Below are positions 1 to 64,000 of a stretch of DNA of 64,000 bases, piece by piece. The notes beneath the pieces are model-generated. The model saw only the letters and a program-made list of their open reading frames with translations. It did not search any database and was not told the origin of the DNA. Source of the DNA: Methanocalculus alkaliphilus (lineage in GTDB: Archaea; Halobacteriota; Methanomicrobia; Methanomicrobiales; Methanocorpusculaceae); NCBI RefSeq assembly GCF_024170505.1, contig NZ_JALJYG010000003.1, positions 62,001 to 126,000 of the forward strand. Direction: 5' to 3'. Position 1 is the stretch's first letter. Each line of letters begins with the position of its first letter. A program made the position numbers and the translations under genes.

Positions 1-2
1 TT

Positions 3-614
3 CTTCCTGAAGCGGGGATCAGGGATCAGAAACTGGCTCGTCTCTGCAGGCTATCCCTTGGCATCTTTATCGGCCTGATCATCCTGCGTATCATATGCAT
101 CGCAACAGGCCATCCGCCAATGTTTACCCTCCAAACGATTGCGGCAATTGCCGCAGCCCCGATCCTCCTCTCTCCACACCGCTTTGCCATCATGAGGAGT
201 GTTGACTACCGGACACTCCTCTTCTTCGTTGGTCTCTTTATCCTGATGGAAGCGGTATGGATCGGGGGGACCTTCCCCGGCCTCATCCCACAGAACCTGA
301 TACACTCGATCCCATGGCTGATCGGCGGTGGCATCCTCATCAGCCAGATCATCTCGAATGTGCCTTTTGTTGCATTGATCATCCCCTCCCTGATGGAAGC
401 GGGCTCTTCGGAGATAATCTTCCTCGCCCTTGCCGCCGGGAGCACCATCGGAGGCAACCTGACCATACTCGGTGCGGCAAGCAACGTCATCATCATCCAG
501 AACGCCGAGCGGCGTGGAGCAACGATCACATTCATCGAGTTTCTCAGATTCGGGATTCCGGTGACGATCCTGCAGGCTGCTGTATTCATCGGATGGTTCG
601 CTCTTATCGCCTAA
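3..614 (+). CDS. Ion transporter of the ArsB/NhaD/SLC13 superfamily, C-terminal part
   Basis: The reading frame is open to the left edge, so the N-terminus lies outside the window; 203 codons are visible. The product is a multi-pass membrane protein with about five hydrophobic segments. The stretch SNVPF, followed about 45 residues later by GGNLTILGAASN, is the conserved second half of the ion transporter superfamily (ArsB, NhaD, citrate and DASS carriers), where a re-entrant Asn/Pro-rich loop binds substrate or sodium. Which ion it moves cannot be told from this part. A 51-nt gap separates it from the next gene on the same strand. Confidence 0.75.
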   Translation, partial: LPEAGIRDQKLARLCRLSLGIFIGLIILRIICIATGHPPMFTLQTIAAIAAAPILLSPHRFAIMRSVDYRTLLFFVGLFILMEAVWIGGTFPGLIPQNLIHSIPWLIGGGILISQIISNVPFVALIIPSLMEAGSSEIIFLALAAGSTIGGNLTILGAASNVIIIQNAERRGATITFIEFLRFGIPVTILQAAVFIGWFALIA

Positions 615-665
615 CCCAAGCCTTTTCCCTGAGAAGATCCTTCCATTGATTGCGGAGAGACGGAG

Positions 666-1424
666 ATGAAACTCAGATGGGAGACGAAACTTGGTATCGT
701 GCTCATATCCCTTTCCATCATCATCTATGGTGCCAAGTTCCTCATCATCGGCGATGTGGGGGAGAGCAATACCCTCACCTATATCTTCAATGCCCTCGGT
801 TTTCTCCCAATTAATGTCCTTCTGGTCACGATAATCCTCAACCAGCTCCTTGCTGTTCGATCACGTAGAGAAAGGCTCCAGAAGATGAATATGGTAATAG
901 GGGTCTTCTTCTCCGAGATCGGATCGCATCTCCTGAAGATCCTCTCTGATGCCGATCCCGATCTTGATACAATCCGAGGAGATCTTCTCATTCGCGACTC
1001 CTGGACAGACCGGGAGTTTGACACAATCATCGCAACCCTGAACGGATTTCGGCAGACGATCAGTATCGAGAGGATCAATCTCATCGAGCTGTATACAATG
1101 GTAAGAGGACACCGGGATTTCCTCCTCCGCCTCCTTGAAAACCCGGTCCTTCTCGAACATGCCACCTTCACCGAGAGCCTCAGGGCGGTATTTCACCTCT
1201 CCGAGGAGCTGGAGAGCCGGGGGGATCTGAGTGCCCTTCCAGAGTCTGATCTTGCACATCTTGCCATCGATCTCCGCCGGGTATATGATCTCCTCACCCC
1301 CGAATGGGTTGAGTACATGCGATATCAGAAGACCCATTATCCCTACCTCTTCTCACTGGCGATGCGGAAAAACCCCTTCGATGACAATGCCAGCCCTGTC
1401 ATCCGGGAGGAGAAAAATATATAA
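666..1424 (+). CDS. Hypothetical two-TM membrane protein
   Basis: A 252-residue protein I do not recognise as a named family. Two hydrophobic segments (about residues 8-28 and 40-62) form an N-terminal hairpin, followed by a cluster of arginines (RSRRERLQ) and a mostly helical, charged cytoplasmic domain of about 185 residues rich in Leu, Asp and Glu. The start ATG follows a purine-rich GGAGA-type site. Its stop codon overlaps the TATA-like box of the next operon, so the two are probably separate transcription units. A signalling or scaffold role would be a guess. Confidence 0.7.
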   Translation: MKLRWETKLGIVLISLSIIIYGAKFLIIGDVGESNTLTYIFNALGFLPINVLLVTIILNQLLAVRSRRERLQKMNMVIGVFFSEIGSHLLKILSDADPDLDTIRGDLLIRDSWTDREFDTIIATLNGFRQTISIERINLIELYTMVRGHRDFLLRLLENPVLLEHATFTESLRAVFHLSEELESRGDLSALPESDLAHLAIDLRRVYDLLTPEWVEYMRYQKTHYPYLFSLAMRKNPFDDNASPVIREEKNI

Positions 1425-1425
1425 C
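1414..1425 (+). promoter_or_regulatory. TATA-like box of the DUF2193-aqpM operon
   Basis: AAAATATATAAC lies about 57 nt before the ATG at 1481. Archaeal TATA boxes sit about 25-30 nt before the transcription start, so this predicts a leader of about 30 nt carrying the GAGAGGTGA ribosome-binding site just upstream of 1481. The box overlaps the stop codon of the preceding gene. Confidence 0.5.
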
Positions 1426-1480
1426 CTCACAAATGTAAGTTCGGGCATCGGGAATAACCCGGATATGAGAGGTGAAAAAG

Positions 1481-2980
1481 ATGTCAGAACTGTACAAAAA
1501 AATCATAGCTGAGGCAATGGGTGCCCAGCGTGCCGATGTTGAGACGGTAAAGAAGAAGAGGGGGACGCAGTTCACCCTGAGCGATGCACAGCCTTATGTG
1601 GATGCGGTTAAGAAGATGACGGTCGCATCCGGCCAGAGTGCGGCAGTCATTGACCTGCACAAGACCTCGGTCACATCACATTTCGATGCACTGAGCAAGC
1701 TGACAAAGGCGATCCGGCCTGAGGATGATCCTTTCGTTGAGCATTATCAGACACCGGTCGTCCTTGAGATCCTCTGTGATGAGGACAAGAAATTTGAAAA
1801 GAGCCTGGAAGCCTTCGTAAAACAGATAGGAAAGTCCGAGGCGCTCATCGGACGGGAGTCTGCCCGAAGGTATGCCGGCTTCTATGGTCCGACCTGTGTC
1901 GTCGACTTTGCCCTTATCCCCGGTAGTACAAGCAATGTTGTCAACCAGATTCTGAAAACCACCGATATTCCGACAGACCACAAACAGGCGATCCTTGCTG
2001 CGAAATCCTGGGGAATGAACACCAGCTACGGTGTTGGTGAGGTCTTTGCAACACAGATTGAAGCAGGTGACACCCTGGCTGATGCCTCTGCAAAAGAGGT
2101 GAAGCAGCTTCAGGCGATCTATGAGAGCCCGGTCAAAGCCCAGGCAGAGTTGATGGACGGTGCGGGACATACCTCATTTGATGTCAGGAAGTACATGGAG
2201 GATTACCGCCGCATGATTACACCTGCCGTGAAGGCAGCCATCGATGATGGCGTTCATTACGGAAACATTGCAACCATCCCTGCCTATTGTGTCGGAGATA
2301 TCGCCCATCACATCGCCCAGTCGACCTTCAACATGTGTAAGGACGACGTCATCATGGCGACGATTGAGGCGGTCACCGAGGTGATGCAGAAGACACTCGA
2401 TGCAAATGTCGAAAAATTCAAGAGCGAATATGATATCCTCTCTGTTGTAACGGGATCATCAGCCGCTGCAACAGAGTATATCCTGGAGCTTGACGGATTC
2501 AACGCCCCGATGATCGTGGATCTTCTGACTAAGCGTTTCCACAATCTTGTTCAGCTCAACCCCACCCGGGGGGCAGCTGCAGAGCTGCACAACTGTGACT
2601 TCATGGACATGCTCTACCGTGGATGGAAGATCATCGACCGGGCACGGAGGACAAAGGCGGGATCGAATGACCTGCTCGCACCGAAGGTCGCAGGGTGTAC
2701 AATCGATCTCTCTCCAATCCATGAGAATGAGATCCTGATGAATCCGCAATGGTATGCATACCCGGCATGTGCCATCACCGTCAGGGCATCTGCCCTGATG
2801 CGTCTCTCCGACTATCCATGCCTCCTGACGAGCGAACCCGTCACAGCGACGATGATGACAAACATCATCGCACTCCACAAAGAGACTGCGGCGGCTCCTG
2901 TTCGTTCATGCAAGGACTGTGCAGCCGCGTGTCTTGTTGACTTCAGGCACCAGTACTGTGAGTACAGGGATGCGGTATAG
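1481..2980 (+). CDS. DUF2193 family methanogen protein
   Basis: A 499-residue soluble protein matching what I know of DUF2193, a family of unknown function restricted to methanogens and close relatives. It is largely helical and ends in a cysteine-rich tail (RSCKDCAAAC, then HQYCEYRDAV) that could bind metal or an Fe-S cluster; this is inferred from spacing only. Further cysteines occur around residues 130 (GPTCVV), 266 (PAYCVGD) and 280 (NMCKDD). The ATG at 1481 is preferred over the in-frame GTG at 1472 because GAGAGGTGA sits just before it. It is the first gene of a run with DUF2180, an aquaporin and an iron-sulfur flavoprotein. Confidence 0.75.
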   Translation: MSELYKKIIAEAMGAQRADVETVKKKRGTQFTLSDAQPYVDAVKKMTVASGQSAAVIDLHKTSVTSHFDALSKLTKAIRPEDDPFVEHYQTPVVLEILCDEDKKFEKSLEAFVKQIGKSEALIGRESARRYAGFYGPTCVVDFALIPGSTSNVVNQILKTTDIPTDHKQAILAAKSWGMNTSYGVGEVFATQIEAGDTLADASAKEVKQLQAIYESPVKAQAELMDGAGHTSFDVRKYMEDYRRMITPAVKAAIDDGVHYGNIATIPAYCVGDIAHHIAQSTFNMCKDDVIMATIEAVTEVMQKTLDANVEKFKSEYDILSVVTGSSAAATEYILELDGFNAPMIVDLLTKRFHNLVQLNPTRGAAAELHNCDFMDMLYRGWKIIDRARRTKAGSNDLLAPKVAGCTIDLSPIHENEILMNPQWYAYPACAITVRASALMRLSDYPCLLTSEPVTATMMTNIIALHKETAAAPVRSCKDCAAACLVDFRHQYCEYRDAV

Positions 2981-2995
2981 AGCAGGTGAACAGAT

Positions 2996-3202
2996 ATGAA
3001 ATGTTATATCTGTGCAGAAGAGGGGAAGGATAGTGATGCGGTTGCAATCTGCATCGTCTGCGGGATGGGAGTCTGTAAACACCATGCTATCAGGGAGGAA
3101 GTTGAGAAGTGGGAGGGGGGCTACCCCTTCCCTGCAAAGAAGCTGAAGACAAGCATTCCAAGAATTCTCTGTCCCCCCTGCCATCATGCACTTACATCTT
3201 AA
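2996..3202 (+). CDS. DUF2180 family small zinc-ribbon-like protein
   Basis: A 68-residue protein with paired cysteines: MKCYICAEEG at the N-terminus, then AICIVCGMGVCKHH and a C-terminal LCPPCHH. The Cys/His pairs suggest one or two small zinc sites, as in B-box or ribbon folds. The family (DUF2180) is known from methanogens and has no established function. It lies 15 nt after the DUF2193 gene and 12 nt before the aquaporin, with an AGGTGA ribosome-binding site, so the three are almost certainly co-transcribed. A partner or regulator of the DUF2193 protein is a plausible but unproven reading. Confidence 0.75.
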   Translation: MKCYICAEEGKDSDAVAICIVCGMGVCKHHAIREEVEKWEGGYPFPAKKLKTSIPRILCPPCHHALTS

Positions 3203-3214
3203 GGAGTTGATGCA

Positions 3215-3955
3215 ATGACATCATTAGCCAAACGATGTGTCGCTGAGATCGTCGGGACCTTCATTCTCGTCTTCTTCGGAGCGGGAGCAGCGGCAATAAC
3301 CCTGATGATCGCAAAAGGGGAAGAACCCCTTACCGATTTTAATATCGGGATAGGGTACCTCGGGGGTCTTGGAGACTGGCTTGCCATCGGTCTTGCCTTC
3401 GGTATCGCCATCGCCGCTGCGATTTATGCACTTGGAAGGGTCTCCGGAGCCCATATTAACCCGGCGGTGACGATCGCTCTCTGGGCATCAAAGCGGTTCC
3501 CGACTGCGGAAGTAGCACCATATATCATCGCCCAGCTGATCGGAGCAGCTCTTGCAAGCACCCTCTTCTTTGCATGTGTCGGCCCTGATGCCGTCCTCGT
3601 CGGCGGGCTCGGTGCAACCGCTCCATTCCCCGGCATCACCTATGGCCAGGCCATCCTCGTCGAGGCGATCGGCACATTCCTCCTGATGCTCGCCATCATG
3701 GGAGTTGCCGTTGACAAGCGGGCACCTGAAGGGTTTGCAGGACTTATCATCGGCCTGACGGTCGCCGGCATCATCACGACAACAGGAAATATCGCAGGGT
3801 CGTCCCTTAATCCGGCCCGTACATTCGGCCCGTACATTGGCAATACCCTCTTTGGTGGTGGAAATCTCTGGGAGTTCTTCCCGATCTATATCATAGGACC
3901 GATTCTGGGAGCCCTGGCCGCAGTCTTCCTTTATGACTGGCTAACCTCCGAATGA
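3215..3955 (+). CDS. aqpM: Aquaporin / MIP channel, AqpM type
   Basis: A 246-residue six-helix major intrinsic protein, the same length as the characterised methanogen AqpM. The two pore-lining NPA motifs are intact at residues 82-84 (GAHINPAVT) and 199-201 (SSLNPARTFGP). AqpM from Methanothermobacter passes water and, more slowly, glycerol; permeation of CO2 or H2S has been suggested for the family. The start is preceded by AAGGAG. It shares an operon with the upstream DUF2193 and DUF2180 genes, and an Isf-like flavoprotein gene follows after 57 nt, suggesting a stress or gas-handling function. Confidence 0.92.
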   Translation: MTSLAKRCVAEIVGTFILVFFGAGAAAITLMIAKGEEPLTDFNIGIGYLGGLGDWLAIGLAFGIAIAAAIYALGRVSGAHINPAVTIALWASKRFPTAEVAPYIIAQLIGAALASTLFFACVGPDAVLVGGLGATAPFPGITYGQAILVEAIGTFLLMLAIMGVAVDKRAPEGFAGLIIGLTVAGIITTTGNIAGSSLNPARTFGPYIGNTLFGGGNLWEFFPIYIIGPILGALAAVFLYDWLTSE

Positions 3956-4012
3956 TTCTTCCTATAACCAACATCCTTTTTGATTCTGCGATCAACAGTG
4001 ATGCGACAGACC

Positions 4013-4582
4013 ATGGCAGATGTTATTCTGATTAATGCAAGCCCCCGTGCAGGGGGGAATACCGAACAGGTACTCGAAGAATGCAGCAAGGCACTCCATG
4101 CCGGAGGATGCAGTACCCGGGTGATCAGTCTGCGTGGCAAGCAGATTCAGTCCTGTATCGCCTGTTACACCTGTAAAAAGACCGGTGTCTGTTCACTCGA
4201 TGACGGGGTAAACGAGATGATCGACGAGATCAGGCAGGCCGACGGCCTCATCATCGGATCCCCGGTCTACTTTGGAACCGCACGCGGTGATCTGATGTCG
4301 GCAATCCAGAGGATAGGGATGGTCTCGCGGGGATCGGATCAGTTCCTCTCGCGGATGGTCGGTGGGCCAGTCGCAGTAGCGCGAAGAGGGGGCCACACCG
4401 CCACAATCCAGGAACTCCTGATGTTTTACCTCATCAACGATATGATCGTCTGTGGGTCAACCTACTGGAACATCGTCTTTGGAAAAGAGCCAGGCGATGT
4501 GCAGCAGGATACAGAAGGTCTCGATACTATCCGACGATTCGGAGAGAATGTCGCATACTGTATCAGCCAGGTAAAAAAGTAA
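4013..4582 (+). CDS. Iron-sulfur flavoprotein (Isf-like NAD(P)H-dependent FMN reductase)
   Basis: A 189-residue flavodoxin-fold protein. The N-terminus (MADVILINASPRAGGNT) is the FMN phosphate-binding loop, and SPVYFGTARGDL is the second flavin loop. Between them C48, C51, C54 and C60 form a compact C-x2-C-x2-C-x5-C cluster, the hallmark of Isf proteins that bind a 4Fe-4S cluster beside FMN. Characterised Isf from Methanosarcina takes electrons from ferredoxin and can reduce O2 and H2O2. The conserved start is the ATG at 4013; in-frame ATGs at 3980 and 4001 would only add a non-conserved tail. It follows aqpM by 57 nt, and a TATA-like TATAACC near 3963 may give it its own promoter. Confidence 0.85.
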   Translation: MADVILINASPRAGGNTEQVLEECSKALHAGGCSTRVISLRGKQIQSCIACYTCKKTGVCSLDDGVNEMIDEIRQADGLIIGSPVYFGTARGDLMSAIQRIGMVSRGSDQFLSRMVGGPVAVARRGGHTATIQELLMFYLINDMIVCGSTYWNIVFGKEPGDVQQDTEGLDTIRRFGENVAYCISQVKK

Positions 4583-4590
4583 GAAGGTTT

Positions 4591-4983
4591 TCAGACCGCA
4601 TGGAAACAGGTGCACTTTACAACATCGGCAAAATACGCCTTGCAGCAGGAGAGGGTGCCACTCTCCTTTATTATTGAAGTCCCGCAGTACTTCAGCTGAA
4701 CACGGGCTGATGTCCGCTCGCGCTCCTCAAAATGATGGCCATGTGAGTACTCGATCACCCGCTTCATCGAGATGGAAACCGCCTGGACTGTAAGGATAAG
4801 CCCTGAGTCTCCGGGGGAGAGATCTTCTGCGGCAATACTTGTCAGGAAGATATGATCACCCGGTTGCACCTCGGAGATGGTGATAATATTATGGGCACTC
4901 TGGAGTTCTATGGTACGTGGTTTGCCAATTTTAAGATCGGCGATTACCTGTGGGGATATCCCCGTTAACGCTGCTACCATCAT
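4591..4983 (-). CDS. DUF473 family protein
   Basis: A 130-residue protein whose N-terminus (MMVAALTGISPQVI) and beta-rich middle (PGDHIFLTS) match DUF473, a methanogen family of unknown function that looks like a small beta-barrel. Three cysteines lie near the C-terminus (SCCKAYF and KCTCFH). It begins 6 nt after the stop of the upstream PAC2 gene, whose last codons GGGTGA serve as its ribosome-binding site, so the two are co-transcribed. It converges on the Isf-like gene with an 8-nt gap. Confidence 0.7.
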   Translation of the reverse strand: MMVAALTGISPQVIADLKIGKPRTIELQSAHNIITISEVQPGDHIFLTSIAAEDLSPGDSGLILTVQAVSISMKRVIEYSHGHHFEERERTSARVQLKYCGTSIIKESGTLSCCKAYFADVVKCTCFHAV

Positions 4984-4989
4984 GATGAT

Positions 4990-5718
4990 TCACCCATACA
5001 TTGGAAGGTTTTCTTTCTTCTGTGGTCCAACTTCAGCACTCTGAACCTCCTCAGCAAGCCGTTGCATTGTTGCTTCGATCTCTTCTGCCTGCTCAAGCAG
5101 GGGCGCCGTATCGATCCCAAAGGAGTAGAGCTGGTTGAGAACCTCAACTGCCGAGACTGCCGCCCGGGGATCAGGGTTGTTCACCGTCTCTCCCAGAAGG
5201 CCCATGCAGGGTATCTTTCGTAGCTTGCATTCTGTCAACAGGCTCGATGCAATCCCTGAAATACTCCCCATCGGAAGGATGATCGTATGGTCAGCAATAC
5301 GTTCAGCCGAATCGGAGTCGCTTGCCACCCCAAATACCCTCTTCTCCGGCTCGTTCGTAATAATACCGGCAATGGTAACGATCTCTTTGACATCATACCC
5401 GGCAAGCCAGTCAAGGATGCCATTAGCAACCTCATAGCAGATCATCGGATGAATCGGAATATCCGCAACAAAGGCAACAAACCGATCTTTCTCATAGATC
5501 CGAATCGCCGCATTGACCACCCCTTTCTGCATCATCGACATGGGAGGGAAGAAACGGCTTGTTATATCGCCAACATGGGCAAAATCCATCTGATCGACAA
5601 GGTACTGCAGGGCAATGCTCCCGACAAGACCGGATCCCGGAAAGCCCATCATCACAACAGATCCCTTCTCACTGAGATCCTGTGATATGATCTTTAAATC
5701 ACTCGTATCTCTGGACAT
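4990..5718 (-). CDS. PAC2-family proteasome assembly chaperone-like protein
   Basis: A 242-residue protein of the PAC2 family (COG2047). Diagnostic features are GFPGSGLVGSIA near the N-terminus, the central FVADIPI segment, the EPEKRVFGVASD loop and GLLGET toward the end. Relatives include eukaryotic PAC2 and the archaeal PbaA/PbaB proteins, which help assemble the 20S proteasome; whether this one does so is not shown. The C-terminal 40 residues are a charged helix rich in Glu and Gln. A TATA-like run near 5742-5750 would place transcription at the ATG itself (leaderless), divergent from the DUF5611 gene. Confidence 0.8.
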   Translation of the reverse strand: MSRDTSDLKIISQDLSEKGSVVMMGFPGSGLVGSIALQYLVDQMDFAHVGDITSRFFPPMSMMQKGVVNAAIRIYEKDRFVAFVADIPIHPMICYEVANGILDWLAGYDVKEIVTIAGIITNEPEKRVFGVASDSDSAERIADHTIILPMGSISGIASSLLTECKLRKIPCMGLLGETVNNPDPRAAVSAVEVLNQLYSFGIDTAPLLEQAEEIEATMQRLAEEVQSAEVGPQKKENLPMYG

Positions 5719-5752
5719 TAAAATTACATATAACCCACCCCAAAATAATACT
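5719..5752. promoter_or_regulatory. Compact divergent promoter region
   Basis: Only 34 nt separate the starts of the PAC2 gene (minus) and the DUF5611 gene (plus). CATATAAC (5728-5735) lies about 20 nt before the plus-strand ATG, and an AT-rich AAAATAATA (5742-5750) about 27 nt before the minus-strand ATG. Neither start has room for a leader with a Shine-Dalgarno site, so both mRNAs are predicted to be leaderless and the two promoters overlap. Confidence 0.5.
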
Positions 5753-6064
5753 ATGCAGGAATATCAGGTAAAGAGAGGTCTGACAAAAGATCTTGAGGAA
5801 CGACTGCTCAGCGGTTTCATTGACATCTTCGGCGTAGAGGCGGAAGAGAAGGACGGACACTATTGTATCGCCTATGGTGCCATCAAACGTCTTGAGGTGT
5901 GGTCTGGTGAAAAGGGGAAGACGGTATATGTCGATACTGAATCGGATATCACCGCATCTGATGATCTGATCCTTGATTCAAATAAAAAGTTCAGGCAGTA
6001 CCTGGATCATATCACTGGTTTCTCAACAAAAGAACGGGTCAAGCGGGCAAAACCAAAAGAGTAG
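5753..6064 (+). CDS. DUF5611 family protein
   Basis: A 103-residue basic/acidic mixed protein (MQEYQVKRGLTKDLEERL) that fits DUF5611, an archaeal family of unknown function. It is predicted alpha-beta, with a lysine-rich C-terminal tail (RVKRAKPKE). The ATG at 5753 is chosen because the frame upstream of it runs into the divergent PAC2 gene. It converges on leuS with a 7-nt gap. Confidence 0.65.
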   Translation: MQEYQVKRGLTKDLEERLLSGFIDIFGVEAEEKDGHYCIAYGAIKRLEVWSGEKGKTVYVDTESDITASDDLILDSNKKFRQYLDHITGFSTKERVKRAKPKE

Positions 6065-6071
6065 AAAAAAA

Positions 6072-8858
6072 TTATTCAATAATTATAGCCGGTTTGAAGG
6101 GGAGGGCCATTCCTGCTTTTGCATGCATGCTCTCTTCTGCAAAAACGACCTCAAATGCAACCTTAAACTCCTTCTCCAGGAAGGAGAGGGTCCGGGTGAA
6201 GACGGCCATCTCATCCGGGGGATGCGATACAATCTCTGAAACGACCTGGGGTGGAAGGCTGTGGATAAGCTTTGTCACCTGCGTGATGGTCGTGATCGCC
6301 TCCTTGCCACGGGTTCGCATCGATGCATCCTTCATCAGCTCTTTTGTCACCATACGGTGATCCTCGGAAGTAGCAACCGTTTTGAAGATATCATACTTCC
6401 ATGAGGGGGCGAGGCAGAGTATCACCTTCGATGGTGTCATCGGGATGATCCTGATGATGGACTCGATATCCTCAACAGTCCGCATGATGAGATCCTCCGC
6501 CTGCTCAATTGCCGGATTCAGAAGACCGGGATCCGGCAGAGGCCATTCTGCATATGATATGAGCCCTTCATGGCCGAGTTCACCCCACAATTTCTCACAG
6601 GTGAAAGGAATGATGGGTGCAAGGAGCCTGGCCCATACATCAGCGACACGGTGCATGACAGCGCCCCCATCGGATCCTGGAGGGAGCCGCCTCCGATACC
6701 ACTTCAGGTCAGACTCGATCCCAAAGTATGCTTCCTGGAGGGCCTGACGGGTCTGGAAGAGTTCAAGTGCCGTGGTTGTCTGTTCGATCCGCCGCTGAAG
6801 GCGTGACAGAAGCCATGCATCTACATCCGTCTCCCCTGATGATGATGCCGCCTCCTGCACATAGGAGGTGAGCCGCTCAATCTGTTTCCGGGTGGATGAG
6901 ACGAGTTCATTCCTCCAGTCGAAGTCCTGCCAGGGCTCGGCTGAACCGATCAGGAACATACGGACGGTATCTGCCCCAAACTCATCTGCCGCATCCTCAA
7001 GGAGGAATACATTCCCTTTGCTTGAGGACATCTTTGCCCCGTTGAGCAGACCCATACCGAAGACAACCATACCCTGTGGCTGAAGTTCATCAGGGAAGAT
7101 GGCGCGGTGATGGAAGAGCTGGAAAGTCAGGTGGTTTGATATGAGATCCTTGGCCGAGAAGCGGTGGTTGTAGGGGTACCAGTACAGGAATTCGGATCTG
7201 AGCGAGTCCAGAACCTGACGATCAACCTCCTTTGGATCACCCACTCCAAGGAAGATATAATCAAAGACTTCAGGGGTGAGAGACTCCGGAGGAATATCAC
7301 TGATACGGTGTGCAATGGTATAGTACGCCATATAGACCGTCGAGTCTGACAGGGGCTCAAAGAGCCAGCTGGAGTCCCAGGGAACCCGTGTTCCAAGCCC
7401 CACCCGACGGGTGCATGCCCAGTCCTTCAGCCAGTCCACGGTGCGGTCAAACTCAGCACGAACCTCGGGTGGAACAAGGGCAAGAGAACTGATCTGCTCA
7501 TGGACCTGTGCCTTCCACAACGGATCGCTATAGGTCAGGAACCACTGATCGTCCAGTATCCTGACATATGCCCTGCTTCCGCACCGGCAGACGACCGGTT
7601 GGGTATCAAAGTCAAAGAACCGGATGGATCCATAGTCCAGTTCCATAATCTCCCCAAGATCATCGCGCGCAACACGGACCGGCTTCCCTTCGTGCTCTCC
7701 GCAGAGGGGAAGGAGTTTTCCACGGGTAAATTCAGCCCCATAGACCTCCTGGGTCACCTCATCCATCCTGGGATCAAGCTGGTCATGGATGCCGGCTCGT
7801 TCGACTGCCTCCTGTGCAGGAACTGCACCATATCCATCCACTGAAATAAGAGGGATCGGAACGATATCCGTATATTCCCCCTTCTGCTGGAGGTCACGGA
7901 GGGCAATATAGTCATAAGGGGCATGCGCTGGAACACTCATCACAACCCCTGACCCCATATCAGGATCGACAAAATGAGCAGGAAGAATCCGAACATCCCC
8001 TGAGAGCGGGTGGGAGACGGTTGATCCCACGAGGTCCGCGCCATCAACCTCCCCAACAATGGTGACGGTATGCTTCTGCATCGAGAGTTTCCCGGCAGCC
8101 TCACGGGAGATGAGCCAGAGGGCACCATCAACCTCTGCGTGTACATATCTGACATCCGGGTTGATCCAGAGGTTTGTAACACCAAAGATCGTCTCCGGAC
8201 GGAGCGTGGCACAGGGGATCAGGAAGCCGTCTGCTTCGAAATTGACAAAGATAAATTTGACAACCTCCGCACGGTCACCCTCAAGAAGATCATGATCCCC
8301 GACCGGATTTTCGCATTGTGGACAGTATTTAACCGGATGAGCCCCCCTGACGACACGCTCCTGAGCATAGAGATGGCTGTACTGCCATTCGATGAACTTT
8401 GAATACTGGGGAATAATGGTGGTAAACCGGCGCCGCCAGTCTATCGAGAGGCCGAGCCGCCGCATCACGCGCTCATATTCGTTGGAGAAGTGCTCAACTA
8501 TCGCAAGTGGATCAGCAAAACCCGCAAGGACGTCTTCCGGTACCTTATAGAGATCACGATAGAGGGTTATCGTATTCTCATCACCCCGTGCAATCCGCTT
8601 TGAGATCCCGATTACAGGAGATCCCGTCACATGGAATGCCATCGGATAGAGAACCTGCTTCCCCCGCATCCTCCAGAAGCGCGCGATGACGTCGGGGACA
8701 ATATATGTCCTTCCATGGCCGACATGCATCGCTCCACTTGGATATGGATATGCGACGGTCAGATAGTACTTCTCCTTCTCTGATGGATCGGATTCAAATG
8801 CCCGCTTCCATGAACCGGCCACCCCGGCCTCTGCTATATGTATTGGATCTTCGGTCAC
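6072..8858 (-). CDS. leuS: Leucyl-tRNA synthetase, archaeal type
   Basis: A 928-residue class I aminoacyl-tRNA synthetase that charges tRNA-Leu. The ATP-binding HIGH motif appears as HVGH in [14 protein letters not shown] (about residue 46) and KMSKS as KMSSSKG (about residue 610). The inserted editing domain ([19 protein letters not shown]) and the archaeal-type anticodon and C-terminal domains are present at full length. The start is the GTG at 8858, because GGGGAG lies just upstream; the frame upstream of it overlaps the stop of the PIN-ATPase gene, which ends 19 nt before this start. The two are probably co-transcribed. Confidence 0.95.
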
Positions 8859-8877
8859 GCTAAGCTCCCCTTTACAA

Positions 8878-10812
8878 TTAGTCAACAGGGCGAACCCTGA
8901 TATCTTCACCTGCCTCGAACCGCCTGATCATCTCCTGGGCGATTGAGTTGTTCCGGGCAAGGAGGATCTCCCCGCTCTCTTCAACAGTCCCTGTGAAGAG
9001 ATACTCCTTCCCTGAGAAGACATCCACAATCTTGCCGGAATGTTCGGGGCAGATCAGGGCGAGCTGTTTTTTGTCAGTCCGTATCTGAATACTCTGTTCA
9101 GATGAGACAGCTTTCAGCGGCATCTCCTCCACAGCATCATCATCGGTATCACTGAGTTCTGACCGGGATCTGATATCGATGCCAACCCCGACTTTATTGA
9201 CGATCCCGGAGATGTTTTTGCCACCTTTCCCGATCGCGGCAGGAATATCCTGGTCATCGATGAAGACCGTCGCTTTGGTGTCTGAGATCATCCGGACATC
9301 AACAAATCCCTCGGTGAACCTGCCGATCTCTTTCTGAATCTCCTTTTCAATCACTTTCCAGTGAGGGGGTGTCTGAGGTTGTGGAGCGGATACCTCCGGT
9401 TCTGATGACAGGGTGTCGTTCTCCGGCTCTTCCAGTGCATTCTCCGGAGAATCTGCCGGCCCCGCTGAAACAACGATCGTCTCCCCCCCAAAGCGGAATA
9501 TCTCAACAACGGGAGTTCCGTCTGCACTATTGCTGATCGTCACAACTGGGGAGGGGGGTATCTCCACACCAAGATCAGCAAGCCCAGTTGGCCGGTCTAT
9601 CGAGAAATCAATGGTAAATACCTGTTCAATCTCTCCATCAGAGACGAAGATGATGGATGAGATGACCTGGGGGAGAAGGCAGTAATCTATCCTTCCGATG
9701 AGCCGCTGGATGGCATCCTGCACCCGCTGTGCATGCATCACGCCGACCATGCCAATTCCGGAGAGCTGGAGATCTGCATATATCGCAAAATCATCCTTTT
9801 TTCGTATCTCATCAAAGATTACAAAGTCGGGGCGGACGAGCATCAGCAGTTCTGCGGTTGCTTCCATACTCCCTTCAAGAGAGGTGTACTGCGTGATATG
9901 ATCAGGAACCTGGAGATCGCGGGGTGCCTCCATCGTCTTGACGACGAAATCACGGTCCGCAAGGAAGATCGCAATGCTCTGTGCGAGGGTCGACTTCCCC
10001 GAACCCGGCGGTCCAACGATGAGGGTGCCGCACCTGTCACTGACAATGCCCTCTTTGATCTCTTCTGCGCGGTCATAATCATCGAGAGAGATATGGGCGA
10101 TGGGCCGGACCGCAGAGATCTCCATCCCGTCTGAGAAGGGGCGGCGGGTGATGGATATCCTGAGTGAGCCGATCTGGACAACGGTAACACCACGCTTCTC
10201 TATCTCGATAAAACCATCGGGATCGCGTTTTGCTCGTTCCAGAATCTCCTGTGCGAGCCGCCGCAATTCATATTCAGTCATCGGAGCCTCGCGTATCGGC
10301 ACCAGGCGCATCTCCTTGAGGCGGCCTTTCCTGGCATACGGGGAGACCCGATCCTTGAGATAGACGGCGATGGTATTCTCATCAAAGAAGTTATCAATCA
10401 GGAGGGGGGTGAAGTTCTCCTGCTGCGGTTTGAGATAGATGACCTCAAGTCCCCGTGCCCGCGCAACCTCGGCCTGAACCACATCAGAGGTGACGAAGGT
10501 GGCATCATATTCTATAGCGGCGTTTCGTATCATCGCATCTATCTCACCACCGCTTGAGAGTTTCACCTGATCAAGACGGGGGCGCTCTCCCACAAACTTC
10601 AGTTCAAGGAGACCTTCATCGCGCATTCTGCAGAGTTCCTGAATCTCGGTGAGGCCAGAAAACCCTATCTCACGACCATGGTTGGCCTGCGCCTCAAGTT
10701 CTGCAAAAACCGCCTCCGGAATGATTATTGTAGGGTTTTTGCAGTCTCCATTGTGTATCATTGTTGTTATGCGTCCATCGATGACGACGCTTGTATCGGG
10801 TACCAGTTTCAT
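8878..10812 (-). CDS. PIN domain - PilT-type ATPase - KH domain protein (COG1855)
   Basis: A 644-residue three-part protein. Residues 1-135 are a PIN nuclease domain ([13 protein letters not shown], with acidic residues of the active site). The centre is a PilT/VirB11-like ATPase with Walker A GPPGSGKS (about residue 267) and a Walker B-like [11 protein letters not shown]. Residues around 510-550 form a KH RNA-binding domain with the signature IGKGGKNI. The C-terminus is a TRAM-like beta segment. The architecture is widespread in archaea, often near translation genes, and suggests an RNA processing or ribosome-associated nuclease, but no function is established. It lies between hisI and leuS on the same strand. 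Confidence 0.85.
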
Positions 10813-10849
10813 AAAAAATCTACCATAAGGTACGTGTCATTCATCGTTA

Positions 10850-11206
10850 TTATTTGTACACTTTATCAGGATCAACTATTCTCTCAAAGAGAAGATTCCC
10901 ATCGATAGATCGATAAAAGCATGATCGGTATCCCATATGGCACGCAGCACCGGACTGGGTAACCATATACAGAAGGGTATCAGCATCACAGTCCACACGG
11001 ATCTCATGAACCCTCTGAAGGTGACCACTCTCCTCACCTTTCTTCCATATTTTCCGCCTGCTCCGGCTGTAATAATGGGCATAACCGGTTCTCCGGGTCA
11101 GCTCCACCGCCTCCTCATTTGCCCATGCAACCATTAAAACGATCTGCGTCTCCGTATCCTGAACGATCACCGGAATGAGGCCATTTTCATATACAGGTTC
11201 GATCAT
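10850..11206 (-). CDS. hisI: Phosphoribosyl-AMP cyclohydrolase
   Basis: A 118-residue enzyme that opens the purine ring of phosphoribosyl-AMP in histidine biosynthesis. The metal-binding signature is complete: [11 protein letters not shown] followed by the conserved Cys/His ([14 protein letters not shown]). [11 protein letters not shown] and [19 protein letters not shown] are the other family blocks. It is the stand-alone form, without a fused HisE domain. The gene starts 4 nt after the prepilin peptidase stop, whose last bases GGGGTGTAG act as its ribosome-binding site, so an unrelated biosynthetic gene is translationally tied to pilus processing. Confidence 0.95.
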
Positions 11207-11210
11207 GCAT

Positions 11211-11993
11211 CTACACCCCGGTAAGAATGGTGATCAGGGTAAAGAGGATATCCCCGATGAAGAACGAGACGAAGAGGCCGGCGGTGATCGGGATGAAGAA
11301 AGGAACACCATATGATATCCAGACGGACCCCGCCTTCGCATAAAGCTTTCGTTCACGTATGAACTCTTCGGGATGCTCCCGGAGATCACGCGTATAGACC
11401 CGATCATCGCCTGCCATCCGACGAACCGCTTCTGAAAAGGGCATGAACCGCCGCCTGACACCATCCTCAGTCTCCTCAAAATCCTCGATCACAAAGCCAA
11501 AGACTGTCGTGAGCTTCTCTGCAGGTACCGGGTATCCGATGAAACGATGCAGCAGAGGTGCCCGGTTGCCCCTGATAGTATTGTAGAGGAAGAGTACCGG
11601 CGGAATACAGAGGTTGAGAATAAGAGCGTTTGCAAGGACGCTGAAGACGAAGAGAGGTACCGGAGAATATCCAAGCAGTGGTTCGATGGGGAAGATCGGG
11701 ATGAGAAGTGCGATGAAGATGAGACCCCAGGCATCGGCACCACCAAAGAGCCCGAAGTACGCGATCCCGTACATCATGATGCAGAATATTAACGTTGCGA
11801 TAAGCACCATCAGAAACCAGGCAGGATCTCCTTTCAGGAGGAGATAGTAAACATATGCCGAGAAAGGGGCAGAGAGGAGGATCATAGGGTACCATGTCCG
11901 GAAAGGCACCCTCCGATCGCGGATATCAAGAACCGATCCATAGAGAAAGGTTGCTGCAACTGCGATGAAGACAATGATCAGGGGGGGGATCAT
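11211..11993 (-). CDS. A24-family prepilin peptidase
   Basis: A 260-residue membrane aspartic protease that removes the signal peptide of class III (type IV pilin-like) precursors. The first catalytic Asp is in [12 protein letters not shown] and the second in [11 protein letters not shown]; the latter reads GGAD instead of textbook GxGD. About seven hydrophobic segments are present, with a cytoplasmic loop of about 60 residues before the last two. The ATG at 11993 is chosen: a TATATATA box lies about 25-32 nt upstream, implying a leaderless mRNA; the longer frame would need a TTG at 12029. It is divergent from the pilus-like operon starting at 12138, which it probably serves. Confidence 0.85.
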
Positions 11994-12137
11994 GGAGAAT
12001 GATATCTGACTAATACATATATATACCAAGCCATTGTATCACTTCTTAATTACAAGGGTGTTCAAGAAAGGAAAAGCATACTAAATTTAGATAAAAAAAT
12101 TGATAAAGAGGAGGAGAAGGATATTACCACTAGGAAT

Positions 12138-12731
12138 ATGCAGGAAAGGATGATAAGAAACCTCCATGATTGCTTACAGGAGGCATTCAATACCAAAATG
12201 ACCGGAGAGATACGTTGTGAGGAGGGTGGAATGATCGCCTCTGTCATCACCATCTCCGGAGAACCAGGTGGTGCAGAATATACCGATGCGGCTGGTACAA
12301 TATATGGCGATACTGCGATACTCCGATTCCCGGCAGATGGTATCTTCAGCTGCATCCCCCTTACTCTCAAGGAGGCAGAGGAGCGCTCCGGAAGAGCACG
12401 CATCTTCAATCCTGCACGCCTCTTTGTCAATATAAATACTGAGCTTCAGACAGATCTCAAACCAGAGGCCGATACCGGTGTTGGAAGACTGACAATACGG
12501 ATTGAAACACCTGAAACCCCACTCCAGGATCTTCGTATCGAGCTCTGGAACAACAGCAGGATGTGTGCAACAGACACAACAGATCACCGAGGAAAAGTAA
12601 CCTTCAAGCTCCTTAGTGGAAACTATGAGTGCAGGGTACGTGATGGTATCAGGCTTGTCTCACGATCCATCATCGATTTCCCGGGTGGAGATCTCGAAAC
12701 AAAAGTATTGATCCCAAGAGATGGGCAATGA
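12138..12731 (+). CDS. Hypothetical protein, first gene of pilus-like operon
   Basis: A 197-residue protein without recognisable family. It has no signal peptide or membrane segment. The C-terminal half (about residues 112-197) is beta-rich, with a pattern (GRLTIRIETPETPLQDLRIELW ... GKVTFKLLSGNYECRVRDG) resembling carboxypeptidase-regulatory or transthyretin-like beta-sandwich repeats. Its stop overlaps the start of the secretion ATPase (ATGA), so the two are translationally coupled. A regulator or cytoplasmic partner of the ATPase is the simplest inference. The start is uncertain: GGAGGAG lies 18 nt upstream, further than usual. Confidence 0.65.
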   Translation: MQERMIRNLHDCLQEAFNTKMTGEIRCEEGGMIASVITISGEPGGAEYTDAAGTIYGDTAILRFPADGIFSCIPLTLKEAEERSGRARIFNPARLFVNINTELQTDLKPEADTGVGRLTIRIETPETPLQDLRIELWNNSRMCATDTTDHRGKVTFKLLSGNYECRVRDGIRLVSRSIIDFPGGDLETKVLIPRDGQ

Positions 12732-14683
12732 GCGGTGAGAAGAAGGGATGGAGATCTCTCTTCAGGAAAAGAAGAGAAGAACCAATCATCTCCGAAGAGT
12801 CCCTGGACACAATGGACGAACGTGGGGAGCTTGTTGACGAACGTGTTGTATCCACTCACACCGGGAAAGAGCAGGATATCAATGAACATAGAGGTCCTGA
12901 GCAGTATCCGGAAACGCAATATCAGGATATTCAAGATGATACTGATCGAACAGTGAAGAAAAAAAACCATACCGCACACCCACTCCCTCTGGAGGAGGTG
13001 GTAATTGATACTATAGCACCACACGCTTCATCAGAAGCTCCACAGCACCAGGAACATCAGACAGAAGAAAAGCCAGCTAAAAAGAATACTGAAAAGAAGA
13101 GAACTTTCCTTGATCTCTTCTCAATCCGGCGTCGCACGCATGAGGAGTACTCCCCTGAGAAGCATGGTCCACTCGTCGATCTATCATTTCTGCCACCCCC
13201 CGGTGTCGAGGAGATCGAGGTATATCCTGTACACCCCCCCTATGCCTACATACGGATACTCTACGACATCGTCTCGCATGAGTATACCTATCAGGTGATT
13301 GAGCCGATCCTGACAGAGGGTGAGGAAGAGTTTTATCATGAGATAAAAAGCAGACTCTTCGAGACCCTTGATATTAGCACCCGGGGCCTTTCGAGAGAAG
13401 AAACAAGGGAGCTCCTTCGGAAAGCCTGCCGGGGGATCATAGCAGACTATGAAATCAATCTTGACCCTGCAGAGGAAGAGAAGATCCTCTACAGGATGGA
13501 TCGCGAGTTTCTTGGCGATGCCCTCATCGATCCGATCATGCATGACGTATATATCGAGGATATCTCCTGTGACGGGCTGATGGCGCCGATCTTCGTCTAT
13601 CACACACGTTATGAATCGATGAAGACGACCCTTACCTACAAGGATTCGAAAGAACTCGACTCTTTTGTCACAAAACTTGCACAGAGAGCCGGGAAGTATA
13701 TCTCCATTGCGGAGCCGATCCTGGATGCAACAATGTCCGACGGGTCGCGCATCCAGATGACCCTTGGAACTGAAGTGACCGCACACGGATCGACATTCAC
13801 CATCAGGAAGTTCCGGGAAGAGCCGATCACCCCGACCGATCTCATCGAGTGGAAGACCTTCTCATCTCTCTCCATCGCATTTCTCTGGCTTGCCGTAGAG
13901 AGCGGAAAATCATGCCTCTTCGCAGGCGGTACTGCATCCGGGAAGACGACCTCGCTCAATGCAATATCGCTCTTCATGCCCCCGCTTGCCAAGATCATCA
14001 CCCTCGAAGACACGCGGGAGCTGAAACTGCCGCATCCAAACTGGATCCCAAGTATAACACGGGACTCCTTTGATACCGGGGGGCGGGGGGAGATTGATCT
14101 CTATGAGCTTCTCAGGGCAGCATTACGGCAGAGGCCCGAATACCTCCTCGTCGGAGAGGTCCGGGGGCGGGAGGCGCTCACCCTCTTTCAGGCGATGAGT
14201 ACAGGCCACATCACGTACTCAACCATCCATGCCGACTCCGTTGCAAGTGTCGTCCACCGTCTTGAGAACCCACCGATGAATGTTCCAAGGAACATGCTCT
14301 CTGCACTCAACCTTGTATCCGTCCAGGTGCAGGCACGGGTCGGCGGTCAGAGGATCAGGAGAAACAAACAGATCATCGAGATACTGGATATCGATCCCCG
14401 AACAAATGAGCTCATTACAAACGAGGTCTTCAGATGGAAGCCTGCAACCGATGAGATCGCATACCTTGGAAAATCCTTCATCCTCGAGGATATTATGGAG
14501 GAACGGGGATGGAATGATGAAAGGATGCAGGAGGAGCTGAAAAGACGGCAGGAAGTGCTTGAATGGATGCGGGTGCGCAAGATTCGGCATTATCATGACG
14601 TATCTGCCATCCTGATGGAGTATTTCCGAAATCCAGAAGACGTTATCAGACGGGTACGAAGAGATCTTTATGAACAGGTATGA
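12728..14683 (+). CDS. Type II/IV secretion system ATPase (GspE/ArlI/TadA superfamily)
   Basis: A 651-residue hexameric motor ATPase for assembly of a type IV pilus-like filament. The first 130 residues are low-complexity, rich in Glu, Lys and His, and unlike the rest. A globular N-domain follows, then the ATPase core: Walker A GGTASGKTT (about residues 398-406), the Asp box (ITLEDTRELKLPH), Walker B (LLVGEVRGREAL) and the His box (GHITYSTIHADS). The start overlaps the stop of the preceding gene, and its own stop overlaps the first TadC-like gene by 14 nt. No archaellum (arl) or chemotaxis gene is nearby, favouring an adhesion pilus or other surface machine over an archaellum. Confidence 0.9.
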   Translation: MSGEKKGWRSLFRKRREEPIISEESLDTMDERGELVDERVVSTHTGKEQDINEHRGPEQYPETQYQDIQDDTDRTVKKKNHTAHPLPLEEVVIDTIAPHASSEAPQHQEHQTEEKPAKKNTEKKRTFLDLFSIRRRTHEEYSPEKHGPLVDLSFLPPPGVEEIEVYPVHPPYAYIRILYDIVSHEYTYQVIEPILTEGEEEFYHEIKSRLFETLDISTRGLSREETRELLRKACRGIIADYEINLDPAEEEKILYRMDREFLGDALIDPIMHDVYIEDISCDGLMAPIFVYHTRYESMKTTLTYKDSKELDSFVTKLAQRAGKYISIAEPILDATMSDGSRIQMTLGTEVTAHGSTFTIRKFREEPITPTDLIEWKTFSSLSIAFLWLAVESGKSCLFAGGTASGKTTSLNAISLFMPPLAKIITLEDTRELKLPHPNWIPSITRDSFDTGGRGEIDLYELLRAALRQRPEYLLVGEVRGREALTLFQAMSTGHITYSTIHADSVASVVHRLENPPMNVPRNMLSALNLVSVQVQARVGGQRIRRNKQIIEILDIDPRTNELITNEVFRWKPATDEIAYLGKSFILEDIMEERGWNDERMQEELKRRQEVLEWMRVRKIRHYHDVSAILMEYFRNPEDVIRRVRRDLYEQV

Positions 14684-15593
14684 GAGGTTCTGTTTCAATC
14701 TCCTCGGCTCGAGGATGAAGGAGAAGCGCTTAAGCCATAGTGAACTCCTTGGAAGCCTTATATCCGCACGACACAGCGTCCCGTTTGAGGTCTACCTCTC
14801 AACGGCAACCATCACGTCAATTATTGCAGGACTCGTGGGTGCCATCATAGCAGGAGTCTGCACCTATATCTTCAGACTTCCCGAATTGATCAGGTACCAG
14901 GGAACACTACCAGGATTCTTCTATGAATATGCACAGTACGGGTTAATCGCTGGTACGATCTTCATCACGATCCTCTCACTCATCATTATCGGAGGGTTCA
15001 CCTATCTCTTCTACCTCATCTACCCATCCATTATGGCTGGAGAGAGAAGGCGAAAGATCGATACCACCCTCCCCCACGCAATCAATTATATTACAGCAAT
15101 GTCCACGGCGGGCATTACACCAGCCGAGATCTTTCGTCTCCTTGGAGAGTCTCCGGTCTATGGGGAGAGTTCGACTGAAGCCAGGCATATCGCACGTGAG
15201 ATAGATCTCTTTGGCCGGGACCTCATCGATGCTCTCAGGGTCGTCTCAACGACAACACCAAGTGAGCGTTTAAAAGAATTTCTTCAGGGAGCAATGGGCG
15301 CAATTACCAGCGGGAGCAATCTCACGGATTATTTTAAACAGAAGGCAAATCAGTATGCAATTGAGAACCGACACGAGCAGAAGGCATTTCTTGAGACGCT
15401 TGGACTCATCTCCGAATCCTATGTGACAGCACTGGTTGCCGGAACCCTCTTCCTTGTCATCCTCCAGTCCGTTATGTCGATGCTCTCTGGGACAAGCAAC
15501 CCGCTTTTCCTCTTTGTGATCATCTACCTGATCATGCCATTTGGCAGTGTGATGTTTCTTGTGATGATTAGTTCGATGACACCGGAGGCCTGA
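14670..15593 (+). CDS. Type II secretion system F / TadC-like membrane protein (first copy)
   Basis: A 307-residue polytopic membrane platform protein of the T2SF/TadC family. It has an N-terminal hydrophobic pair (about residues 44-70 and 88-118), a cytoplasmic helical domain containing LPHAINYITAMSTAGITPAEIF and a C-terminal membrane pair. In pilus systems this protein couples the ATPase to filament assembly. It starts inside the ATPase gene (14-nt overlap) and is followed after 1 nt by a second family member; such pairs are normal in archaeal systems. Confidence 0.88.
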   Translation: MNRYERFCFNLLGSRMKEKRLSHSELLGSLISARHSVPFEVYLSTATITSIIAGLVGAIIAGVCTYIFRLPELIRYQGTLPGFFYEYAQYGLIAGTIFITILSLIIIGGFTYLFYLIYPSIMAGERRRKIDTTLPHAINYITAMSTAGITPAEIFRLLGESPVYGESSTEARHIAREIDLFGRDLIDALRVVSTTTPSERLKEFLQGAMGAITSGSNLTDYFKQKANQYAIENRHEQKAFLETLGLISESYVTALVAGTLFLVILQSVMSMLSGTSNPLFLFVIIYLIMPFGSVMFLVMISSMTPEA

Positions 15594-15594
15594 G

Positions 15595-16584
15595 ATGAGG
15601 GATCTTCTTCGAAGGAACAGGAGCGAGGCAGAAGAGTCGCCTGATCTGATAATCCGCAGGAAGATCGACGAGAAACGGGCAGAGGACCAGGGGTTCCGGG
15701 GATTTATCCGCCATCCTCTCCGTTCACTTATCAAAAGTCCCCTTCACAGCCTCTATCTTACCGTCCCGATTGCATTGGTATTATCGTTCATCTGGGTTCT
15801 GATCAGCACCCGGCGTTATGGAACAGAGATGGTATTTGGAACCACAATCATCGACGACGTTCTGATTGTTGCTCTTCTCATCATCATCACTCCCCTCTCC
15901 ATCCTCGACTTCATTGAGGACAGGCGCCAGAGAAGCCTGGAAGCGGCACTTCCAAACTTCTTCCGGGATCTTGCAGGAATGAACGAATCAGGGATGACAC
16001 TCCCTGGTGCCGTCCATCTCGTCGCTCAGGCAGAGTATGGAGCCCTGACCAGACACATTCGGCAGCTGGATCAGGAGATGTCATGGAATGTCCCATTTGT
16101 TGAGGCGATATTCCGGTTCGGTGAGGCTATCCGAACCCCACTTGCAACACGGAGTGTCGAACTGATTGCAAAGGCGAGTAAGGCAGGGGGGGACATCTCC
16201 AATGTCCTACGTGCCGCAGCCATCGACACCTATGAGTTCGTCAACCTCAAAACAGAACGGCTCAATAATATGTTCATCTATATCGTCATCATCATCATCT
16301 CATTCTTCGTCTATATGTTCGTCATCGGTGTCCTGACGAGTACGTTCCTTGAGACGATGGCGGCTGCAGGTGAATCGGCGCAGGCATCCGGTGCTGGCGC
16401 CGGCTTCATGGCAGCGATTGATATCGATTTTTATAAACGCATATTCTCCCATGCCGTCATCCTGCAGGGATTCTTCTCAGGTCTTGTCGCAGGGCAGATG
16501 GGTGAGGGAAGAGCGCTTGCCGGATTAAAGTTCTCTGCGGTTATGGTCTTTATCGGCTGGATGGTCTTTCGTTTTCTCATCTGA
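15595..16584 (+). CDS. Type II secretion system F / TadC-like membrane protein (second copy)
   Basis: A 329-residue protein of the same T2SF family as its upstream neighbour, with hydrophobic segments near residues 55-70 and 85-105, the domain LEAALPNFFRDLAGMNESGMTLPGAV, and a further membrane region from about residue 225 to the C-terminus. A Gly/Ala-rich stretch (AAAGESAQASGAGAGF) separates the last segments. The two paralogues probably form a heteromeric platform. No pilin-like gene follows; the next gene is convergent after 37 nt, so the substrate is encoded elsewhere. Confidence 0.88.
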   Translation: MRDLLRRNRSEAEESPDLIIRRKIDEKRAEDQGFRGFIRHPLRSLIKSPLHSLYLTVPIALVLSFIWVLISTRRYGTEMVFGTTIIDDVLIVALLIIITPLSILDFIEDRRQRSLEAALPNFFRDLAGMNESGMTLPGAVHLVAQAEYGALTRHIRQLDQEMSWNVPFVEAIFRFGEAIRTPLATRSVELIAKASKAGGDISNVLRAAAIDTYEFVNLKTERLNNMFIYIVIIIISFFVYMFVIGVLTSTFLETMAAAGESAQASGAGAGFMAAIDIDFYKRIFSHAVILQGFFSGLVAGQMGEGRALAGLKFSAVMVFIGWMVFRFLI

Positions 16585-16621
16585 AAGAAGACCCTGAATA
16601 GAGAAAAAAAGCGGTAAGTGG

Positions 16622-16927
16622 TTAATTTATATTATCAATCTTATACCCCTTCTGCGAGAGGAGGTCCTTCACCCTGTCACGGTGATTTCCCTGCAGCTCG
16701 ATGGTATTCCCTTTAACGGTTCCTCCACAGGCAAGTTTGCCTTTCAGGAACTTCGAGAGGTCTTCAAGATCAATCTCATATGGATCAAGTCCGTCAACGA
16801 CGGTTACTTCCTTACCGTACCGTCGCCGGTTAATCTTGACGAGGATCCTCTGCTGTTCCTTAGCTACCTCTTCACAGATACAAAGTTCCTTTGGAAGTCC
16901 ACATTTTGGGCATATGCCACTGTTCAT
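16622..16927 (-). CDS. Translation initiation factor aIF1 (SUI1 family)
   Basis: A 101-residue SUI1 protein, the archaeal counterpart of eIF1, which controls start-codon selection on the small ribosomal subunit. The N-terminus carries a C-x2-C...C-x-C pair ([13 protein letters not shown]), a putative zinc ribbon seen in archaeal members. The core [16 protein letters not shown] and [18 protein letters not shown] is the SUI1 fold. A TATA-like AAATAG about 25 nt before the ATG suggests a leaderless mRNA, divergent from cobQ. Confidence 0.92.
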
Positions 16928-17037
16928 TAACCATTACTGGACGTTCATCTCTATTTATTGTATCCGGTAAAAGAGGGATTTCATGCCCCATTGATGACCC
17001 CCTTTTTTATCTTCATAGAAAGAGTACGTATGGAAAT

Positions 17038-18492
17038 ATGTCGCTTATCGTGCTTGGAACTGCCTCACACGTCGGAAAGAGTGTAACTGTTGCAGGAATA
17101 TGCCGTGCGCTCTCCGACCGTGGATATACAGTCACTCCCTTTAAAGCGCAGAATATGAGTTTAAACTCATATGTCACCGGAGATGGTGCCGAGATCGGAA
17201 TAGCACAGGCGATGCAGGCAGCCGCAGCCCGTCGTGAACCCTCAGCGGATATGAACCCGATCCTGCTTAAGCCCAAGGGGGAGAGCATTTCGCAGGTGAT
17301 CGTCCTTGGAAAGCCCTATAAGGATCTGCCAATACGAGAATACTATAAGGAGACCGATGCGCTCCTTGAGATAGCCGTCTCCGCGTATGAACGGCTCGAT
17401 AAGGAGACGGGCTGTGTGATATGTGAAGGAGCGGGGGGTGCGGCAGAGCTGAATCTCTATGATCGGGATATCGCCAATATCAGGCTTGCAGAACGACTCA
17501 ACATTCCAATTATCCTGGTTGCCGATATTGAAAGAGGGGGGGTCTTTGCACAGCTTTATGGAACGATGGAACTCCTCCCACCACATATCCGCAGACTCGT
17601 TGCCGGTATAATCATTAACAAATTCAGGGGTGATCCCGGAATATTCGAATCAGGCATCAGGATGGTTGAATCTATCTGCGGTGTTCCGGTCCTTGGGCTT
17701 GTCCCGTATACAGATCTCCAGCTTCCAAGCGAGGATTCCCTCTCATTGAATGATAAGCGCGCATCAGGGTCACCGATACGCATTGGTATCATCCGCCTCA
17801 CAAGGATCTCCAACTTCACCGACTTTGAGTCGCTGGAACGGGGTGCTTCAGTAGAATATGTCGTCCCCGGCAGCACACTTGAGCCATATGACTGTATCAT
17901 CATTCCGGGTACAAAAAATTCTGTTGAGGATCTGGAAGAGCTCAGGGAGAAAGGGACAATACAGGAGATTTGGAAGGCACATGAACGAGGCATCCCGGTG
18001 ATTGGAATCTGCGGGGGATACCAGATGCTTGGGGAGCAGATCATCGATGATGCGATAGAATCAGGTCGCCGGGGGGTATATACAGGCATTGGCCTCCTCC
18101 CGGTTGAGACACGGTTTTCCGAATACAAAAAGACAACAATCCAGGTTGTCCGCCAGGCAGAGCCGATCGGACCCATCCTCTCCGGTATCGGGGAAGTGAG
18201 GGGATATGAGATCCATATGGGTGAGACAGTACGAAAGGGTGGAAATCAGGCCTTCTCCGGAGAGGGGGCATCCAGTGATGATGGAATGGTCTTTGGGACA
18301 TATCTGCACGGGCTCTTTCAGAACAGAAATGCCGCTCTCGCCCTTCTCAGATACCTGCATGAGAGAAAGGGATTATCATATTCCGAAGAGATATACATCG
18401 ATCCATACGAAGAGCTCGCCCGCCATTTTGAGAGGCACCTTGACATGGAGGCGATCATCGCATTGAACAACGGGGATGATGGCAGGAAATGA
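17038..18492 (+). CDS. cobQ: Cobyric acid synthase
   Basis: A 484-residue glutamine-dependent amidotransferase (CobQ/CbiP) that amidates side chains b, d, e and g of the corrin ring during cobamide biosynthesis; methanogens need cobamides for methyl transfer. The ATP-binding domain starts with a P-loop variant GTASHVGKSVTVAG and continues with PFKAQNMSLNSYVT. The C-terminal glutaminase domain has the nucleophile Cys in GICGGYQMLG and the conserved His in FGTYLHGLF. The ATG at 17038 is chosen because homologues begin at MSLIVLGT. Its stop overlaps the next start (ATGA). Confidence 0.95.
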   Translation: MSLIVLGTASHVGKSVTVAGICRALSDRGYTVTPFKAQNMSLNSYVTGDGAEIGIAQAMQAAAARREPSADMNPILLKPKGESISQVIVLGKPYKDLPIREYYKETDALLEIAVSAYERLDKETGCVICEGAGGAAELNLYDRDIANIRLAERLNIPIILVADIERGGVFAQLYGTMELLPPHIRRLVAGIIINKFRGDPGIFESGIRMVESICGVPVLGLVPYTDLQLPSEDSLSLNDKRASGSPIRIGIIRLTRISNFTDFESLERGASVEYVVPGSTLEPYDCIIIPGTKNSVEDLEELREKGTIQEIWKAHERGIPVIGICGGYQMLGEQIIDDAIESGRRGVYTGIGLLPVETRFSEYKKTTIQVVRQAEPIGPILSGIGEVRGYEIHMGETVRKGGNQAFSGEGASSDDGMVFGTYLHGLFQNRNAALALLRYLHERKGLSYSEEIYIDPYEELARHFERHLDMEAIIALNNGDDGRK

Positions 18493-18833
18493 CAACACGG
18501 ATGTCATTTACACTGGAGAGCAAACTGTCAGATCAGATTGAACAGTTTGCACAGGAGATGAGGGTCGATCGAAATGAAGCAATTCTCAGACTTATTGAGG
18601 CGGGCATCATCAAGTATTCCGAAGAGAAGGGATTCATTCCGATACAGCAGGAGCGGGGTTTTCAGGAAGTGAAGGTGATCAAAAGATCCATTGATGACCT
18701 GACGGCAACAGTCAGCGACCTGAAGAAGGAGATCAGGGTTATCCATCACATCCTTGATCTGAGACATCAGAAGGAGAGCAGACCTGTTCAGAAAGAGAGC
18801 CGCCGCTGGTGGGAGTTCTGGAAAGGTATCTGA
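18489..18833 (+). CDS. Ribbon-helix-helix-like small protein with coiled coil
   Basis: A 114-residue protein. Residues 1-50 (TRMSFTLESKLSDQIEQFAQE ... NEAILRLIEAGI) have the strand-helix-helix pattern of CopG/Arc-type DNA-binding proteins. Residues 60-100 are a heptad-like coiled coil, and the C-terminus is Trp-rich (RRWWEFWKGI). It overlaps cobQ by 4 nt. A DNA-binding regulator of cobamide genes is conceivable; the neighbourhood alone does not show it. The Trp-rich amphipathic tail might touch a membrane instead. Confidence 0.65.
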   Translation: MTTRMSFTLESKLSDQIEQFAQEMRVDRNEAILRLIEAGIIKYSEEKGFIPIQQERGFQEVKVIKRSIDDLTATVSDLKKEIRVIHHILDLRHQKESRPVQKESRRWWEFWKGI

Positions 18834-18837
18834 ATGA

Positions 18838-19104
18838 TCAGCTGATGATCGACATGATACTCCGAAAACCCTCCCCCTGCAGATCGTCACACCAGACCTT
18901 TGTCACAGTTTTGAGGTTAACCTCTTCTGAAGCCCCGCTCCTTGAACAGTACGCACGGGCAGGGGAGACCACCTTCTTCCCTTTTGCCTCAAAATGCGTC
19001 GAGTGAACACAGAAGCGGCACCGATCAAGTGTAACAGGTTTCTTTGGCAGGCAGGCAACCATACCGTTCTCAACGACCAGAATTCTCAGGCGGGCATCAT
19101 CCAT
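18838..19104 (-). CDS. Small cysteine-containing protein coupled to YkgJ-like gene
   Basis: An 88-residue protein I do not recognise. Six cysteines (VACLP, DRCRFCVH, AYCSRS, VWCDD) and one nearby His could bind zinc or an Fe-S cluster. The ATG at 19104 lies inside the last codons of the upstream gene (8-nt overlap) and follows GGTGG, so translation is coupled. The partner is also a cysteine-cluster protein, suggesting the two act together on a metal or redox task. Function unknown. Confidence 0.6.
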   Translation of the reverse strand: MDDARLRILVVENGMVACLPKKPVTLDRCRFCVHSTHFEAKGKKVVSPARAYCSRSGASEEVNLKTVTKVWCDDLQGEGFRSIMSIIS

Positions 19105-19582
19105 AATAAACCACCGTATACCCGTCTTTTTGTAATGCTTCCTGAACCTTCTGCTTCCAGACAGTGTCATCAGACCCTCCATACAGCGAAACGAGTTCTG
19201 ACCACCGCCTCGTTAGATCAGGATCATCGGTTTTGATATCCCTGCGTCCCTTCATCTCACCACATACGATATCATCACGTCCGATTCTTCCGGTGCAGCA
19301 GACATACTCACGGCAAAAGCGGGGGCGTGATCCATGGATAGTACAAATAATCCTCTCTTCAGCTTCCTTTCTGAGAAAAGGACATGCATGTGGATGATCT
19401 CTGAAATATGACCGATCCTTCAGAAGATCCGATCTTCCGGGATCCGGAATTGCACGAAATGTCTCCCTGGTCAGGGTGAGGGTGCACCGGTACGTAGTGC
19501 CAGTCTGCTGATCGATTCTGATATACCGTCCAAACCCATTGCAGCAACGCCCGCAGAGGGTACAGGAAAACTCCGACTCCAT
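19097..19582 (-). CDS. YkgJ-family cysteine cluster protein
   Basis: A 161-residue protein with the UPF0153/YkgJ pattern: CTLCGRCCNGFG near the N-terminus, then CPFL, a CTIHGSRPRFCREYVCC block and an Arg-rich segment. The conserved cysteines are thought to bind zinc or iron; the family has no settled function. The ATG at 19582 follows GAGAGGAATGAT, a good ribosome-binding site; longer frames lack one and run into the divergent nucleotidyltransferase promoter. It overlaps the next small Cys protein by 8 nt. Confidence 0.8.
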   Translation of the reverse strand: MESEFSCTLCGRCCNGFGRYIRIDQQTGTTYRCTLTLTRETFRAIPDPGRSDLLKDRSYFRDHPHACPFLRKEAEERIICTIHGSRPRFCREYVCCTGRIGRDDIVCGEMKGRRDIKTDDPDLTRRWSELVSLYGGSDDTVWKQKVQEALQKDGYTVVYYG

Positions 19583-19667
19583 ATCATTCCTCTCTGGCTC
19601 CGGGTAGATAAGAGTATGGCAGGTCAAAACACCACTATTAACTGGAAATGATGACCATCTCATTATC

Positions 19668-20846
19668 ATGAAAGTCTGTATCATGTGTGGGGGGGAGGGG
19701 ACCCGTCTCCGCCCTTTGACCTTTGAGAGGCCAAAGCCGACGATTCCCATCGGAGGGGTTCCCTCGATCCAGCATCTGGTCATTCATCTCGCCAACCTCG
19801 GCTTTACTGATATCGTCATCACACTTGGCTATCTGGGGGATCGGATACGGGAGGCGCTTGGTGACGGATCGCTCTACTCTGCAGATATCACCTATGTCGA
19901 GGAGAAGACAAAGCTTGGAACCGCCGGATCAGTCAAGAATGCAGAGGAATACCTTGAGGGAACACCCTTCCTTGTCGTCGGAGGAGACCATGTTACAGAT
20001 ATTAACCTCCTTGAGTTTTACCGTGAACACAAAAAGAACGGTGCCATCACCTCAATCGGATTGATCAGCATCGACGATCCATCTGAATACGGGATTGCAG
20101 AACTTGATGCAACCTTCACCATCCGCAGGTTCAAAGAGAAGCCTTCTCCCGGTGAGATCTTCTCGAATCTCGCATCCACAGGAATGTATGTCTGCAATTC
20201 TGAGATCTTTGATTACATCCCCACCGGCAGAAAGTTTGACTTCGCACGGGATCTCTTCCCGGCCCTGATGCATGATGGCAGGACCATCAAGGGCTGGCTT
20301 GCCAGGGGAAACTGGACCGATGTCGGATCCCCATCGATGCTCAGGCAGGCGGAACGCTGGAAACTGGCTGATATCGGTATGACAACAATCAAGGGAACCC
20401 TCTCTGTCAGGGATGCACAGATCACAGGACCTGTCCGGTTTGGTGACGCCATCTCTCTGGGATCACGATCACGCATCATCGGCCCGGTCTCCATCGGAGA
20501 GGGGGCAACGATTGGAGAGGATGTTATCATCGGCCCCTACACATCCATCGGAGATCACTGTGTGATCTCAAATGGCTCCAAGATCTTCTCATCATCCATA
20601 TACTCAGGAGTCAGGATCGGGACCGGTTCAACAATCAGCGGGAGTATCATCGACAATGATGTTGTCATCAGAGATGGCTGCTCAATTGAGAATGATACCG
20701 TCATCGGTCCACGTGCTTCCATAGGAGAGGGGGTCGTCGTCCATTCACGAACCCGGCTCTGGCCTGAGGTTAACGTTCAGCCAGGGACAGTGGTAAAAGA
20801 GTACGTCCTGAATGATGCATATGACACCCGGCATGAGGGGTCATAG
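19668..20846 (+). CDS. Sugar-1-phosphate nucleotidyltransferase with left-handed beta-helix
   Basis: A 392-residue NDP-sugar pyrophosphorylase. The N-terminal Rossmann-like domain begins with MCGGEGTRLRPLTFERPKP, the nucleotide-binding signature, followed by GGDHVTDINLLEFY. From about residue 245 to 370 the chain has hexapeptide repeats (IGPVSIGEGATIGEDVIIGP), a left-handed beta-helix. It likely makes GDP-mannose, dTDP-glucose or UDP-glucose for surface glycans; the exact substrate cannot be read from these motifs. It is transcribed alone, divergent from the YkgJ gene. Confidence 0.88.
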   Translation: MKVCIMCGGEGTRLRPLTFERPKPTIPIGGVPSIQHLVIHLANLGFTDIVITLGYLGDRIREALGDGSLYSADITYVEEKTKLGTAGSVKNAEEYLEGTPFLVVGGDHVTDINLLEFYREHKKNGAITSIGLISIDDPSEYGIAELDATFTIRRFKEKPSPGEIFSNLASTGMYVCNSEIFDYIPTGRKFDFARDLFPALMHDGRTIKGWLARGNWTDVGSPSMLRQAERWKLADIGMTTIKGTLSVRDAQITGPVRFGDAISLGSRSRIIGPVSIGEGATIGEDVIIGPYTSIGDHCVISNGSKIFSSSIYSGVRIGTGSTISGSIIDNDVVIRDGCSIENDTVIGPRASIGEGVVVHSRTRLWPEVNVQPGTVVKEYVLNDAYDTRHEGS

Positions 20847-20856
20847 AACCCCTGCT

Positions 20857-21642
20857 TCAGCTATGTGGTACAAGCCGGTGGGTGATAGCAACGAGTGGGT
20901 GTCTGGCATAGTCCAGAACCACAATATCATCGAGTGAGTGAAGGTTCATGGTATTAGCCGTCCTCTCCAGCCCAAGCTCGATATCCTCGGTTATATCGAT
21001 GATATACGCCTCCAGATGCCTGATGCCGAGCCGCTTGGCAGCAACGGCGCGATGGTGGCCATCCACCATGATCAGCTTCCCCGGCTGCCTGACAGCGATG
21101 ACAGGTTCGGCCAGACCTTTTCTGATCTCGTACATCCTCCCCTCAAGTTCATCCTGATAGATCTTTGCCTGGGTCGGCCGGAGCTTGTCGACGGGAATCA
21201 TGCCCCGGTCAAGGGTCGGTTCGATCCCGTACAGCTTGGTGAGGGTCTTCATAAAGTTAAAGACCTTCTCCGGGGATACATGCTCAATCTGGGAGCGGAT
21301 AACATCAGCATTTGAGATGATACCGACGAGTTCGTTCTTCTCGTCGATTACCGGGAGTTTCTGAATGCCTGATCGGAAGATGACCCGTGCCGCATCGGTG
21401 ATGCACATCTCGGGATCGGCAACGATCAGGTGGCGTGACATGATCTGGTCGATACGGGTTGATGGATGGACCCCGATGATATCCCGTGCGGAGATATAAC
21501 CGACGACCTTCTTTCCCCGGACGACAGGAAAACCGTCATGATGAGTCGATCTGATATGGGAGATAACATCCTTTACCGTTCCAGCCGCCTCGACCGTCAC
21601 AACGTCGTAGGTCATATAGTCACTGACCTTCTTCTTCTCCAT
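20857..21642 (-). CDS. CBS domain pair fused to ParB-like domain
   Basis: A 261-residue protein. Residues 1-120 hold two CBS domains (VSDYMTYDVVTVEAAGTV and DQIMSRHLIVADPEMCITDAA), which usually sense adenine nucleotides. Residues about 145-235 are ParB/Srx-like (PVDKLRPTQAKIY ... IMVDGHHRAVAAKRLG), where GHHR is the conserved nucleotide-binding or catalytic motif. This fusion is known from methanogens and lacks a DNA-binding HTH, so chromosome partition is unlikely; a nucleotide-regulated kinase or nuclease is possible. The ATG at 21642 is chosen over the GTG at 21660. Confidence 0.82.
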   Translation of the reverse strand: MEKKKVSDYMTYDVVTVEAAGTVKDVISHIRSTHHDGFPVVRGKKVVGYISARDIIGVHPSTRIDQIMSRHLIVADPEMCITDAARVIFRSGIQKLPVIDEKNELVGIISNADVIRSQIEHVSPEKVFNFMKTLTKLYGIEPTLDRGMIPVDKLRPTQAKIYQDELEGRMYEIRKGLAEPVIAVRQPGKLIMVDGHHRAVAAKRLGIRHLEAYIIDITEDIELGLERTANTMNLHSLDDIVVLDYARHPLVAITHRLVPHS

Positions 21643-21695
21643 TGGTATTGATATTCCCACAAAACACCATCAAAGCATCGGTCTTTAAAAAAGTA

Positions 21696-22178
21696 TCAGT
21701 TGACAGGAATTGTCCTTCCTGTCTCCTTCTCGGACAACTTCAGCCGGATCTCAAGGACTCCGTTTTTAAAGGAAGCTTGTGCACTCTCCTCATCAACATC
21801 GCCAGGGAGGCGGACGACGCGGCGCATCGATCCATAGACTCGCTCCCTCATGAAGTAGTTCTCCTCTTCCTCCTTCTTCTCTTCCCGCCGTTCTGTTGAT
21901 ATCTCAAGGGTCCGTGGATCATGGAGCCGGACATTGACCTGCTCCTTCTCGATTCCCGGAAGATCCGCGACGACGACAACGTCGCCCTCATGCTCACAGA
22001 CATCAACCCGGAACTCCCCTCTGACAGCCGGGATAAGGCGATCTGCCGCCCCCCCCTCAGGGAGCAGTGTCCTGCCTCCGGAGAAGAGATCCTGGAAACG
22101 GGTCTCCATCTCTCCCATCATCTCATCAATCTCATGGCCAAGTGAGCCGAACGGATATCTTCGCCTACGCCATACCAT
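21696..22178 (-). CDS. hsp20: Small heat-shock protein, Hsp20/alpha-crystallin family
   Basis: A 160-residue chaperone that binds unfolding proteins. The alpha-crystallin domain runs from about residue 54 to 145: FRVDVCEHEGDVVVVADLPGIEKE at its start and the GVLEIRL motif near its end. The N-terminal region has the usual hydrophobic, Phe/Met-rich character, and a short IPV tail (the I-x-I/V motif) ends the protein. GGAGGT precedes the ATG, and two inverted repeats lie in the upstream region. Confidence 0.93.
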   Translation of the reverse strand: MVWRRRRYPFGSLGHEIDEMMGEMETRFQDLFSGGRTLLPEGGAADRLIPAVRGEFRVDVCEHEGDVVVVADLPGIEKEQVNVRLHDPRTLEISTERREEKKEEEENYFMRERVYGSMRRVVRLPGDVDEESAQASFKNGVLEIRLKLSEKETGRTIPVN

Positions 22179-22194
22179 AGTTTGTACCTCCAGA

Positions 22195-22225
22195 CCACAC
22201 AGGGTGTGTGGTTAACCTTCGGTTA
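22195..22225. promoter_or_regulatory. Two inverted repeats upstream of hsp20
   Basis: CCACACA-GGG-TGTGTGG (22195-22211) and TAACC-TTC-GGTTA (22213-22225) lie side by side, 17-47 nt before the hsp20 start. An A/T-rich box near 22236-22245 would place transcription start close to the second repeat. The arrangement suits an operator downstream of the TATA box (as for archaeal heat-shock regulators such as Phr) or a 5'-UTR hairpin acting as a thermosensor. Confidence 0.5.
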
Positions 22226-22437
22226 GGAATAGCAAGAACATAATTTTTTCTATGGTGCCAATGCTTATCCCTGGTATGGGATCATCATAAAGGAATGAGG
22301 GGGCTGTCATAGTAGCGAGCCCGTCATCCCGGTAATCACGGGAGTGAGTGCGTCTCGATCCAATGCCATGGTCCGGACCGGATGCTGATATTTTTTGTAG
22401 TACCAGAGCAGAGAGAGTACAATTCAGGAGATCGAAG

Positions 22438-22776
22438 ATGGAGATCACACCGACAGAGATACAGAATATCCGATTTTTGAAAGTATCCGGCAGAATCGAC
22501 TCTTCCAACGCCCCCGACGCTGAAGAGAAACTCCGGGGATATGCAGAGGGCGGGGACGGCCCGGTCATCATCGACGGGAGTGAACTGACATATATCAGCA
22601 GTGGCGGCCTTCGCGTCCTGCTTACCATCGAAAAAGGGTTGGCAAAAGAGGACCGGCATATCATCCTCTGCTCCCTCCGTCCGGATGTTGAGAAGATCTT
22701 CAGACTGACCGGTTTTTCATCCATCTTTTCCATCCATCCCTCCATTGATGCCGCTATGGCGTATCTTCAGGGATAG
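22438..22776 (+). CDS. STAS-domain anti-sigma-factor-antagonist-like protein
   Basis: A 112-residue STAS protein. It has the core sequence VSGRIDSSNAPDAEEKL and the phospho-acceptor-type loop LTYISSGGLRVLL, where the Ser pair corresponds to the phosphorylated serine of SpoIIAA. Archaea have no bacterial sigma factors, so a different partner must be assumed. The ATG at 22438 follows AGGAGATCGAAG, which decides the start. No partner kinase or phosphatase gene is next to it. Confidence 0.88.
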   Translation: MEITPTEIQNIRFLKVSGRIDSSNAPDAEEKLRGYAEGGDGPVIIDGSELTYISSGGLRVLLTIEKGLAKEDRHIILCSLRPDVEKIFRLTGFSSIFSIHPSIDAAMAYLQG

Positions 22777-22889
22777 AGCCTGGAGTCAAATTGTAAACGG
22801 CGGCATCCAGATGCGAGGATAAGGAGAGGATCAGAATCACCTATCCATCCTAACGAAGCATTATCTGGATCAATACCATTACAGAAGAT

Positions 22890-23570
22890 ATGCATATCCA
22901 TACGCCCATCCTGATCGTGGGAATTCTGATCTCCCTGCTCATCCTTATCTCCCCCGTCAATGCAGCAGAGACGGGATCTGTTGAGATCATCTCAGACCCT
23001 GGCAACGCCGAGGTCTATATCACGGGCCAGTTCCGGGGCTACACCCCCATCACCATCAGCGAACTCAGACCCGGACTGACCCGGATCTCTGTGAGGAGGC
23101 CAAACTACCAGAACTGGGACGGGGTCGCCTACATTACACCGGGTGCAACCGTCCGGCTTGAGCCGGAACTTGCACGAACAGGAACTGTTTTCCGAAATAC
23201 CGGAAACATCGTCATCACCACACATCCGGAAGCGGTTGTATTGCAGAATCAGAACTATGTCGGAGTGACAGATGAGGACGGGAGCCTCATTATCGCACGG
23301 ACCGACCTGGGCGCCCACCTGATAACAATAGAGAAAGAGGGGTATTACAGTTATCAGGAGTATACCACCGTCTATCCGGGGAAGACGTCCGGTATTGTGA
23401 AAGAGCTTCAGCCACTCACCACACCGGAACCTGCCCCACCGGTCCCGACTCCTGATCTCCGGGTATCGCCTGTTCCGACACCGCCTGAGCAGAGTGCGCC
23501 GGCCCCTGCAATCATCATCGCAGGGATCGTCGCAGCATCATTGGCAGCAGGAGTTATGCGCCGGTTCTGA
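22890..23570 (+). CDS. PEGA-domain surface protein
   Basis: A 226-residue secreted or membrane-anchored protein. Residues 1-26 form a signal peptide (hydrophobic core [14 protein letters not shown], then NAAE). Two PEGA-type beta domains follow: about 29-95 ([19 protein letters not shown]) and 105-170 ([17 protein letters not shown]). A Pro/Thr-rich linker ([10 protein letters not shown]) leads to a C-terminal membrane helix ending in RRF, the pattern of archaeal cell-surface anchoring. It converges on leuB with a 17-nt overlap. Confidence 0.83.
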
Positions 23571-24672
23571 TCTGTTCTGCTATCCAGTCGCCGACACTGC
23601 TCGTCGACTGGCTGCCACCCATATCTTTTGTGACATGGCCGGCGATAATCGATGACTCGATTCCTCTGATGACGGCATCAGCAGCTTCTTTCTCCCCGAT
23701 ATTCTCAAGCAGAAGTGCGCCGGCCCAGATCGTCGCAAGGGGGTTTGCGATATTCATCCCTTTGTACTTCGGGGCAGAGCCATGGATCGGCTCAAACATT
23801 GAGATTCCATCAGGGTTGATGTTTCCACCGGGTGCGAGACCAAGGCCCCCCTGAATCATCGCTCCAAGGTCAGTGATGATATCCCCAAACATATTCGGGG
23901 TGACAACGACATCGAACCATTCAGGGTTCTTGACAAACCACATCGTCACCGCATCGACAAAGGTGAAATCGGTCTTGACATCAGGATATCTGCCCGAAAC
24001 CGAGGTGAAGACCTCACGCCAGAGTCCGTAGATGTCGGAGAGGACGTTGGCCTTATCAACCGATGTGCAGCTCTTCTCCCTCTCCTGGGCACGCTCAAAG
24101 GCATAATTGATGACCCGCTCTGCACCCTCCCTGGTGATGAGGCCGATCTGGTAGGCGACCTCCGTCGCATCACTCTCAACATCAACGCCGAATTTGATGG
24201 AGTAGAGATTGCGGATCACCTCAAGGCTCGTCTTCTCAGATCCAGTAAACCGTGATCCGATACCGACATAGAAGTCCTCGGTATTCTCCCTCACAACAAG
24301 GAAATCGATATCCTCGGGCTTCTTGTTGGCAAGGGGTGTGGTGACGCCATCCAGAAGCTTGATCGGGCGGAGATTGATATACTGGTCAAAATGGAACCTG
24401 AGGGCAAGGAGAATACCCTTCTCAATAATGCCGGGTTTGACGCGATCATCGCCCAATGCACCAAAATAGATCGAGTCACAGGCTTCAAGACCGGTGATAT
24501 CTTCCTCGGTCAGAAGTTCTCCGGTCCTGAGGTACCGTTCCGATCCAATATCGAAGTTGACCCAGTCGATATCAAAGTTGAACCGCTCACCGGCGGCATC
24601 CAGGACAGTGACTCCTGCATCAATGATCTCAGGTCCGATTCCATCTCCATCTATACGTGCTACTCTGTGCAT
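23554..24672 (-). CDS. leuB: 3-isopropylmalate dehydrogenase-type decarboxylating dehydrogenase
   Basis: A 372-residue member of the isocitrate/isopropylmalate dehydrogenase family: [12 protein letters not shown] at the N-terminus, [12 protein letters not shown] for substrate binding, and the metal/NAD site in [21 protein letters not shown]. It is third in an operon behind leuC and leuD, overlapping leuD by 13 nt. Methanogens hold two such pathways: leucine synthesis and coenzyme B synthesis (homoisocitrate, AksF). Leucine is favoured here by the leuD loop, but not proven. Confidence 0.87.
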
Positions 24673-25154
24673 GTCTTCACCTCCGGGTGCGCCCGCGCAT
24701 AGGCGACGAGCCCCCCCGCTTTTATTATTTCAAGAAGGAATTCCGGAACAGGATCGATCGGGTATCGCTTCCCGGCCGACTCAATATATCCTTCATCCGT
24801 ATTTACAATCAGTTCTGCCCCATCCGCAATAGCTCCGGCATCTTCACAGACAAGCGGAAGAAGTCCGGTATTAATGGCATTTCGATAAAATATCCTCGCA
24901 TACGACTCAGCGACGATCACCCGGACACCGGAGCCCCGGATAGCAAGGGGTGCATGCTCACGTGACGAGCCACAGCCAAAGTTGCGGCCACCGACGATGA
25001 TATCCCCTTCTTCAGCCTGCTTTGAAAAGTCGTCACGGGTTCCCTCAAACGCATGTGAGGCAAGTTCTTTTTCATCATAGATCGTCAGAAAACGACCCGG
25101 TATGATTGCATCCGTATCGATATCGTTGCCAAATTTCCAGACACGCATCGCCAT
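24660..25154 (-). CDS. leuD: 3-isopropylmalate dehydratase small subunit
   Basis: A 164-residue swivel-domain subunit that completes the aconitase-like active site with LeuC. Motifs are [19 protein letters not shown] and [17 protein letters not shown]. The loop that sets substrate choice reads FLTI; homoaconitases of methanogens carry an Arg here (YLRT), so its absence argues for isopropylmalate rather than homoaconitate. It overlaps leuC by one base (TAATG) and leuB by 13 nt. Confidence 0.87.
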
Positions 25155-26410
25155 TACACCCCCCTCGGATCAGTTATCTCACCATACAGGGCACTTGCCG
25201 CAGCCGTTGCCGGGGATGAGAGATAGACCTCAGCCTCCGTACTTCCCTGCCGTCCCCGGAAGTTCCGGTTGGATGTTGAGAGGGAGACTTCACCCGGTGC
25301 AAGGAGACCAAATGCCCCACCCATGCACGGACCACAGCAGGGCGCCTCGACAAGAGCGCCTGCCTCGACGAACCGTTCGATGAGCCCTGCACGGAGGGTC
25401 TTGAGATACTCGTCACGGGATGCCGGGATGATGATCACCCGCACCTTATCAGAGAAGGTCTCGTTACCCAGGACCTCGGCAGCCTCCTGCATATCCTCAA
25501 ACCTGCCGTTTGTGCAGGAGCCGATGAAGACCTGATCGACCTTTCGTCCTGCAACCTCCTCAACGGAGACGACATTATCGACATTATGGGGAACGGCAAC
25601 CTGTGGTGAGAGATCAGCGACATCATATGACCGCTGATCAAGATAGACGGCATCCGGATCAGGTGCGATATCGACGGGATCAAACGACCTCCGTTCCTTC
25701 AGATACGCCAGTGTCACCTCGTCAGGGGGGACGATCCCTGCCTTCCCACCCATCTCGATTGCCATATTACAGCAGGTCATCCTGCCCGGCATATCCATCT
25801 CGTTAAAAGCAGATCCACCAAACTCGAGCGCACGGTAGGTGGCACCATCTGCACCGATATCACCGGTAAGCCTGAGGATGAGATCCTTGGGGCCGACCCT
25901 GGGTGAGAACCGGCCTTCTGCTTTAACCCTGATACTCTCGGGGACCCGGAAGTACAGGGCACCGAACTTGAGGGCAAACCCCATATCGGTCGATCCGATA
26001 CCGGTTGCAAATGCCCCGACAGCTCCGTACATGCAGGTATGGGAGTCACTCCCGACAACGATATCGCCAGGAGCGACCCGCCCTTTCTCAAGAGCAACCT
26101 GGTGGCAGACACCTTCACGGAGATCATAATTAACAATTCCCTGATCCTCGGCAAATGCCCGCATCATCACGTGATTTTTTGCAGCCGGAATGGAATCGGC
26201 AGGGATCTGGTGATCGAAAAGGAGAATGATCTTCTCGGGATCAAAGACGCGTTCTCCCCCCATCTCCCAAAACTGGGTAATAGCAAGGGGTCCGGTGATG
26301 TCATGAATCATTGCGGCGTCTATTGGCGCCATAACGACATCACCAGCCTTCTTCTCCCTGTGACATCTTCGTGAGAATATCTTCTCAGCAACAGTCAATC
26401 CTCTGGCCAT
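25154..26410 (-). CDS. leuC: 3-isopropylmalate dehydratase large subunit
   Basis: A 418-residue aconitase-family protein that isomerises 2- to 3-isopropylmalate. The 4Fe-4S ligands are visible: [14 protein letters not shown] gives the first Cys, and CCGPCMGG the last pair, with [12 protein letters not shown] between. At 418 residues it is the shorter archaeal two-subunit form. It leads the leuC-leuD-leuB operon. The neighbouring plus-strand gene starts 109 nt away. Confidence 0.88.
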
Positions 26411-26519
26411 CGGTGTACTTATCCTCCTTCATGCTATACTATTCTTTGGATGAGAAGAGATCGATTTCATATTTGCAGAAGAATCAGGCATAATGTGGAT
26501 ATCAGGCGGTGAATAACTC

Positions 26520-27119
26520 GTGCACAGTCAGACAGGCAGGCTGAAGCTGAAGGGAGAGCCGGCTAGAGAGGAGATAGAAGCGATCACATCACGCCTGATG
26601 GGAGCAGAGACGCGATCTGACCTGGGTGATCTGATCGCAGAGGAGCTGCTCAATTACACACCCTATGACCTGATGGAGATTGCTTCTGCCCTGAAGCAGG
26701 AGATTAGAAACCTGCCACCAGACTATCGTGAGGAACTCTCTGAATATACATCCGAGCAGATATTTGGGACATACCACAGGATTCTCCTGATGAAGAGAGA
26801 GAGAAAGATGAGATATTTGCAGGATCATCTCCATAATAAGGTGGTTTTTCTGACATACTGCCATACGATGAAAGAGGCCTGCCTCCAACCGAATCATGCG
26901 GGGAGTGCACACATGACCCCGATGGGGAGACTCCTCTACTATCTCCTCTCTGCGTTTCGCATCTTCGTGCTTCATGAATCGGTCCACCCGGTTGGAACGC
27001 CCTTTCCCGGAGGGCTCCGGGTGCAGGAGAAGGGAGGGGTGATCTACTGCCCTGTCCGGGATCGGGCGGATGAGGTGCTCTATGCGCTCTGCCGGTTCTG
27101 CCCGGCAGAACAGGGATAG
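26520..27119 (+). CDS. DUF2115-like methanogen protein
   Basis: A 199-residue mostly helical protein that I assign tentatively to DUF2115, an archaeal family of unknown function. Notable points: an acidic N-terminal helical region, a segment FLTYCHTMKEACLQPNH, and a C-terminal part with GTPFPGG, CPVRDRADEV and LCRFCP. The Cys pairs could bind a metal. The start is a GTG with GGCGGTGA upstream. It converges on the hemK-like gene with a 4-nt gap and stands alone. Confidence 0.55.
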   Translation: MHSQTGRLKLKGEPAREEIEAITSRLMGAETRSDLGDLIAEELLNYTPYDLMEIASALKQEIRNLPPDYREELSEYTSEQIFGTYHRILLMKRERKMRYLQDHLHNKVVFLTYCHTMKEACLQPNHAGSAHMTPMGRLLYYLLSAFRIFVLHESVHPVGTPFPGGLRVQEKGGVIYCPVRDRADEVLYALCRFCPAEQG

Positions 27120-27123
27120 GAAG

Positions 27124-27690
27124 TCATACCCGGCAGAGATCCCGCATACCAAGCAGGACGATGAGCTTCTCGCCTTCACATACTTCTTCTGCAACGGTAA
27201 AAGCGATCATTCCCGCTTCGGTAAAGAGGGTGGTCACCTCTGCAATACCGGTCAGGGAAGAGATAAGGAGAAGAATCCTGCCCTGTATGGTCAGGTGATC
27301 AGGAGCAGACGCAAGGAAGCGTCGAATTGTCCTTCTTCCATCCTCTCCGCCATCAAGTGCATATTCCAGCCAGTCATCCATCCGCTCCTCCGCAGTCGTC
27401 GGGAGATACGGAGGATTGAAGATGATGAGATCAAACCGGCCCCTGATACCGGAGAAGAGATCGGTCCTGATGACCGGAACACCACGGGAATACGCCATCC
27501 CGGCGGCATGAGGATTGATATCTGTCGCCACAACCCTTTCGGCTATGGGAAGCAGACCATACGAGATTTCGCCGCTTCCCGTCCCTATCTCAAGCACCTG
27601 ATCTCCCGGACGGAGAGCCCGGCGTGCCGCCTCAAGGAGGAGATGGGTATCCTCTGCAGGGGAGTAGACCTCGGGGTGATAGGGGGACAT
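27124..27690 (-). CDS. HemK2/PrmC-type protein glutamine methyltransferase
   Basis: A 188-residue SAM-dependent methyltransferase. YHPEVYSPAEDTHLLLE is typical of the archaeal/eukaryal HemK2 (Mtq2) group; VLEIGTGSGEI binds SAM and NPPY (IIFNPPYLP) is the amide-binding catalytic motif. The expected substrate is the GGQ glutamine of release factor aRF1. It is the last gene of the trmY-pus10-rpl21e-rpoF-DUF655-ksgA cluster, 9 nt after ksgA. Confidence 0.88.
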   Translation of the reverse strand: MSPYHPEVYSPAEDTHLLLEAARRALRPGDQVLEIGTGSGEISYGLLPIAERVVATDINPHAAGMAYSRGVPVIRTDLFSGIRGRFDLIIFNPPYLPTTAEERMDDWLEYALDGGEDGRRTIRRFLASAPDHLTIQGRILLLISSLTGIAEVTTLFTEAGMIAFTVAEEVCEGEKLIVLLGMRDLCRV

Positions 27691-27699
27691 AGATACGCA

Positions 27700-28476
27700 T
27701 TACTCTCTGTCTGCAAGGGCATTTGACATCTCTGCAAACGCCTCCAGAGACAGGTTCTCCGGCCGCATCGCAAGGGTTGCATCATCAAGGCTCTCTATGA
27801 GATCATCAATCAGGTCGGAGCCAAAGATGCCCCGGGCTGATTTCAGGCAGTTTCTGATGGTCTTTCTCCGGTGGGAAAAGAGCACCCGGACAAGATCCGC
27901 ATACGCCATATGATCATGGATAGGGACCGGGGGATCCGTCGGGGTAAGCCGGACGACCATCGACCAGACCTCTGGCGGCGGGGAGAAGGCCTCGGGAGGG
28001 AGTTCAAGGAGGGGTTTGACCTTCGCATAGGTCTGCACCATCACCGAGAGGCGGCTTGTATCGGGCATACCCGCCGGGGTGAGCATACGCCGGGCAAACT
28101 CCCACTGGTACATCAGGACAGCGACCTCAAACCCAATCGAGAGAAGGCGGAATGTGATCGGAGAAGAGGCCGAATACGGAAGATTGGCAACGACGATATC
28201 AAATGCAGGGAGATCGCACCGGGTCGCATCACCATGAAGAAGGATGAGGCGGCCGGCAGCAATCTCATCTGCGAAACGAACCTGAAGATCGGAGACGAGA
28301 GAGCCATCAATCTCAACTGCGATGACGGTCGCCCCCCGATCAAGGAGGGCACGGGTCAGAATACCCCCGCCCGGACCGATCTCAAGGACCCGGCGGCCAC
28401 TCACCGGAACCGCACCTGCGATCCGCCCGACTGCCAGGGGATCTGTAAGAAAATGCTGATCCAGCCGGGCTCTCAT
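27700..28476 (-). CDS. ksgA: 16S rRNA dimethyladenosine transferase KsgA/Dim1
   Basis: A 258-residue enzyme that dimethylates two adjacent adenosines in the 3' hairpin of 16S rRNA during ribosome assembly. Motifs: DQHFLTDPLAVGRI (N-terminal RNA-binding part), VLEIGPGGGILTRALL (SAM site) and VVANLPYSASSPI (catalytic NLPY). The C-terminal helical domain is complete. It overlaps the DUF655 gene by 4 nt in the usual archaeal order. Confidence 0.95.
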   Translation of the reverse strand: MRARLDQHFLTDPLAVGRIAGAVPVSGRRVLEIGPGGGILTRALLDRGATVIAVEIDGSLVSDLQVRFADEIAAGRLILLHGDATRCDLPAFDIVVANLPYSASSPITFRLLSIGFEVAVLMYQWEFARRMLTPAGMPDTSRLSVMVQTYAKVKPLLELPPEAFSPPPEVWSMVVRLTPTDPPVPIHDHMAYADLVRVLFSHRRKTIRNCLKSARGIFGSDLIDDLIESLDDATLAMRPENLSLEAFAEMSNALADRE

Positions 28477-29039
28477 CGTGAAGTGAAGAGATGGTATTTG
28501 ACGCTCGGATCCATAATCTCCTCAAGAATGCGTTCAGCAATCATCCTCTCAGGGTGTTGCATCGCCTTAATCCGACTCCTGATATCCTCAAAGCTTGTAA
28601 ACGGTGCCTTCTGGCGCGCATCAAGGATTTCAGAGAGCAGCTTCTTCCCGATACCGGGGAGAAGGTGGAGCATATGAAGCTTCAGACTTATCGGTACGGA
28701 TTTATTGAAGAACTCAATAAAGCGTGCCTCATTCTGAGAGACGATCTTCTCAATTGCAAAGGGAAGTTCAATACGGGCTGTTGATGTCAGCTCCTCGTAT
28801 TTCAGCCGCCGTTTCACCCGTTCAACCTTCGGACGCTCCCCATCACCGATATAGAGCATCTCATGGATGTCCACATCGATGGTCTTTGGAATGATCTCAA
28901 GGAGTTTGAACTGATCAACACCAACTGCAATAACCACAGGTTCACGCTTGACAATCGGACGGGGATCGTCTGCGTACCCATGTTGCAGTACATCAATCGC
29001 TAACGCTTGATTCTCTTTCTTCTCCTCCCTCACTCTCAT
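28473..29039 (-). CDS. DUF655 family putative RNA-binding protein
   Basis: A 188-residue protein (COG1491, DUF655). The N-terminal half is a beta-rich OB-like part (DVLQHGYADDPRP ... LLEIIPKTIDVDI), and the C-terminal half has helix-hairpin-helix motifs (HMLHLLPGIGKKLLSEILDAR), implying nucleic-acid binding. Its position between rpoF and ksgA is conserved across archaea and suggests a role in ribosome biogenesis or transcription. It overlaps ksgA by 4 nt. Confidence 0.85.
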   Translation of the reverse strand: MRVREEKKENQALAIDVLQHGYADDPRPIVKREPVVIAVGVDQFKLLEIIPKTIDVDIHEMLYIGDGERPKVERVKRRLKYEELTSTARIELPFAIEKIVSQNEARFIEFFNKSVPISLKLHMLHLLPGIGKKLLSEILDARQKAPFTSFEDIRSRIKAMQHPERMIAERILEEIMDPSVKYHLFTSR

Positions 29040-29045
29040 ACCACA

Positions 29046-29396
29046 TCACCGCTTTGATGAAACGAGATCAAGGATCGAGTCGAGTTCTTCAGGCGTCAGG
29101 GTGAAGCGTTCCTTTGCATACACTGCACGGAGCTCATCTCTGTTGACGGGCATCAGGTTTGCGATCCGGTATGCGATATCCGGTTTCATCTTCTCCATGC
29201 CAAGCAGTACGGAGACGAGCTCCCTTGAAGCTTCTGACGAGATTTTTGCGAGGTGATTGACATGTTCGATGCTCTTCTTCAGCTCGTAGGACATCTCTTT
29301 TCCGGACTCCAGGCGTGAAGCCTCAATCCTGAGAAGTTCTTCACGGATCTCCGGAAGGGTAACCCTCTCCTCGCTAATAAGTGCCTTGACTTTCAT
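29046..29396 (-). CDS. rpoF: DNA-directed RNA polymerase subunit F (Rpb4)
   Basis: A 116-residue Rpb4 homologue that pairs with RpoE (Rpb7) to form the stalk of archaeal RNA polymerase. It has the helical HRDC-like pattern SSEASRELVSVLLGMEKMKPDIAYRIANLMP. The ATG at 29396 (MKVKALIS) is chosen because GGTGAT precedes it; the frame extends only three codons further. It lies between rpl21e and DUF655 in the conserved archaeal order. Confidence 0.92.
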   Translation of the reverse strand: MKVKALISEERVTLPEIREELLRIEASRLESGKEMSYELKKSIEHVNHLAKISSEASRELVSVLLGMEKMKPDIAYRIANLMPVNRDELRAVYAKERFTLTPEELDSILDLVSSKR

Positions 29397-29419
29397 GACA
29401 ATCACCAGATTACGTCTAT

Positions 29420-29713
29420 TTAATATTTCTGCGCTTTTAGATGTTGTGGTCGTGCAATGACGGTCTTCGTTGCGTTTCCGTCTTTGATCTCAAGGACCCA
29501 TGCCTGACCCCGCTGACCGATAACCGTTCCGGTCTTTCCATGGAACCTCCGGTGCGGCATCCCTTTGTGGATACTTGGTTCCACAACAATGTGAACCTTC
29601 TGCCCCTCGTCAAACTGCTGGATGACAGAGGTAACTGGTGGGAGACCACGTGCTCTGAGTGCTTTCTTGAACTTATATCGTGTCTTCTTCCGTGGACCGT
29701 TATGTAATGCCAT
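29420..29713 (-). CDS. rpl21e: 50S ribosomal protein L21e
   Basis: A 97-residue large-subunit protein with the L21e pattern: HNGPRKKTRYKFKK at the N-terminus, VHIVVEPSIHKGMPHRRFHGKTG in the centre. It is highly basic. It starts 2 nt after the pus10 stop and is followed by rpoF after 23 nt. Confidence 0.96.
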   Translation of the reverse strand: MALHNGPRKKTRYKFKKALRARGLPPVTSVIQQFDEGQKVHIVVEPSIHKGMPHRRFHGKTGTVIGQRGQAWVLEIKDGNATKTVIARPQHLKAQKY

Positions 29714-29715
29714 GA

Positions 29716-30957
29716 TTATTCGTCTCCATTCTCAGGCATACCCTCAACAGAGGTGACATCAAGTGTCACGACCAGTGCTGGTATACCGAGGATCTCTGAG
29801 AGGCTGGGGGTCGTCCTCCCGCCATCCCCTGATATGAGTTCCTTGATGTAAAGACCGGCCTCACCAACCACTTCGATCAGGTACCGGCCATCCTCCACAT
29901 CCAGACACTCTATCTGAACGACCATACGTTCCCTGACAAGATCTGCCCTCCGATGTGCAACACGGCGGGGGGTGCGTTGATGGATAACTGCCCCATTCAG
30001 GGTATCCAGGGCTTTTCTGACCTCATCAAGGGACGTGTGGCCGTCAATATCGACCAGAATCCTGTATGTTTTATGCGCTTTGTGCGATTTAAGGGTTTCC
30101 ACCTCACGCCTCGCACTCCATCGCTCAATCGAGACCTCGACCCTGCCATTCGCTGACTGATTGATGGCAGATTCAAGAGTCTTCAGATCAACACCACGAT
30201 GGGTCGGAGAGAGAATCTCCATGATGAAGGGGCGGCCGGATCCGACCATCAGCGCATCGATATCTTCCCGGCCGGCACCATGCAGGAGAGCCCCTTCTGC
30301 CCTGAATAACTCCACAGCCGGTCTTCCGATGAGCTCTTCCACCGAATCGGGATACTGCCTCCCCGATCCCCCGCAGACCTCACAGCCGGATCCACGGCAT
30401 GCGCGACAGTCCCAGTGTGTCTGGGGGATTCCACGCTCAAGTTTTCTGTATCGTCCATAAAAGAAGACCGGAGCGATCTGTACCTCAACGATCTCTTCAG
30501 GAATATTGAGGATGATGGTCACCTCGGGATTCTTCGTCTCACCACGCTTTCCGGTGATCCTGGCAACCGCCTTTCCGACCTCACGGTTCATCTCAGATTT
30601 CAGCGGTTCGGGATCTGATAAGGAGAAATCACTCCAGAGCATCTCCTCGGATTCTGCCATCATGGGAGGGACACGGGTCCCGATGACGAAGGTCTCATGA
30701 TCGATGCCGGAAAGAGCAGCCGCAACACGCTCAGCCCACACATCAATCTCAGTGAAGAGATCCATACAGACGCTGCAGGTTCCGGGTTCGTAGGGGGTGA
30801 AGCGGTGATTCTCTGCAAGTGCGTGGCTCAGCCGGAGGGCGTGACCCCGCTCATCATTTGAGATCCCAAACGATCGCTTTGCAAAGAGCCGGCCGAGACA
30901 GTGATCGCAGATCGGTCCATATTCAAGAATTCTCCCGGTCAAAGAGAGGATATCCAT
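29716..30957 (-). CDS. pus10: tRNA pseudouridine synthase Pus10
   Basis: A 413-residue enzyme that makes pseudouridine at tRNA positions 54 and 55 in archaea. The N-terminal domain has zinc-binding cysteines (CDHCLGR, then CSVC) and a THUMP-like region. The catalytic Asp is in GREDIDALMVGSGRPF. A Cys-rich insertion (CRACRGSGCEVCGGSG) sits near residue 185. The C-terminal part carries HQRTPRRVAHRRADLVR. The ATG overlaps the trmY stop by one base, which matters because TrmY methylates the pseudouridine this enzyme makes. Confidence 0.95.
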   Translation of the reverse strand: MDILSLTGRILEYGPICDHCLGRLFAKRSFGISNDERGHALRLSHALAENHRFTPYEPGTCSVCMDLFTEIDVWAERVAAALSGIDHETFVIGTRVPPMMAESEEMLWSDFSLSDPEPLKSEMNREVGKAVARITGKRGETKNPEVTIILNIPEEIVEVQIAPVFFYGRYRKLERGIPQTHWDCRACRGSGCEVCGGSGRQYPDSVEELIGRPAVELFRAEGALLHGAGREDIDALMVGSGRPFIMEILSPTHRGVDLKTLESAINQSANGRVEVSIERWSARREVETLKSHKAHKTYRILVDIDGHTSLDEVRKALDTLNGAVIHQRTPRRVAHRRADLVRERMVVQIECLDVEDGRYLIEVVGEAGLYIKELISGDGGRTTPSLSEILGIPALVVTLDVTSVEGMPENGDE

Positions 30958-31520
30958 TACAATCCCCTCCGATCCGCCTCATTGAGGACGATGGTGATCG
31001 TATGATCGGCATGCAGGACCTTTGGCCCGACCGAGATGCGTGGAAGATCAGCAACCAGTATCTCCTCTTCTTCGGTGAAGTTCTGATGATCAGAGAGGAT
31101 GAGGTTCTCAGGAATCACCTCTGCAGACCGGATATCGGTACCCCCTTCATCAAGGATGGCAAACGGGTATTCTGTCAGAAGCCTCTCCAGGCCGCCACGC
31201 CGTACCGAGACCCCCGGTGATGATTCGGTAAACTCTTCCCCACAGGGCTTTGCAAGGGCTTTTTTGATGAGGGCTCCACTGCTCCGTTCATCAGGATTGA
31301 GTGATCTGACCCTCTCTCCGGAGAAGCGGACCGTCGTCTCCTCTCCACCTTTGAGTATGAGGTAACACTCAACATCCCGTCTCAGGTCATGGGAGAGGAA
31401 GAAGGAGGTATTCACACAGCGGCAGAGGACATCCATCCTCCCTGCACTTCCGGGCATATCATTGAGGGAAAAACCCGGATCCGTGACGGCACGATGGCCA
31501 ATAATTGCAAACCGTCGCAT
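30957..31520 (-). CDS. trmY: tRNA (pseudouridine54-N1)-methyltransferase
   Basis: A 187-residue SPOUT-class methyltransferase that converts pseudouridine 54 to N1-methylpseudouridine in archaeal tRNA. Features: MRRFAIIGHRAVTDPGFSL at the start, FFLSHDLRRDVECYLIL, and the C-terminal SPOUT knot region LILSDHQNFTEEEE ... ISVGPKVLHADHTITIVLNEAD. The ATG at 31520 is the conserved start. It is the first gene of the operon and is translationally coupled to pus10. Confidence 0.93.
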   Translation of the reverse strand: MRRFAIIGHRAVTDPGFSLNDMPGSAGRMDVLCRCVNTSFFLSHDLRRDVECYLILKGGEETTVRFSGERVRSLNPDERSSGALIKKALAKPCGEEFTESSPGVSVRRGGLERLLTEYPFAILDEGGTDIRSAEVIPENLILSDHQNFTEEEEILVADLPRISVGPKVLHADHTITIVLNEADRRGL

Positions 31521-31653
31521 AATGATTCCACACTGGACTCCTGGAGGGTGTTTGTGCCACAAACCAGGAAGGTATAGCTTAATTATATTGATGGACAGCC
31601 GCTTAATGATATGGAGAGGTATGGATGCAGATACCAAACGGGAGAGAGAGATA

Positions 31654-31977
31654 ATGGGAACCTATAATCCGCGTGATGTCGTTATTGCACCATTCCCGTT
31701 CCACGATGGCAGGGGGAACAAAAACAGGCCGGCGGTCGTCCTCTCGGCCGGGGATAACCAGCTCCTCCTTGTACCCTGCACAAGCCGGCCGGCAGACAGG
31801 ATCCCGTCGATCAGGATCGATCTCGACGACTTTGAGGAAGGTGGTCTTGACCTCTTCGATGAGAGCTACATCCTCACCACCGATCAGACCTGGATACCCG
31901 TACGAAAGATACTCTCAAAGAAAGGGAGGCTGACAAATGAAGCTTTTATGGAAGTAAAAAGGATAGCCCGGTCCTGA
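31654..31977 (+). CDS. MazF/PemK-like toxin-fold protein without visible antitoxin
   Basis: A 107-residue protein with the MazF/PemK SH3-like barrel pattern: NPRDVVIAPFPFHDGRGNKNRPAVVLS, then LVPCTSRPAD and the C-terminal helix. Family members cut mRNA at short sequences. The ATG at 31654 follows GGGAGAGAGAGATA and matches the usual N-terminus; an alternative start at 31621 would add 11 residues. No antitoxin gene lies upstream (134 nt to trmY) or downstream, where srp54 converges after 2 nt. It may have a regulatory rather than toxin role. Confidence 0.75.
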   Translation: MGTYNPRDVVIAPFPFHDGRGNKNRPAVVLSAGDNQLLLVPCTSRPADRIPSIRIDLDDFEEGGLDLFDESYILTTDQTWIPVRKILSKKGRLTNEAFMEVKRIARS

Positions 31978-31979
31978 AA

Positions 31980-33305
31980 CTATCCGAGCCTGTCACCGCC
32001 AAACTGCTTCATCATCCGGTTCATGGAGAAGCGTCCTCCTCCCTTGAAACCTTTCAATGCCTTCTGCATCATCTTATAATATTTGATGAGCTCCCGGACC
32101 TGGTCAACTGACGATCCGGAACCATATGCAATCCGGTGTACCCGGGATGTTCCAAGGACAGATGGATCATCAAGCTCCGCATCCGTCATCGAGTCCATGA
32201 TCACCCGGTACCGCTGCATCTTCACAGAGGTGACATCATAGACCTCCCCGGGAAGATTCATATTACCGAGAGGAAGCATCGAGAGAACCTGCTTTAACGG
32301 ACCCATCTTATTGAGGGCTTCAAGCTGTTTGTACATATCACGAAGGGTAAACTTCCCCTTCATCATTGCATTGACATCGAGATCATCGCTCTCGATCACC
32401 TCTTCAGCCCGCTCGACGAGGGCACGGAGATCCCCCATCCCAAGCAGCCTCGAGATGAATCCATCGGGATCGAACCGCTCGAGATCGTCGATCGTCTCAC
32501 CGGAACCGATGAAGACGATGCCCGATCCCGTCTCGGCAACAGCCGAGAGGGCACCGCCACCTTTGGCAGTCCCATCCATCTTCGTGATGATGACCCCATC
32601 AATACCGATGGCCTCATGGAATCTCTTCGCCTGATCACGCGCCCCCTGACCAAGGGCCGCATCGATGACGAGCCACCGGTGCGTCGGTTTCGCCACGTCG
32701 TTGATCTGCATGATCTCCTCGATGAGATCATCTTCAAGGGCATGGCGGCCGGCAGTATCGACGATGATAACCTCAACATCACGGAGAGCCGTGAGGCCGT
32801 CTCTGACGATCTTCAGGGCATCCTTCTCGTTTGGATCGCCATAGACCGGGACATTAATCTTCTTACAGAGGGTCTGAAGCTGAACAAATGCACCTGGCCG
32901 GAAGTTGTCGCAGCAGATTGCTCCAACTTTCATCCCTTTCCGCTGAAGATACCGGCAGAGTTTGCCCGTCGTTGTCGTCTTCCCGGAGCCCTGCAGACCT
33001 GCCATCAGGATCTTCTGGGGTTTGAGCTCAAGCTCGGTCTCGGGACCCATCAGGGAGACGAGCTCCTGGTAGACGATTCGAAGGACATGATCCTTCACAC
33101 CCATCCCTTTTGGAAGCTCCTCTTCAAGGGCACGATTCTTGATCGACTGAGAGAGCTGCATCACAAGTTTGACATTGACATCAGACTGGATGAGCGCCCG
33201 CTGGAGATCACGTATCAGCTCCTCAACGGCTGCCCTGTCGATAACAGCCTTCCCTGCAAGCTTTTTAACGGCATCTTTGAGAGATGTGGAGAGAGAATCG
33301 AGCAT
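31980..33305 (-). CDS. srp54: Signal recognition particle protein SRP54
   Basis: A 441-residue GTPase that binds signal sequences and 7S RNA and delivers ribosomes to the membrane. The N-domain is followed by the G-domain ([34 protein letters not shown]) and a Met-rich M-domain ([14 protein letters not shown] ... [12 protein letters not shown]). It lies 7 nt after its receptor gene ftsY, the usual archaeal order, and ends the ribosomal protein operon. Confidence 0.97.
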
Positions 33306-33312
33306 CGTTTAA

Positions 33313-34488
33313 TCAGTCCCCCAGGATCGCATCGAGGATGAGATCAGGTGTAAATGGTTTGATATCCGAGTATTCCTGGCCGACCCCGAGGAAGACCAGT
33401 GGCTTTCCGATGGTGTAGGCGATGGAGATTGCCGCTCCACCTTTTGGATCCATATCCGCTTTCGTCAGGATGACACCATCAGCGCCGACGGTCCGGTCAA
33501 ACTCGGCAGCCCGCACAACAGCGTCATTACCTGCCGTCGCCTCATCAACATACAGGATGAGATCCGGCTTCATAACCCGCCTGATCTTCTCAAGCTGACT
33601 CATCAGGTTTGCCCGGTTATGGAACCGGCCTGCGGTATCGGCGAGGACAACATCTATGGAATGAGCCCGTGCATACTCAACCGTGTCAAAGAGGACGGCA
33701 GACGGATCCGCACCCTCCTGATGGTGAATGAGGCGGACACCTATACGATCTGCATGAACCTGTATCTGTTCGATTGCCCCGGCACGGTAGGTATCACCGG
33801 CACCGATGACAACGGAGAAGCCTTCTCTTCGGAGGAGATCGGCGACCTTCGCAATTGATGTCGTCTTTCCGGTTCCATTAACACCTGTGAAGAGGATCTT
33901 CACCGGCCGGTCATGTGAACGGATATATGCAGAGATATCAAGGCCATCACCGAGAACCTCACGGAGCGCCTCTCTGAGTGCACCACTGACAATCTCTCCA
34001 GGTTCCTGACGGATCTTCCTGTTTGTGCCGACCAGGGAGGCCTTCATATGAGCGATGATCGCATCGGTCACCGGAAGGGCGACATCAGATTCAAGCAGAA
34101 TCATCTCAAGATCAAAAAGCGGCTCTGCAACATCCTTCTCGGTCAGAACAAACTCACGTTCGACAACAAGTGTTTTGAATTTCTGAAAAAAACCGGTCTT
34201 TCGGACGGGCTGCTCCGTCTCCTCAGCCCATCTCTGCTTTGCAGATACGCGCCCCTGCTCATCCTTTTCAGGAGCCGGTGCAGAAACGGTATCTCCTGGT
34301 ACGGTTTCCACCAGCGGTGCCGGGTCAGGCTCCGGATCTGCCGATGGGATATCTGCCTGTGCAGGAAGAACCGTCTCATCCTCTGCGACAGGTGAACCGG
34401 ACTCCAAAACAGGCTTAGAATGCGCCTCTATGGAAGCGCCAAGCCTGTTTCGGACATCACGGAGTTTATTCCTGAGTCCTTCAAACAT
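33313..34488 (-). CDS. ftsY: Signal recognition particle receptor FtsY
   Basis: A 391-residue SRP receptor GTPase at the membrane. The N-terminal ~100 residues are acidic, Pro/Ala/Glu-rich and poorly conserved (the A-domain). The NG domain carries GVNGTGKTTSIAKVAD, GDTYRAGAIEQ, DTAGRFHNRANLM and TKADMDPKGGAAIS. It is preceded by pfdA (9-nt gap) and followed by srp54. Confidence 0.96.
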   Translation of the reverse strand: MFEGLRNKLRDVRNRLGASIEAHSKPVLESGSPVAEDETVLPAQADIPSADPEPDPAPLVETVPGDTVSAPAPEKDEQGRVSAKQRWAEETEQPVRKTGFFQKFKTLVVEREFVLTEKDVAEPLFDLEMILLESDVALPVTDAIIAHMKASLVGTNRKIRQEPGEIVSGALREALREVLGDGLDISAYIRSHDRPVKILFTGVNGTGKTTSIAKVADLLRREGFSVVIGAGDTYRAGAIEQIQVHADRIGVRLIHHQEGADPSAVLFDTVEYARAHSIDVVLADTAGRFHNRANLMSQLEKIRRVMKPDLILYVDEATAGNDAVVRAAEFDRTVGADGVILTKADMDPKGGAAISIAYTIGKPLVFLGVGQEYSDIKPFTPDLILDAILGD

Positions 34489-34497
34489 ACTCCCCGA

Positions 34498-34953
34498 TCA
34501 GCTCCGGCCACGGGACTGGGTCTGACCTGCCTGGTACAGCTGATCAAGGCGTCTTCCAACCTCTGCGGCCTGATTCTGAAGTTTCCCTATCGTCTCGGCA
34601 AGGCGTCTCCCCTGAGCCTCCATCTCACTGATCCGATCAGAAAGATACGAGACAGCCTCATCATTGGACTTCTTCACTGACACCCCTGAACCGATGCTGA
34701 CGATGACAGCATCCGGATCGATGACGCGGGCATGGATGGCTGCGCCGGCACCGATGGGAAGGAGGGTGATGGCATCAGTCGTCTCTTTCAGCCCCTTCAG
34801 GCTCTCGATGGCGGCAGCCGACTCCATCCGTGCCTGTTCAACCATCTGGAGCTGCTGTGAGAATAGCTCGATCTGCTGGTTAAACTCGGATAGATACATC
34901 TGAAGCGTCTGGAACTCCTGTTCGGGCGTCGGAGTGCGGGTATTACTCTGCAT
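34498..34953 (-). CDS. pfdA: Prefoldin alpha subunit
   Basis: A 151-residue prefoldin alpha subunit. Two long coiled-coil helices (about residues 10-50 and 95-140) flank a beta-hairpin region (LLPIGAGAAIHARVIDPDAVIVSIGSG). With the beta subunit it forms a hexamer that passes unfolded proteins to the chaperonin. The ATG at 34953 lies inside the end of rplX (11-nt overlap), so the two are translationally coupled; a GTG two codons upstream is possible. Confidence 0.92.
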   Translation of the reverse strand: MQSNTRTPTPEQEFQTLQMYLSEFNQQIELFSQQLQMVEQARMESAAAIESLKGLKETTDAITLLPIGAGAAIHARVIDPDAVIVSIGSGVSVKKSNDEAVSYLSDRISEMEAQGRRLAETIGKLQNQAAEVGRRLDQLYQAGQTQSRGRS

Positions 34954-35134
34954 TGACACTCTTTATGCTTTCAATTTTGATTAATCTTCGCTCGAGACGG
35001 TGTTTGCTACCGATCAGCGTATAAATGCGCTCTCTCGCCTGTACTTCGTTTGGTGCACCGATGACCTTGGTATATGGCTTCCAGGAATCACCGATCTTCA
35101 CAGCACCACTCACTTCAAACTCTCTTAACTCCAT
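34943..35134 (-). CDS. rplX: 50S ribosomal protein L18ae (LX)
   Basis: A 63-residue LX/L18ae protein of the archaeal large subunit (FEVSGAVKIGDSWKPYTKVI). The order aIF6-LX-prefoldin is conserved across archaea. It starts 5 nt after the aIF6 stop and overlaps pfdA. Confidence 0.92.
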   Translation of the reverse strand: MELREFEVSGAVKIGDSWKPYTKVIGAPNEVQARERIYTLIGSKHRLERRLIKIESIKSVNAE

Positions 35135-35139
35135 TCATC

Positions 35140-35802
35140 TCACCGTAGTAATCCTAAGACGTCTTCCATCCTTCCAAGCTCAAAGCCTGTCGTTGCACCA
35201 CCGGCGATGAAACCTTTTGAGTTTGCAATCACCCCGGTGCCAACAAGGATTGAACCCATATTGACAGAACCGCATCCGACCGGAAGCGAGGTGAGGGCCT
35301 CGACCCGGTCAATCTCATGTTGTGTCGCCCGTGGAGAGAGGAGAACACCTTTGTTCGTCACAACCGATGCCATCCCGACAGTCGGTATCCCGGCTATCTG
35401 CATCCGCTCGACGGGAACCTTGAGGAATTCGCTGATTCGATCCATCAGCGTGACCGGCATCTCCGGATGAACAAGGGCAAATTCGTCATTGACAAGAATG
35501 ACATTGCCGGCAGCATTCATCGTCTCATCCAGGAGCATGACCTCCCCGTACTCCTCGAGCCGACCACGCTCTTCTTCACTGATCATCCCGGAGACCACCA
35601 TTCCACGGCTGTTTCCCGTAATGAGAGATCCGATGATGGATGTACCTTGCAGGAACATCCGGACAATCTCAACATCAAGGGCTTCTGCTACAGCATCAGC
35701 AAAGCTATCGGGGACGGTCTCAGGAAGGATGGCAAACTCTTCAAATGCCCGGGCAAAAACCCCGATATTTGGATCGCCATCGAGGGACAGGGTATATTTC
35801 AT
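35140..35802 (-). CDS. eif6: Translation initiation factor aIF6
   Basis: A 220-residue aIF6, which binds the large subunit and prevents premature joining of subunits. It has the five-fold pseudo-symmetric pattern with repeated NDE/NSRG/NKGVL elements (SLITGNSRGMVVSG, ILVNDEFALVHPE, VTNKGVLLSP, GVIANSKGFIAG). The ATG at 35802 follows GGTGAGTAAG and matches the normal length. It starts just after the L31e stop. Confidence 0.95.
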   Translation of the reverse strand: MKYTLSLDGDPNIGVFARAFEEFAILPETVPDSFADAVAEALDVEIVRMFLQGTSIIGSLITGNSRGMVVSGMISEEERGRLEEYGEVMLLDETMNAAGNVILVNDEFALVHPEMPVTLMDRISEFLKVPVERMQIAGIPTVGMASVVTNKGVLLSPRATQHEIDRVEALTSLPVGCGSVNMGSILVGTGVIANSKGFIAGGATTGFELGRMEDVLGLLR

Positions 35803-35803
35803 C

Positions 35804-36067
35804 TTACTCACCGGCAAGTTCTGCCTGTACCTGGCCGTCAGAGAACTTCATTGCACGGACACGGATCATCCGTGGTGGCTTCTGGCTTCCGCGCTCCCAG
35901 ACCTTCTCGTTGATATTCCGATCCAGTTTGACGTCCTCTGCCTTCATATGCTTCTCAAGGAATGTCCTGATATCCTTGATGGCGACTTTTGCCCGCTTCC
36001 ACTTTGGAGCGCGTTTTGCATCCCTGAGCGGAATGTTATAGATCTGTTCCTTTACTGCCTCAACCAT
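35804..36067 (-). CDS. rpl31e: 50S ribosomal protein L31e
   Basis: An 87-residue L31e protein ([20 protein letters not shown], then [15 protein letters not shown]-like sequence). L31e lines the polypeptide exit region, where SRP also docks. It is flanked by rpl39e (3-nt gap) and aIF6. Confidence 0.95.
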
Positions 36068-36070
36068 TGC

Positions 36071-36223
36071 CTACACCTTCAGAGTACTGCGTCTCCAGTT
36101 ACGCCGCTTTGGATGGGACACAACTGCGCGCTTCGTCTTGATCATGACCCATGACGGAACTCTCCGGTTCTGCTGGGCGGCTTTCGCCATTCGAATCTTT
36201 CGGCCTTTTGTCAGCTTACTCAT
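36071..36223 (-). CDS. rpl39e: 50S ribosomal protein L39e
   Basis: A 50-residue, very basic protein that I read directly from the minus strand between rpl31e and the COG2117 gene: [20 protein letters not shown] at the start, [10 protein letters not shown] in the centre, and WRRSTLKV at the end. This is a full-length L39e, which extends into the exit tunnel. It overlaps the preceding PP-loop gene by 4 nt. Its small size makes it easy to overlook. Confidence 0.95.
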
Positions 36224-36834
36224 TGGTATTCACCAACCTGATCTCGTAATTCTTTTCTCCCGGTGACGAGAGACTGCTGATGATTCTTCGGAAAGATCCC
36301 CGACCAGTCGATGCCACGCCGGGTCATCTCATCGCGGATCTCGCGTTCATAATCACCATTCTGAATTTGTGACGTTTCACCATAGACGACGGTGAGCATC
36401 TGACCCACCAGTCGTTTTATTTCACGTCTGCCAAACCCAAGAAGGGGGCGTATATATGAGACCCCCGTTCTGTCTTCAAAGCTCTGCACTTCCGCTGGTG
36501 TCAGCATCGGCACACGGTCGAGAAACCGTGTGCCATCGGCGACCACCTCATATTCCTGTGCAAGAACACAGAGGGACCGTCGGTGGATCTCATTGATGGC
36601 CTCGTTTGGATACCCACACCGATTCAGTATCCCGATAACCTCATCAATGAAACCTGGCGCAAAGGTCATTTTTCTCCAGGGCAATCCCAGAGCCTCTGCC
36701 GCCGCCGCGACCTGTGAAACCTCCCGCATCGGGTCAAAGACAAACGTCGCAAGCTCTACTGAATAATCCCGCGACAGCAGGATTGCGGCAAGGCTGCTGT
36801 CCTTACCACCACTGTAGAGCATACCAACCTTCAT
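36220..36834 (-). CDS. PP-loop ATPase, COG2117 (alpha-hydrolase-like)
   Basis: A 204-residue ATP pyrophosphatase. The PP-loop motif SGGKDSS (residues 9-15) binds ATP for adenylation, as in tRNA-thiolating enzymes and GMP synthetase. A further [11 protein letters not shown] element matches the family (once described as a predicted subunit of a tRNA thiouridylation enzyme). The acceptor is unknown, but its constant location in the ribosomal cluster suggests RNA or translation-factor modification. It overlaps PDCD5 and rpl39e by 4 nt each. Confidence 0.8.
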
Positions 36835-37169
36835 CCTACCCGTCGGATTTTGAAGTCTTTCTTCTGCGGCACCAGTTGTGCGAGGAGCTGTTTGAGCTGT
36901 GCATCAGTGATCTTCTGTGTACTGGAGAGGCGCCCCTGCTGGGCAAGCATGACAAGCTGCTGCTCTACAGCACGTGCAAAGTCGGGTTTTGTCAGCTTGA
37001 TGGTGTTTAACCGCTCACGTGCTTCAGGCTCAAGAACCTGCATGAGCACCATCTGGATCTGCTGTTCGACCTGACGCTGGCGCTCGGCCTCATGCTCCTC
37101 ACTCTGCTGTTGTTGTTGAAGCTGTGCAAGCCGGCGCTGCCGGAGTTCGGCTAACTCATCGTCTCCCAT
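36831..37169 (-). CDS. PDCD5-family DNA-binding protein
   Basis: A 112-residue homologue of eukaryotic PDCD5 (TFAR19). The N-terminal helix is Gln/Glu/Arg-rich (LRQRRLAQLQQQQQSEE), followed by a three-helix core (EARERLNTIKLTKPDFARAVEQ) and a basic tail ([10 protein letters not shown]). Archaeal members bind nucleic acid in vitro; the biological role is uncertain. It starts 12 nt after rpS19e. Confidence 0.9.
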   Translation of the reverse strand: MGDDELAELRQRRLAQLQQQQQSEEHEAERQRQVEQQIQMVLMQVLEPEARERLNTIKLTKPDFARAVEQQLVMLAQQGRLSSTQKITDAQLKQLLAQLVPQKKDFKIRRVG

Positions 37170-37181
37170 GGAAGCGTCACC

Positions 37182-37631
37182 TCAGTACTTTTCAAGGCCG
37201 GGAGCCTTCGAAACAGCCTCATCTTTGAGACTGTATGCAGCCCGGTCAAGGAATGAACGGCCTGCGGGCGATACCTTCCGGCCACCGGCTGCCTTCTCAA
37301 GAAGACCGGCAGCCTCAAGCTGCTGGAAGATCTTCCTGGCGATTGATCCACTTCCTTTTCTGAAGCGGGAGGGTCTGGAACCCCGGTTCTGGGCTCCCCC
37401 ATAGACACTCCGAAGTCTCTCAACGCCGACAGGACCGTCGACGTATACACGGCGCAGAACTGCTGCTGCGCGGAAATACCACCAGTCGGTGTTCTCTGGG
37501 GGCATCTCTTTATGAACTCCCGTCTTCACATACTCCGCCCATTCGGGTGCCTGGATCTCAGGTTTCTCCTTAAGATCCAGAGCGACCTTCCTGATGAGGA
37601 GATCAGCCGGGACATCAAATACCGTAGTCAT
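37182..37631 (-). CDS. rps19e: 30S ribosomal protein S19e
   Basis: A 149-residue S19e protein: [15 protein letters not shown] at the N-terminus, [30 protein letters not shown] in the middle. The ATG at 37631 follows GTGAGG; the frame extends nine codons further without a better site. A promoter-like TTATAAG lies about 40 nt upstream, so the operon down to srp54 may start here. Confidence 0.95.
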
Positions 37632-37670
37632 GGTCTTTTCCTCACTGCTGTGTTTCACTAACAGTCTTTA

Positions 37671-37680
37671 CTTATAAGCT
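37671..37680 (-). promoter_or_regulatory. TATA-like box for the S19e-to-SRP54 operon
   Basis: Read on the minus strand, CTTATAAG-type sequence lies about 42 nt before the S19e ATG, predicting a leader of about 15-20 nt containing the GTGAGG ribosome-binding site. A second A/T-rich box (TTTATATC on the minus strand, 37690-37700) lies further upstream. The 91-nt intergenic region is the longest in this part of the cluster, which supports a promoter here. Confidence 0.45.
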
Positions 37681-37722
37681 GGCTCTATTGATATAAATTT
37701 CGAGGTCATGGGAGAAGAAGAG

Positions 37723-37929
37723 TCACCCTCTCTTCTTTGCAATCACCATCATCCGGCCACGGGTGGCAACAACAACCCCGCCTGTCCCTTCAACGATCGC
37801 CTCGGGATCGATTGAAGCGTTCTTCAGCCACTTGACCTTGATGATCGTTCTCACTTCCAGCTGTGATCTGATCTCCTGGGTAACCTCAGGAGTGATCCCC
37901 TGCTTTCCCACCCAGATCGTCGGTTTCAA
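37723..37929 (-). CDS. CRM/YhbY-domain RNA-binding protein
   Basis: A 68-residue CRM-domain protein (WVGKQGITPEVTQEIRSQLE ... IVEGTGGVVVATRGRMMVIAKK), similar to bacterial YhbY, which associates with pre-50S ribosomes. The GxxG loop corresponds to VGKQGIT. The only start in frame is a TTG; no ATG or GTG is available after the stop of the upstream RNase P gene, and no clear ribosome-binding site precedes it. Co-transcription with RNase P component 4 fits an RNA-maturation role. Confidence 0.85.
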   Translation of the reverse strand: MKPTIWVGKQGITPEVTQEIRSQLEVRTIIKVKWLKNASIDPEAIVEGTGGVVVATRGRMMVIAKKRG

Positions 37930-37948
37930 CGTCTGGATAGCTGATGTA

Positions 37949-38275
37949 TCATACTTTTCCGTTATGCTCTTTCACCACCGGATAGCGTCGCTGATCCCGA
38001 CAGAGAAGACAGGTTACAATCACCTTTCCATGCTGAATCCTGACCCGGGCAGTCCGGCCCGGTACCAGATATCCATAGCAGGTGCGACAGAACTGCCTCC
38101 TGTATCGTTTCGGCATTCGTAATCTCTGTTTCATTGCAATGCGTCGTGCAAGAGCAATGCACCGTTCTGCACGGCCGGTATCTCCATCTGCCCATTCTGC
38201 TGCCTGTGCAAAGAGAATATCGATGCGTTCCCGTGCGATCCGTTTCCCATTTCCCGGACGAAGTTTCTCTGCCAT
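37949..38275 (-). CDS. rnp4: Ribonuclease P protein component 4 (Rpr2/Rpp21)
   Basis: A 108-residue subunit of archaeal RNase P, which trims the 5' leader of tRNA. N-terminal helices (RIARERIDILFAQAAEWA ... CIALARRIAMKQRLRMP) pack on Rpp29. The zinc ribbon is formed by CRTCYGYLVPG and VTCLLCRDQRRYP. The ATG at 38275 is preferred over the GTG at 38284. The stop lies about 20 nt before the CRM gene start. Confidence 0.9.
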   Translation of the reverse strand: MAEKLRPGNGKRIARERIDILFAQAAEWADGDTGRAERCIALARRIAMKQRLRMPKRYRRQFCRTCYGYLVPGRTARVRIQHGKVIVTCLLCRDQRRYPVVKEHNGKV

Positions 38276-38299
38276 ACCATCCACACCCGGAAAAGCCGT

Positions 38300-38914
38300 T
38301 TATTCTGCTTCATCAGAGATAAAGACCCGCCGCCCGTCAATCGTCAGGCGCCCCTCACAGAAGAGGGAGACGGCCTTCGGCAGCGCCTCATGCTCAAGCG
38401 TGAGGATTCGATCAGAGAGGGTTGATTCATCATCATCTTCGCTAACATCACACCAGCGCTGAAGGATAATGGGGCCGGTATCTGTACCCTCATCCACAAA
38501 ATGTACCGTGCAGCCGGATAGGCGGACACCATACTCGATTGCCTGGCGGTGTGCATTCAGCCCGGCAAATGAAGGAAGGAGTGAAGGGTGGATATTGATG
38601 ATCCTTCCGGCATACTCCCTGATGATGGACGAGCCAAGAATCCTCATGTACCCTGCAAGCACGATCAGATCGGGGTTCAATGATCGAAGAACAGCAGAAA
38701 GTTCCGCCTCATACTCATCCCTTGACCGGAACTCCTGATAATTGATAGTAATGACCGGGATACGCTGCCTCTCTGCCCTCACGGCAGCAAGTGTTCCGTT
38801 GCGATCAACGATGAGCCCAACACACCGGCCCGCAATCTTCCCCTCTGCAATCGCAGAGGCGACGGCAAGGAAGTTCGATCCCCTTCCCGATGCAAGCACG
38901 ACGATGCGTTTCAT
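38300..38914 (-). CDS. purN: Phosphoribosylglycinamide formyltransferase
   Basis: A 204-residue folate-dependent GAR transformylase of purine synthesis. Motifs: VLASGRGSNF (substrate phosphate loop), LAGYMRILG, and the catalytic NIHPSLLPSFAG with the conserved Asp/His (GCTVHFVDEGTDTGPIILQ). A tetrahydrofolate-type PurN occurs in some methanogens next to formate-using PurT. It ends 24 nt before rnp4 on the same strand. Confidence 0.95.
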   Translation of the reverse strand: MKRIVVLASGRGSNFLAVASAIAEGKIAGRCVGLIVDRNGTLAAVRAERQRIPVITINYQEFRSRDEYEAELSAVLRSLNPDLIVLAGYMRILGSSIIREYAGRIINIHPSLLPSFAGLNAHRQAIEYGVRLSGCTVHFVDEGTDTGPIILQRWCDVSEDDDESTLSDRILTLEHEALPKAVSLFCEGRLTIDGRRVFISDEAE

Positions 38915-38932
38915 ACCATACCTATGGGTCGC

Positions 38933-40216
38933 TCATATCGTTAAGGATTCGCTACCACCAGGCTGCTTCCTGAAGATAAGTTTCACCTTCAGGATCTGCC
39001 TCCCCCGCATCTGGGTGACGATCAGCCGGGCAGATATCTCAGGGATCTCAAAGGACTCGCCAAGGTGGGGGATGTGGCCGAGACGGGTGAAGACGAGCCC
39101 CCCCACCGTCTCATAGCAGTCAGGCTCAAGTGGAAGGGGAGATTCAAGGATCTCATTGACATCCTCAACCCACGCCTGGGCATCGATCATATAGATGCCA
39201 TCACCGAGTTTCTGAACCTCCTCTTCTTCCGTGTCAAACTCATCAAGGATATCGCCAACGAGTTCCTCAAGGATATCCTCGATTGTGACGACGCCGGCAA
39301 AACTCCCATACTCATCAAGGATGATTGCAATATGGGTCTGTTTAAACTGAAGCTCCTTGAGGAGATCATCGATCTTTTTGGACTCCGGAACAAAATACGC
39401 CTCATGGATAATATCCGGTATCTCCGTCTCTGATTCTCCGGAGTGGACCGCCCTGAAGACATCTTTCACATTCAGAATGCCGATGATATTCTCTTTCTGC
39501 GTATGATACACAGGAATCCGGGAGAATCCTGTCTCATGAAAGATATCCAGTGTCTCCTCGAGGTTTTTTGTATCATCAATCATGACCACATCCGGCCGGG
39601 GTGTCATCACGACACGGGCGGTTGTGTCCCCGAACCGGAAGACCGAGAAGAGCATCTCACGTTCATTCTCTTCTATTGCACCAGTCTCTTCACCGACATC
39701 GATCCATTCCTTGATCTCCTCTTCCGTCACCTCCTGATGGTAGGAAGCATCATCACGGGCATGAGCCTTCCGAATAATATCATTGAGCCAGAGGACCGGG
39801 GTGAGGATCTTCTGAAGGACCAGAATCGGGCGGGCAACAAAGAGGGCAAATGAGTCAACACGCTTTGAAGCATAGGTTTTTGGACCGATCTCCCCGATGA
39901 CGAGCATCAGGATGACGACAACACCTGTTGCGATCCCCACCCCGGCATCTCCGAAATAGTCAATTGCAATCGCCGTTGCCAGGGTCGCCGCAGATACATT
40001 GACGACATTGTTCCCAATCAGGATCGTGATCAGAAGATGATCGGTGTTCTCCTTGAGTTTTGCAAGGGCAACAGCACTTTTGCTCCCTTCAGCGAGGAGG
40101 GTGCGGACCTTTGCCTTGTTAATTGCTATAAGAGCAACCTCGGATCCGGAGAAGAAACCAGATAAGAAGAGGCAGATAAAAAAGAGGGTAAAATGGAGTG
40201 CATCAGCCGCCATCAA
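38933..40216 (-). CDS. CNNM/CorC-type membrane protein (hemolysin-related)
   Basis: A 427-residue protein with an N-terminal DUF21 membrane domain (about residues 5-150, four hydrophobic segments, with GSEVALIAINKAKVRTL), two CBS domains (MTPRPDVVMIDD ... HEAYFVPESKKIDDLL) and a C-terminal CorC_HlyC domain. Family members transport or regulate Mg2+ or related cations, and their CBS pair binds Mg-ATP. The annotation hemolysin is historical. It is separated from purN by 18 nt. Confidence 0.9.
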   Translation of the reverse strand: MMAADALHFTLFFICLFLSGFFSGSEVALIAINKAKVRTLLAEGSKSAVALAKLKENTDHLLITILIGNNVVNVSAATLATAIAIDYFGDAGVGIATGVVVILMLVIGEIGPKTYASKRVDSFALFVARPILVLQKILTPVLWLNDIIRKAHARDDASYHQEVTEEEIKEWIDVGEETGAIEENEREMLFSVFRFGDTTARVVMTPRPDVVMIDDTKNLEETLDIFHETGFSRIPVYHTQKENIIGILNVKDVFRAVHSGESETEIPDIIHEAYFVPESKKIDDLLKELQFKQTHIAIILDEYGSFAGVVTIEDILEELVGDILDEFDTEEEEVQKLGDGIYMIDAQAWVEDVNEILESPLPLEPDCYETVGGLVFTRLGHIPHLGESFEIPEISARLIVTQMRGRQILKVKLIFRKQPGGSESLTI

Positions 40217-40272
40217 CTATCACCCCGTTCTGACGCTCTTCGTGAAGTATCGTTCATGGTTGCTTCGTGTAA

Positions 40273-41130
40273 TCATTCTCTGGAGTTGAGAAATGATAAA
40301 TATACCTGTTTGTGCCATGCTTCCCGGAAAGAGTCAGCCTCCCTTGAGAGGATGGCAATCTTCTCATCAAATCCTGGTGCCTCCGGGAAACCGAGATCTT
40401 CTATCTCGAAAATGACGGGACCGTCATACCCATATCTCCTCAATAGTCCGGCCAGCTCATTCATTCCACCGGTCAGGGTGAGGGGGTGATGCATGGATGA
40501 GCCTGAGGCATCACTTGCATGCACATTGACAAGACGATCCCCACAGAGTGAGAGGAACGCATCAGGAGATGAGGGGCCGCTCATCAGGGCATGGGCATAG
40601 TCGAAGGTAAAGAAGAGGTTCGGATACTCATCCAGCACGCTCCGGACAGCCTCAGGTGTTGTCAGGAGGGCGTTTACCTTCGGCTCCATATTCTCTACCG
40701 CAACTGCAACGGAGAGGCCCTGGGAAACCCGCTCAACTGCCTCCATGTAGTGTGCAAACCGATCCATGTCAGCCCTGCTCGGAGGCCGTTTCGCCGTCCT
40801 CCTGCCTGGATGAATCGTAACAACACCGGCACCGAGGTGCTCCGCAATCCGGATGGCTGAACAGGCAGTCTCAACCGATACCGTGGCGACTTCGGGGTTG
40901 ACTGAGACCGGATTCAGATCAAGGACGGGGGCATGAACGGTGATCGGAACAAGTGACGGATAGTCGGCTGTCACCGCCTCAAGGCTCTTCAGCTTCCTCC
41001 CGGTCGTCCAGAACGATGGTGTTTCAAGCCAGAATTCAATCGTATCAAGACCTGATGCGACAATTCCCGAAAAGACAGAATGAAGGGCATACTCATGAAA
41101 GAACATGCTTGAAGCACCGAGCCGGACCAT
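40273..41130 (-). CDS. TIM-barrel sugar-phosphate isomerase / AP-endonuclease-2-like protein
   Basis: A 285-residue protein of the xylose-isomerase-like TIM-barrel superfamily. Likely metal ligands are seen in the barrel strands: VTIHPGRR, VAVENMEP, FTFDYAHAL, NVHASDASG and FEIEDLG. This pattern occurs in both endonuclease IV and sugar epimerases; the EN IV zinc set is not complete enough to choose. The ATG at 41130 is used because the longer frame runs under the divergent xseA gene. Confidence 0.8.
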   Translation of the reverse strand: MVRLGASSMFFHEYALHSVFSGIVASGLDTIEFWLETPSFWTTGRKLKSLEAVTADYPSLVPITVHAPVLDLNPVSVNPEVATVSVETACSAIRIAEHLGAGVVTIHPGRRTAKRPPSRADMDRFAHYMEAVERVSQGLSVAVAVENMEPKVNALLTTPEAVRSVLDEYPNLFFTFDYAHALMSGPSSPDAFLSLCGDRLVNVHASDASGSSMHHPLTLTGGMNELAGLLRRYGYDGPVIFEIEDLGFPEAPGFDEKIAILSREADSFREAWHKQVYLSFLNSRE

Positions 41131-41167
41131 ACGCAGATTCTTCACATCCGGACACAAATAGATTCCC

Positions 41168-42412
41168 ATGCCCGGTGGTGAGCAGGCAACCCTTCTATCG
41201 GATGAGCCGGAGATCCTCTCCGTCGTCGATCTCTCCCGCATCATCAGGGAGAGGCTTGACACACCAGAACTCCGGGGGGTACGGGTCAGGGGTGAGGTGA
41301 CCAATTACCGGCTCCACTCATCCGGTCATATGTACTTTTCACTCTCCGACAGAGGAGAGAACGGGGATGCGGCAATCGACTGTGTAATATGGCGCCGTGC
41401 CGCACAGAAGATCAGGATCCCGCCCGAAAACGGCATGGATGTTATCGTCACCGGCTATATCGATCACTATCCCCCGTATGGGAAGACACAGTTCATCGGA
41501 AATGAACTCATCCATGCAGGAGCCGGGGAAAAATATCTCCTCCTTGAACGATGGAGGCAGGAGCTGGCGAAGGAAGGCTGTTTCCTCGAATCCGAAAAGA
41601 AGCCTCTTCCCCCGTATCCCGCCCGTATCGGGGTCGTCACCTCAAGGACCGGGGCAGTCCTCCAGGATATCAGAAATATCCTTTCACGAAGGTTCCCGGT
41701 CGATCTCATCCTTTCACCGACACAGGTTCAGGGTGAATATGCCCATAGTGATATCTCAGCTGCGATAACCCGGCTGGATGGGCATGTGGATGTGATCATC
41801 GTTGCCCGTGGCGGGGGGAGCTTCGAGGATCTCTTCTGCTTCAACCATCCGGATGTCATTCGGGCAATCGCTGCCTGTTCAACCCCGATCATCTCAGCCA
41901 TCGGCCATGAAGTGGATGTTACCCTCTCAGACCTTGCCAGTGATCTGCGGGCGCCGACCCCGTCTGCCGCCGCCGAACTCGTCGTCGCTGACCGGGCCCG
42001 GCTCCTGATTGAGCTTCAGGACAGGAGGGAGTCCATGCAGACAACCCTCCTTGACCGGATAGAGAGGTGCAGAGACGATCTGGAGGAACTCAGGCTCCGG
42101 ATCATCAGCAGGAGATTAGAGCGGCGTCTCAGCGATATGAGACAGACCTCCTCGGACCTGCTGGAGCGGCTTCAGCGAGGGATGGCAGTCCGTCTTCAGA
42201 GGGAGAAGAGAGAGCTTGAGCACCTTACAACACAAATCCATGCCGCTGACAGCCGTGCACCCCTCAGACGAGGATATACCCTCCTCTTTGCTGAAGGAGA
42301 ACTGATCAGATCAGCCGCTGAGCTGAAGAGAAGCGATACAGTAACGATCTACTTCTCAGATGGAGAGGCAGGGGCGACGATAACCGAGGTACACCATGAC
42401 AGAGACATATGA
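41168..42412 (+). CDS. xseA: Exodeoxyribonuclease VII large subunit
   Basis: A 414-residue nuclease subunit that degrades single-stranded DNA to oligonucleotides. It has an N-terminal OB-fold (RGEVTNYRLHSSGHMYFSLSD), the catalytic core (GVVTSRTGAVLQDIRNILSRRFP, VIIVARGGGSFEDLF, ISAIGHEVDVTLSDLASDLRAPTPSAAAE) and a C-terminal coiled coil. The enzyme is mainly bacterial but is found in some methanogens, probably after old transfer. It overlaps xseB by 17 nt. Confidence 0.95.
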   Translation: MPGGEQATLLSDEPEILSVVDLSRIIRERLDTPELRGVRVRGEVTNYRLHSSGHMYFSLSDRGENGDAAIDCVIWRRAAQKIRIPPENGMDVIVTGYIDHYPPYGKTQFIGNELIHAGAGEKYLLLERWRQELAKEGCFLESEKKPLPPYPARIGVVTSRTGAVLQDIRNILSRRFPVDLILSPTQVQGEYAHSDISAAITRLDGHVDVIIVARGGGSFEDLFCFNHPDVIRAIAACSTPIISAIGHEVDVTLSDLASDLRAPTPSAAAELVVADRARLLIELQDRRESMQTTLLDRIERCRDDLEELRLRIISRRLERRLSDMRQTSSDLLERLQRGMAVRLQREKRELEHLTTQIHAADSRAPLRRGYTLLFAEGELIRSAAELKRSDTVTIYFSDGEAGATITEVHHDRDI

Positions 42413-42578
42413 AGAGATGGTAAAACGACTCCGTGAGATAGCACGGAGGCTTGAGGATCCGGATACACCCCTTGACGAGAGCATCAGGCTGTATCAGGAT
42501 GGTATTGACCTGATCAAAAAGTGTGAATCATTCCTCTCAGACGCAGAACTTCGCATCCTCGAGATGACAGAAGAGTAG
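42396..42578 (+). CDS. xseB: Exodeoxyribonuclease VII small subunit
   Basis: A 60-residue two-helix protein (TYEEMVKRLREIARRLEDPDTPLDESIRLYQDGI) that forms the multi-copy small subunit binding the XseA coiled coil. The sequence DPDTPLDESIRLYQ is diagnostic. It starts inside xseA (17-nt overlap), giving a complete two-gene unit. Confidence 0.93.
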   Translation: MTETYEEMVKRLREIARRLEDPDTPLDESIRLYQDGIDLIKKCESFLSDAELRILEMTEE

Positions 42579-42582
42579 AGGG

Positions 42583-43011
42583 TCAGTCTACCCCTTCTGC
42601 AATAAGAATGACCTCCATCGCTGCACCGGAGGAGAGTGCCGCTATCAGCTCCTCCGGAAGGGTGCGCGCCACGAAATCTGACCTGATGCCGATTGTACGG
42701 CCGCAGACAAAGTCGCTTCTTCTCCAGACAAAATCTGTCGGATGATCGAGTGCCATCCGGGCAGATCCCTCTGACCGTATCTCACAGACGATACCCTCAA
42801 CAGAGAGGATGGTCCGGAGAATCGTACGATCATCGGAGAGGAGATCACAAAAGGCATCTGAAAGGTCAATAAGAGATGCATCTGCTGAAATCCCGATGAT
42901 ACAATCACCTTTCAGGGTCATCTCGTCCTCAGTCGTGATCATAAATGTGGTCGGATGGCGGCCGGTTACATTGGCATGGCCCCGGCACTGAATGACTTCC
43001 CTGATCTCCAT
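42583..43011 (-). CDS. DUF371 family protein
   Basis: A 142-residue archaeal protein of DUF371: CRGHANVTGRHPTTFMITTEDEMT at the N-terminus, then GDCIIGISADASL and VCEIRSEGSA. It is predicted beta-barrel-like and cytoplasmic. No function is known. It converges on xseB (4-nt gap) and is divergent from the zinc-finger gene by 33 nt. Confidence 0.8.
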   Translation of the reverse strand: MEIREVIQCRGHANVTGRHPTTFMITTEDEMTLKGDCIIGISADASLIDLSDAFCDLLSDDRTILRTILSVEGIVCEIRSEGSARMALDHPTDFVWRRSDFVCGRTIGIRSDFVARTLPEELIAALSSGAAMEVILIAEGVD

Positions 43012-43044
43012 TGTTTAAGAGTCTCTATGTACTATCTATAGAGC

Positions 43045-43617
43045 ATGTCGATATCGATCAGATGCCCTGGGTGTGAAGAGGAGACCGACCACGATATCGT
43101 TCGTGATGGATCACCCGCCACGGTACGCTGCTGTGAGTGTGATCACATACACCGCATCACCATTACAATCCCTGCCATACGTGAGATCCCTGCCATCGTC
43201 AGTAGCGAGGCTGAGTCAAAGAAAGGAGTCATAGAGCTTACAGATGATGAGCTGGTGAACGTCGGGGACACATTTGTCGCTGATGTCGGAGACGATATCT
43301 TTGGTGTCGAGGTGACCGGAATCGAGATCGGCCCTGCAAGGCGGAGGAGGGCTTCTGTAAAGGATATCACCTGCCTCTGGACGAGGGTGGTCGATACGGT
43401 CATTATCCGGGCATCACTCCATAAAGGGGCGACAACGATACCACTCTACGAAGCCGTGGATGGAGAGACTGCCTATACCATCGGGGAGATCACCGATGTC
43501 GGAGGACGTCAGTTCCGTGTAACCCGGATAAAAATGAGGGATGGACAGGTTATCAGAAAGCCGGGCTCCTATGCCGAGGCACGTTTTATCAAACGAATCT
43601 ATGGTGAACGGTCATGA
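43045..43617 (+). CDS. HVO_0476-family zinc-finger protein
   Basis: A 190-residue protein. The N-terminus is a zinc ribbon: CPGCEEETDHDIVR followed by CCECDHIHRI. A beta-rich region follows (about 65-190: LTDDELVNVGDTFVADVGDD ... AYTIGEITDVGGRQFRVTRIK). The family is conserved in euryarchaea and has no known function. It ends only 18 nt before the hairpin of the IsrB-bearing element, so the insertion lies immediately downstream of its stop. Confidence 0.85.
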   Translation: MSISIRCPGCEEETDHDIVRDGSPATVRCCECDHIHRITITIPAIREIPAIVSSEAESKKGVIELTDDELVNVGDTFVADVGDDIFGVEVTGIEIGPARRRRASVKDITCLWTRVVDTVIIRASLHKGATTIPLYEAVDGETAYTIGEITDVGGRQFRVTRIKMRDGQVIRKPGSYAEARFIKRIYGERS

Positions 43618-43634
43618 TCGAATCAGGCAGGAAA

Positions 43635-43654
43635 CTCACGACTTTAGTCGTGAG
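43635..43654. repeat. Right-end hairpin of the element
   Basis: CTCACGAC-TTTA-GTCGTGAG is a perfect 8-bp stem with a 4-nt loop. It lies at the 3' end of the isrB-like gene and encodes its last codons and stop (LSRLKS, stop). The loop TTTA is shared with the left-end hairpin while the stem sequence differs, as expected for TnpA recognition structures. Confidence 0.8.
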
Positions 43655-44691
43655 AGGAATGCCGATTGCCTGGTGTCGGTATAGTGTGTTGTTCTCCATG
43701 CTATTCTGGTCAGGATTGTGCAGTCTGTTGGTTTAGCAGATTGCGTTAATCGTTTTCCTGTTCTGAAATGGTGTAATGAGAGTCGTTCTTTGATTGAACC
43801 TCCTATATAGGATAAACCGTGTTTGAAATGGTTGACTAATGTTCCACGGATTAGGTTCAGAGAGATCGTTCCTCCATAAGGTTTTCTGATCCCTCCTGTT
43901 TCGGGTTGGAGTCGGTGGAGTTGACGACGATGGAACCTGATCGGAGTCCAATAAAATAAACCTCGTTCTGTTGGTTGTTTGGCTCCGGAAACGTCTGCCG
44001 CCATAACCCAGGCATCTACTGCATGAGAGGAGAAGACAGGTTTCTTCTTCTGAGAGGTCTTTCTGAGGTTGAATCGATCCCGGAGGTCTTTGGTTTCATA
44101 TCCGGTACGAAGATGGAGATCGAGGTTGAGAGATCGGATTGTACGGTAAAACCATTGTTTACCCACCTCTAAAGGAGAGAAGTTGGAGTTCCATTGTTTG
44201 CAGTTCTTTTTGGTTACTGCGGCAATATCTTCGACAGCAACATCTGTCAGAGGGATGATCTTTTGGAGCTGTGTTACAATCCGGAGTTTGGCGTTCCATC
44301 TGGCGCGAGTACTCGGCGGGATGGAGGATCTGTTTTTGAGACGGTTTCTGAATCGTGCAGGACGCCTCCAACAATGACGGTATCTTCTGGATCTTCGCAT
44401 GGTTCGACGGGTTTCAACCGCCTTTTCGACATGTTTTGGTGTTTCGGACATGCCGTTTAGAACGGTTTCTTGTGTACCAACAATAGACCATCCTTCAAAG
44501 GAACTACCCGGATCAATACCGATGACGAGAGGTTGGTTGTCTGGATTGACCTGATAGGTGAGGATGATGCAGAATATACCGAGTTTGTTCCAATAGGGTC
44601 TGGCTTTACCTTGTTTCAGTAAGAGCCGGGCTCTTGTCGGTGTTGTCGGCATAAGAGGTGTTTTGTTAGTGTCTAATACAGGGATTCGCAT
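43636..44691 (-). CDS. isrB: IsrB-like RNA-guided nickase (PLMP/RRXRR domain, split RuvC, no HNH)
   Basis: A 351-residue protein. Residues 1-46 are the PLMP/RRXRR domain (VLDTNKTPLMPTTPTRARLLL, then GKARPYW). RuvC-I is IGIDPGSS with Asp60; an Arg-rich bridge helix covers about 94-121 (RRTMRRSRRYR); RuvC-II is VAVEDIAAV with Glu154; RuvC-III is SSHAVDAW with His223 and Asp226. Only 68 residues lie between Glu154 and His223, too few for an HNH domain. This separates IsrB from IscB and Cas9. Characterised IsrB nicks the non-target strand, guided by an omega RNA. GGAGGTAA precedes the ATG. The C-terminus (about 100 residues, basic) would hold the TAM- and RNA-binding part. The RuvC residues look intact. 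Confidence 0.85.
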   Translation of the reverse strand: MRIPVLDTNKTPLMPTTPTRARLLLKQGKARPYWNKLGIFCIILTYQVNPDNQPLVIGIDPGSSFEGWSIVGTQETVLNGMSETPKHVEKAVETRRTMRRSRRYRHCWRRPARFRNRLKNRSSIPPSTRARWNAKLRIVTQLQKIIPLTDVAVEDIAAVTKKNCKQWNSNFSPLEVGKQWFYRTIRSLNLDLHLRTGYETKDLRDRFNLRKTSQKKKPVFSSHAVDAWVMAADVSGAKQPTERGLFYWTPIRFHRRQLHRLQPETGGIRKPYGGTISLNLIRGTLVNHFKHGLSYIGGSIKERLSLHHFRTGKRLTQSAKPTDCTILTRIAWRTTHYTDTRQSAFLSRLKS

Positions 44692-44926
44692 GAGGGATTA
44701 CCTCCATCCGGTTAAACCGGAGTTACATGTCTCTTCGGAGTGGCAAGACAGGCTTAGTATCTGAAAAGATACGTCGGATTCGGCGTGTCCGGAAGAGGGC
44801 AGAACTAGAGAAACATTCTGCCGTTCTTGTAGCCCGTAATGCTGCTGCATATCTGAATATGCCTCCTAGTCTAACTGTTTAGTCTCGCGTAGCCGTTTGC
44901 AAGCCCATGACTTTAGTCATGGGTGG
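44692..44926 (-). ncRNA. Putative omega RNA (HEARO-like) of the IsrB-like nuclease
   Basis: The 222 nt between the isrB start and the thioredoxin stop hold no gene, but on the minus strand form several strong hairpins: the left-end stem (44904-44923), GCATAT/ATATGC (44847-44862), GGCAGAA/TTCTGCC (44798-44822), GTATCT/AGATAC (44757-44772) and CCGGTT/AACCGG (44708-44720). In IscB and IsrB loci the omega RNA is encoded in exactly this place, 5' of the gene, with the guide taken from the DNA outside the left end. No covariance search was possible; the call rests on position, size and predicted pairing. Confidence 0.65.
44904..44923. repeat. Left-end hairpin of the element
   Basis: CCCATGAC-TTTA-GTCATGGG, a perfect 8-bp stem with the same TTTA loop as the other end. 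The stop codon of the thioredoxin-like gene (TAA, 44913-44915) lies in this loop region. Confidence 0.8.
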
Positions 44927-45188
44927 TTGACAGATATTTTTTAACAAGTTCCTCGAACTCTTCGCGATGAAGGACACCCTCAACCTTTTCGACGACGGCC
45001 CCATCTGAAATGATGACCGTCGTCGGTGTCACCCTGAGTTGGTACTCACTAATATATTCAGGGTTTGATTTTGCATTAATCGATTCGATGGGGACTGATA
45101 ACGCCTCTTCAATCTCTGTATTGATCGGTTCCTGTTCAAGACACCCCATACACCCATCCTGGTAAAAGGAGAGAATCTTCACAACCAT
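44913..45188 (-). CDS. Thioredoxin-fold protein whose 3' end runs into the mobile element
   Basis: A 91-residue thioredoxin-like protein. The redox motif is CMGC (Cys13, Cys16) and the cis-Pro loop is RVTPTTVI; the order strand-CxxC-helix-strand-helix-strand fits the fold. The ATG at 45188 gives the normal size. The last codons (STTHD) and the TAA stop lie in the left end of the IS element, so the original C-terminus was probably slightly different. It lies 40 nt after the FKBP-like gene, with which it may be co-transcribed, suggesting a protein-folding or redox unit. Confidence 0.8.
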   Translation of the reverse strand: MVVKILSFYQDGCMGCLEQEPINTEIEEALSVPIESINAKSNPEYISEYQLRVTPTTVIISDGAVVEKVEGVLHREEFEELVKKYLSTTHD

Positions 45189-45228
45189 GATCGTGATTCT
45201 TCGTGGTGAAGATGAAAAAAGTATTGGT

Positions 45229-45924
45229 TTATGATACCGCTCTGACAGAGTGGATCGTGACAACGGCATGTGAATAGCCATACCTGAGCGTGATCGTATC
45301 ATCGGTCATGGCCATCACATAGGCAAACCGTGTCTTTACATCAGGCTCAACGCCATCAAGTGCAATCGTTGGAGAGTCGGCAAATCCGAGCGGAACCAGT
45401 TCACCGATCTGTACCGTCTCAATGTCTCCGCCTATTTCTTTAAACTGGTCGAAGGTCATCTCCCTGGCAAGCGGGGAATCGGGATCCTCAAAAGTGAAGG
45501 GGACGGTGATCCGGTCACGTTCACGATGTCCGATGACTGAATCGGCTATCGCCTTAAATTCTGTCCTGAAGAGTGCAAACGGAGAGATCCCAGCATAGCG
45601 ATGCGGAATAGCGATGGTATCATCTGCCGGAGCATACCCTGCAGTCACCTGGATCGGCCCGGAGAGGTAGACAAAAATATTATCCCTCTCTGCATCTGCC
45701 ATAACCTGATCGGATGTGGTCAGAACAGGTATTCCATCATCATTGTATAGTGTATAATCGATAACAACGCCATCGCCCGGCTGGATAGCACGAAGCCCGC
45801 CAATCCATCCGGTCCCAAGGAGAGAGAGCGCCATCATTGCAGCAAAAAGAACAGCGATGGATATCGCTCCAATCTTCGTCCAGTTGACAGGCTCTGCCTT
45901 CTTTTTCTTCTTCTGCTGTGCCAT
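45229..45924 (-). CDS. Membrane-anchored FKBP-type peptidyl-prolyl isomerase-like protein
   Basis: A 231-residue protein. A Lys-rich N-terminus (AQQKKKKKAEPVNW) precedes one membrane helix (about residues 21-41), placing the rest outside the cell. The extracellular part begins like archaeal FKBPs (IQPGDGVVIDYTLYNDDGIPVLTTSD) and continues with an IF-like insert and RYGYSHAVVTIHSVRAV. Key aromatic residues of the FKBP active site are not all evident, so isomerase activity is uncertain. The ATG at 45924 is preferred over the frame nine codons longer. Confidence 0.6.
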   Translation of the reverse strand: MAQQKKKKKAEPVNWTKIGAISIAVLFAAMMALSLLGTGWIGGLRAIQPGDGVVIDYTLYNDDGIPVLTTSDQVMADAERDNIFVYLSGPIQVTAGYAPADDTIAIPHRYAGISPFALFRTEFKAIADSVIGHRERDRITVPFTFEDPDSPLAREMTFDQFKEIGGDIETVQIGELVPLGFADSPTIALDGVEPDVKTRFAYVMAMTDDTITLRYGYSHAVVTIHSVRAVS

Positions 45925-46234
45925 ATTGATATAAATATTGTCACCGGACATCTAAAGCCTTTGTCAATACCCCTCATTTTGATGCAGATGAGAGAAAGGG
46001 GTTGCTGATGGTGCGACAGGATCACGCGATGGCCGGTCCTTTGCAATAACTGATAACGAATATAATCCCCAATTGACCCAAACACCTATTAGGACTTTAT
46101 ACAAGGGTACTAATGCAGGAAGGTTTTTGATACAGAACTCATAAGAACATATTATTTTATCATCCAGAGCCAGGTCCGGGGGGAGCATGAGATCGGTGCA
46201 GCCACCGGATCGGAACAGATATGGAGGCAATACT
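45925..46234. other. Intergenic region between FKBP-like gene and glycine betaine transporter
   Basis: 310 nt without a convincing gene. It contains three AT-rich promoter-like boxes: GAATATAAT (46058-46066), CTTTATACAA (46095-46104) and ATATTATTTTAT (46148-46160). The last lies about 75-85 nt before the transporter ATG. Short open frames here lack ribosome-binding sites and conserved features. An osmotic-response promoter with a long leader is likely, as betaine transporters are usually regulated. Confidence 0.5.
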
Positions 46235-47452
46235 ATGGAAGAAGATAATCAGGAAATACAGATAGAAGTACAGGATTTATACAAGGTTTTTGGCAGTAAA
46301 CCCGAAAAAGGCATTCAGATGCTGAAGGAAGGGAAGAAAAAACCGGAGATCTTTGAAAAGACCGGGTTAACCGTAGGACTTGACAAAAACTCTTTTAAAG
46401 TTTATAAAGGCGAGATATTCGTCCTTATGGGGCTTTCAGGATGTGGAAAGTCCACCCTTCTCCGATGCTTAAACCGCCTTGTCAAACCGACCGAGGGGAA
46501 GATCATCATAAATGGGAGAGATATTGTCGGAATGGATGAGGAAGAGATGCGGGAGATCCGCAGGAAGCAGCTTGGGATGATCTTTCAGAACTTTGCCCTT
46601 CTCCCTCACCGGACGGTCATCGATAATGTCGCCTTCGGCCTTGAGATCCAGGGGATTGAACTTGTTGAGCGGCATTCAAAAGCCACAGAGGCGATCCGGC
46701 TCGTCGGACTTGCCGGCTATGAAGAGAGTATGCCGGATCAGCTCTCCGGAGGAATGAAGCAGCGGGTCGGCCTTGCACGCGCACTTGCAAGTGATGCGGA
46801 GATTCTCCTGATGGACGAGGCATTCAGTGCACTTGATCCACTTATCCGCCGTGATATGCAGGATGAACTGATCGATCTCCAGCAGCGGCTGAGCAAGACG
46901 ATCATCTTCGTCACCCATGATCTTGATGAAGCCCTCAAGATCGGCAGCCGGATCGCACTTATGAAGGATGGGAAGATCATCCAGATCGGGACCGCTGAAG
47001 AGATCCTGATGAACCCAAGCAACGAGTATGTTGAGCGGTTCGTCGCCGATGTTGATATGACCCGGGTACTGACGGCGCAGGATGTGATGAAGAAGGCTGA
47101 TCCGATCATCTCCTGTAAGAGCGGGCCACGCCTTGCTGCCAGGCTGATGAAGGAGTATGGGATCTCAAACCTCTTTGTCGTTACACAGCACCGTATCCTG
47201 AAAGGGATAGTGACCATCGATGATGTCGTCGAGGCGGTGAGGAATGACCATAAAACCCTTGAGGAGATCGTTGTACGAGAAGTTCCACAGGTCCACCTGA
47301 CGACACCCCTTGCGGATATCATTCCCGAGATAGCTGAATCAAGGTTCCCTCTTGCGGTCGTTGATGACGATACAAGACTGAAAGGAATTATTGTCCGAGG
47401 TTCGGTCCTCTCTGCCCTTGCCCGAAAGGAGAGTGAACCAATTGTCGCTTAA
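46235..47452 (+). CDS. opuAA: Glycine betaine/proline ABC transporter, ATP-binding subunit
   Basis: A 405-residue ABC ATPase of the OpuAA/ProV type. Walker A is GLSGCGKSTLL, the signature QLSGGMKQRVGLARAL, Walker B ILLMDEAFSALDP, and the switch His is in VTHDLDEAL. C-terminal to residue 280 is a CBS pair (LTAQDVMKKADPI and the following VREVPQVHLTTPLA), which in OpuA senses ionic strength. The ATG at 46235 follows GGAGG. It overlaps the permease gene by 11 nt. This supports uptake of betaine under salt stress. Confidence 0.95.
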   Translation: MEEDNQEIQIEVQDLYKVFGSKPEKGIQMLKEGKKKPEIFEKTGLTVGLDKNSFKVYKGEIFVLMGLSGCGKSTLLRCLNRLVKPTEGKIIINGRDIVGMDEEEMREIRRKQLGMIFQNFALLPHRTVIDNVAFGLEIQGIELVERHSKATEAIRLVGLAGYEESMPDQLSGGMKQRVGLARALASDAEILLMDEAFSALDPLIRRDMQDELIDLQQRLSKTIIFVTHDLDEALKIGSRIALMKDGKIIQIGTAEEILMNPSNEYVERFVADVDMTRVLTAQDVMKKADPIISCKSGPRLAARLMKEYGISNLFVVTQHRILKGIVTIDDVVEAVRNDHKTLEEIVVREVPQVHLTTPLADIIPEIAESRFPLAVVDDDTRLKGIIVRGSVLSALARKESEPIVA

Positions 47453-48287
47453 TATTGGAATTGATCTCCCAAAGATCCCTATCGGGGCATTCGTATCCGA
47501 TCTCGTCGACTGGATCGAGGCCAATCTCGGGTGGCTCCTTGATGGCATCACCGCGGTTCTCCGGTTCCTCCTGAATGGATTCCAGGATATTCTTACATTT
47601 TTGCCACCGGAGATCTTCATCCCGATCCTTGCGATCATCATCTACTTCGTAACCCGGCGGGATCATAAACTGGCACTACTCAGTTTTGCGGGGCTGCTCC
47701 TGATCTGGAACCTCCAGCTCTGGAACCATGCGATGATGACCCTCGCACTCGTCATTGCATCGACGATTGTCGCCCTTATCATCGGGATACCGATAGGCAT
47801 CCTTGCCGCAAACAACGACACCATCAATGCTTTCGTCAGGGTGCTCCTCGACTTCATGCAGACGATGCCGGCGTTTGTGTATCTCGTTCCTGCAGTCATC
47901 TTCTTCAGCCTCGGTAACGTGCCGGGTATGATCGCAACAGTCGTCTTTGCGATGCCCCCTGCGATCCGGCTGACAAACCTCGGCATCCGCCAGATTCCAA
48001 CCGAGTTGATAGAGGTCGCCGATGCCTTCGGCGCCACCCCCCGCCAGAAGCTGATCAAGGTGCAGCTGCCTGTGGCACTCCCGACGATCATGGCAGGTGT
48101 GAACCAATGTATTATGCTCGCACTCTCGATGGTCGTCATCGCATCGATGATCGGCGCAGCCGGGCTTGGATATCAGGTTCTTGTCGGGATTCAGCGGGTC
48201 AATATCGCGATGGGCTTTGAGGCCGGACTTGCTATTGTCATCATTGCCATCATCCTCGATCGGATCACACAGAATCTCATCAAATAA
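47442..48287 (+). CDS. opuAB: Glycine betaine ABC transporter, permease subunit
   Basis: A 281-residue permease with about six to seven membrane segments and the EAA-type loop (EVADAFGATPRQKLIKVQLPVALPTIMAGVNQ). The N-terminal part (about residues 1-50) is an amphipathic region, as in OpuAB. The start is most likely the TTG at 47442, because AAAGGAGAG lies at the right distance upstream; the GTG at 47433 is too close to it. It overlaps opuAA by 11 nt. Confidence 0.93.
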   Translation: MSLNIGIDLPKIPIGAFVSDLVDWIEANLGWLLDGITAVLRFLLNGFQDILTFLPPEIFIPILAIIIYFVTRRDHKLALLSFAGLLLIWNLQLWNHAMMTLALVIASTIVALIIGIPIGILAANNDTINAFVRVLLDFMQTMPAFVYLVPAVIFFSLGNVPGMIATVVFAMPPAIRLTNLGIRQIPTELIEVADAFGATPRQKLIKVQLPVALPTIMAGVNQCIMLALSMVVIASMIGAAGLGYQVLVGIQRVNIAMGFEAGLAIVIIAIILDRITQNLIK

Positions 48288-48302
48288 AAAGGTACCCACC
48301 AA

Positions 48303-48360
48303 CTTTTTTAATATAATACTTGCAAAAGCAGTATCGGTCTCTATAGACTTTTATTTATCC
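48303..48360 (+). promoter_or_regulatory. Promoter-like region before the substrate-binding gene
   Basis: The 101-nt gap between permease and binding-protein genes has a T-run followed by TTTTTTAATATAAT (48303-48316), and CTTTTATTTATCC (48348-48360) about 30-40 nt before the ATG at 48389. The T-run could end the permease transcript, while the boxes could start a separate transcript for the binding protein, which is usually needed in excess. Confidence 0.4.
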
Positions 48361-48388
48361 CATCGAATAGGACGGGATGGATGGTGAA

Positions 48389-49264
48389 ATGATGATTACA
48401 AAACGAACAATAATTCCCCTTATCATGGGGCTTATGCTCTTCTCAGCAGTCCTTGTAACAGGATGTGTTGATGAGACACCGGCTGAGCCTGCAAAAGAGA
48501 TAACCATCGGGCTGGTCACCTGGGACTGTGCCATTGCAAGCTCATATGTCCTTGGAGAGGTCCTTGAACAGGCAGGCTATGATGTGACGATCATGGGTGT
48601 GGATGCAGGACCCCTGTATGCAGGTCTTGCACGGGGCGATATCGATGTCACCACGACTGCATGGCTCCCCTTCACCCACGCAACATACTGGGAGCAGTAT
48701 GGAGATCGTCTCGACTATGTGAATGAGAACATCAAGGGAGAGGCACGTATCGGTCTTGTTGTTCCTGCATACGTCACCATCGACTCCATTGAGGAGATGA
48801 ACGATGTTGCGGAGAACTTTGATGGAAAGATCATCGGCATCGACCCGGGTGCAGGAATTATGACTGCAACGGAGAATGCGATTGAAGAGTATGATCTCGA
48901 GTATGAGCTTGTTGCAAGCAGCAGTGCGGGCATGGCAGCTGAACTCCGATCAGCCATCAACAGGGACGAATGGGTCGTTGTCACCGGATGGGCTCCACAC
49001 TGGAAGTTCGGTCGCTGGGATTTAAAGTTCCTTGATGATCCAAAGGGTGTCTATGGCGATGCAGAGGATGTCGTCACTATCGCCCGCCTCGGCCTCAAAG
49101 AGGACCAGCCTGAAGCATATGCCATCATCGAGCGGTTCGAGTGGACCGGCAATGACATTGCAGAGGTTATGACCGCGATCGAAGACGGGGTTCCCGACAA
49201 GGAAGCCGCACAGGCATGGATTGCAGCCAACCCTGATACGGTCAACTCCTGGCTCCACGGCTGA
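48389..49264 (+). CDS. opuAC: Glycine betaine-binding lipoprotein
   Basis: A 291-residue extracellular solute-binding protein of the OpuAC type. A signal peptide ends in a lipobox-like VTGCVDE, so Cys at about residue 26 probably carries the lipid anchor. Conserved elements include IGLVTWDCAIASSYVL, VTTTAWLPFTHATYW and WVVVTGWAPHWKFGRWDLKFLDDP, whose Trp residues form the aromatic betaine-binding box. The ATG at 48389 follows GGTGAA. It converges on the nitrogenase-like operon. Confidence 0.93.
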   Translation: MMITKRTIIPLIMGLMLFSAVLVTGCVDETPAEPAKEITIGLVTWDCAIASSYVLGEVLEQAGYDVTIMGVDAGPLYAGLARGDIDVTTTAWLPFTHATYWEQYGDRLDYVNENIKGEARIGLVVPAYVTIDSIEEMNDVAENFDGKIIGIDPGAGIMTATENAIEEYDLEYELVASSSAGMAAELRSAINRDEWVVVTGWAPHWKFGRWDLKFLDDPKGVYGDAEDVVTIARLGLKEDQPEAYAIIERFEWTGNDIAEVMTAIEDGVPDKEAAQAWIAANPDTVNSWLHG

Positions 49265-49284
49265 ATTGTCGTGTAACGGCAGAG

Positions 49285-49305
49285 GAGACGGGGTCATCCC
49301 GTCTC
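49285..49305. terminator. Inverted repeat between two convergent operons
   Basis: GAGACGGG-GTCAT-CCCGTCTC, a perfect 8-bp stem with a 5-nt loop, lies midway between the stops of opuAC (49264) and the nitrogenase-like K gene (49321). Its place suggests bidirectional termination. No T-run follows on either strand, so the assignment is tentative. Confidence 0.4.
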
Positions 49306-49320
49306 ATTCGCCGGATTGAA

Positions 49321-50433
49321 TCAGAATTTTTTCTTCCGGTCCATGCAGGCGTTGAGGATCATCTCAACCCCATTGAGCATCCCCTCAATGCCTGCAAGGG
49401 GCGGGCTTCCAAGGATCACCCTCCCCCTCTGTGGAGGGGTGATACCAACGAATGCCGCACAGGGCTGCATCTGATGCTCGTAGCTTGATCCGAGGATCAG
49501 AGTATACTCATCAGACGAGAGGGCATCTGCGATTGCGGCATAGTCTGTTACAGCAATGCCTGATGAGTCATTTCTTGGAAGGATGAGTGAGGAGCCGGCT
49601 CCAAGATACGTTCTCAGGATATCATCAAAGAACGAAGCGTATCCCGCCTGTGCGGCAATGGCGGCAACCGGGGGATCATGCCGCCTCAGGTATTTCTCAC
49701 ATGCGGCGATGGCACGCTCCTCAGCCAGTCTGCATTCATCCAGGAGAGGGGAGGGATCTGCACCCGGTACCCTCTCTGCGACCTGCATGATCGTATCGCT
49801 GCATGCTGATATACCGAGGAGTGACCCGGAGTCCTCGCCGATGATCGCGGGATAATCGGGATTGACCGTTACCGTCAGCGGGGCTGCATGGGAGATCGCC
49901 TCGATATGATCAGCTGCGACAACGGTGCCGACGGGAATACCTGCACGTGCAAGCATTCTCCCTGCCTCATGCAGATTACCCCGCCAGAAGGGATCAAGAA
50001 GGCAGACACCCCCGATATTCACCCCATCTGCAGTTATCGCCGCCTCGCTCATCAGTGCCTCTCCGGCGATACGATAGCCGGACTCGACCCCGCCAAGAAA
50101 TCCTGGTGCGTCAACGAAGAGGGCAGAGTAGCCGTCAAGATACGGGGCGAGATCCTCACCCATCAGGGCCGGAACACAGGAGTTGACGACCGCGACCCGC
50201 CCGCCCCTTTTTGATACATCCGAAACGACTGAGCGCAGCCGCTCCCCGGTTCCAAAGACGACCTCGTCATGAAGGATGAACGATCCATAGAGGGGGGTTC
50301 TGATGAGGGATTTCGGATAATAATAACAGCCACTCGACCCATGGATCACAACAGATATCCCGGTATAGCCGGCGAGGAATGCGACAGCCCCTGTCAGGGC
50401 ACATGGCCAGATGGGATTAATACATTCAGGCAC
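49321..50433 (-). CDS. Nitrogenase-like component 1 protein, K-type subunit
   Basis: A 370-residue member of the NifD/NifK/BchN/BchB superfamily. Near the N-terminus Cys4, Cys11 (CINPIWPCALTG), Cys36 (GSSGC) and Cys86 (NSCVPALMGED) give the cysteine pattern of a bridging Fe-S cluster. The rest has Rossmann-like repeats (GYSALFVDAPGFLGG, ITADGVNIGGVCLLDPFW). The GTG at 50433 is chosen because GGAGGTG sits 8 nt upstream and it overlaps the D stop by 8 nt. It is shorter than NifK (about 500 residues), as in nitrogenase-like reductases. Substrate unknown. Confidence 0.8.
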   Translation of the reverse strand: MPECINPIWPCALTGAVAFLAGYTGISVVIHGSSGCYYYPKSLIRTPLYGSFILHDEVVFGTGERLRSVVSDVSKRGGRVAVVNSCVPALMGEDLAPYLDGYSALFVDAPGFLGGVESGYRIAGEALMSEAAITADGVNIGGVCLLDPFWRGNLHEAGRMLARAGIPVGTVVAADHIEAISHAAPLTVTVNPDYPAIIGEDSGSLLGISACSDTIMQVAERVPGADPSPLLDECRLAEERAIAACEKYLRRHDPPVAAIAAQAGYASFFDDILRTYLGAGSSLILPRNDSSGIAVTDYAAIADALSSDEYTLILGSSYEHQMQPCAAFVGITPPQRGRVILGSPPLAGIEGMLNGVEMILNACMDRKKKF

Positions 50434-51475
50434 GCGAGATGCACCTCCGCCAGCTTTGAAGCATCCGCCGGATACCGGTGGTTCCAACGGGTGGATCAAA
50501 CGGGAGCGGGATGGGGATCCCCGGTTCTTCCTCCACCATCCCGATTGAGTTCATGACAGTGCGGGCAGCCCCCAGCACACCGGGATCTGCCAGAGAAGTA
50601 TTAATCGAGACCGGGATCCCTCTGAGATCAGAAAATGACGCCACAAGATCCTCCTGCATCCCTTCTTCATCCCGGATGGCGGCATATGAATCGATCCCGG
50701 TGACCTCACCTGCCTGCCGAAGGAACCGGAGACTCCCTTCCAGCCCGATGGGAAAACCAGAGATGATGCCCGTTCCAAAGCGGGAAGATAGTGCAGATCC
50801 TATCGGATACAGTGAGGGATCACGCAGGATAGCATAACGGGCTGAACTGATCCGGGAACAGTCATTCGCAGGCATCCTCCTGACGAACCTGAGGCCGGAG
50901 TCGATCTCGAGGAGAGAGAGGAGGCGGGAAACCTCAGCATAGTTCTCTTCCGCCTCATATTCAAGATTCTTCTCACCGACGATCATCATACTGTCATCCG
51001 GGGAGGAGATATCAGGAGAGGAGAGATCCATCAGACGCATAAGGGCGTTGTGTATGCCATCAGAGAAGCCGCCACCAAGAAACCCGGATCCTGGAATATG
51101 AACAACCGGAATCCCCCGTCTCTCCCTGCAGACAGCAGCCGTATCATCACCGATTGTATCTGCAATGCAGGTGGAGATGACACAGATGAGGGAGGGATTG
51201 TAGGATTCGGCTGAACGGATCGCCTGCATCAATGCCCCTTCACCACCGAAGATCACCTCCTCTTCGCTGACATTGCTTGATACAAGGAGGGGTATATCAG
51301 AGCAGTCGTTCTCGGCCAGTGACGCATGGAGAAGGGAGGCGTTATGATGGGTGCAGCCGGCCGGGCCATGTATCACCGTGACGGCATCCTGCAGAAAACA
51401 GGTGACGGAGAGGGCACCGGTTAGTGTGCACCCTTCATTCCTTGAGATATCGGTATGCGAGTGATTCAAGATCAT
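50426..51475 (-). CDS. Nitrogenase-like component 1 protein, D-type subunit
   Basis: A 349-residue nitrogenase component 1 homologue. Cys16 ([10 protein letters not shown]), Cys41 (GPAGCTHH) and Cys103 ([11 protein letters not shown]) match the three Fe-S-cluster cysteines of NifD and relatives. Downstream, [17 protein letters not shown] and a C-terminal [16 protein letters not shown] follow the family pattern. No FeMo-cofactor Cys/His pair could be confirmed. The ATG at 51475 lies inside the H gene (41-nt overlap), so the three are translationally coupled. Together with K it should form a heterotetramer reduced by H. Confidence 0.8.
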
Positions 51476-52250
51476 CCATCGAGAGTGGTGTTGGAATAGT
51501 GAATGTCGTATTTTGAAGAATGATATCAGCAGAGCGCCGGTACACCTCTGCCTGAGAGGATTCCGGGGCATATTCGACGACAGTCTTCTTGTTCAGCTCG
51601 GCCTGCTGGACCGTCGGGGATCGCGGGATGAACGTAATCATCCGGGATCCGATACGTTGAGCAAATTCACTGACGAGATCCTCCTCATCGGGAATATTTT
51701 TGCCATTACCGATCACGCCGCCAAGACGGACACTGCTCCGCTTATTGGCGCTGAGGCGGGCGATTGCCTTTGCGATATTATTTGCCGCATAGAGGGACAT
51801 CAGCTCGCCTGATGTGACAAGATATATCTCCTCTGCATAGCCCTCTCTCATCGGCATTGCAAATCCACCGCAGACAACATCACCAAGGACATCATAGACG
51901 ATGAGATCCCCTTTCAGTGCTCCGAGCTTCTCAAGGAGCTGGAAGGTTGCAATAATCCCCCTGCCAGCACAGCCGATTCCCGGCTCAGGCCCTCCGGCCT
52001 CGACGCATCGGACACCCCTGTATCCGGGAAAGATGATATCCTGGACAGTGACGTCCTTCTGCTTTTCGCGTATCACATCAAGGACCGTTGGGATGATACG
52101 CCCGTTCATCAGCATCCGGGTGCTGTCATGTTTTGGATCACACCCAATCTGCAGGAGATCCAGCCCTTTATCCGCCCATGCAGCCGAGAGATTCGCCGAG
52201 GTCGTCGATTTCCCGATACCGCCCTTCCCATAGAGGGCAATCTGTCTCAT
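51435..52250 (-). CDS. Nitrogenase iron protein-like reductase (NifH/BchL/CfbC superfamily)
   Basis: A 271-residue Fe-protein homologue that would pass electrons from ferredoxin to the D/K partner using ATP. P-loop: [10 protein letters not shown]. The bridging 4Fe-4S ligands are Cys94 (GIGCAGRGI) and Cys127 ([10 protein letters not shown]). [10 protein letters not shown] is closer to BchL/ChlL than to NifH (KADST), while [16 protein letters not shown] is NifH-like. This mixture fits the uncharacterised nitrogenase-like groups. A TATA-like box at 52275-52282 would give a leaderless mRNA. No nifB, nifE/N or F430 synthesis gene lies nearby. Confidence 0.85.
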
Positions 52251-52274
52251 TACAGAAGAGGTTGGGTCTAAAAG

Positions 52275-52283
52275 AGTATAGAA
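52275..52283 (-). promoter_or_regulatory. TATA-like box of the nitrogenase-like operon
   Basis: On the minus strand, TCTATACT lies 25-33 nt before the ATG at 52250, predicting transcription start at or next to the start codon. It sits in the 63-nt gap after trkH and indicates that the HDK genes form their own transcription unit. Confidence 0.5.
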
Positions 52284-52313
52284 CTTGTGATAACTCCACC
52301 ATGATTGTCAAGG

Positions 52314-53777
52314 TCACGCCCGGTCAAAGCCTTTCAGAAGGCCCATCACGAGGACGATGACCGGGATCACCTCAAGCCGCCCGATCCACATCAGGAGAAT
52401 GAAGAAGATCTTTGAGATTGCCGACATATCAGCCGAAACATGGCCGGTACTGATCCCGTTATTGCAGGCAGCGGTGATGACATCGAAGATGACATGGCTT
52501 GTATCGTATCCCGGACCTTCGAAGAGGAGGATACAGATTGTGCTGAAGAATATGATGATGAAGTAGAGGACGATGATCAGCATATTCTTTGAGACCTCAT
52601 ACTCAGCGACCATCTTCGGTATGCTCCGCCCATCATGCCGGAACGGAATAATCGCACGTCCGGAGATGAAGATGCGGCGGAACCACCAGATGAGCCCCTC
52701 ATAACAGATCACCACGCGCTCAAGTTTCAGCCCGCCGGCAGTGCTCCCCGCCGCCCCCCCGATGACCATCAGTGCCGAGAGGAAGAGGATGGTTGCACTC
52801 GGCCATAACGCCGGGTTGGTATTCTGAAATCCGGTCGTTGTTGCAGCCGATACGGTCATAAAGAGACCATAACGGATGGCATCAGAGGCAGCAAGGCCAC
52901 TTTGATAGATGAGATCAAGCGTGATGAAGAGAAGACCACAGCCAATGATGGCAAGGAGCAGGGCTGCCTGCCGCTCCCGGAAGAAGGTAAAGATTTTCTT
53001 TGAATAGAGGGAGAAATAAATCTTGAACGGAAGGGCGCCTGCAATCATGATCGGGATGAGGAGGAGCTCCATCAGATAGTTATCATACTGTGCGATGCCT
53101 GCATCATACATCGTGAATCCGCCTGTCGCGATTGCGACAAGTCCAAGATTCAGCGCATCCCAGGGACCCACACCCGAAATGAGCACCAGCCCGATTCCGG
53201 CGAGTGTCAGAACGATATAAATCTTCCACATAAATATGCCGGTATCAACGACACTCGGGAGAAAAGACTCGGATCGTGCCTCAGACCGGTACATACCCCT
53301 CTGAACAAGGCCTGAGCGGTTGACCATTGCGATGGTGAAGGCAACGATCCCGATACCCCCCATCCATTGCATAAAGGATCGCCAGAAGAGGAGGGTCTTT
53401 GGGAGATCATCAAGTCCGGTGATCATCGTCAGGCCTGTCGTCGTCCACCCTGACATCGCCTCAAAGACGCAATCAAGATAAGGCATTCCTGTTCCGAAAT
53501 AGAAAGGAAGTGCCCCGATTAATGAAGCAAAAAGCCAGACAACTGCCACAGAGCTGAGAGAGACCGAAAGGCGTGCCTGTTTATTCGAGGGGGGTGCATT
53601 CCTGAGGAGACTGCCGGTGAGGAAGAAGATGATGGGGACGACCGCCATCGCCACAAGAACATCCCATTCACGAAAATACCATGTGATCAGGAGCGGGGCC
53701 GAAGAGGCAAACCCCATAAACTGGAGGATGCCCCCGAGATCACGGGCGATGACCAGGAAGTGCTCCCATCGATCCAT
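52314..53777 (-). CDS. trkH: TrkH-family potassium uptake protein
   Basis: A 487-residue membrane protein of the Trk/Ktr/HKT K+ transporter family. Four repeats with selectivity-filter-like segments are visible: AMSGWTTTGLTMI, AIATGGFTMYDAG, SAATTTGFQNT and TAACNNGISTGHV. The last ends in MWIGRLEVIPVIVLV. No trkA gene is adjacent, so the gating subunit must be elsewhere. With the nearby betaine transporter it points to osmotic adaptation. It lies 40 nt downstream of prk. Confidence 0.93.
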   Translation of the reverse strand: MDRWEHFLVIARDLGGILQFMGFASSAPLLITWYFREWDVLVAMAVVPIIFFLTGSLLRNAPPSNKQARLSVSLSSVAVVWLFASLIGALPFYFGTGMPYLDCVFEAMSGWTTTGLTMITGLDDLPKTLLFWRSFMQWMGGIGIVAFTIAMVNRSGLVQRGMYRSEARSESFLPSVVDTGIFMWKIYIVLTLAGIGLVLISGVGPWDALNLGLVAIATGGFTMYDAGIAQYDNYLMELLLIPIMIAGALPFKIYFSLYSKKIFTFFRERQAALLLAIIGCGLLFITLDLIYQSGLAASDAIRYGLFMTVSAATTTGFQNTNPALWPSATILFLSALMVIGGAAGSTAGGLKLERVVICYEGLIWWFRRIFISGRAIIPFRHDGRSIPKMVAEYEVSKNMLIIVLYFIIIFFSTICILLFEGPGYDTSHVIFDVITAACNNGISTGHVSADMSAISKIFFILLMWIGRLEVIPVIVLVMGLLKGFDRA

Positions 53778-53817
53778 TGTATCAGATAGTACGGGCGAGC
53801 GTAAATAGATTGACCGG

Positions 53818-54774
53818 TCAGAGCGGCTCTCCTATGAGAGAGCATCGCCTGCAGATGATACGCCACGCGATGAGCAGGGCAACCACGTTCGTTGGGGTGA
53901 TCGTTCTCCCCGGGAAGAAGGGGAGGGCGCAGATTGTCGTCTGCTCCTCGATGCTCTCCTCAAGTGAACGGGCAAAGCCGAATGGGAGATACCCATCAAG
54001 GGTCAGGGAGGAGAGCCGGCGATCATCGAGCAGCACCTCACCCGATCCGATGCTGAAAGGACCGTCTGCACACGGGAGAATGCGTGCGAGATCAAGGGTA
54101 AACGGAACAGCAGGGACACAACCAACCGGGATGGTCTGAAGGAGAGAGACCCTGTAGAGAGAAGGGTCATCTGGGAAAGCGCAGCTGCTCTCCTCTATCC
54201 TGATGATCATATCTGCGTATTTCCGTTGGAAAGCAATGTACTGTTCAAAATCAGGCTTTCTCTCTTCAATTTCTGCAAGGACCTCCTCACGGCGGTACCC
54301 CCGATCCCCGACATCACGTCTGACCTTCCATGCAAATTTGACATCATCATCGGGATCAACATAGATCGAGATATCAATCAATGACCGCAGCTCCTCATTG
54401 AAGAGGGGATGCAGCCCTTCGATGATAATGATGCTTCGGGGAGCAAAAGGAACCTCCGGGTCGAAAGTTCCTGTCTCATGGTTGTAGACAGGCTTGGATA
54501 TCGCCCTTCCTGATCGGAGGGTGGCAAGATCAGAGGCGAGACGGTCGAAGCGGTTGGCATCCGGATGGAGCGGGGTGATCCTCTTCTCTGCACGCTCCTG
54601 CCGATCATATCTGTGATAGTCATCAAGGGTGATCGTCCCGACAACCGAGGGCCCAAGAATAACCCGGATGAGATCGGTAAATGTCGTCTTTCCGGAACCG
54701 CTGTCTCCCGCAACCCCGATGATGAGTGGGGTGGTCGATTTGGCTATCGCGGTATGGTACTCTTCAGGCGTCAT
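53818..54774 (-). CDS. prk: Phosphoribulokinase, archaeal type
   Basis: A 318-residue P-loop kinase: GDSGSGKTTF (about residues 23-32), TLDDYHRYDRQER (catalytic Asp and substrate Arg/His), IIIIEGLHPLFNEELR (Walker B and family block). It would phosphorylate ribulose 5-phosphate to ribulose 1,5-bisphosphate. In Methanospirillum an enzyme of this type works with Rubisco in the reductive hexulose-phosphate pathway. No Rubisco gene is in the window. Uridine kinase is an alternative, but length and TLDDYH favour PRK. Confidence 0.85.
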   Translation of the reverse strand: MTPEEYHTAIAKSTTPLIIGVAGDSGSGKTTFTDLIRVILGPSVVGTITLDDYHRYDRQERAEKRITPLHPDANRFDRLASDLATLRSGRAISKPVYNHETGTFDPEVPFAPRSIIIIEGLHPLFNEELRSLIDISIYVDPDDDVKFAWKVRRDVGDRGYRREEVLAEIEERKPDFEQYIAFQRKYADMIIRIEESSCAFPDDPSLYRVSLLQTIPVGCVPAVPFTLDLARILPCADGPFSIGSGEVLLDDRRLSSLTLDGYLPFGFARSLEESIEEQTTICALPFFPGRTITPTNVVALLIAWRIICRRCSLIGEPL

Positions 54775-54813
54775 AGATGATAGTTGATCCCTTGATTATT
54801 GAGCCTTTTCGCA

Positions 54814-55824
54814 TCAGAACCATTGATCAAGGCTCTTCTGCCCGGATGATGAGCGGGAGGGGGCAATCCGATCCATTACTCCTGAGATGCGATCAGCAGA
54901 GAAGCCATACTCTTCGATCAACATCTCCCTCACAGCATCCGGATTAGGAGGTCGCCAGTCCGGCCGATAGTCTCTGTTGATCGGGGGGGAGAGGAAGAAT
55001 TCCCGGACGGGATCGGGATCAAATGCCAGATCCTTCTCCCTGAGCACCTCATCGAACCGTCCTTCACGTACAATCTTCTCGGCTTTCTTCGGGCCTATCC
55101 CATAGATGCCATCGTTGAAATCCGTTCCGACGAGGATAGCGATATCAATCAGCATCTCCCGGGTCATCGAAAGGCCGTTGAGGAGTTCCGGGAGATAGAT
55201 CCGCTCAGGAGAGATCGTCTGCTGCTTCCCCCGTATTCGCCGCTTCCCGGAGACGGTCAGGTTTCTGATAAGAACCGATGCTCCAAAGAGAAGGGAGTCA
55301 TAGTCCTGTGAGACCGAGTAGGTAGCCACCCCGGATTCGATGAGCGCCGCGGACTGAGCCTCACCTTCAGAGGGTGCCTCCATCCAGGGGATGCCCAGCG
55401 CATCAAGAAGCCGCTGACTGCTCCCGATGATCGCATGATCGATCCGGGATGATACCATTGCCGCACGGTACGCAGCCTCGGTGTCACCCCGTCTCAGGGC
55501 ATCCTCCCAGTTCGCCTGGCCGGCTTCACGCACCTCGCGCCTCCCGGATATGGTCTTCTCCTTGAGATCCGGTGGAGCACCATCGTAGATATAGACAGGC
55601 CTGATCTCCCTCTCAAGGAAATGAGCGGTCCGGAAGAGGATGCCCGAGAGATGGGAGGTGACCCTCCCCTCGGTATCCTTCAGCGGTGTTCCATCAGGCT
55701 GGCGAATGATCGATATAAACTGATACAGTGCATTGTGCGCATCAATTGCTGCCACTCCTTTCAGTTCTTCCCATCCGACAGGATGGCGGTACCCTTCAAG
55801 GAGGGGGCGGATAGGTACTCCCAT
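54814..55824 (-). CDS. fen: Flap endonuclease 1
   Basis: A 336-residue structure-specific 5' nuclease that removes flaps during Okazaki-fragment maturation and repair. The N-domain (VAAIDAHNALYQF, VYIYDGAPPDLKEKT) and I-domain (GIPWMEAPSEGEAQSAALIESG, SQDYDSLLFG) hold the acidic residues; LVGTDFNDGIYGIGPKKAEKIV is the helix-hairpin-helix. The C-terminus QKSLDQWF is a PCNA-binding PIP box. It starts 9 nt after the small membrane protein gene. Confidence 0.96.
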   Translation of the reverse strand: MGVPIRPLLEGYRHPVGWEELKGVAAIDAHNALYQFISIIRQPDGTPLKDTEGRVTSHLSGILFRTAHFLEREIRPVYIYDGAPPDLKEKTISGRREVREAGQANWEDALRRGDTEAAYRAAMVSSRIDHAIIGSSQRLLDALGIPWMEAPSEGEAQSAALIESGVATYSVSQDYDSLLFGASVLIRNLTVSGKRRIRGKQQTISPERIYLPELLNGLSMTREMLIDIAILVGTDFNDGIYGIGPKKAEKIVREGRFDEVLREKDLAFDPDPVREFFLSPPINRDYRPDWRPPNPDAVREMLIEEYGFSADRISGVMDRIAPSRSSSGQKSLDQWF

Positions 55825-55833
55825 ATCTATTCG

Positions 55834-56145
55834 TTAGCGGTACCGTCGGTTCATACCATCGACGATGACGCCAAGCTGTTCAATAATTCTTTCATGCTTC
55901 CGGTTCAGGCTTGAAGAGATCTCCTCAAGATTTACCCGCATCATCCTTTCACGGGAGATGATACTCTCTTCTAACCTGCGTATCTTTATCCCGAGTGAGA
56001 AGAAGAGACCTCCCAGCGAGAGCATCATCAGTGTTGCTGCGACTGCGATGGTAACATCATGCCAGAGCCGGATGACGAGCATCAGTGTCGAAATGACCAG
56101 CACGACGATGAGGATACCATCCCAGAGAGAATCACGAGCGTCCAT
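55834..56145 (-). CDS. Small two-TM protein with coiled coil
   Basis: A 103-residue protein with two hydrophobic segments (about residues 9-25 and 31-53) followed by a charged helical tail (about 55-100: EESIISRERMMRVNLEEISSSLNRKHERII) that looks like a coiled coil. I do not recognise a family. It is the most upstream gene of the fen-prk-trkH run, divergent from the presenilin-like gene. Confidence 0.65.
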   Translation of the reverse strand: MDARDSLWDGILIVVLVISTLMLVIRLWHDVTIAVAATLMMLSLGGLFFSLGIKIRRLEESIISRERMMRVNLEEISSSLNRKHERIIEQLGVIVDGMNRRYR

Positions 56146-56200
56146 GTTTTACCATAAGAAGAACCAATATAATTAAGCTACCTATCCGGAGCAGACTCTT

Positions 56201-57103
56201 ATGGATCAGCGAAATCTACCCGCCATCATCGGCATGCCGATCATCCTCCTCGCCGTCATCATCGGCGGAGTACTTCTTGCAGCTCCTGTTGAGGGGGCAG
56301 GATTAACAGCATTTGAGGATCCCGATTCAATGGCAAACCCCTTCATCTTCCTTGCCATCCTTCTGACATTCACCGCCATTCTCCTTCTCCTCATCCGCGC
56401 GGCAAAACAGAATATCATCAGCCTGATCATCGGTGGCGCAATCTTCCTCACCTATATCTATGTCTATTCTGCGATACTCCACCACTTTTTCGGAGATGAT
56501 ATCATCACCATACCCGGTGCCATCCTCTTTGCCGGAGTTTCAATCGGGCTTCTGTACAGGTTCCCCCGATGGTATGTTATCGATGCTCTCGGCATAGTTC
56601 TTGCCTCAGGTGTCGCGGCAATCTTTGGTGCCTCACTTGCGATCATGCCGGTTATCATACTGCTTACAGCCCTTGCCATCTATGATGCAATCTCTGTCTA
56701 CCGGACAAAGCACATGATCACCCTTGCCGAAGGGGTGATGGAGCAGAAGATGCCGATCCTGTTTATTATACCAAAGGATCGACATTTCACCGGCACATAT
56801 GAGAAGATCTCCTCCACACCTGAAAGAGAAGGGACAAAGAAAGAGAGGAGTACATTTCTTATGGGGATGGGAGATGCGATCATGCCGGCAATTCTTGTCG
56901 TATCTGCATTCACCTTTCTTGAAAGCCCGGTTCCGGCGATTGCAGCTGCCGCCGGAACCTTCGTCGGCCTCTTCGTCCTCCTGAGAATGGTCTTTTCTGG
57001 AAAACCACAGGCAGGTCTTCCCCCATTAAACGCAGGGGTTATTCTTGGTTTTCTGGCAGGGTGTATGCTGGTGTCGGAGTGGTCGTGGGTGTTCGCTCTT
57101 TGA
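56201..57103 (+). CDS. Presenilin-like A22-family intramembrane aspartic protease
   Basis: A 300-residue membrane protein with about nine hydrophobic segments. The catalytic aspartates are in AIYDAISVYR (Tyr161-Asp162) and MGMGDAIMP (Asp225, the GxGD motif), and PPLNAG (about 273) corresponds to the presenilin PAL motif. A soluble loop of about 50 residues lies between the two Asp helices. This is the archaeal PSH-type homologue, which cleaves peptides inside the membrane. Its last codons (GFLAGCMLVSEWSWVFAL) are found again 548 nt downstream in a tandem duplication. Confidence 0.88.
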   Translation: MDQRNLPAIIGMPIILLAVIIGGVLLAAPVEGAGLTAFEDPDSMANPFIFLAILLTFTAILLLLIRAAKQNIISLIIGGAIFLTYIYVYSAILHHFFGDDIITIPGAILFAGVSIGLLYRFPRWYVIDALGIVLASGVAAIFGASLAIMPVIILLTALAIYDAISVYRTKHMITLAEGVMEQKMPILFIIPKDRHFTGTYEKISSTPEREGTKKERSTFLMGMGDAIMPAILVVSAFTFLESPVPAIAAAAGTFVGLFVLLRMVFSGKPQAGLPPLNAGVILGFLAGCMLVSEWSWVFAL

Positions 57104-58157
57104 GAGCGGCCTCCAGAACCTCCTCCACCCCCTCTCCTGTCACTGTTGATATTCAGAACCCCTTCATACCGTGCCAGATCCAACCTGTTGGCAACGACGA
57201 TGCGGAAACCTTGGCCAACCCCCTCATCTCTTCCAGAAGCAGTTCCTGTGTCTCAAGCTCATACCCGCAATAGGCACGTGCATCGACGATAAAGATGATG
57301 AGATCTGCGACATAGATCAGGGCGTTTCATGCCTGCCGCTCGATCCGGCCCCTCTTGACCCGCCCGGCGGTATCGAGGATACCGGGTGTGTCAATGAACT
57401 GTATCCTCTCACGGCGGGTCACCTGACGGTGGCCGACGACAACCTCTTTTGTGGTAAACGGATATGATGCCACCTCGGGTTTCGCAGTTGAGACGAGTCG
57501 TATGAACGAGCTCTTCCCAACATTCGGATATCCGGTGAGACGACCGGAAGTTTCCGGAGGATGTTGCGTGCATCAAAAAAGAGGGGTTATCGTAGGTTTT
57601 CTGGCAGGGTGTATTCTGGTATCGGAGTGGTCGAGGGTGTTCGCTCTTTAAGAGCGGCCTCCAGAACCTCCTCCACCCCCTCTCCTGTCACTGTCGACAT
57701 ATTGAGAACCCCTTCAACTTCATAGCGGGCTAAATCCGACTTGTTGGCGACAACAATGATCGGAACCTTTGCCAGCTCCCTGACCTCTTCAAGGAGCAGT
57801 TCCTGTGTCTCAAGATCATACCCGCAATGGGCACTTGCATCAATGATAAAGACGATGAGATCTGCGACATAGATCAGGGCGTTTAATGCCTGCCGCTCGA
57901 TCCGGTTCCTCTCGACCCGTCCGCCGGTATCCAGGATGCCGGGTGTGTCAATGAACTGAATCCTCTCCCGCCGGGTCACCTGGCGGTGGCCGACGACGAC
58001 GCCTTTTGTGGTGAACGGATATGATGCCACCTCCGGGGTCGCAGTTGAGACGAGCCTGATGAAAGAACTCTTCCCAACATTCGGATACCCTGCGATGACG
58101 ACGGTAAACTCATCAGGGGAGACGACCGGAAGTTTTCGGAGGATGTTGCGTGCATCA
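57033..58157. repeat. Imperfect tandem duplication of a convergent gene junction
   Basis: Copy 1 (about 57033-57575) and copy 2 (about 57579-58157) align along their whole length with many base changes. They share, for example, the run at 57053 and 57601, exactly 548 nt apart. Copy 1 is about 34 nt shorter, with a deletion of about 27-31 nt near 57530. Each copy holds the 3' end of the presenilin-like gene (plus) overlapping the 3' half of the GTPase gene (minus). Confidence 0.88.
57039..57575 (-). pseudogene. Decayed 3' fragment of the NOG1-type GTPase gene
   Basis: This minus-strand segment matches residues about 145-327 of the intact GTPase downstream. It keeps recognisable pieces (GYPNVGKSSFIRLVST, RIQFIDTPGILDT) but has an in-frame TGA at 57327-57329 where the intact gene has a Leu codon (QALNAL), a one-base deletion around 57185-57235, and loss of about 30 nt just before the P-loop. 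It has no 5' part and no start. It overlaps the 3' end of the presenilin-like gene (57039-57103). Confidence 0.88.
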
Positions 58158-58570
58158 TTCAAAAATCTCAGATCCTTATCGATCTGGTGAACCATCGAGG
58201 CGATCCGTGCCACAGCCTGTTTCCGTGCAGCAAGGCTGTCGGGGGAGTGCCGCATCGTCTTTGCGATCTCCTTACCCTTATCACGGGTATGCCATGCCGC
58301 CCAGCCGACAGCACCAAACGCCTTCCTCATCTCCTCGATATCAAAGAGGATATCGACAAGATCCCGGTAGAACGGGGGGAGAGTATGAAATTCAGGGAAT
58401 GACTGGATGATTGCCACCAGTTTATCATGAACAGCCTGGGTGATTGCTCGGACAAACTCTTCATTTGCTCGATCCTTATTGTTCTTTTTGCGCATCTTCT
58501 TTGCCGCACGGCGGAAACTCCTGTCGAGTAATTCATCTGCCGTCGGAACGGTTGGTATTGTATCAAACAT
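57587..58570 (-). CDS. NOG1-type GTPase
   Basis: A 327-residue GTPase of the OBG/NOG1 group. The N-terminal 150 residues are helical (TPPFYRDLVDILFDIEEMRKAFG-type block, here TLPPFYRDLVDILFD), typical of Nog1. The G-domain has G1 GYPNVGKSS (161-169), G3 DTPGILDTGG, and G4 NKSD. Eukaryotic Nog1 acts in 60S ribosome assembly, and the archaeal protein is likely to do the same. It is intact although its 3' half is duplicated downstream. Its end overlaps a relic of the presenilin-like 3' end on the other strand. Confidence 0.92.
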   Translation of the reverse strand: MFDTIPTVPTADELLDRSFRRAAKKMRKKNNKDRANEEFVRAITQAVHDKLVAIIQSFPEFHTLPPFYRDLVDILFDIEEMRKAFGAVGWAAWHTRDKGKEIAKTMRHSPDSLAARKQAVARIASMVHQIDKDLRFLNDARNILRKLPVVSPDEFTVVIAGYPNVGKSSFIRLVSTATPEVASYPFTTKGVVVGHRQVTRRERIQFIDTPGILDTGGRVERNRIERQALNALIYVADLIVFIIDASAHCGYDLETQELLLEEVRELAKVPIIVVANKSDLARYEVEGVLNMSTVTGEGVEEVLEAALKERTPSTTPIPEYTLPENLR

Positions 58571-58619
58571 CAGCGACGTATCCCCAAGCTATTTATTTGT
58601 ATATAAATGAACAATCATT

Positions 58620-59498
58620 ATGGATCTCTCACTCATCCAGAAAGATATTCTTATAACATTAATCTCCCTCTATCATCAACATTCTCATCCCGTGAAAGGA
58701 GATGATATTGCAGATATCATCAAAAGAAATCCGGGAACTGTCCGGAACCAGATGCAGGCATTGAAAGCGCTCGGTCTTGTTGACGGAGTCCCCGGACCAA
58801 AAGGAGGGTATCACCCGACCGCAGAGGCATATCGGGAGCTGAATATTAAGCCGACCGACGATGAGGCTGAGGTGACGATAACCCGGGACGGGGAGATAAT
58901 ACAAGGAATTAAAGTGACAGAGATCGACTTCACCACCCTCTGCCACCCGGATCTCTGCCATTCCCTCATCAGAATAATTGGAAATGTCAGAAACTTCAAC
59001 ATCGGGGAAGAGATCACCATCGGCCCGACTCCTGTCAACAAACTGATGATCCGCGGCGAGGTCTTTGGCAGGGACGAAATTCAGGGCGCGCTCCTCATAT
59101 CAATCTCAGAGATGACCTCACTCCCAAAGAAGTCGATCCGCCATTATATGAGTACGCCCCTTATCAGTATGGCACCTGAAACCCCGATACATGAGGCAAT
59201 ATCCATCTCTATCCGCCACAGGATTCATGGTGCCCCGGTCATCGTCGGAGAGGAGCTTCATGGGATCATCACCCTGACTGATATCGTCAAGGCAATTGAT
59301 CGCAATCTTCCCCTTGACACCCCGATCAGCACCATCATGACCCACGATGTCATTGAAGCTGATGGTGACACAAGACTGTATGAGGTGATACGCAGGTTTA
59401 AAGAGCGTGAGATCGGGAGGCTGATCGTCGTTGATGACGGAAAGCCCGTCGGCATCCTCACCCAGTCTGATATTATCCGTGTCTTTCCCACCCTGTAA
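58620..59498 (+). CDS. HTH and CBS domain transcriptional regulator
   Basis: A 292-residue protein. Residues 1-75 form a winged helix-turn-helix (DIADIIKRNPGTVRNQMQALKALGLVDGVPGPKGGY). A middle domain (about 80-165) is unassigned. Two CBS domains follow (HYMSTPLISMAPETPIHEA and TIMTHDVIEADGDTRLYEV), which probably sense a nucleotide. This arrangement is common in methanogen regulators of unknown targets. A TATAAAT lies about 16-23 nt upstream of the ATG, so the message is short-leadered or leaderless; it is divergent from the GTPase gene. Confidence 0.88.
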   Translation: MDLSLIQKDILITLISLYHQHSHPVKGDDIADIIKRNPGTVRNQMQALKALGLVDGVPGPKGGYHPTAEAYRELNIKPTDDEAEVTITRDGEIIQGIKVTEIDFTTLCHPDLCHSLIRIIGNVRNFNIGEEITIGPTPVNKLMIRGEVFGRDEIQGALLISISEMTSLPKKSIRHYMSTPLISMAPETPIHEAISISIRHRIHGAPVIVGEELHGIITLTDIVKAIDRNLPLDTPISTIMTHDVIEADGDTRLYEVIRRFKEREIGRLIVVDDGKPVGILTQSDIIRVFPTL

Positions 59499-59556
59499 CT
59501 TCTTCTTTTTGGAAAAATGAGAATAATTTATATACTTATCAACCAACCATCTTTCT

Positions 59557-59805
59557 ATGACGTTGGCTTTTGCTCGTACGCTTCGGCGAAAGAAGATCAT
59601 GAGTAGTGACGGCAAGGTGATCGGGCAACTGAAAAATATTATCATTGATGTTGACAGTGGCCAGGTGATCAACCTGGTTGTCCTCCCCGAATCCGGGTTT
59701 GATGCCTCAAGCTATAAGCTGGATAACAACTGCATGCTCGTTCCGTTTGAAGCGGTAAAAGATATTAAGGATTATATCGTCGTTGACCGGTATATGCTCA
59801 GATGA
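59557..59805 (+). CDS. PRC-barrel domain protein
   Basis: An 82-residue single PRC-barrel protein (SSDGKVIGQLKNIIIDVDSGQVINLVVL). PRC barrels occur in RNA-maturation factors (RimM) and photosynthetic reaction centres; small archaeal versions have also been linked to cell division (CdpB). The target here is unknown. A TTTATATACTT about 22-30 nt before the ATG suggests a leaderless mRNA. It converges on the phosphatase gene with a 5-nt gap. Confidence 0.85.
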   Translation: MTLAFARTLRRKKIMSSDGKVIGQLKNIIIDVDSGQVINLVVLPESGFDASSYKLDNNCMLVPFEAVKDIKDYIVVDRYMLR

Positions 59806-59810
59806 TCGGA

Positions 59811-60503
59811 TCAAAAAAAGCGTTCAAGGGCAGATAATACTCCATCCGAGAAACCATCACCATACGAGCGCTCAGTAACAGAGTTCGCAATTTTTTTCAA
59901 TCCGGAACTCCCATTTTTCATTGTAATTCCATACCCCGCAGTTTCAAGCATCTCAATATCATTATCCGAGTCCCCGACAGCGAGGAAGTCCTCCGGGGAG
60001 AGGGAGAGGAGGGGGGCAAGTTTCAGAAGCGCGTTTCCCTTTGAGAGGCCGGGTGGTTGCAGATGAATGGCAAAGCCGGTGTCGATCACCCTCACCGGGA
60101 TATCGGCCAGGACGTCCCTCACCTCCCCGACCGGGACGGTCTTTGCAAATGCAACATCCACATATCGGAGATCCATGCTGAACGGGATGAGATCCACCCC
60201 CTGATCACCATAATAGGATGTAAGACGGTCATATGCACGAAGGGAGACCGACCGGTCACCCGTCACAACAAGCTCACCATCAAACCCTGTCTGAAATACC
60301 CCTCCGTTCTCACCAATAACAGCACCATCTGTTCCAATCATCCGGGCAACCGCATCAAGGAAGCAGATGGTATTCCCGGAAGCAAGAACGACCGGGATAT
60401 CCCGATCCAGGAGGAGGCGGATCGTCTCGATGGCACCGGTATTGATCCTCCTCTTCTCATCGGTCAGTGTACCGTCAATGTCACAGACAAGGGCTTTTAA
60501 CAC
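59811..60503 (-). CDS. Archaeal phosphoglycolate phosphatase-like HAD hydrolase
   Basis: A 230-residue HAD phosphatase with a C2-type cap. Motif I is DIDGTLTD (nucleophile Asp8), motif II VVLASGN, motif III LSKGNAL, and motif [12 protein letters not shown]. The family includes archaeal phosphoglycolate phosphatase and sucrose-phosphatase-like enzymes. Phosphoglycolate could arise from Rubisco or from DNA repair. The gene overlaps the end of radA by 7 nt, which fits a role after DNA damage, but this is inference. Confidence 0.88.
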
Positions 60504-61471
60504 GGTTTTATTCCTGCCTTCTCGACCATGAAGGTCGCTTCGCCTTCAGGGAGGTTCGGACTGTCCACAAGCCGTGCAATCCTCTTGCCGGCCTTGCTCT
60601 TCCTTAGATATAGCCGGAATGTTGCCGAGTGGCCGACGATATTTCCACCTATCGGCTTTGTCGGATCGCCAAAGAAGACACCGGGGTTCGACATGACCTG
60701 GTTGGTGACAAGAGCGACGGCATTATGCTCATCGACGAGCTTGAAGAGCTCATGCATATGACGGTTCAGTTTCTGCTGCCGTGGTGCAAGTGTCCCCCGC
60801 CCCGCATACTCTGCGCGGAAGTGGCCGGTGAGTGAATCAATGATGATGAGCCGGATTGGTTTATCCGTATCCCTCTTCTCGTTTGCAAGATCCCGGGCAC
60901 TATCGATGAGGAGCATCTGATGATCCGAGGTGTGCGCCCGTGCAATATGGATATGCTCAAGGAACTCTTCGGGTGTTCCAACCTCGCAGTCGACCGCAAG
61001 CCCCTCCACCATCTGGGTGATACGCTCCGGCCTGAATGTATTTTCTGTATCGATATAGAGACAACTCCCTCCAAGACCGCCACATTCTACCGGGAGCTGG
61101 CAGTTGACCGCCATCTGGTGGACGATCTGACTCTTTCCGGATCCAAATTCCCCATAGAGCTCGGTGATCGCCTGGGTTTCGATCCCGCCACCGAGGAGCT
61201 CATCGAACTCAGGAACAAATGACCTGAGTTTCCGAACATCCTGCCTCTTGAGGAGGACATCAGTTCCGGTCTTGAAGCCACCGATATCGGCGATCTCGCG
61301 TGCGCCCTTGATGATCTTTTTGGCAGTCGCCTCACCAAGCTCCGCAGCCTCGGCCAGATCGGCCGTTGTTGCGGTTGCGATACTCTCTACGGAACAATAT
61401 CCTGCTTCACGAAGCCTCTCTGCACTTGCGGGGCCGATACCAGGGACATCTTCCAGTTCTATTAATGCCAT
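60497..61471 (-). CDS. radA: DNA repair and recombination protein RadA
   Basis: A 324-residue archaeal RecA/Rad51 homologue that forms filaments on single-stranded DNA and drives strand exchange. Residues 1-60 are a helix-hairpin-helix domain ([19 protein letters not shown]). Walker A is GEFGSGKSQ (107-115), Walker [16 protein letters not shown], and the L2 region includes [21 protein letters not shown]. It lies between an OB-fold protein gene and the HAD gene. Confidence 0.97.
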
Positions 61472-61522
61472 ATCTTCTTACTCCTTGTTGAGATATGATC
61501 TGATATTCTCAGGGAGAGGTTA

Positions 61523-62812
61523 TCAATACCTGACAGCAGGGGGTGAAAGTGAAGCAGACGCATCCAGGCGATCCCCGAGAGCCCCGGGGTCAGTGACGAT
61601 CTGCATTGCCTCATCAACAATGAGCCGCTTCCCGCATAATCTCCCATTCAGGCGGTAGCGTCCGGCAAGCTGGAGATCGTCTGATTCAAGGATATACAGG
61701 TTGTCTCTGGTGGCAAGGGCAGTCCCTTCCGGTGAGAGGACAACGACCCCTTCAATCTCCAGATCACAGGAGACCTCCGGCAGAACCCTGATAGCACTCC
61801 CAAAACCGACAGACACTTCCACATCACCATACCGGTTCAGCCGTGCCGCTGCATTGTAGACCTCTATCATCTCATCTGGAAAGAATGGATCCCTCGCTCG
61901 TTCGCCCCAGATGACAACCCTCAGCGGACCTTCGATAAAGAGATTCCGGACCCATGAAGCTTCACCCTTCCGCGTGGTAAAGGGGCGGGCCGGATGGACG
62001 GTAGTAATCCTGCCACGGACAGAGTAGACGCCTTTATCCATCACCTCGTGAGGTGGTGTCAGGAGGACGCCGATCTCGTGATCGAGCGGAATGATTCCTG
62101 ATCCCTCTTCAAGGAGGTACTCGACACCGGTATCTGTCGAGCGGCGCTTTGCCCCGGTTATCCGGACGGATGCCCCCTCACTGAGGGTATCGAAGAGGGG
62201 GGAATCCCATCCAAGAAGCCGGGCTGAACCTGTCGGGTCCCCGATGATCGCCTCATAGATGGTTCCTTCACCCCCGTCTCTCCGGGAGAAGTGCCGTGGA
62301 GGCTGGATTGCGAGGATCCGTGCATCAATATCAGCCTCCGAGGGGAGGGATGACTCTTTCTGCACCGGAATCTGGATCTCAACACCGGTCACACGGACGG
62401 CAAGGCCATGAATTTCGGTTCTTCTCCCCTCCTTCGGGCGACCTATCACCTCAAGGACAGTACCGGTCTCAACTTCATGAATACCCGCTGCTTTCTCATC
62501 CCAGAGGATGAGGATGATACTTCCGGTCTCGTCAGCCAGCTCCACCCGTGCAACACAGCCCACTGATCCGTCATCACGCGTGAACTCTCTTGGTTCGGTG
62601 AGGCGCATCACCCTGCCATAAAGGGAGACAAGAGAGGGGGAGGGGGTGATCGCCCCTATCTTCTGGTGAGCCCTGCCGATATCCTCAACCACGAGGAGTG
62701 CGGCAGCAGTCTCATCAATGGCACCACCAAATGAAGCGGCCTTCTCCTCAACCCGGCGATCGAACTCCTCCCTGGTGAGGATATCATCAACAAGGGCGTA
62801 GTGAAACCTCAC
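61523..62812 (-). CDS. OB-fold single-stranded DNA-binding protein (RPA-like)
   Basis: A 429-residue protein built of about three to four OB folds: residues 60-150 (SLYGRVMRLTEPREFTRDDGSVGCVARVELAD), 165-250 (ILAIQPPRHFSRRDGGEGTIYEAIIGD) and 265-350 (SVRGRITTVHPARPFTTRKGEASWVRNLFI), then a smaller C-terminal one. This matches the RPA41-like or multi-OB RPA proteins of methanogens, which coat ssDNA. It sits 51 nt before radA on the same strand, fitting joint recombination and repair. No zinc finger is visible. Confidence 0.85.
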   Translation of the reverse strand: MRFHYALVDDILTREEFDRRVEEKAASFGGAIDETAAALLVVEDIGRAHQKIGAITPSPSLVSLYGRVMRLTEPREFTRDDGSVGCVARVELADETGSIILILWDEKAAGIHEVETGTVLEVIGRPKEGRRTEIHGLAVRVTGVEIQIPVQKESSLPSEADIDARILAIQPPRHFSRRDGGEGTIYEAIIGDPTGSARLLGWDSPLFDTLSEGASVRITGAKRRSTDTGVEYLLEEGSGIIPLDHEIGVLLTPPHEVMDKGVYSVRGRITTVHPARPFTTRKGEASWVRNLFIEGPLRVVIWGERARDPFFPDEMIEVYNAAARLNRYGDVEVSVGFGSAIRVLPEVSCDLEIEGVVVLSPEGTALATRDNLYILESDDLQLAGRYRLNGRLCGKRLIVDEAMQIVTDPGALGDRLDASASLSPPAVRY

Positions 62813-62822
62813 AGGGAACCTC

Positions 62823-64000
62823 TCACTCCTGCTGCCATGATGGCGTCAGCATCGTCGAGCAGAGATCATCGATCGTCTCGCCCCGTCGGACAAGCTCGGC
62901 GTTATCCCCTTTCACCAGCACCTCGGGAGATCGCGGCCGTCCGTTATACTGGGATGCCATCGCATACCCGTATGCCCCGGTATCAAGGATAGCGATGAGA
63001 TCACCAGCAACCGGTTTTGGAAGGAGCCGATCCTCCGCAATGATATCTCCGGTCTCACAGATGGGGCCTGCGACCGTCACCTTCTCTTCACCAGGCTGAT
63101 CCGCCTTGTTTGCCATGATCACCTCATGCCATGAGTCATACATGGCAGGCCGGAGGAGGAGGTTGAATCCTGCATCGACGTTCGCAAACGTCTTAAAGGC
63201 ACGTTTCACCGAGTTGACCCTGGTGAGCAGAACCGTCGACTCGGCAAGGAGCCAGCGGCCAGGCTCGACCCAGAGCTGTGGTGAGATCCCGTGTTTCTTC
63301 ATCCCTTCGACAAAGACGGGCATGACAGCTGCGGCATACTCTTCCGGTGTCGGAGCAACGTCGGTCTCCCGGTGATACGGCACACCAAGGCCGCCGCCGA
63401 GATCGATGAACTCAAGCGTGACACCCAGTGCCGTTATTTCACCTGCAAGATCCGCCATGACAGCCGCGGCCCTGGCAAATGGTTCGACATCAAGGATCTG
63501 TGATCCGATATGGCAGTGCATCCCGACAGGGATGACATAGGGTGCATCACGTGCTGCGGTGTATGCGGCGATGATCTCACCGGCAGGTATCCCGAACTTC
63601 GTCGTTGCAAGACCTGTTGCGATCTTTGGGTGTGTCGGCACCTCAAGTGCAGGGTTCACCCGAAATGCGATAGGAACCGTCTTCTTCGCTTCAGATGCGA
63701 TTTTTGAGAGCTGGTTGAGCTCATCAATAGAGTCGATAGAAACACGGACACCGGTCTCGACCGCAAGCCTGAGATCATCCGTTGACTTTGAGGTTCCATT
63801 GAAAAGCAGGCGCTCAGGCTTCATCCCTGCACGGAGGGCGAGGGTCAGTTCACCTGCGGAGAAGACATCGGCACCCGCACCCTTCCGGGCAAGTGCACGG
63901 AGAACAGCAAGATTGCCGTTTGCTTTTGCGGCATAGAGGATCTGAACTCCGGGATAGTATGCTGACAGCGCGGACTGGAACCGTTCGAAGTTTGAGACGA
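62823..64000 (-). CDS. lysA: Diaminopimelate decarboxylase, C-terminal part
   Basis: The frame is open to the right edge, so the N-terminus is outside; 392 codons are visible. The product is a PLP-dependent alanine-racemase-fold decarboxylase for the last step of lysine synthesis. The PLP lysine is in the N-terminal ILYAAKANGN, and downstream are HCHIGSQI, the FIDLGGGLGVPYH loop, EPGRWLLAE, and CETGDIIAEDRLLP, which contributes the active-site Cys. The gene ends 10 nt before the OB-fold gene on the same strand. Confidence 0.95.
   Translation of the reverse strand, partial: VSNFERFQSALSAYYPGVQILYAAKANGNLAVLRALARKGAGADVFSAGELTLALRAGMKPERLLFNGTSKSTDDLRLAVETGVRVSIDSIDELNQLSKIASEAKKTVPIAFRVNPALEVPTHPKIATGLATTKFGIPAGEIIAAYTAARDAPYVIPVGMHCHIGSQILDVEPFARAAAVMADLAGEITALGVTLEFIDLGGGLGVPYHRETDVAPTPEEYAAAVMPVFVEGMKKHGISPQLWVEPGRWLLAESTVLLTRVNSVKRAFKTFANVDAGFNLLLRPAMYDSWHEVIMANKADQPGEEKVTVAGPICETGDIIAEDRLLPKPVAGDLIAILDTGAYGYAMASQYNGRPRSPEVLVKGDNAELVRRGETIDDLCSTMLTPSWQQE

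What the first reader, a model, noticed from the sequence alone, without database searches (positions are those of the whole stretch)
43625..44930. Archaeal IsrB-like RNA-guided nuclease in an IS200/IS605-type element
The 351-residue protein has the PLMP/RRXRR N-terminus, an Arg-rich bridge helix and all three RuvC motifs (Asp60, Glu154, His223/Asp226), but no HNH domain between RuvC-II and RuvC-III. That is the IsrB layout, a compact ancestor-like relative of IscB and Cas9 shown to nick DNA under RNA guidance. Matching hairpins at both ends and an intact frame suggest a recent, possibly working insertion in a methanogen, where such systems are little studied. The element lacks its own transposase.
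Basis: partly seen in the sequence, partly recalled or inferred. Interest (0 to 1): 0.88.

Follow-up and report, generated by a model that had tools for sequence, protein, structure and literature searches.

The report
Mobile RNA-guided DNA-nicking enzyme in methanogen
A small jumping DNA element in a methane-making archaeon carries an intact gene for IsrB, a compact relative of Cas9, together with its guide RNA; it is a clear new member of a known family, and comparison with relatives shows that these elements usually land exactly on the start codon of a host gene.

Summary
The ORF at 43636-44691(-) encodes an intact IsrB. Its best solved-structure match is DtIsrB (E 2.6e-50; fold E 1.9e-28). 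RuvC residues D60, E154, H223 and D226 are invariant in 28 relatives, and there is no HNH domain. A HEARO/omegaRNA lies directly upstream (44931-44723, E 3.4e-12). The element is 1316 bp (43616-44931). A 95% identical second copy and three empty-site comparisons in the genus (Methanocalculus) fix its ends: the guide-side flank abuts GTCAAC, and the other end abuts a retained ATGA, matching DtIsrB's NTGA TAM. The TAM-reading Arg and Gln are kept.

No TnpA was found in this genome. The end hairpins and 4-nt guides (GAAA/TCAT, CAAG/TGAC) obey the IS608 TnpA pairing rule and are shared with TnpB elements in the same genome, so trans-mobilisation is likely. dN/dS of 0.12-0.16 argues against decay.

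Archaeal IsrB is already reported, so this is a new member of a known kind. The unexpected part: in 36 of 54 mapped IsrB insertions the TAM's own NTG opens an ORF of at least 80 codons, mostly at real start codons of co-oriented genes. Host promoters may therefore drive the omegaRNA.

The parts
43616..44931 (-). whole non-autonomous IS200/IS605-type element (1316 bp), isrB strand minus
   Evidence: 95% identical second copy aligns over exactly these ends plus ATGA; site empty in 6 congeners
43612..43615 (-). retained target tetranucleotide: ATGA on the isrB strand (TAM), TCAT on the TnpA strand
   Evidence: ATGA present at all six empty orthologous sites; matches the DtIsrB NTGA TAM (PMC9581776)
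43636..44691 (-). isrB, 351 aa: PLMP, RuvC-I (D60), Arg-rich bridge helix, RuvC-II (E154), short linker, RuvC-III (H223, D226), C-terminal TAM-interacting domain (R314, Q317)
44723..44931 (-). HEARO / omegaRNA scaffold
   Evidence: Rfam RF02033 full-length match 1-211, 63.9 bits, E 3.4e-12, below the gathering score of 83; the other four archaeal copies match too; 17 pairs with two-sided changes
44932..44951 (-). predicted guide, GAACTTGTTAAAAAATATCT, taken from the 3' end of the upstream thioredoxin-like gene
   Evidence: immediately 5' of the omegaRNA scaffold; position inferred from DtIsrB
43635..43654 (+). TnpA left-end hairpin CTCACGACT-TT-AGTCGTGAG
43631..43634 (+). left-end guide tetranucleotide GAAA, predicted to pair with target TCAT
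   Evidence: rule from IS608 (PMC5934647)
44904..44923 (+). TnpA right-end hairpin CCCATGACT-TT-AGTCATGGG (also encodes the first omegaRNA stem-loop)
44900..44903 (+). right-end guide tetranucleotide CAAG, predicted to pair with cleavage site TGAC
44928..44931 (+). right-end cleavage tetranucleotide TGAC, last bases of the element
44692..44722 (-). leader between the omegaRNA match and isrB, with terminal hairpin and Shine-Dalgarno-like GGAGG, as described for DtIsrB SL7
   Evidence: sequence; comparison with PMC9581776
44913..45302 (-). host thioredoxin-like gene whose stop codon was displaced; it now ends in the element (tail STTHD)

Best explanation
This is a recently inserted, non-autonomous IS200/IS605-type element that encodes the RNA-guided nickase IsrB and its omegaRNA. 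A transcript starting in the host flank carries the left flank (about 20 nt) as guide, the HEARO scaffold and the isrB message. IsrB binds it and nicks the non-target strand of DNA that matches guide + NTGA, which is the empty insertion site. The nick at an empty sister site would favour copying the element back by recombination, so IsrB helps the element persist. Movement itself is done by a Y1 TnpA supplied in trans, which reads the two terminal hairpins and their 4-nt guides. Shown here: protein family, omegaRNA, ends, empty sites, TAM-like motif, shared TnpA-type ends, purifying selection. Inferred from DtIsrB and IS608: guide use, nicking, retention by recombination, trans-mobilisation.
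For: DtIsrB is the best PDB match by sequence and by fold. RuvC residues are invariant and there is no HNH. The tree groups it with HNH-less IsrB, 100/100. A HEARO RNA lies directly upstream in all five archaeal copies of this clade. Both ends are exact in two copies, and sites 1 and 3 are empty in every congener where the locus was found (6 and 6), with clean joins at ATGA; site 2 is empty in the closest congener with a clean join, and six more distant ones lack the element there. All five archaeal copies abut ATGA, and Arg/Gln of the TAM reader are kept as GKRLTQ (PMC9581776). The hairpin-foot tetranucleotide changes with the cleavage site: TCAT/GAAA, TCAC/GAAG, CCAT/GGGA, TGAC/CAAG, TGAA/CAAT. 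dN/dS is 0.12-0.16 between copies. The same genome's TnpB elements share both ends.
Against: No expression or activity data. The HEARO score is below Rfam's gathering score. No TnpA gene is found in this assembly, though it is a draft of 37 contigs. Three of 15 left-end guide calls with perfect hairpins do not fit the pairing rule, probably because the wrong hairpin was picked. The AlphaFold model is weak in the bridge-helix and 255-273 regions.
Confidence: 0.93

Rival explanations
1. An IscB that lost its HNH domain secondarily in archaea, resembling IsrB by convergence.
For: Related archaea carry many RRXRR proteins of IscB size, so a source for loss exists.
Against: The tree separates it from those longer archaeal proteins with 100/100 support and puts it with DtIsrB and other HNH-less proteins from several phyla. 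The RuvC-II to RuvC-III linker aligns to DtIsrB almost without gaps.
Confidence: 0.03
2. A decayed passenger: the protein and omegaRNA are relics and no longer active.
For: No tnpA in the genome; only two copies.
Against: Both copies are intact, catalytic residues are kept, dN/dS is 0.12-0.16 among three copies, stem pairs show compensatory changes, and insertions are absent from congeners, so they are recent.
Confidence: 0.08
3. A domesticated host regulator in which IsrB with its omegaRNA controls the neighbouring gene.
For: Insertions sit at start codons of host genes far more often than expected.
Against: Insertion sites differ between species and are species-specific. The inserted allele no longer has guide next to TAM, so it is not its own target. 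RuvC is intact.
Confidence: 0.04

Closest known systems
Desulfovirgula thermocuniculi IsrB (DtIsrB, PDB 8dmb) and its omegaRNA
   Same: About 350-aa layout PLMP-RuvC-bridge helix-short linkers-TAM-interacting domain; RuvC residues; HEARO RNA just upstream with 5' guide; NTGA-type target; Arg/Gln TAM readers
   Different: 37% identical over the aligned part; different IsrB subclade; shorter omegaRNA (about 209 nt scaffold match against 284 nt with guide); archaeal host
Poribacterial, cyanobacterial and chloroflexal IsrB elements (L031-L107)
   Same: 41-48% identical proteins; same element ends, RTGR target and omegaRNA position where mapped
   Different: Bacterial hosts, often many copies per genome
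Methanoculleus IsrB elements (L029, L030)
   Same: 70-76% identical proteins, HEARO RNA, ATGA target
   Different: Other insertion sites; other genus
IscB / HEARO ORF
   Same: PLMP, RuvC, bridge helix, HEARO RNA
   Different: IscB has an HNH domain and cuts both strands; none here
IS608-type TnpA ends and TnpB elements of the same genome
   Same: Same terminal hairpins, GATC left border, GTTGAC right border, YCAY target
   Different: TnpB elements encode TnpB on the other strand relative to the ends

Membership tests
IsrB | About 350 aa, PLMP + split RuvC + bridge helix | tested here: met
   fold match
IsrB | No HNH domain between RuvC-II and RuvC-III | tested here: met
   No Pfam HNH hit at E<=10, none in 28 members; short linker as in DtIsrB
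IsrB | RuvC metal-site residues present | tested here: met
   D60, E154, H223, D226 invariant
IsrB | Phylogenetic placement with IsrB rather than IscB | tested here: met
   the DtIsrB row is partial and on a long branch
IsrB | omegaRNA directly upstream | tested here: met
   HEARO full-length match E 3.4e-12, below the curated cut-off; the four other archaeal copies match too
IsrB | NTG(A)-type TAM next to the guide match | tested here: met
   Empty sites show flank + ATGA; genomic inference, not an assay
IsrB | RNA-guided nicking of the non-target strand | not testable with these tools
   Needs biochemistry
IS200/IS605-type mobile element | Subterminal hairpins, no target duplication, insertion 3' of a short target read by a 4-nt guide | tested here: met
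   rule in PMC5934647
IS200/IS605-type mobile element | Own TnpA (autonomous element) | tested here: not met
   No Y1 gene in the element or assembly; non-autonomous
IscB | HNH domain | tested here: not met
   (below the NCBIfam IscB cut-off)
TnpB | C-terminal Cas12f1-like TNB domain, guide on the 3' side | tested here: not met
   No PF07282 hit in this protein; omegaRNA on the 5' side

The most novel reading that the evidence does not exclude
IsrB elements preferentially settle exactly at the start codons of co-oriented host genes. The target RTGR contains the start codon, so the host promoter and leader supply both transcription and the guide segment of the omegaRNA, and the host gene keeps its ATG behind the element. 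This would be promoter capture built into the target motif, explaining how an element whose guide lies outside itself gets its guide RNA made.
Probability: 0.45. Interest if true: 0.6.

Novelty: new member of a known kind. Interest (0 to 1): 0.45.

Why it matters
It gives a clean archaeal IsrB locus with two copies, three empty-site comparisons, a known target motif and a named sister species (Methanocalculus chunghsingensis strain K1F9705b) that also carries it, so IsrB biology could be tested in an archaeon. The comparison also shows TnpB and IsrB elements in one genome sharing the same transposase-type ends while reading the shared target from opposite strands. If the start-codon pattern holds, it answers a simple open question: where the promoter for an omegaRNA whose guide lies outside the element comes from.

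Tried and rejected
Rfam at gathering threshold found nothing; the permissive run found HEARO. NCBIfam IscB hit is below its cut-off, so the protein is not IscB. A TnpA search of the own genome was negative; congeners have TnpA genes, and three of those inspected lie behind related left ends with TTAC targets. Extra solo omegaRNAs in the genome: none beyond the two copies. Viral-contig and plasmid searches gave only relatives below 50% identity, the named plasmid hosts all bacterial. A looser hairpin finder shifted the hairpin feet by one base at the right end, so I rely on the perfect-hairpin calls. My first dereplication of sites was faulty; BLAST then found one duplicate pair, L062/L070, so 53 sites are distinct. 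Whole-genome download was not available. Key older papers (Altae-Tran 2021, Kapitonov 2015, Weinberg 2009) are not held.

Full report
Observation. The ORF at 43636-44691 on the minus strand encodes 351 aa. Pfam gives RRXRR only (E 1e-42, residues 3-158), with nothing else even at E 10. NCBIfam's IscB model matches below its cut-off (129.6 against 175 bits). The best solved structure by sequence is DtIsrB, E 2.6e-50 over residues 2-297; IscB chains follow at 8e-17 or weaker and only over parts of the protein. A profile of relatives aligns over nearly all of DtIsrB (E 1.1e-131; that profile includes a DtIsrB segment, so its E-value is inflated). In a 28-member alignment D60, E154, H223 and D226 are invariant, and none of the 28 members has an HNH match. 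An AlphaFold2 model (mean pLDDT 78) matches DtIsrB first among PDB chains (E 1.9e-28, TM 0.69), then IscB.

Tree. With archaeal and bacterial relatives, the protein forms a clade with a second copy in its own genome, M. chunghsingensis and two Methanoculleus species. That clade lies within a group of ~350-aa HNH-less proteins that also holds DtIsrB, split from the longer archaeal RRXRR proteins (mostly 400-460 aa, IscB size) with 100/100 support. I did not scan those longer proteins one by one for HNH. In a sample of 393 genomes of the phylum, 31 have an RRXRR protein; most are of IscB size, and at least four lineages of archaeal IsrB-size proteins appear (window clade, L126, L127, L129/L131). 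Archaeal presence is not new: Borg elements carry IsrB (PMC12660748), HEARO/IscB systems are reported from bacteria and archaea (PMC9755519), and a 2015 paper on ISC transposons has 'bacterial and archaeal' in its title (cited).

omegaRNA. Rfam HEARO matches 44931-44723 minus, full length, 63.9 bits, E 3.4e-12, below the curated 83 bits. The other four archaeal copies of this clade match at 51-60 bits, and more distant archaeal IsrB-size loci at 53-89 bits. An alignment of the five window-clade RNAs folds with 69 pairs, 17 of which have a sequence with changes on both sides. The hairpin and GGAGG just before the isrB start resemble the DtIsrB SL7/Shine-Dalgarno arrangement (PMC9581776).

Ends and empty sites. 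The genome holds a second copy, 95% identical in protein and DNA. The two align from GTCAACC to GATCATGA over 1320 columns and not beyond. At site 1 all six congeners with the locus lack the element; the flanks join exactly at ATGA, the stop codon of the thioredoxin-like gene. At site 2 the closest congener has a clean empty site; six more distant ones lack the element, but their alignment at the join is looser. At site 3 (in M. chunghsingensis) six congeners, the window's own genome among them, are empty. No duplication occurs, so ATGA belongs to the target. Both Methanoculleus copies also abut ATGA. DtIsrB uses NTGA, works on ATGA, and reads it with R323 and Q326 (PMC9581776). The same R-x-x-Q is present here as GKR314LTQ317. 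The predicted guide of this copy is GAACTTGTTAAAAAATATCT.

Mobility. No Y1 TnpA is found in the assembly, whose completeness is given as 99.89% but which is in 37 contigs. On the TnpA strand, the 4 nt before each terminal hairpin agree with the cleavage site as in IS608, where GL AAAG pairs with TTAC (PMC5934647): GAAA with TCAT and CAAG with TGAC here. Across relatives with perfect hairpins the pairs change together: TCAC with GAAG three times, CCAT with GGGA, TGAA with CAAT; three of 15 left-end calls do not fit. The TnpB elements L005-L008 of the same genome share both ends (YCAY|GATC...CAGGCAGNAA-hairpin and CAAG-hairpin-GGTAGTTGAC|). Congeners carry TnpA behind a related left end with TTAC targets. 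Trans-mobilisation by such a TnpA is the simplest reading; it is inferred. dN/dS among the three Methanocalculus copies is 0.12-0.16.

Start-codon pattern. I mapped both ends for 54 elements (5 archaeal, 49 bacterial). The target was ATGA 44, ATGG 6 and GTGA 4 times; the pattern used to find the bacterial ends required RTGR, so this composition is partly by construction. Starting at the target's own NTG, 36 of 54 have an open frame of at least 80 codons, against 0 and 2 of 54 in the other two frames. Other RTGR sites in the flanks do so in 20.5%. Requiring also an in-frame stop within 40 codons upstream in the joined flanks, 32 of 54 (59%) qualify against 6.4% of control sites (p about 1e-24), and Shine-Dalgarno-like motifs occur in 33% against 8%. 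With crude gene calls and only viable (intergenic or start) sites as control, 27 of 42 are starts against 21% expected (p about 2e-9). Sliding the position gives 31 of 53 at offset 0 and at most 3 at any other offset; offset 0 always has an RTG, so the control sites above are the fairer yardstick. Nineteen of 20 downstream proteins have Pfam domains, many complete from the first residues, such as DnaN 1-120 and OTCase 3-143. The window's own copy is one of the exceptions: its ATGA is a stop codon. Most sites are poribacterial, so host breadth is limited. Part of the pattern is surely survival: an insertion at a start codon spares the gene. But since the guide lies outside the element, its transcript must begin in the flank, and a co-oriented start codon lies just behind a promoter. 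That second step is inference. From memory and unchecked (paper not held), the 2009 description of HEARO RNAs already noted integration at ATGA or GTGA, so the target preference itself may be known; I found no held paper on the start-codon pattern.

Verdict. A real, intact, recently inserted archaeal IsrB element; a new member of a known kind.

Noticed in passing
54 IsrB loci: window, L002, L028-L107 (subset with mapped ends): Elements abut RTGR targets whose NTG is the start codon of a co-oriented host gene in over half of cases (36/54 open for >=80 codons, 0 and 2 in the other frames); host promoter and leader may supply omegaRNA transcription and guide.
   Followed up: partly
L005, L006, L007, L008 (own genome, contigs C3, C4, C5, C9): TnpB elements of about 1226 bp share both end sequences and hairpins with the IsrB element but encode TnpB on the opposite strand relative to the ends, so the two nucleases would read the same target class from opposite strands.
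   Followed up: partly
L155, L156, L157 (congeners): TnpA genes behind left ends TTAC|GATC...AAAG-hairpin, candidate helpers or relatives of the missing transposase.
   Followed up: partly
window 44913-45302: The insertion replaced the stop codon of the thioredoxin-like gene, adding the tail STTHD; the convergent gene at 43045-43617 now takes its stop from the target/element junction.
   Followed up: yes
L008 2649-3201: Tandem repeat of about 66 bp beside a TnpB element.
   Followed up: no
L127 (G233), L126 (G123), L129 (G152), L131 (G326): Further archaeal IsrB-size proteins with HEARO RNAs in other subclades, one grouping with DtIsrB, suggesting several entries of IsrB into archaea.
   Followed up: partly

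Follow-up and report, generated by a model that had tools for sequence, protein, structure and literature searches.

The window, by which we mean the whole 64,000-nt stretch of Methanocalculus alkaliphilus DNA that was analyzed, carries an IsrB element of 1316 bp (43616–44931), with its isrB gene on the minus strand, lodged between two convergent host genes. One of them encodes a CPxCG zinc-finger protein (43045–43617, plus strand; PF19769, 1.8e-50) and the other a thioredoxin-like protein (44913–45302, minus strand; PF00085, 4.1e-08), and the insertion point is the place where the stop codons of these two genes overlap. The zinc-finger gene still has a stop codon despite the insertion; the stop of the thioredoxin-like gene was moved and is now at 44913, by which its product gained the residues STTHD, the frame of the empty site ending in KKYL and a stop. 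The right end of the element bears the hairpin CTCACGACTAAAGTCGTGAG (43635–43654, minus strand), which includes the isrB stop and recurs in the other copies and in solo right ends. Just beyond this end stands the tetranucleotide ATGA (43612–43615, minus strand), the TAM, which is present at the junction of every empty site of the window locus. As a whole, this is a complete IsrB element (ISC-type, IS200/IS605 superfamily) in an archaeon of the Methanomicrobiales.

The ends given above come from precise empty sites and from the second of the two full copies in the genome (G000:C4), which is 95% identical across the same stretch. A third copy resides at another place in M. chunghsingensis (G003), so that there are three reciprocal insertion polymorphisms with respect to this species, each copy being absent from the orthologous place of the sister genome. 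The flanks of every copy were joined, with ATGA retained, and aligned to the orthologous places in sister genomes, and each of the three empty sites turned out to be the left flank plus ATGA, with zero bases duplicated or lost. The window site has a gapless match to the empty site in six congeners (G001, G002, G003, G004, G005, and G007), with ATGA throughout. At the C4 site, the empty orthologue in G003 aligns without any base added or missing at the junction (more distant genomes differ in length there and were used as context only), and the site of the M. chunghsingensis copy has empty orthologues in G000, G002, and G006, no junction base being gained or lost. Since the joined flanks with ATGA equal the empty sites, the element is delimited to 43616–44931 and has no target duplication. 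As TGA occurs only at 2.4% of positions, its presence at all defined junctions is not a matter of chance. The absence of a target-site duplication, the subterminal hairpins and the fixed flanking tetranucleotide are the insertion features of the IS200/IS605 type. Two solo right ends with the hairpin were also observed in the same genome (L006 and L007, on C9 and C2), followed by ATGA or GTGA, their left ends not being seen.

The isrB gene (43636–44691, minus strand) is preceded by a Shine-Dalgarno-like GGAGG in the sequence (44701–44705, minus strand). Its product of 351 aa comprises a PLMP, the three RuvC motifs I–III (D60, E154, H223, and D226) and a TAM-interacting domain with R314 and Q317, and has no HNH; this composition and a size of about 350 aa are characteristic of the IsrB class. 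The product matches RRXRR of Pfam (1e-42) and only the first half of guided_IscB of NCBIfam, as is to be expected of a protein without HNH. Its best PDB match is the IsrB of Desulfovirgula thermocuniculi, DtIsrB (8dmb, 2.6e-50), and a Foldseek comparison of the predicted model (mean pLDDT 78) with DtIsrB gave E 4e-27, TM 0.71/0.75 and 32% identity in the fold alignment. The four RuvC residues are invariant across 23 relatives. In a profile alignment GKRLTQ, to which R314 and Q317 belong, is placed against GKRIGQ of DtIsrB, and the spacing of the two residues fits that of R323 and Q326 of DtIsrB (residue numbering in the fused PDB chain is inferred), the pair that recognizes G3 and A4 in its NTGA TAM (PMC9581776). 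The dN/dS values of 0.12–0.16 among the three Methanocalculus copies mean that IsrB is under purifying selection. By analogy with DtIsrB, the Methanocalculus protein should be an RNA-guided nickase of the non-target strand, of the kind ancestral to Cas9.

Directly upstream of the isrB ORF, as in the IsrB class in general, an omega RNA is encoded. The gap between isrB and the next gene, in which no protein is called, had been given as 222 nt in an earlier sequence-only reading and is in fact 221 nt long (44691 to 44913). The strong minus-strand structure and the covariance match that this reading had anticipated were both found. The minus strand of the gap folds at −76.3 kcal/mol, against −60.4 ± 4.8 for dinucleotide shuffles (z −3.3), 0 of the 200 shuffles folding as well, and the HEARO model of Rfam (RF02033) gives a clear match at 44723–44931 on the minus strand (63.9 bits, E 6.6e-12), spanning model positions 1–211 of 211. 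However, the score is below the Rfam gathering cutoff of 83; the match is visible at the E-value setting only, and the Rfam scan of the whole window at the gathering threshold returned zero matches. By Rfam's own rule, the scaffold is a divergent relative of HEARO and not a member. A third HEARO match in the genome, of 15 bits, was weak and was taken as chance. The scaffold starts at 44931, inside the thioredoxin-like ORF, whose final codons it overlaps. As had also been foreseen, the RNA core is kept in related copies and the flanks are wholly different.

The covariation set consisted of 14 archaeal RNAs, two from the own genome, one from M. chunghsingensis and the rest of Methanoculleus type (G134, G140, and L022); the test was limited to archaea because, among nine scanned IsrB loci, the archaeal L022 was the only one matched to HEARO by Rfam at E 1e-4. 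With the structure predicted by RNAalifold on this alignment, supplemented with two pseudoknots, 96.4% of the cells pair, compared with 34–46% for slid partners, although a structure derived from the same alignment is favoured over its slid versions. Both sides are changed in 22 of the 71 pairs, and a consensus secondary structure is thus kept by covariation. In the left-end hairpin CCCATGACTAAAGTCATGGG (44904–44923, minus strand), which is the first hairpin of the RNA, both partners of six of the eight pairs vary among relatives, and all five pairs of the hairpin at alignment columns 177–193 show compensatory changes; such changes in these two hairpins are direct evidence for the predicted structure. 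The nexus pseudoknot would be formed by the UUUCUC loop (44808–44813, minus strand) and its partner GAGACA (44728–44733, minus strand). In it, a single compensatory pair distinguishes Methanocalculus from Methanoculleus, this two-sided change being most simply one event. The sides of the adaptor pseudoknot, GGC (44892–44894) and GCC (44782–44784), both on the minus strand, are invariant in 14 of 14 RNAs and hence neutral as evidence. As we read PMC9581776, the predicted layout of the scaffold corresponds to group B1 of that paper.

The last hairpin of the RNA borders the Shine-Dalgarno sequence of isrB, and one could suppose that this structured leader serves only as a 5′ UTR controlling isrB translation and provides no guide. 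We regard this as very unlikely. The scaffold is capable of the pseudoknots and is laid out like the solved DtIsrB RNA, and the geometry of guide and TAM is seen at three empty sites. Moreover, a cis-acting leader would not explain the derivatives found in Methanoculleus (G140), two of which (L011 and L015; 403 and 414 bp) share one isrB deletion, keep the RNA and the right end, and occupy different sites with guides of their own. L146 in the same genome is probably a third omega-RNA-only derivative of this kind, of about 400 bp; for IscB, omega RNAs that stand alone are already on record (noted in PMC9581776). Two further loci of this genome, L014 and L017, share about 400 bp of the left flank at ~98% identity and have different right flanks, for which strain mixture, recombination between copies or misassembly are possible reasons. 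In M. alkaliphilus, a 46-bp derivative (L008, 1491–1536, on G000:C22) consists of the left-end hairpin joined to the right end and is followed by GTGA; G002 was rejected as a clean empty site for it, 21 nt upstream being missing there too.

The Y1 transposase TnpA was found neither in the element nor elsewhere in its own genome (G000), and the window copy may be immobile now for this reason. Elsewhere, 19 Y1 transposase matches are present in G140 and one partial match in M. chunghsingensis (L134, on G003:C14; 58.7 bits), which is possibly the remnant of a mobilizing TnpA. The missing transposase, the HEARO score under the Rfam cutoff and the presence of just two full copies would agree with an inactive relic, a former guided nickase that is now decaying, but the isrB frame is open, all the catalytic residues are kept, dN/dS is low, the RNA pairs are maintained and the insertions are polymorphic among sister species. 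We consider such decay improbable.

In the IsrB class, the guide is the DNA beyond the RNA end of the element and the TAM is at the opposite end, and this arrangement was observed at three empty sites. In the window, the putative guide is the 20-nt segment GAACTTGTTAAAAAATATCT (44932–44951, minus strand), its position and length being set by analogy with DtIsrB. It belongs to the 3′ end of the thioredoxin-like gene and equals the target in the empty site. The sequence-only reading had rightly looked for the guide outside the left end, in the 3′ end of this gene, but it started from 44927, and positions 44927–44931 (GTCAA) are part of the element. The guide occurs once in its own genome, with up to three mismatches allowed. 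This genomic copy is followed by GTCA, and the empty site gives ATGA instead. ATGA at the junction fits, by analogy, the NTGA that is the TAM of the solved Desulfovirgula IsrB (PMC9581776). Because GTCA after the guide template is not NTGA, the occupied locus should not be targetable, and only the empty site should be; of the two targets once considered for the guide, the host gene and the site before insertion, the latter stands, with its ATGA junction in six congeners, and the former, as now occupied, does not. As the comparison with sister species shows, the guide is copied from the DNA adjacent to the element and is an exact match to the site before insertion.

The position of the guide within a host gene, and commonly within the ribosome-binding region of a host gene in bacterial relatives, raises the question of whether the element was domesticated and its guide now regulates the neighbouring gene. 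We give this hardly any credence: there is no TAM beside the guide at the occupied locus and no second match of the guide, the three copies are at three unrelated loci, and the RuvC residues, which a domesticated DNA binder might lose, are intact.

In our opinion, it is highly probable that the locus is a complete guided-nickase element, having an RNA with a host-derived guide, the empty site as the target, and retention by nicking. It could operate as follows. Host transcription of the co-directional thioredoxin-like gene should run on into the element, and the resulting RNA should contain about 20 nt of the host flank (the guide) in its 5′ part and then the HEARO scaffold. IsrB with this RNA would seek DNA that matches the guide and has the TAM, ATGA, directly after the match. 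The guide template of the occupied allele has GTCA at this place, and the element would spare itself; upon excision, or in a chromosome copy that was never occupied, the flanks would form the guide sequence plus ATGA, i.e., the exact target, a geometry seen at three sites. IsrB should then nick the non-target strand of the empty site 8–11 nt upstream of the TAM, the distance at which DtIsrB nicks (PMC9581776), and the nick may favour recombination with an occupied copy, which would put the element back, as proposed in the donor-joint model, for which TnpB is the precedent (PMC8612924). Movement as such would require TnpA acting in trans.

The Methanocalculus element belongs to a known class, IsrB, seen here with its natural target. 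With DtIsrB (8dmb, PMC9581776) it shares the domain order without HNH, the RuvC residues, the R-x-x-Q TAM readers, a TAM of the NTGA type and, in the omega RNA, the layout, the possibility of both pseudoknot pairings and the guide at the 5′ end. It differs in the archaeal host, in the proteins, which are 32% identical in the fold alignment, the Methanocalculus IsrB being known here from sequence, and in the shorter scaffold (209 nt in the HEARO match and 240 nt up to isrB, versus 262 nt). IscB systems such as OgeuIscB (7xht) have the same PLMP, RuvC, bridge helix, 5′ guide and HEARO-type RNA; in contrast to the Methanocalculus IsrB, they possess HNH and cut both strands. TnpB of the IS200/IS605 element ISDra2 (PMC8612924) also has a flank-derived guide, a TAM that is the insertion site and a donor joint as the target, but its guide is at the 3′ end of the RNA, the protein is of Cas12 type and the cut is double-stranded.

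The three Methanocalculus copies differ in where they lie: the window copy is at a stop, another is at the start of an rnhA-like gene, and the remaining one is at an ATGA in which a stop and a start overlap. Placement was surveyed in 54 loci, mostly of Poribacteria, for which both ends could be parsed. ATGA comes directly after the right end in 50 of them and GTGA in 4; in the bacteria the ends were taken from a pattern ([AG]TGA after the right end) instead of from empty sites, and the TAM of Poribacteria likewise rests on alignment position. In 37 of the 54 loci this ATG or GTG is the start of an ORF of 80 aa or more, and 23 of those 37 also have a Shine-Dalgarno-like motif at the right distance in the left flank (43% versus 3.2% of control sites). 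Among the non-disrupting sites, 20 of 41 lie between a co-directional host gene's Shine-Dalgarno sequence and its start codon, against 8.6% expected from positions at which no called gene would be broken (p 2e-11); in all these counts the gene calls are simple ORFs, the null has loci in common with the sample, and copies from one phylum are non-independent. Where no ORF follows, the Shine-Dalgarno motif is not enriched (1/17), which indicates that start sites are favoured and not the motif itself. It may be, with a chance that we put slightly short of even, that IsrB elements in general insert after the Shine-Dalgarno sequence and ahead of the start codon in co-directional host genes, the ATG of the ATGA TAM serving as this start codon, the host promoter transcribing guide and RNA, and the guide being the ribosome-binding region. 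No report of such placement was found in the open-access papers searched, an earlier notice in Altae-Tran 2021 or Kapitonov 2016 being possible.

The element provides a methanogen IsrB for which sister species reveal the guide, the TAM, both ends and the natural empty targets to the exact base, and the benefit of the nickase to its element becomes testable with real sequences. If the start-codon placement holds, it would help to explain how the RNA comes to be transcribed although its guide is external to the element, and IsrB elements would, so to speak, make their living from captured host leaders.
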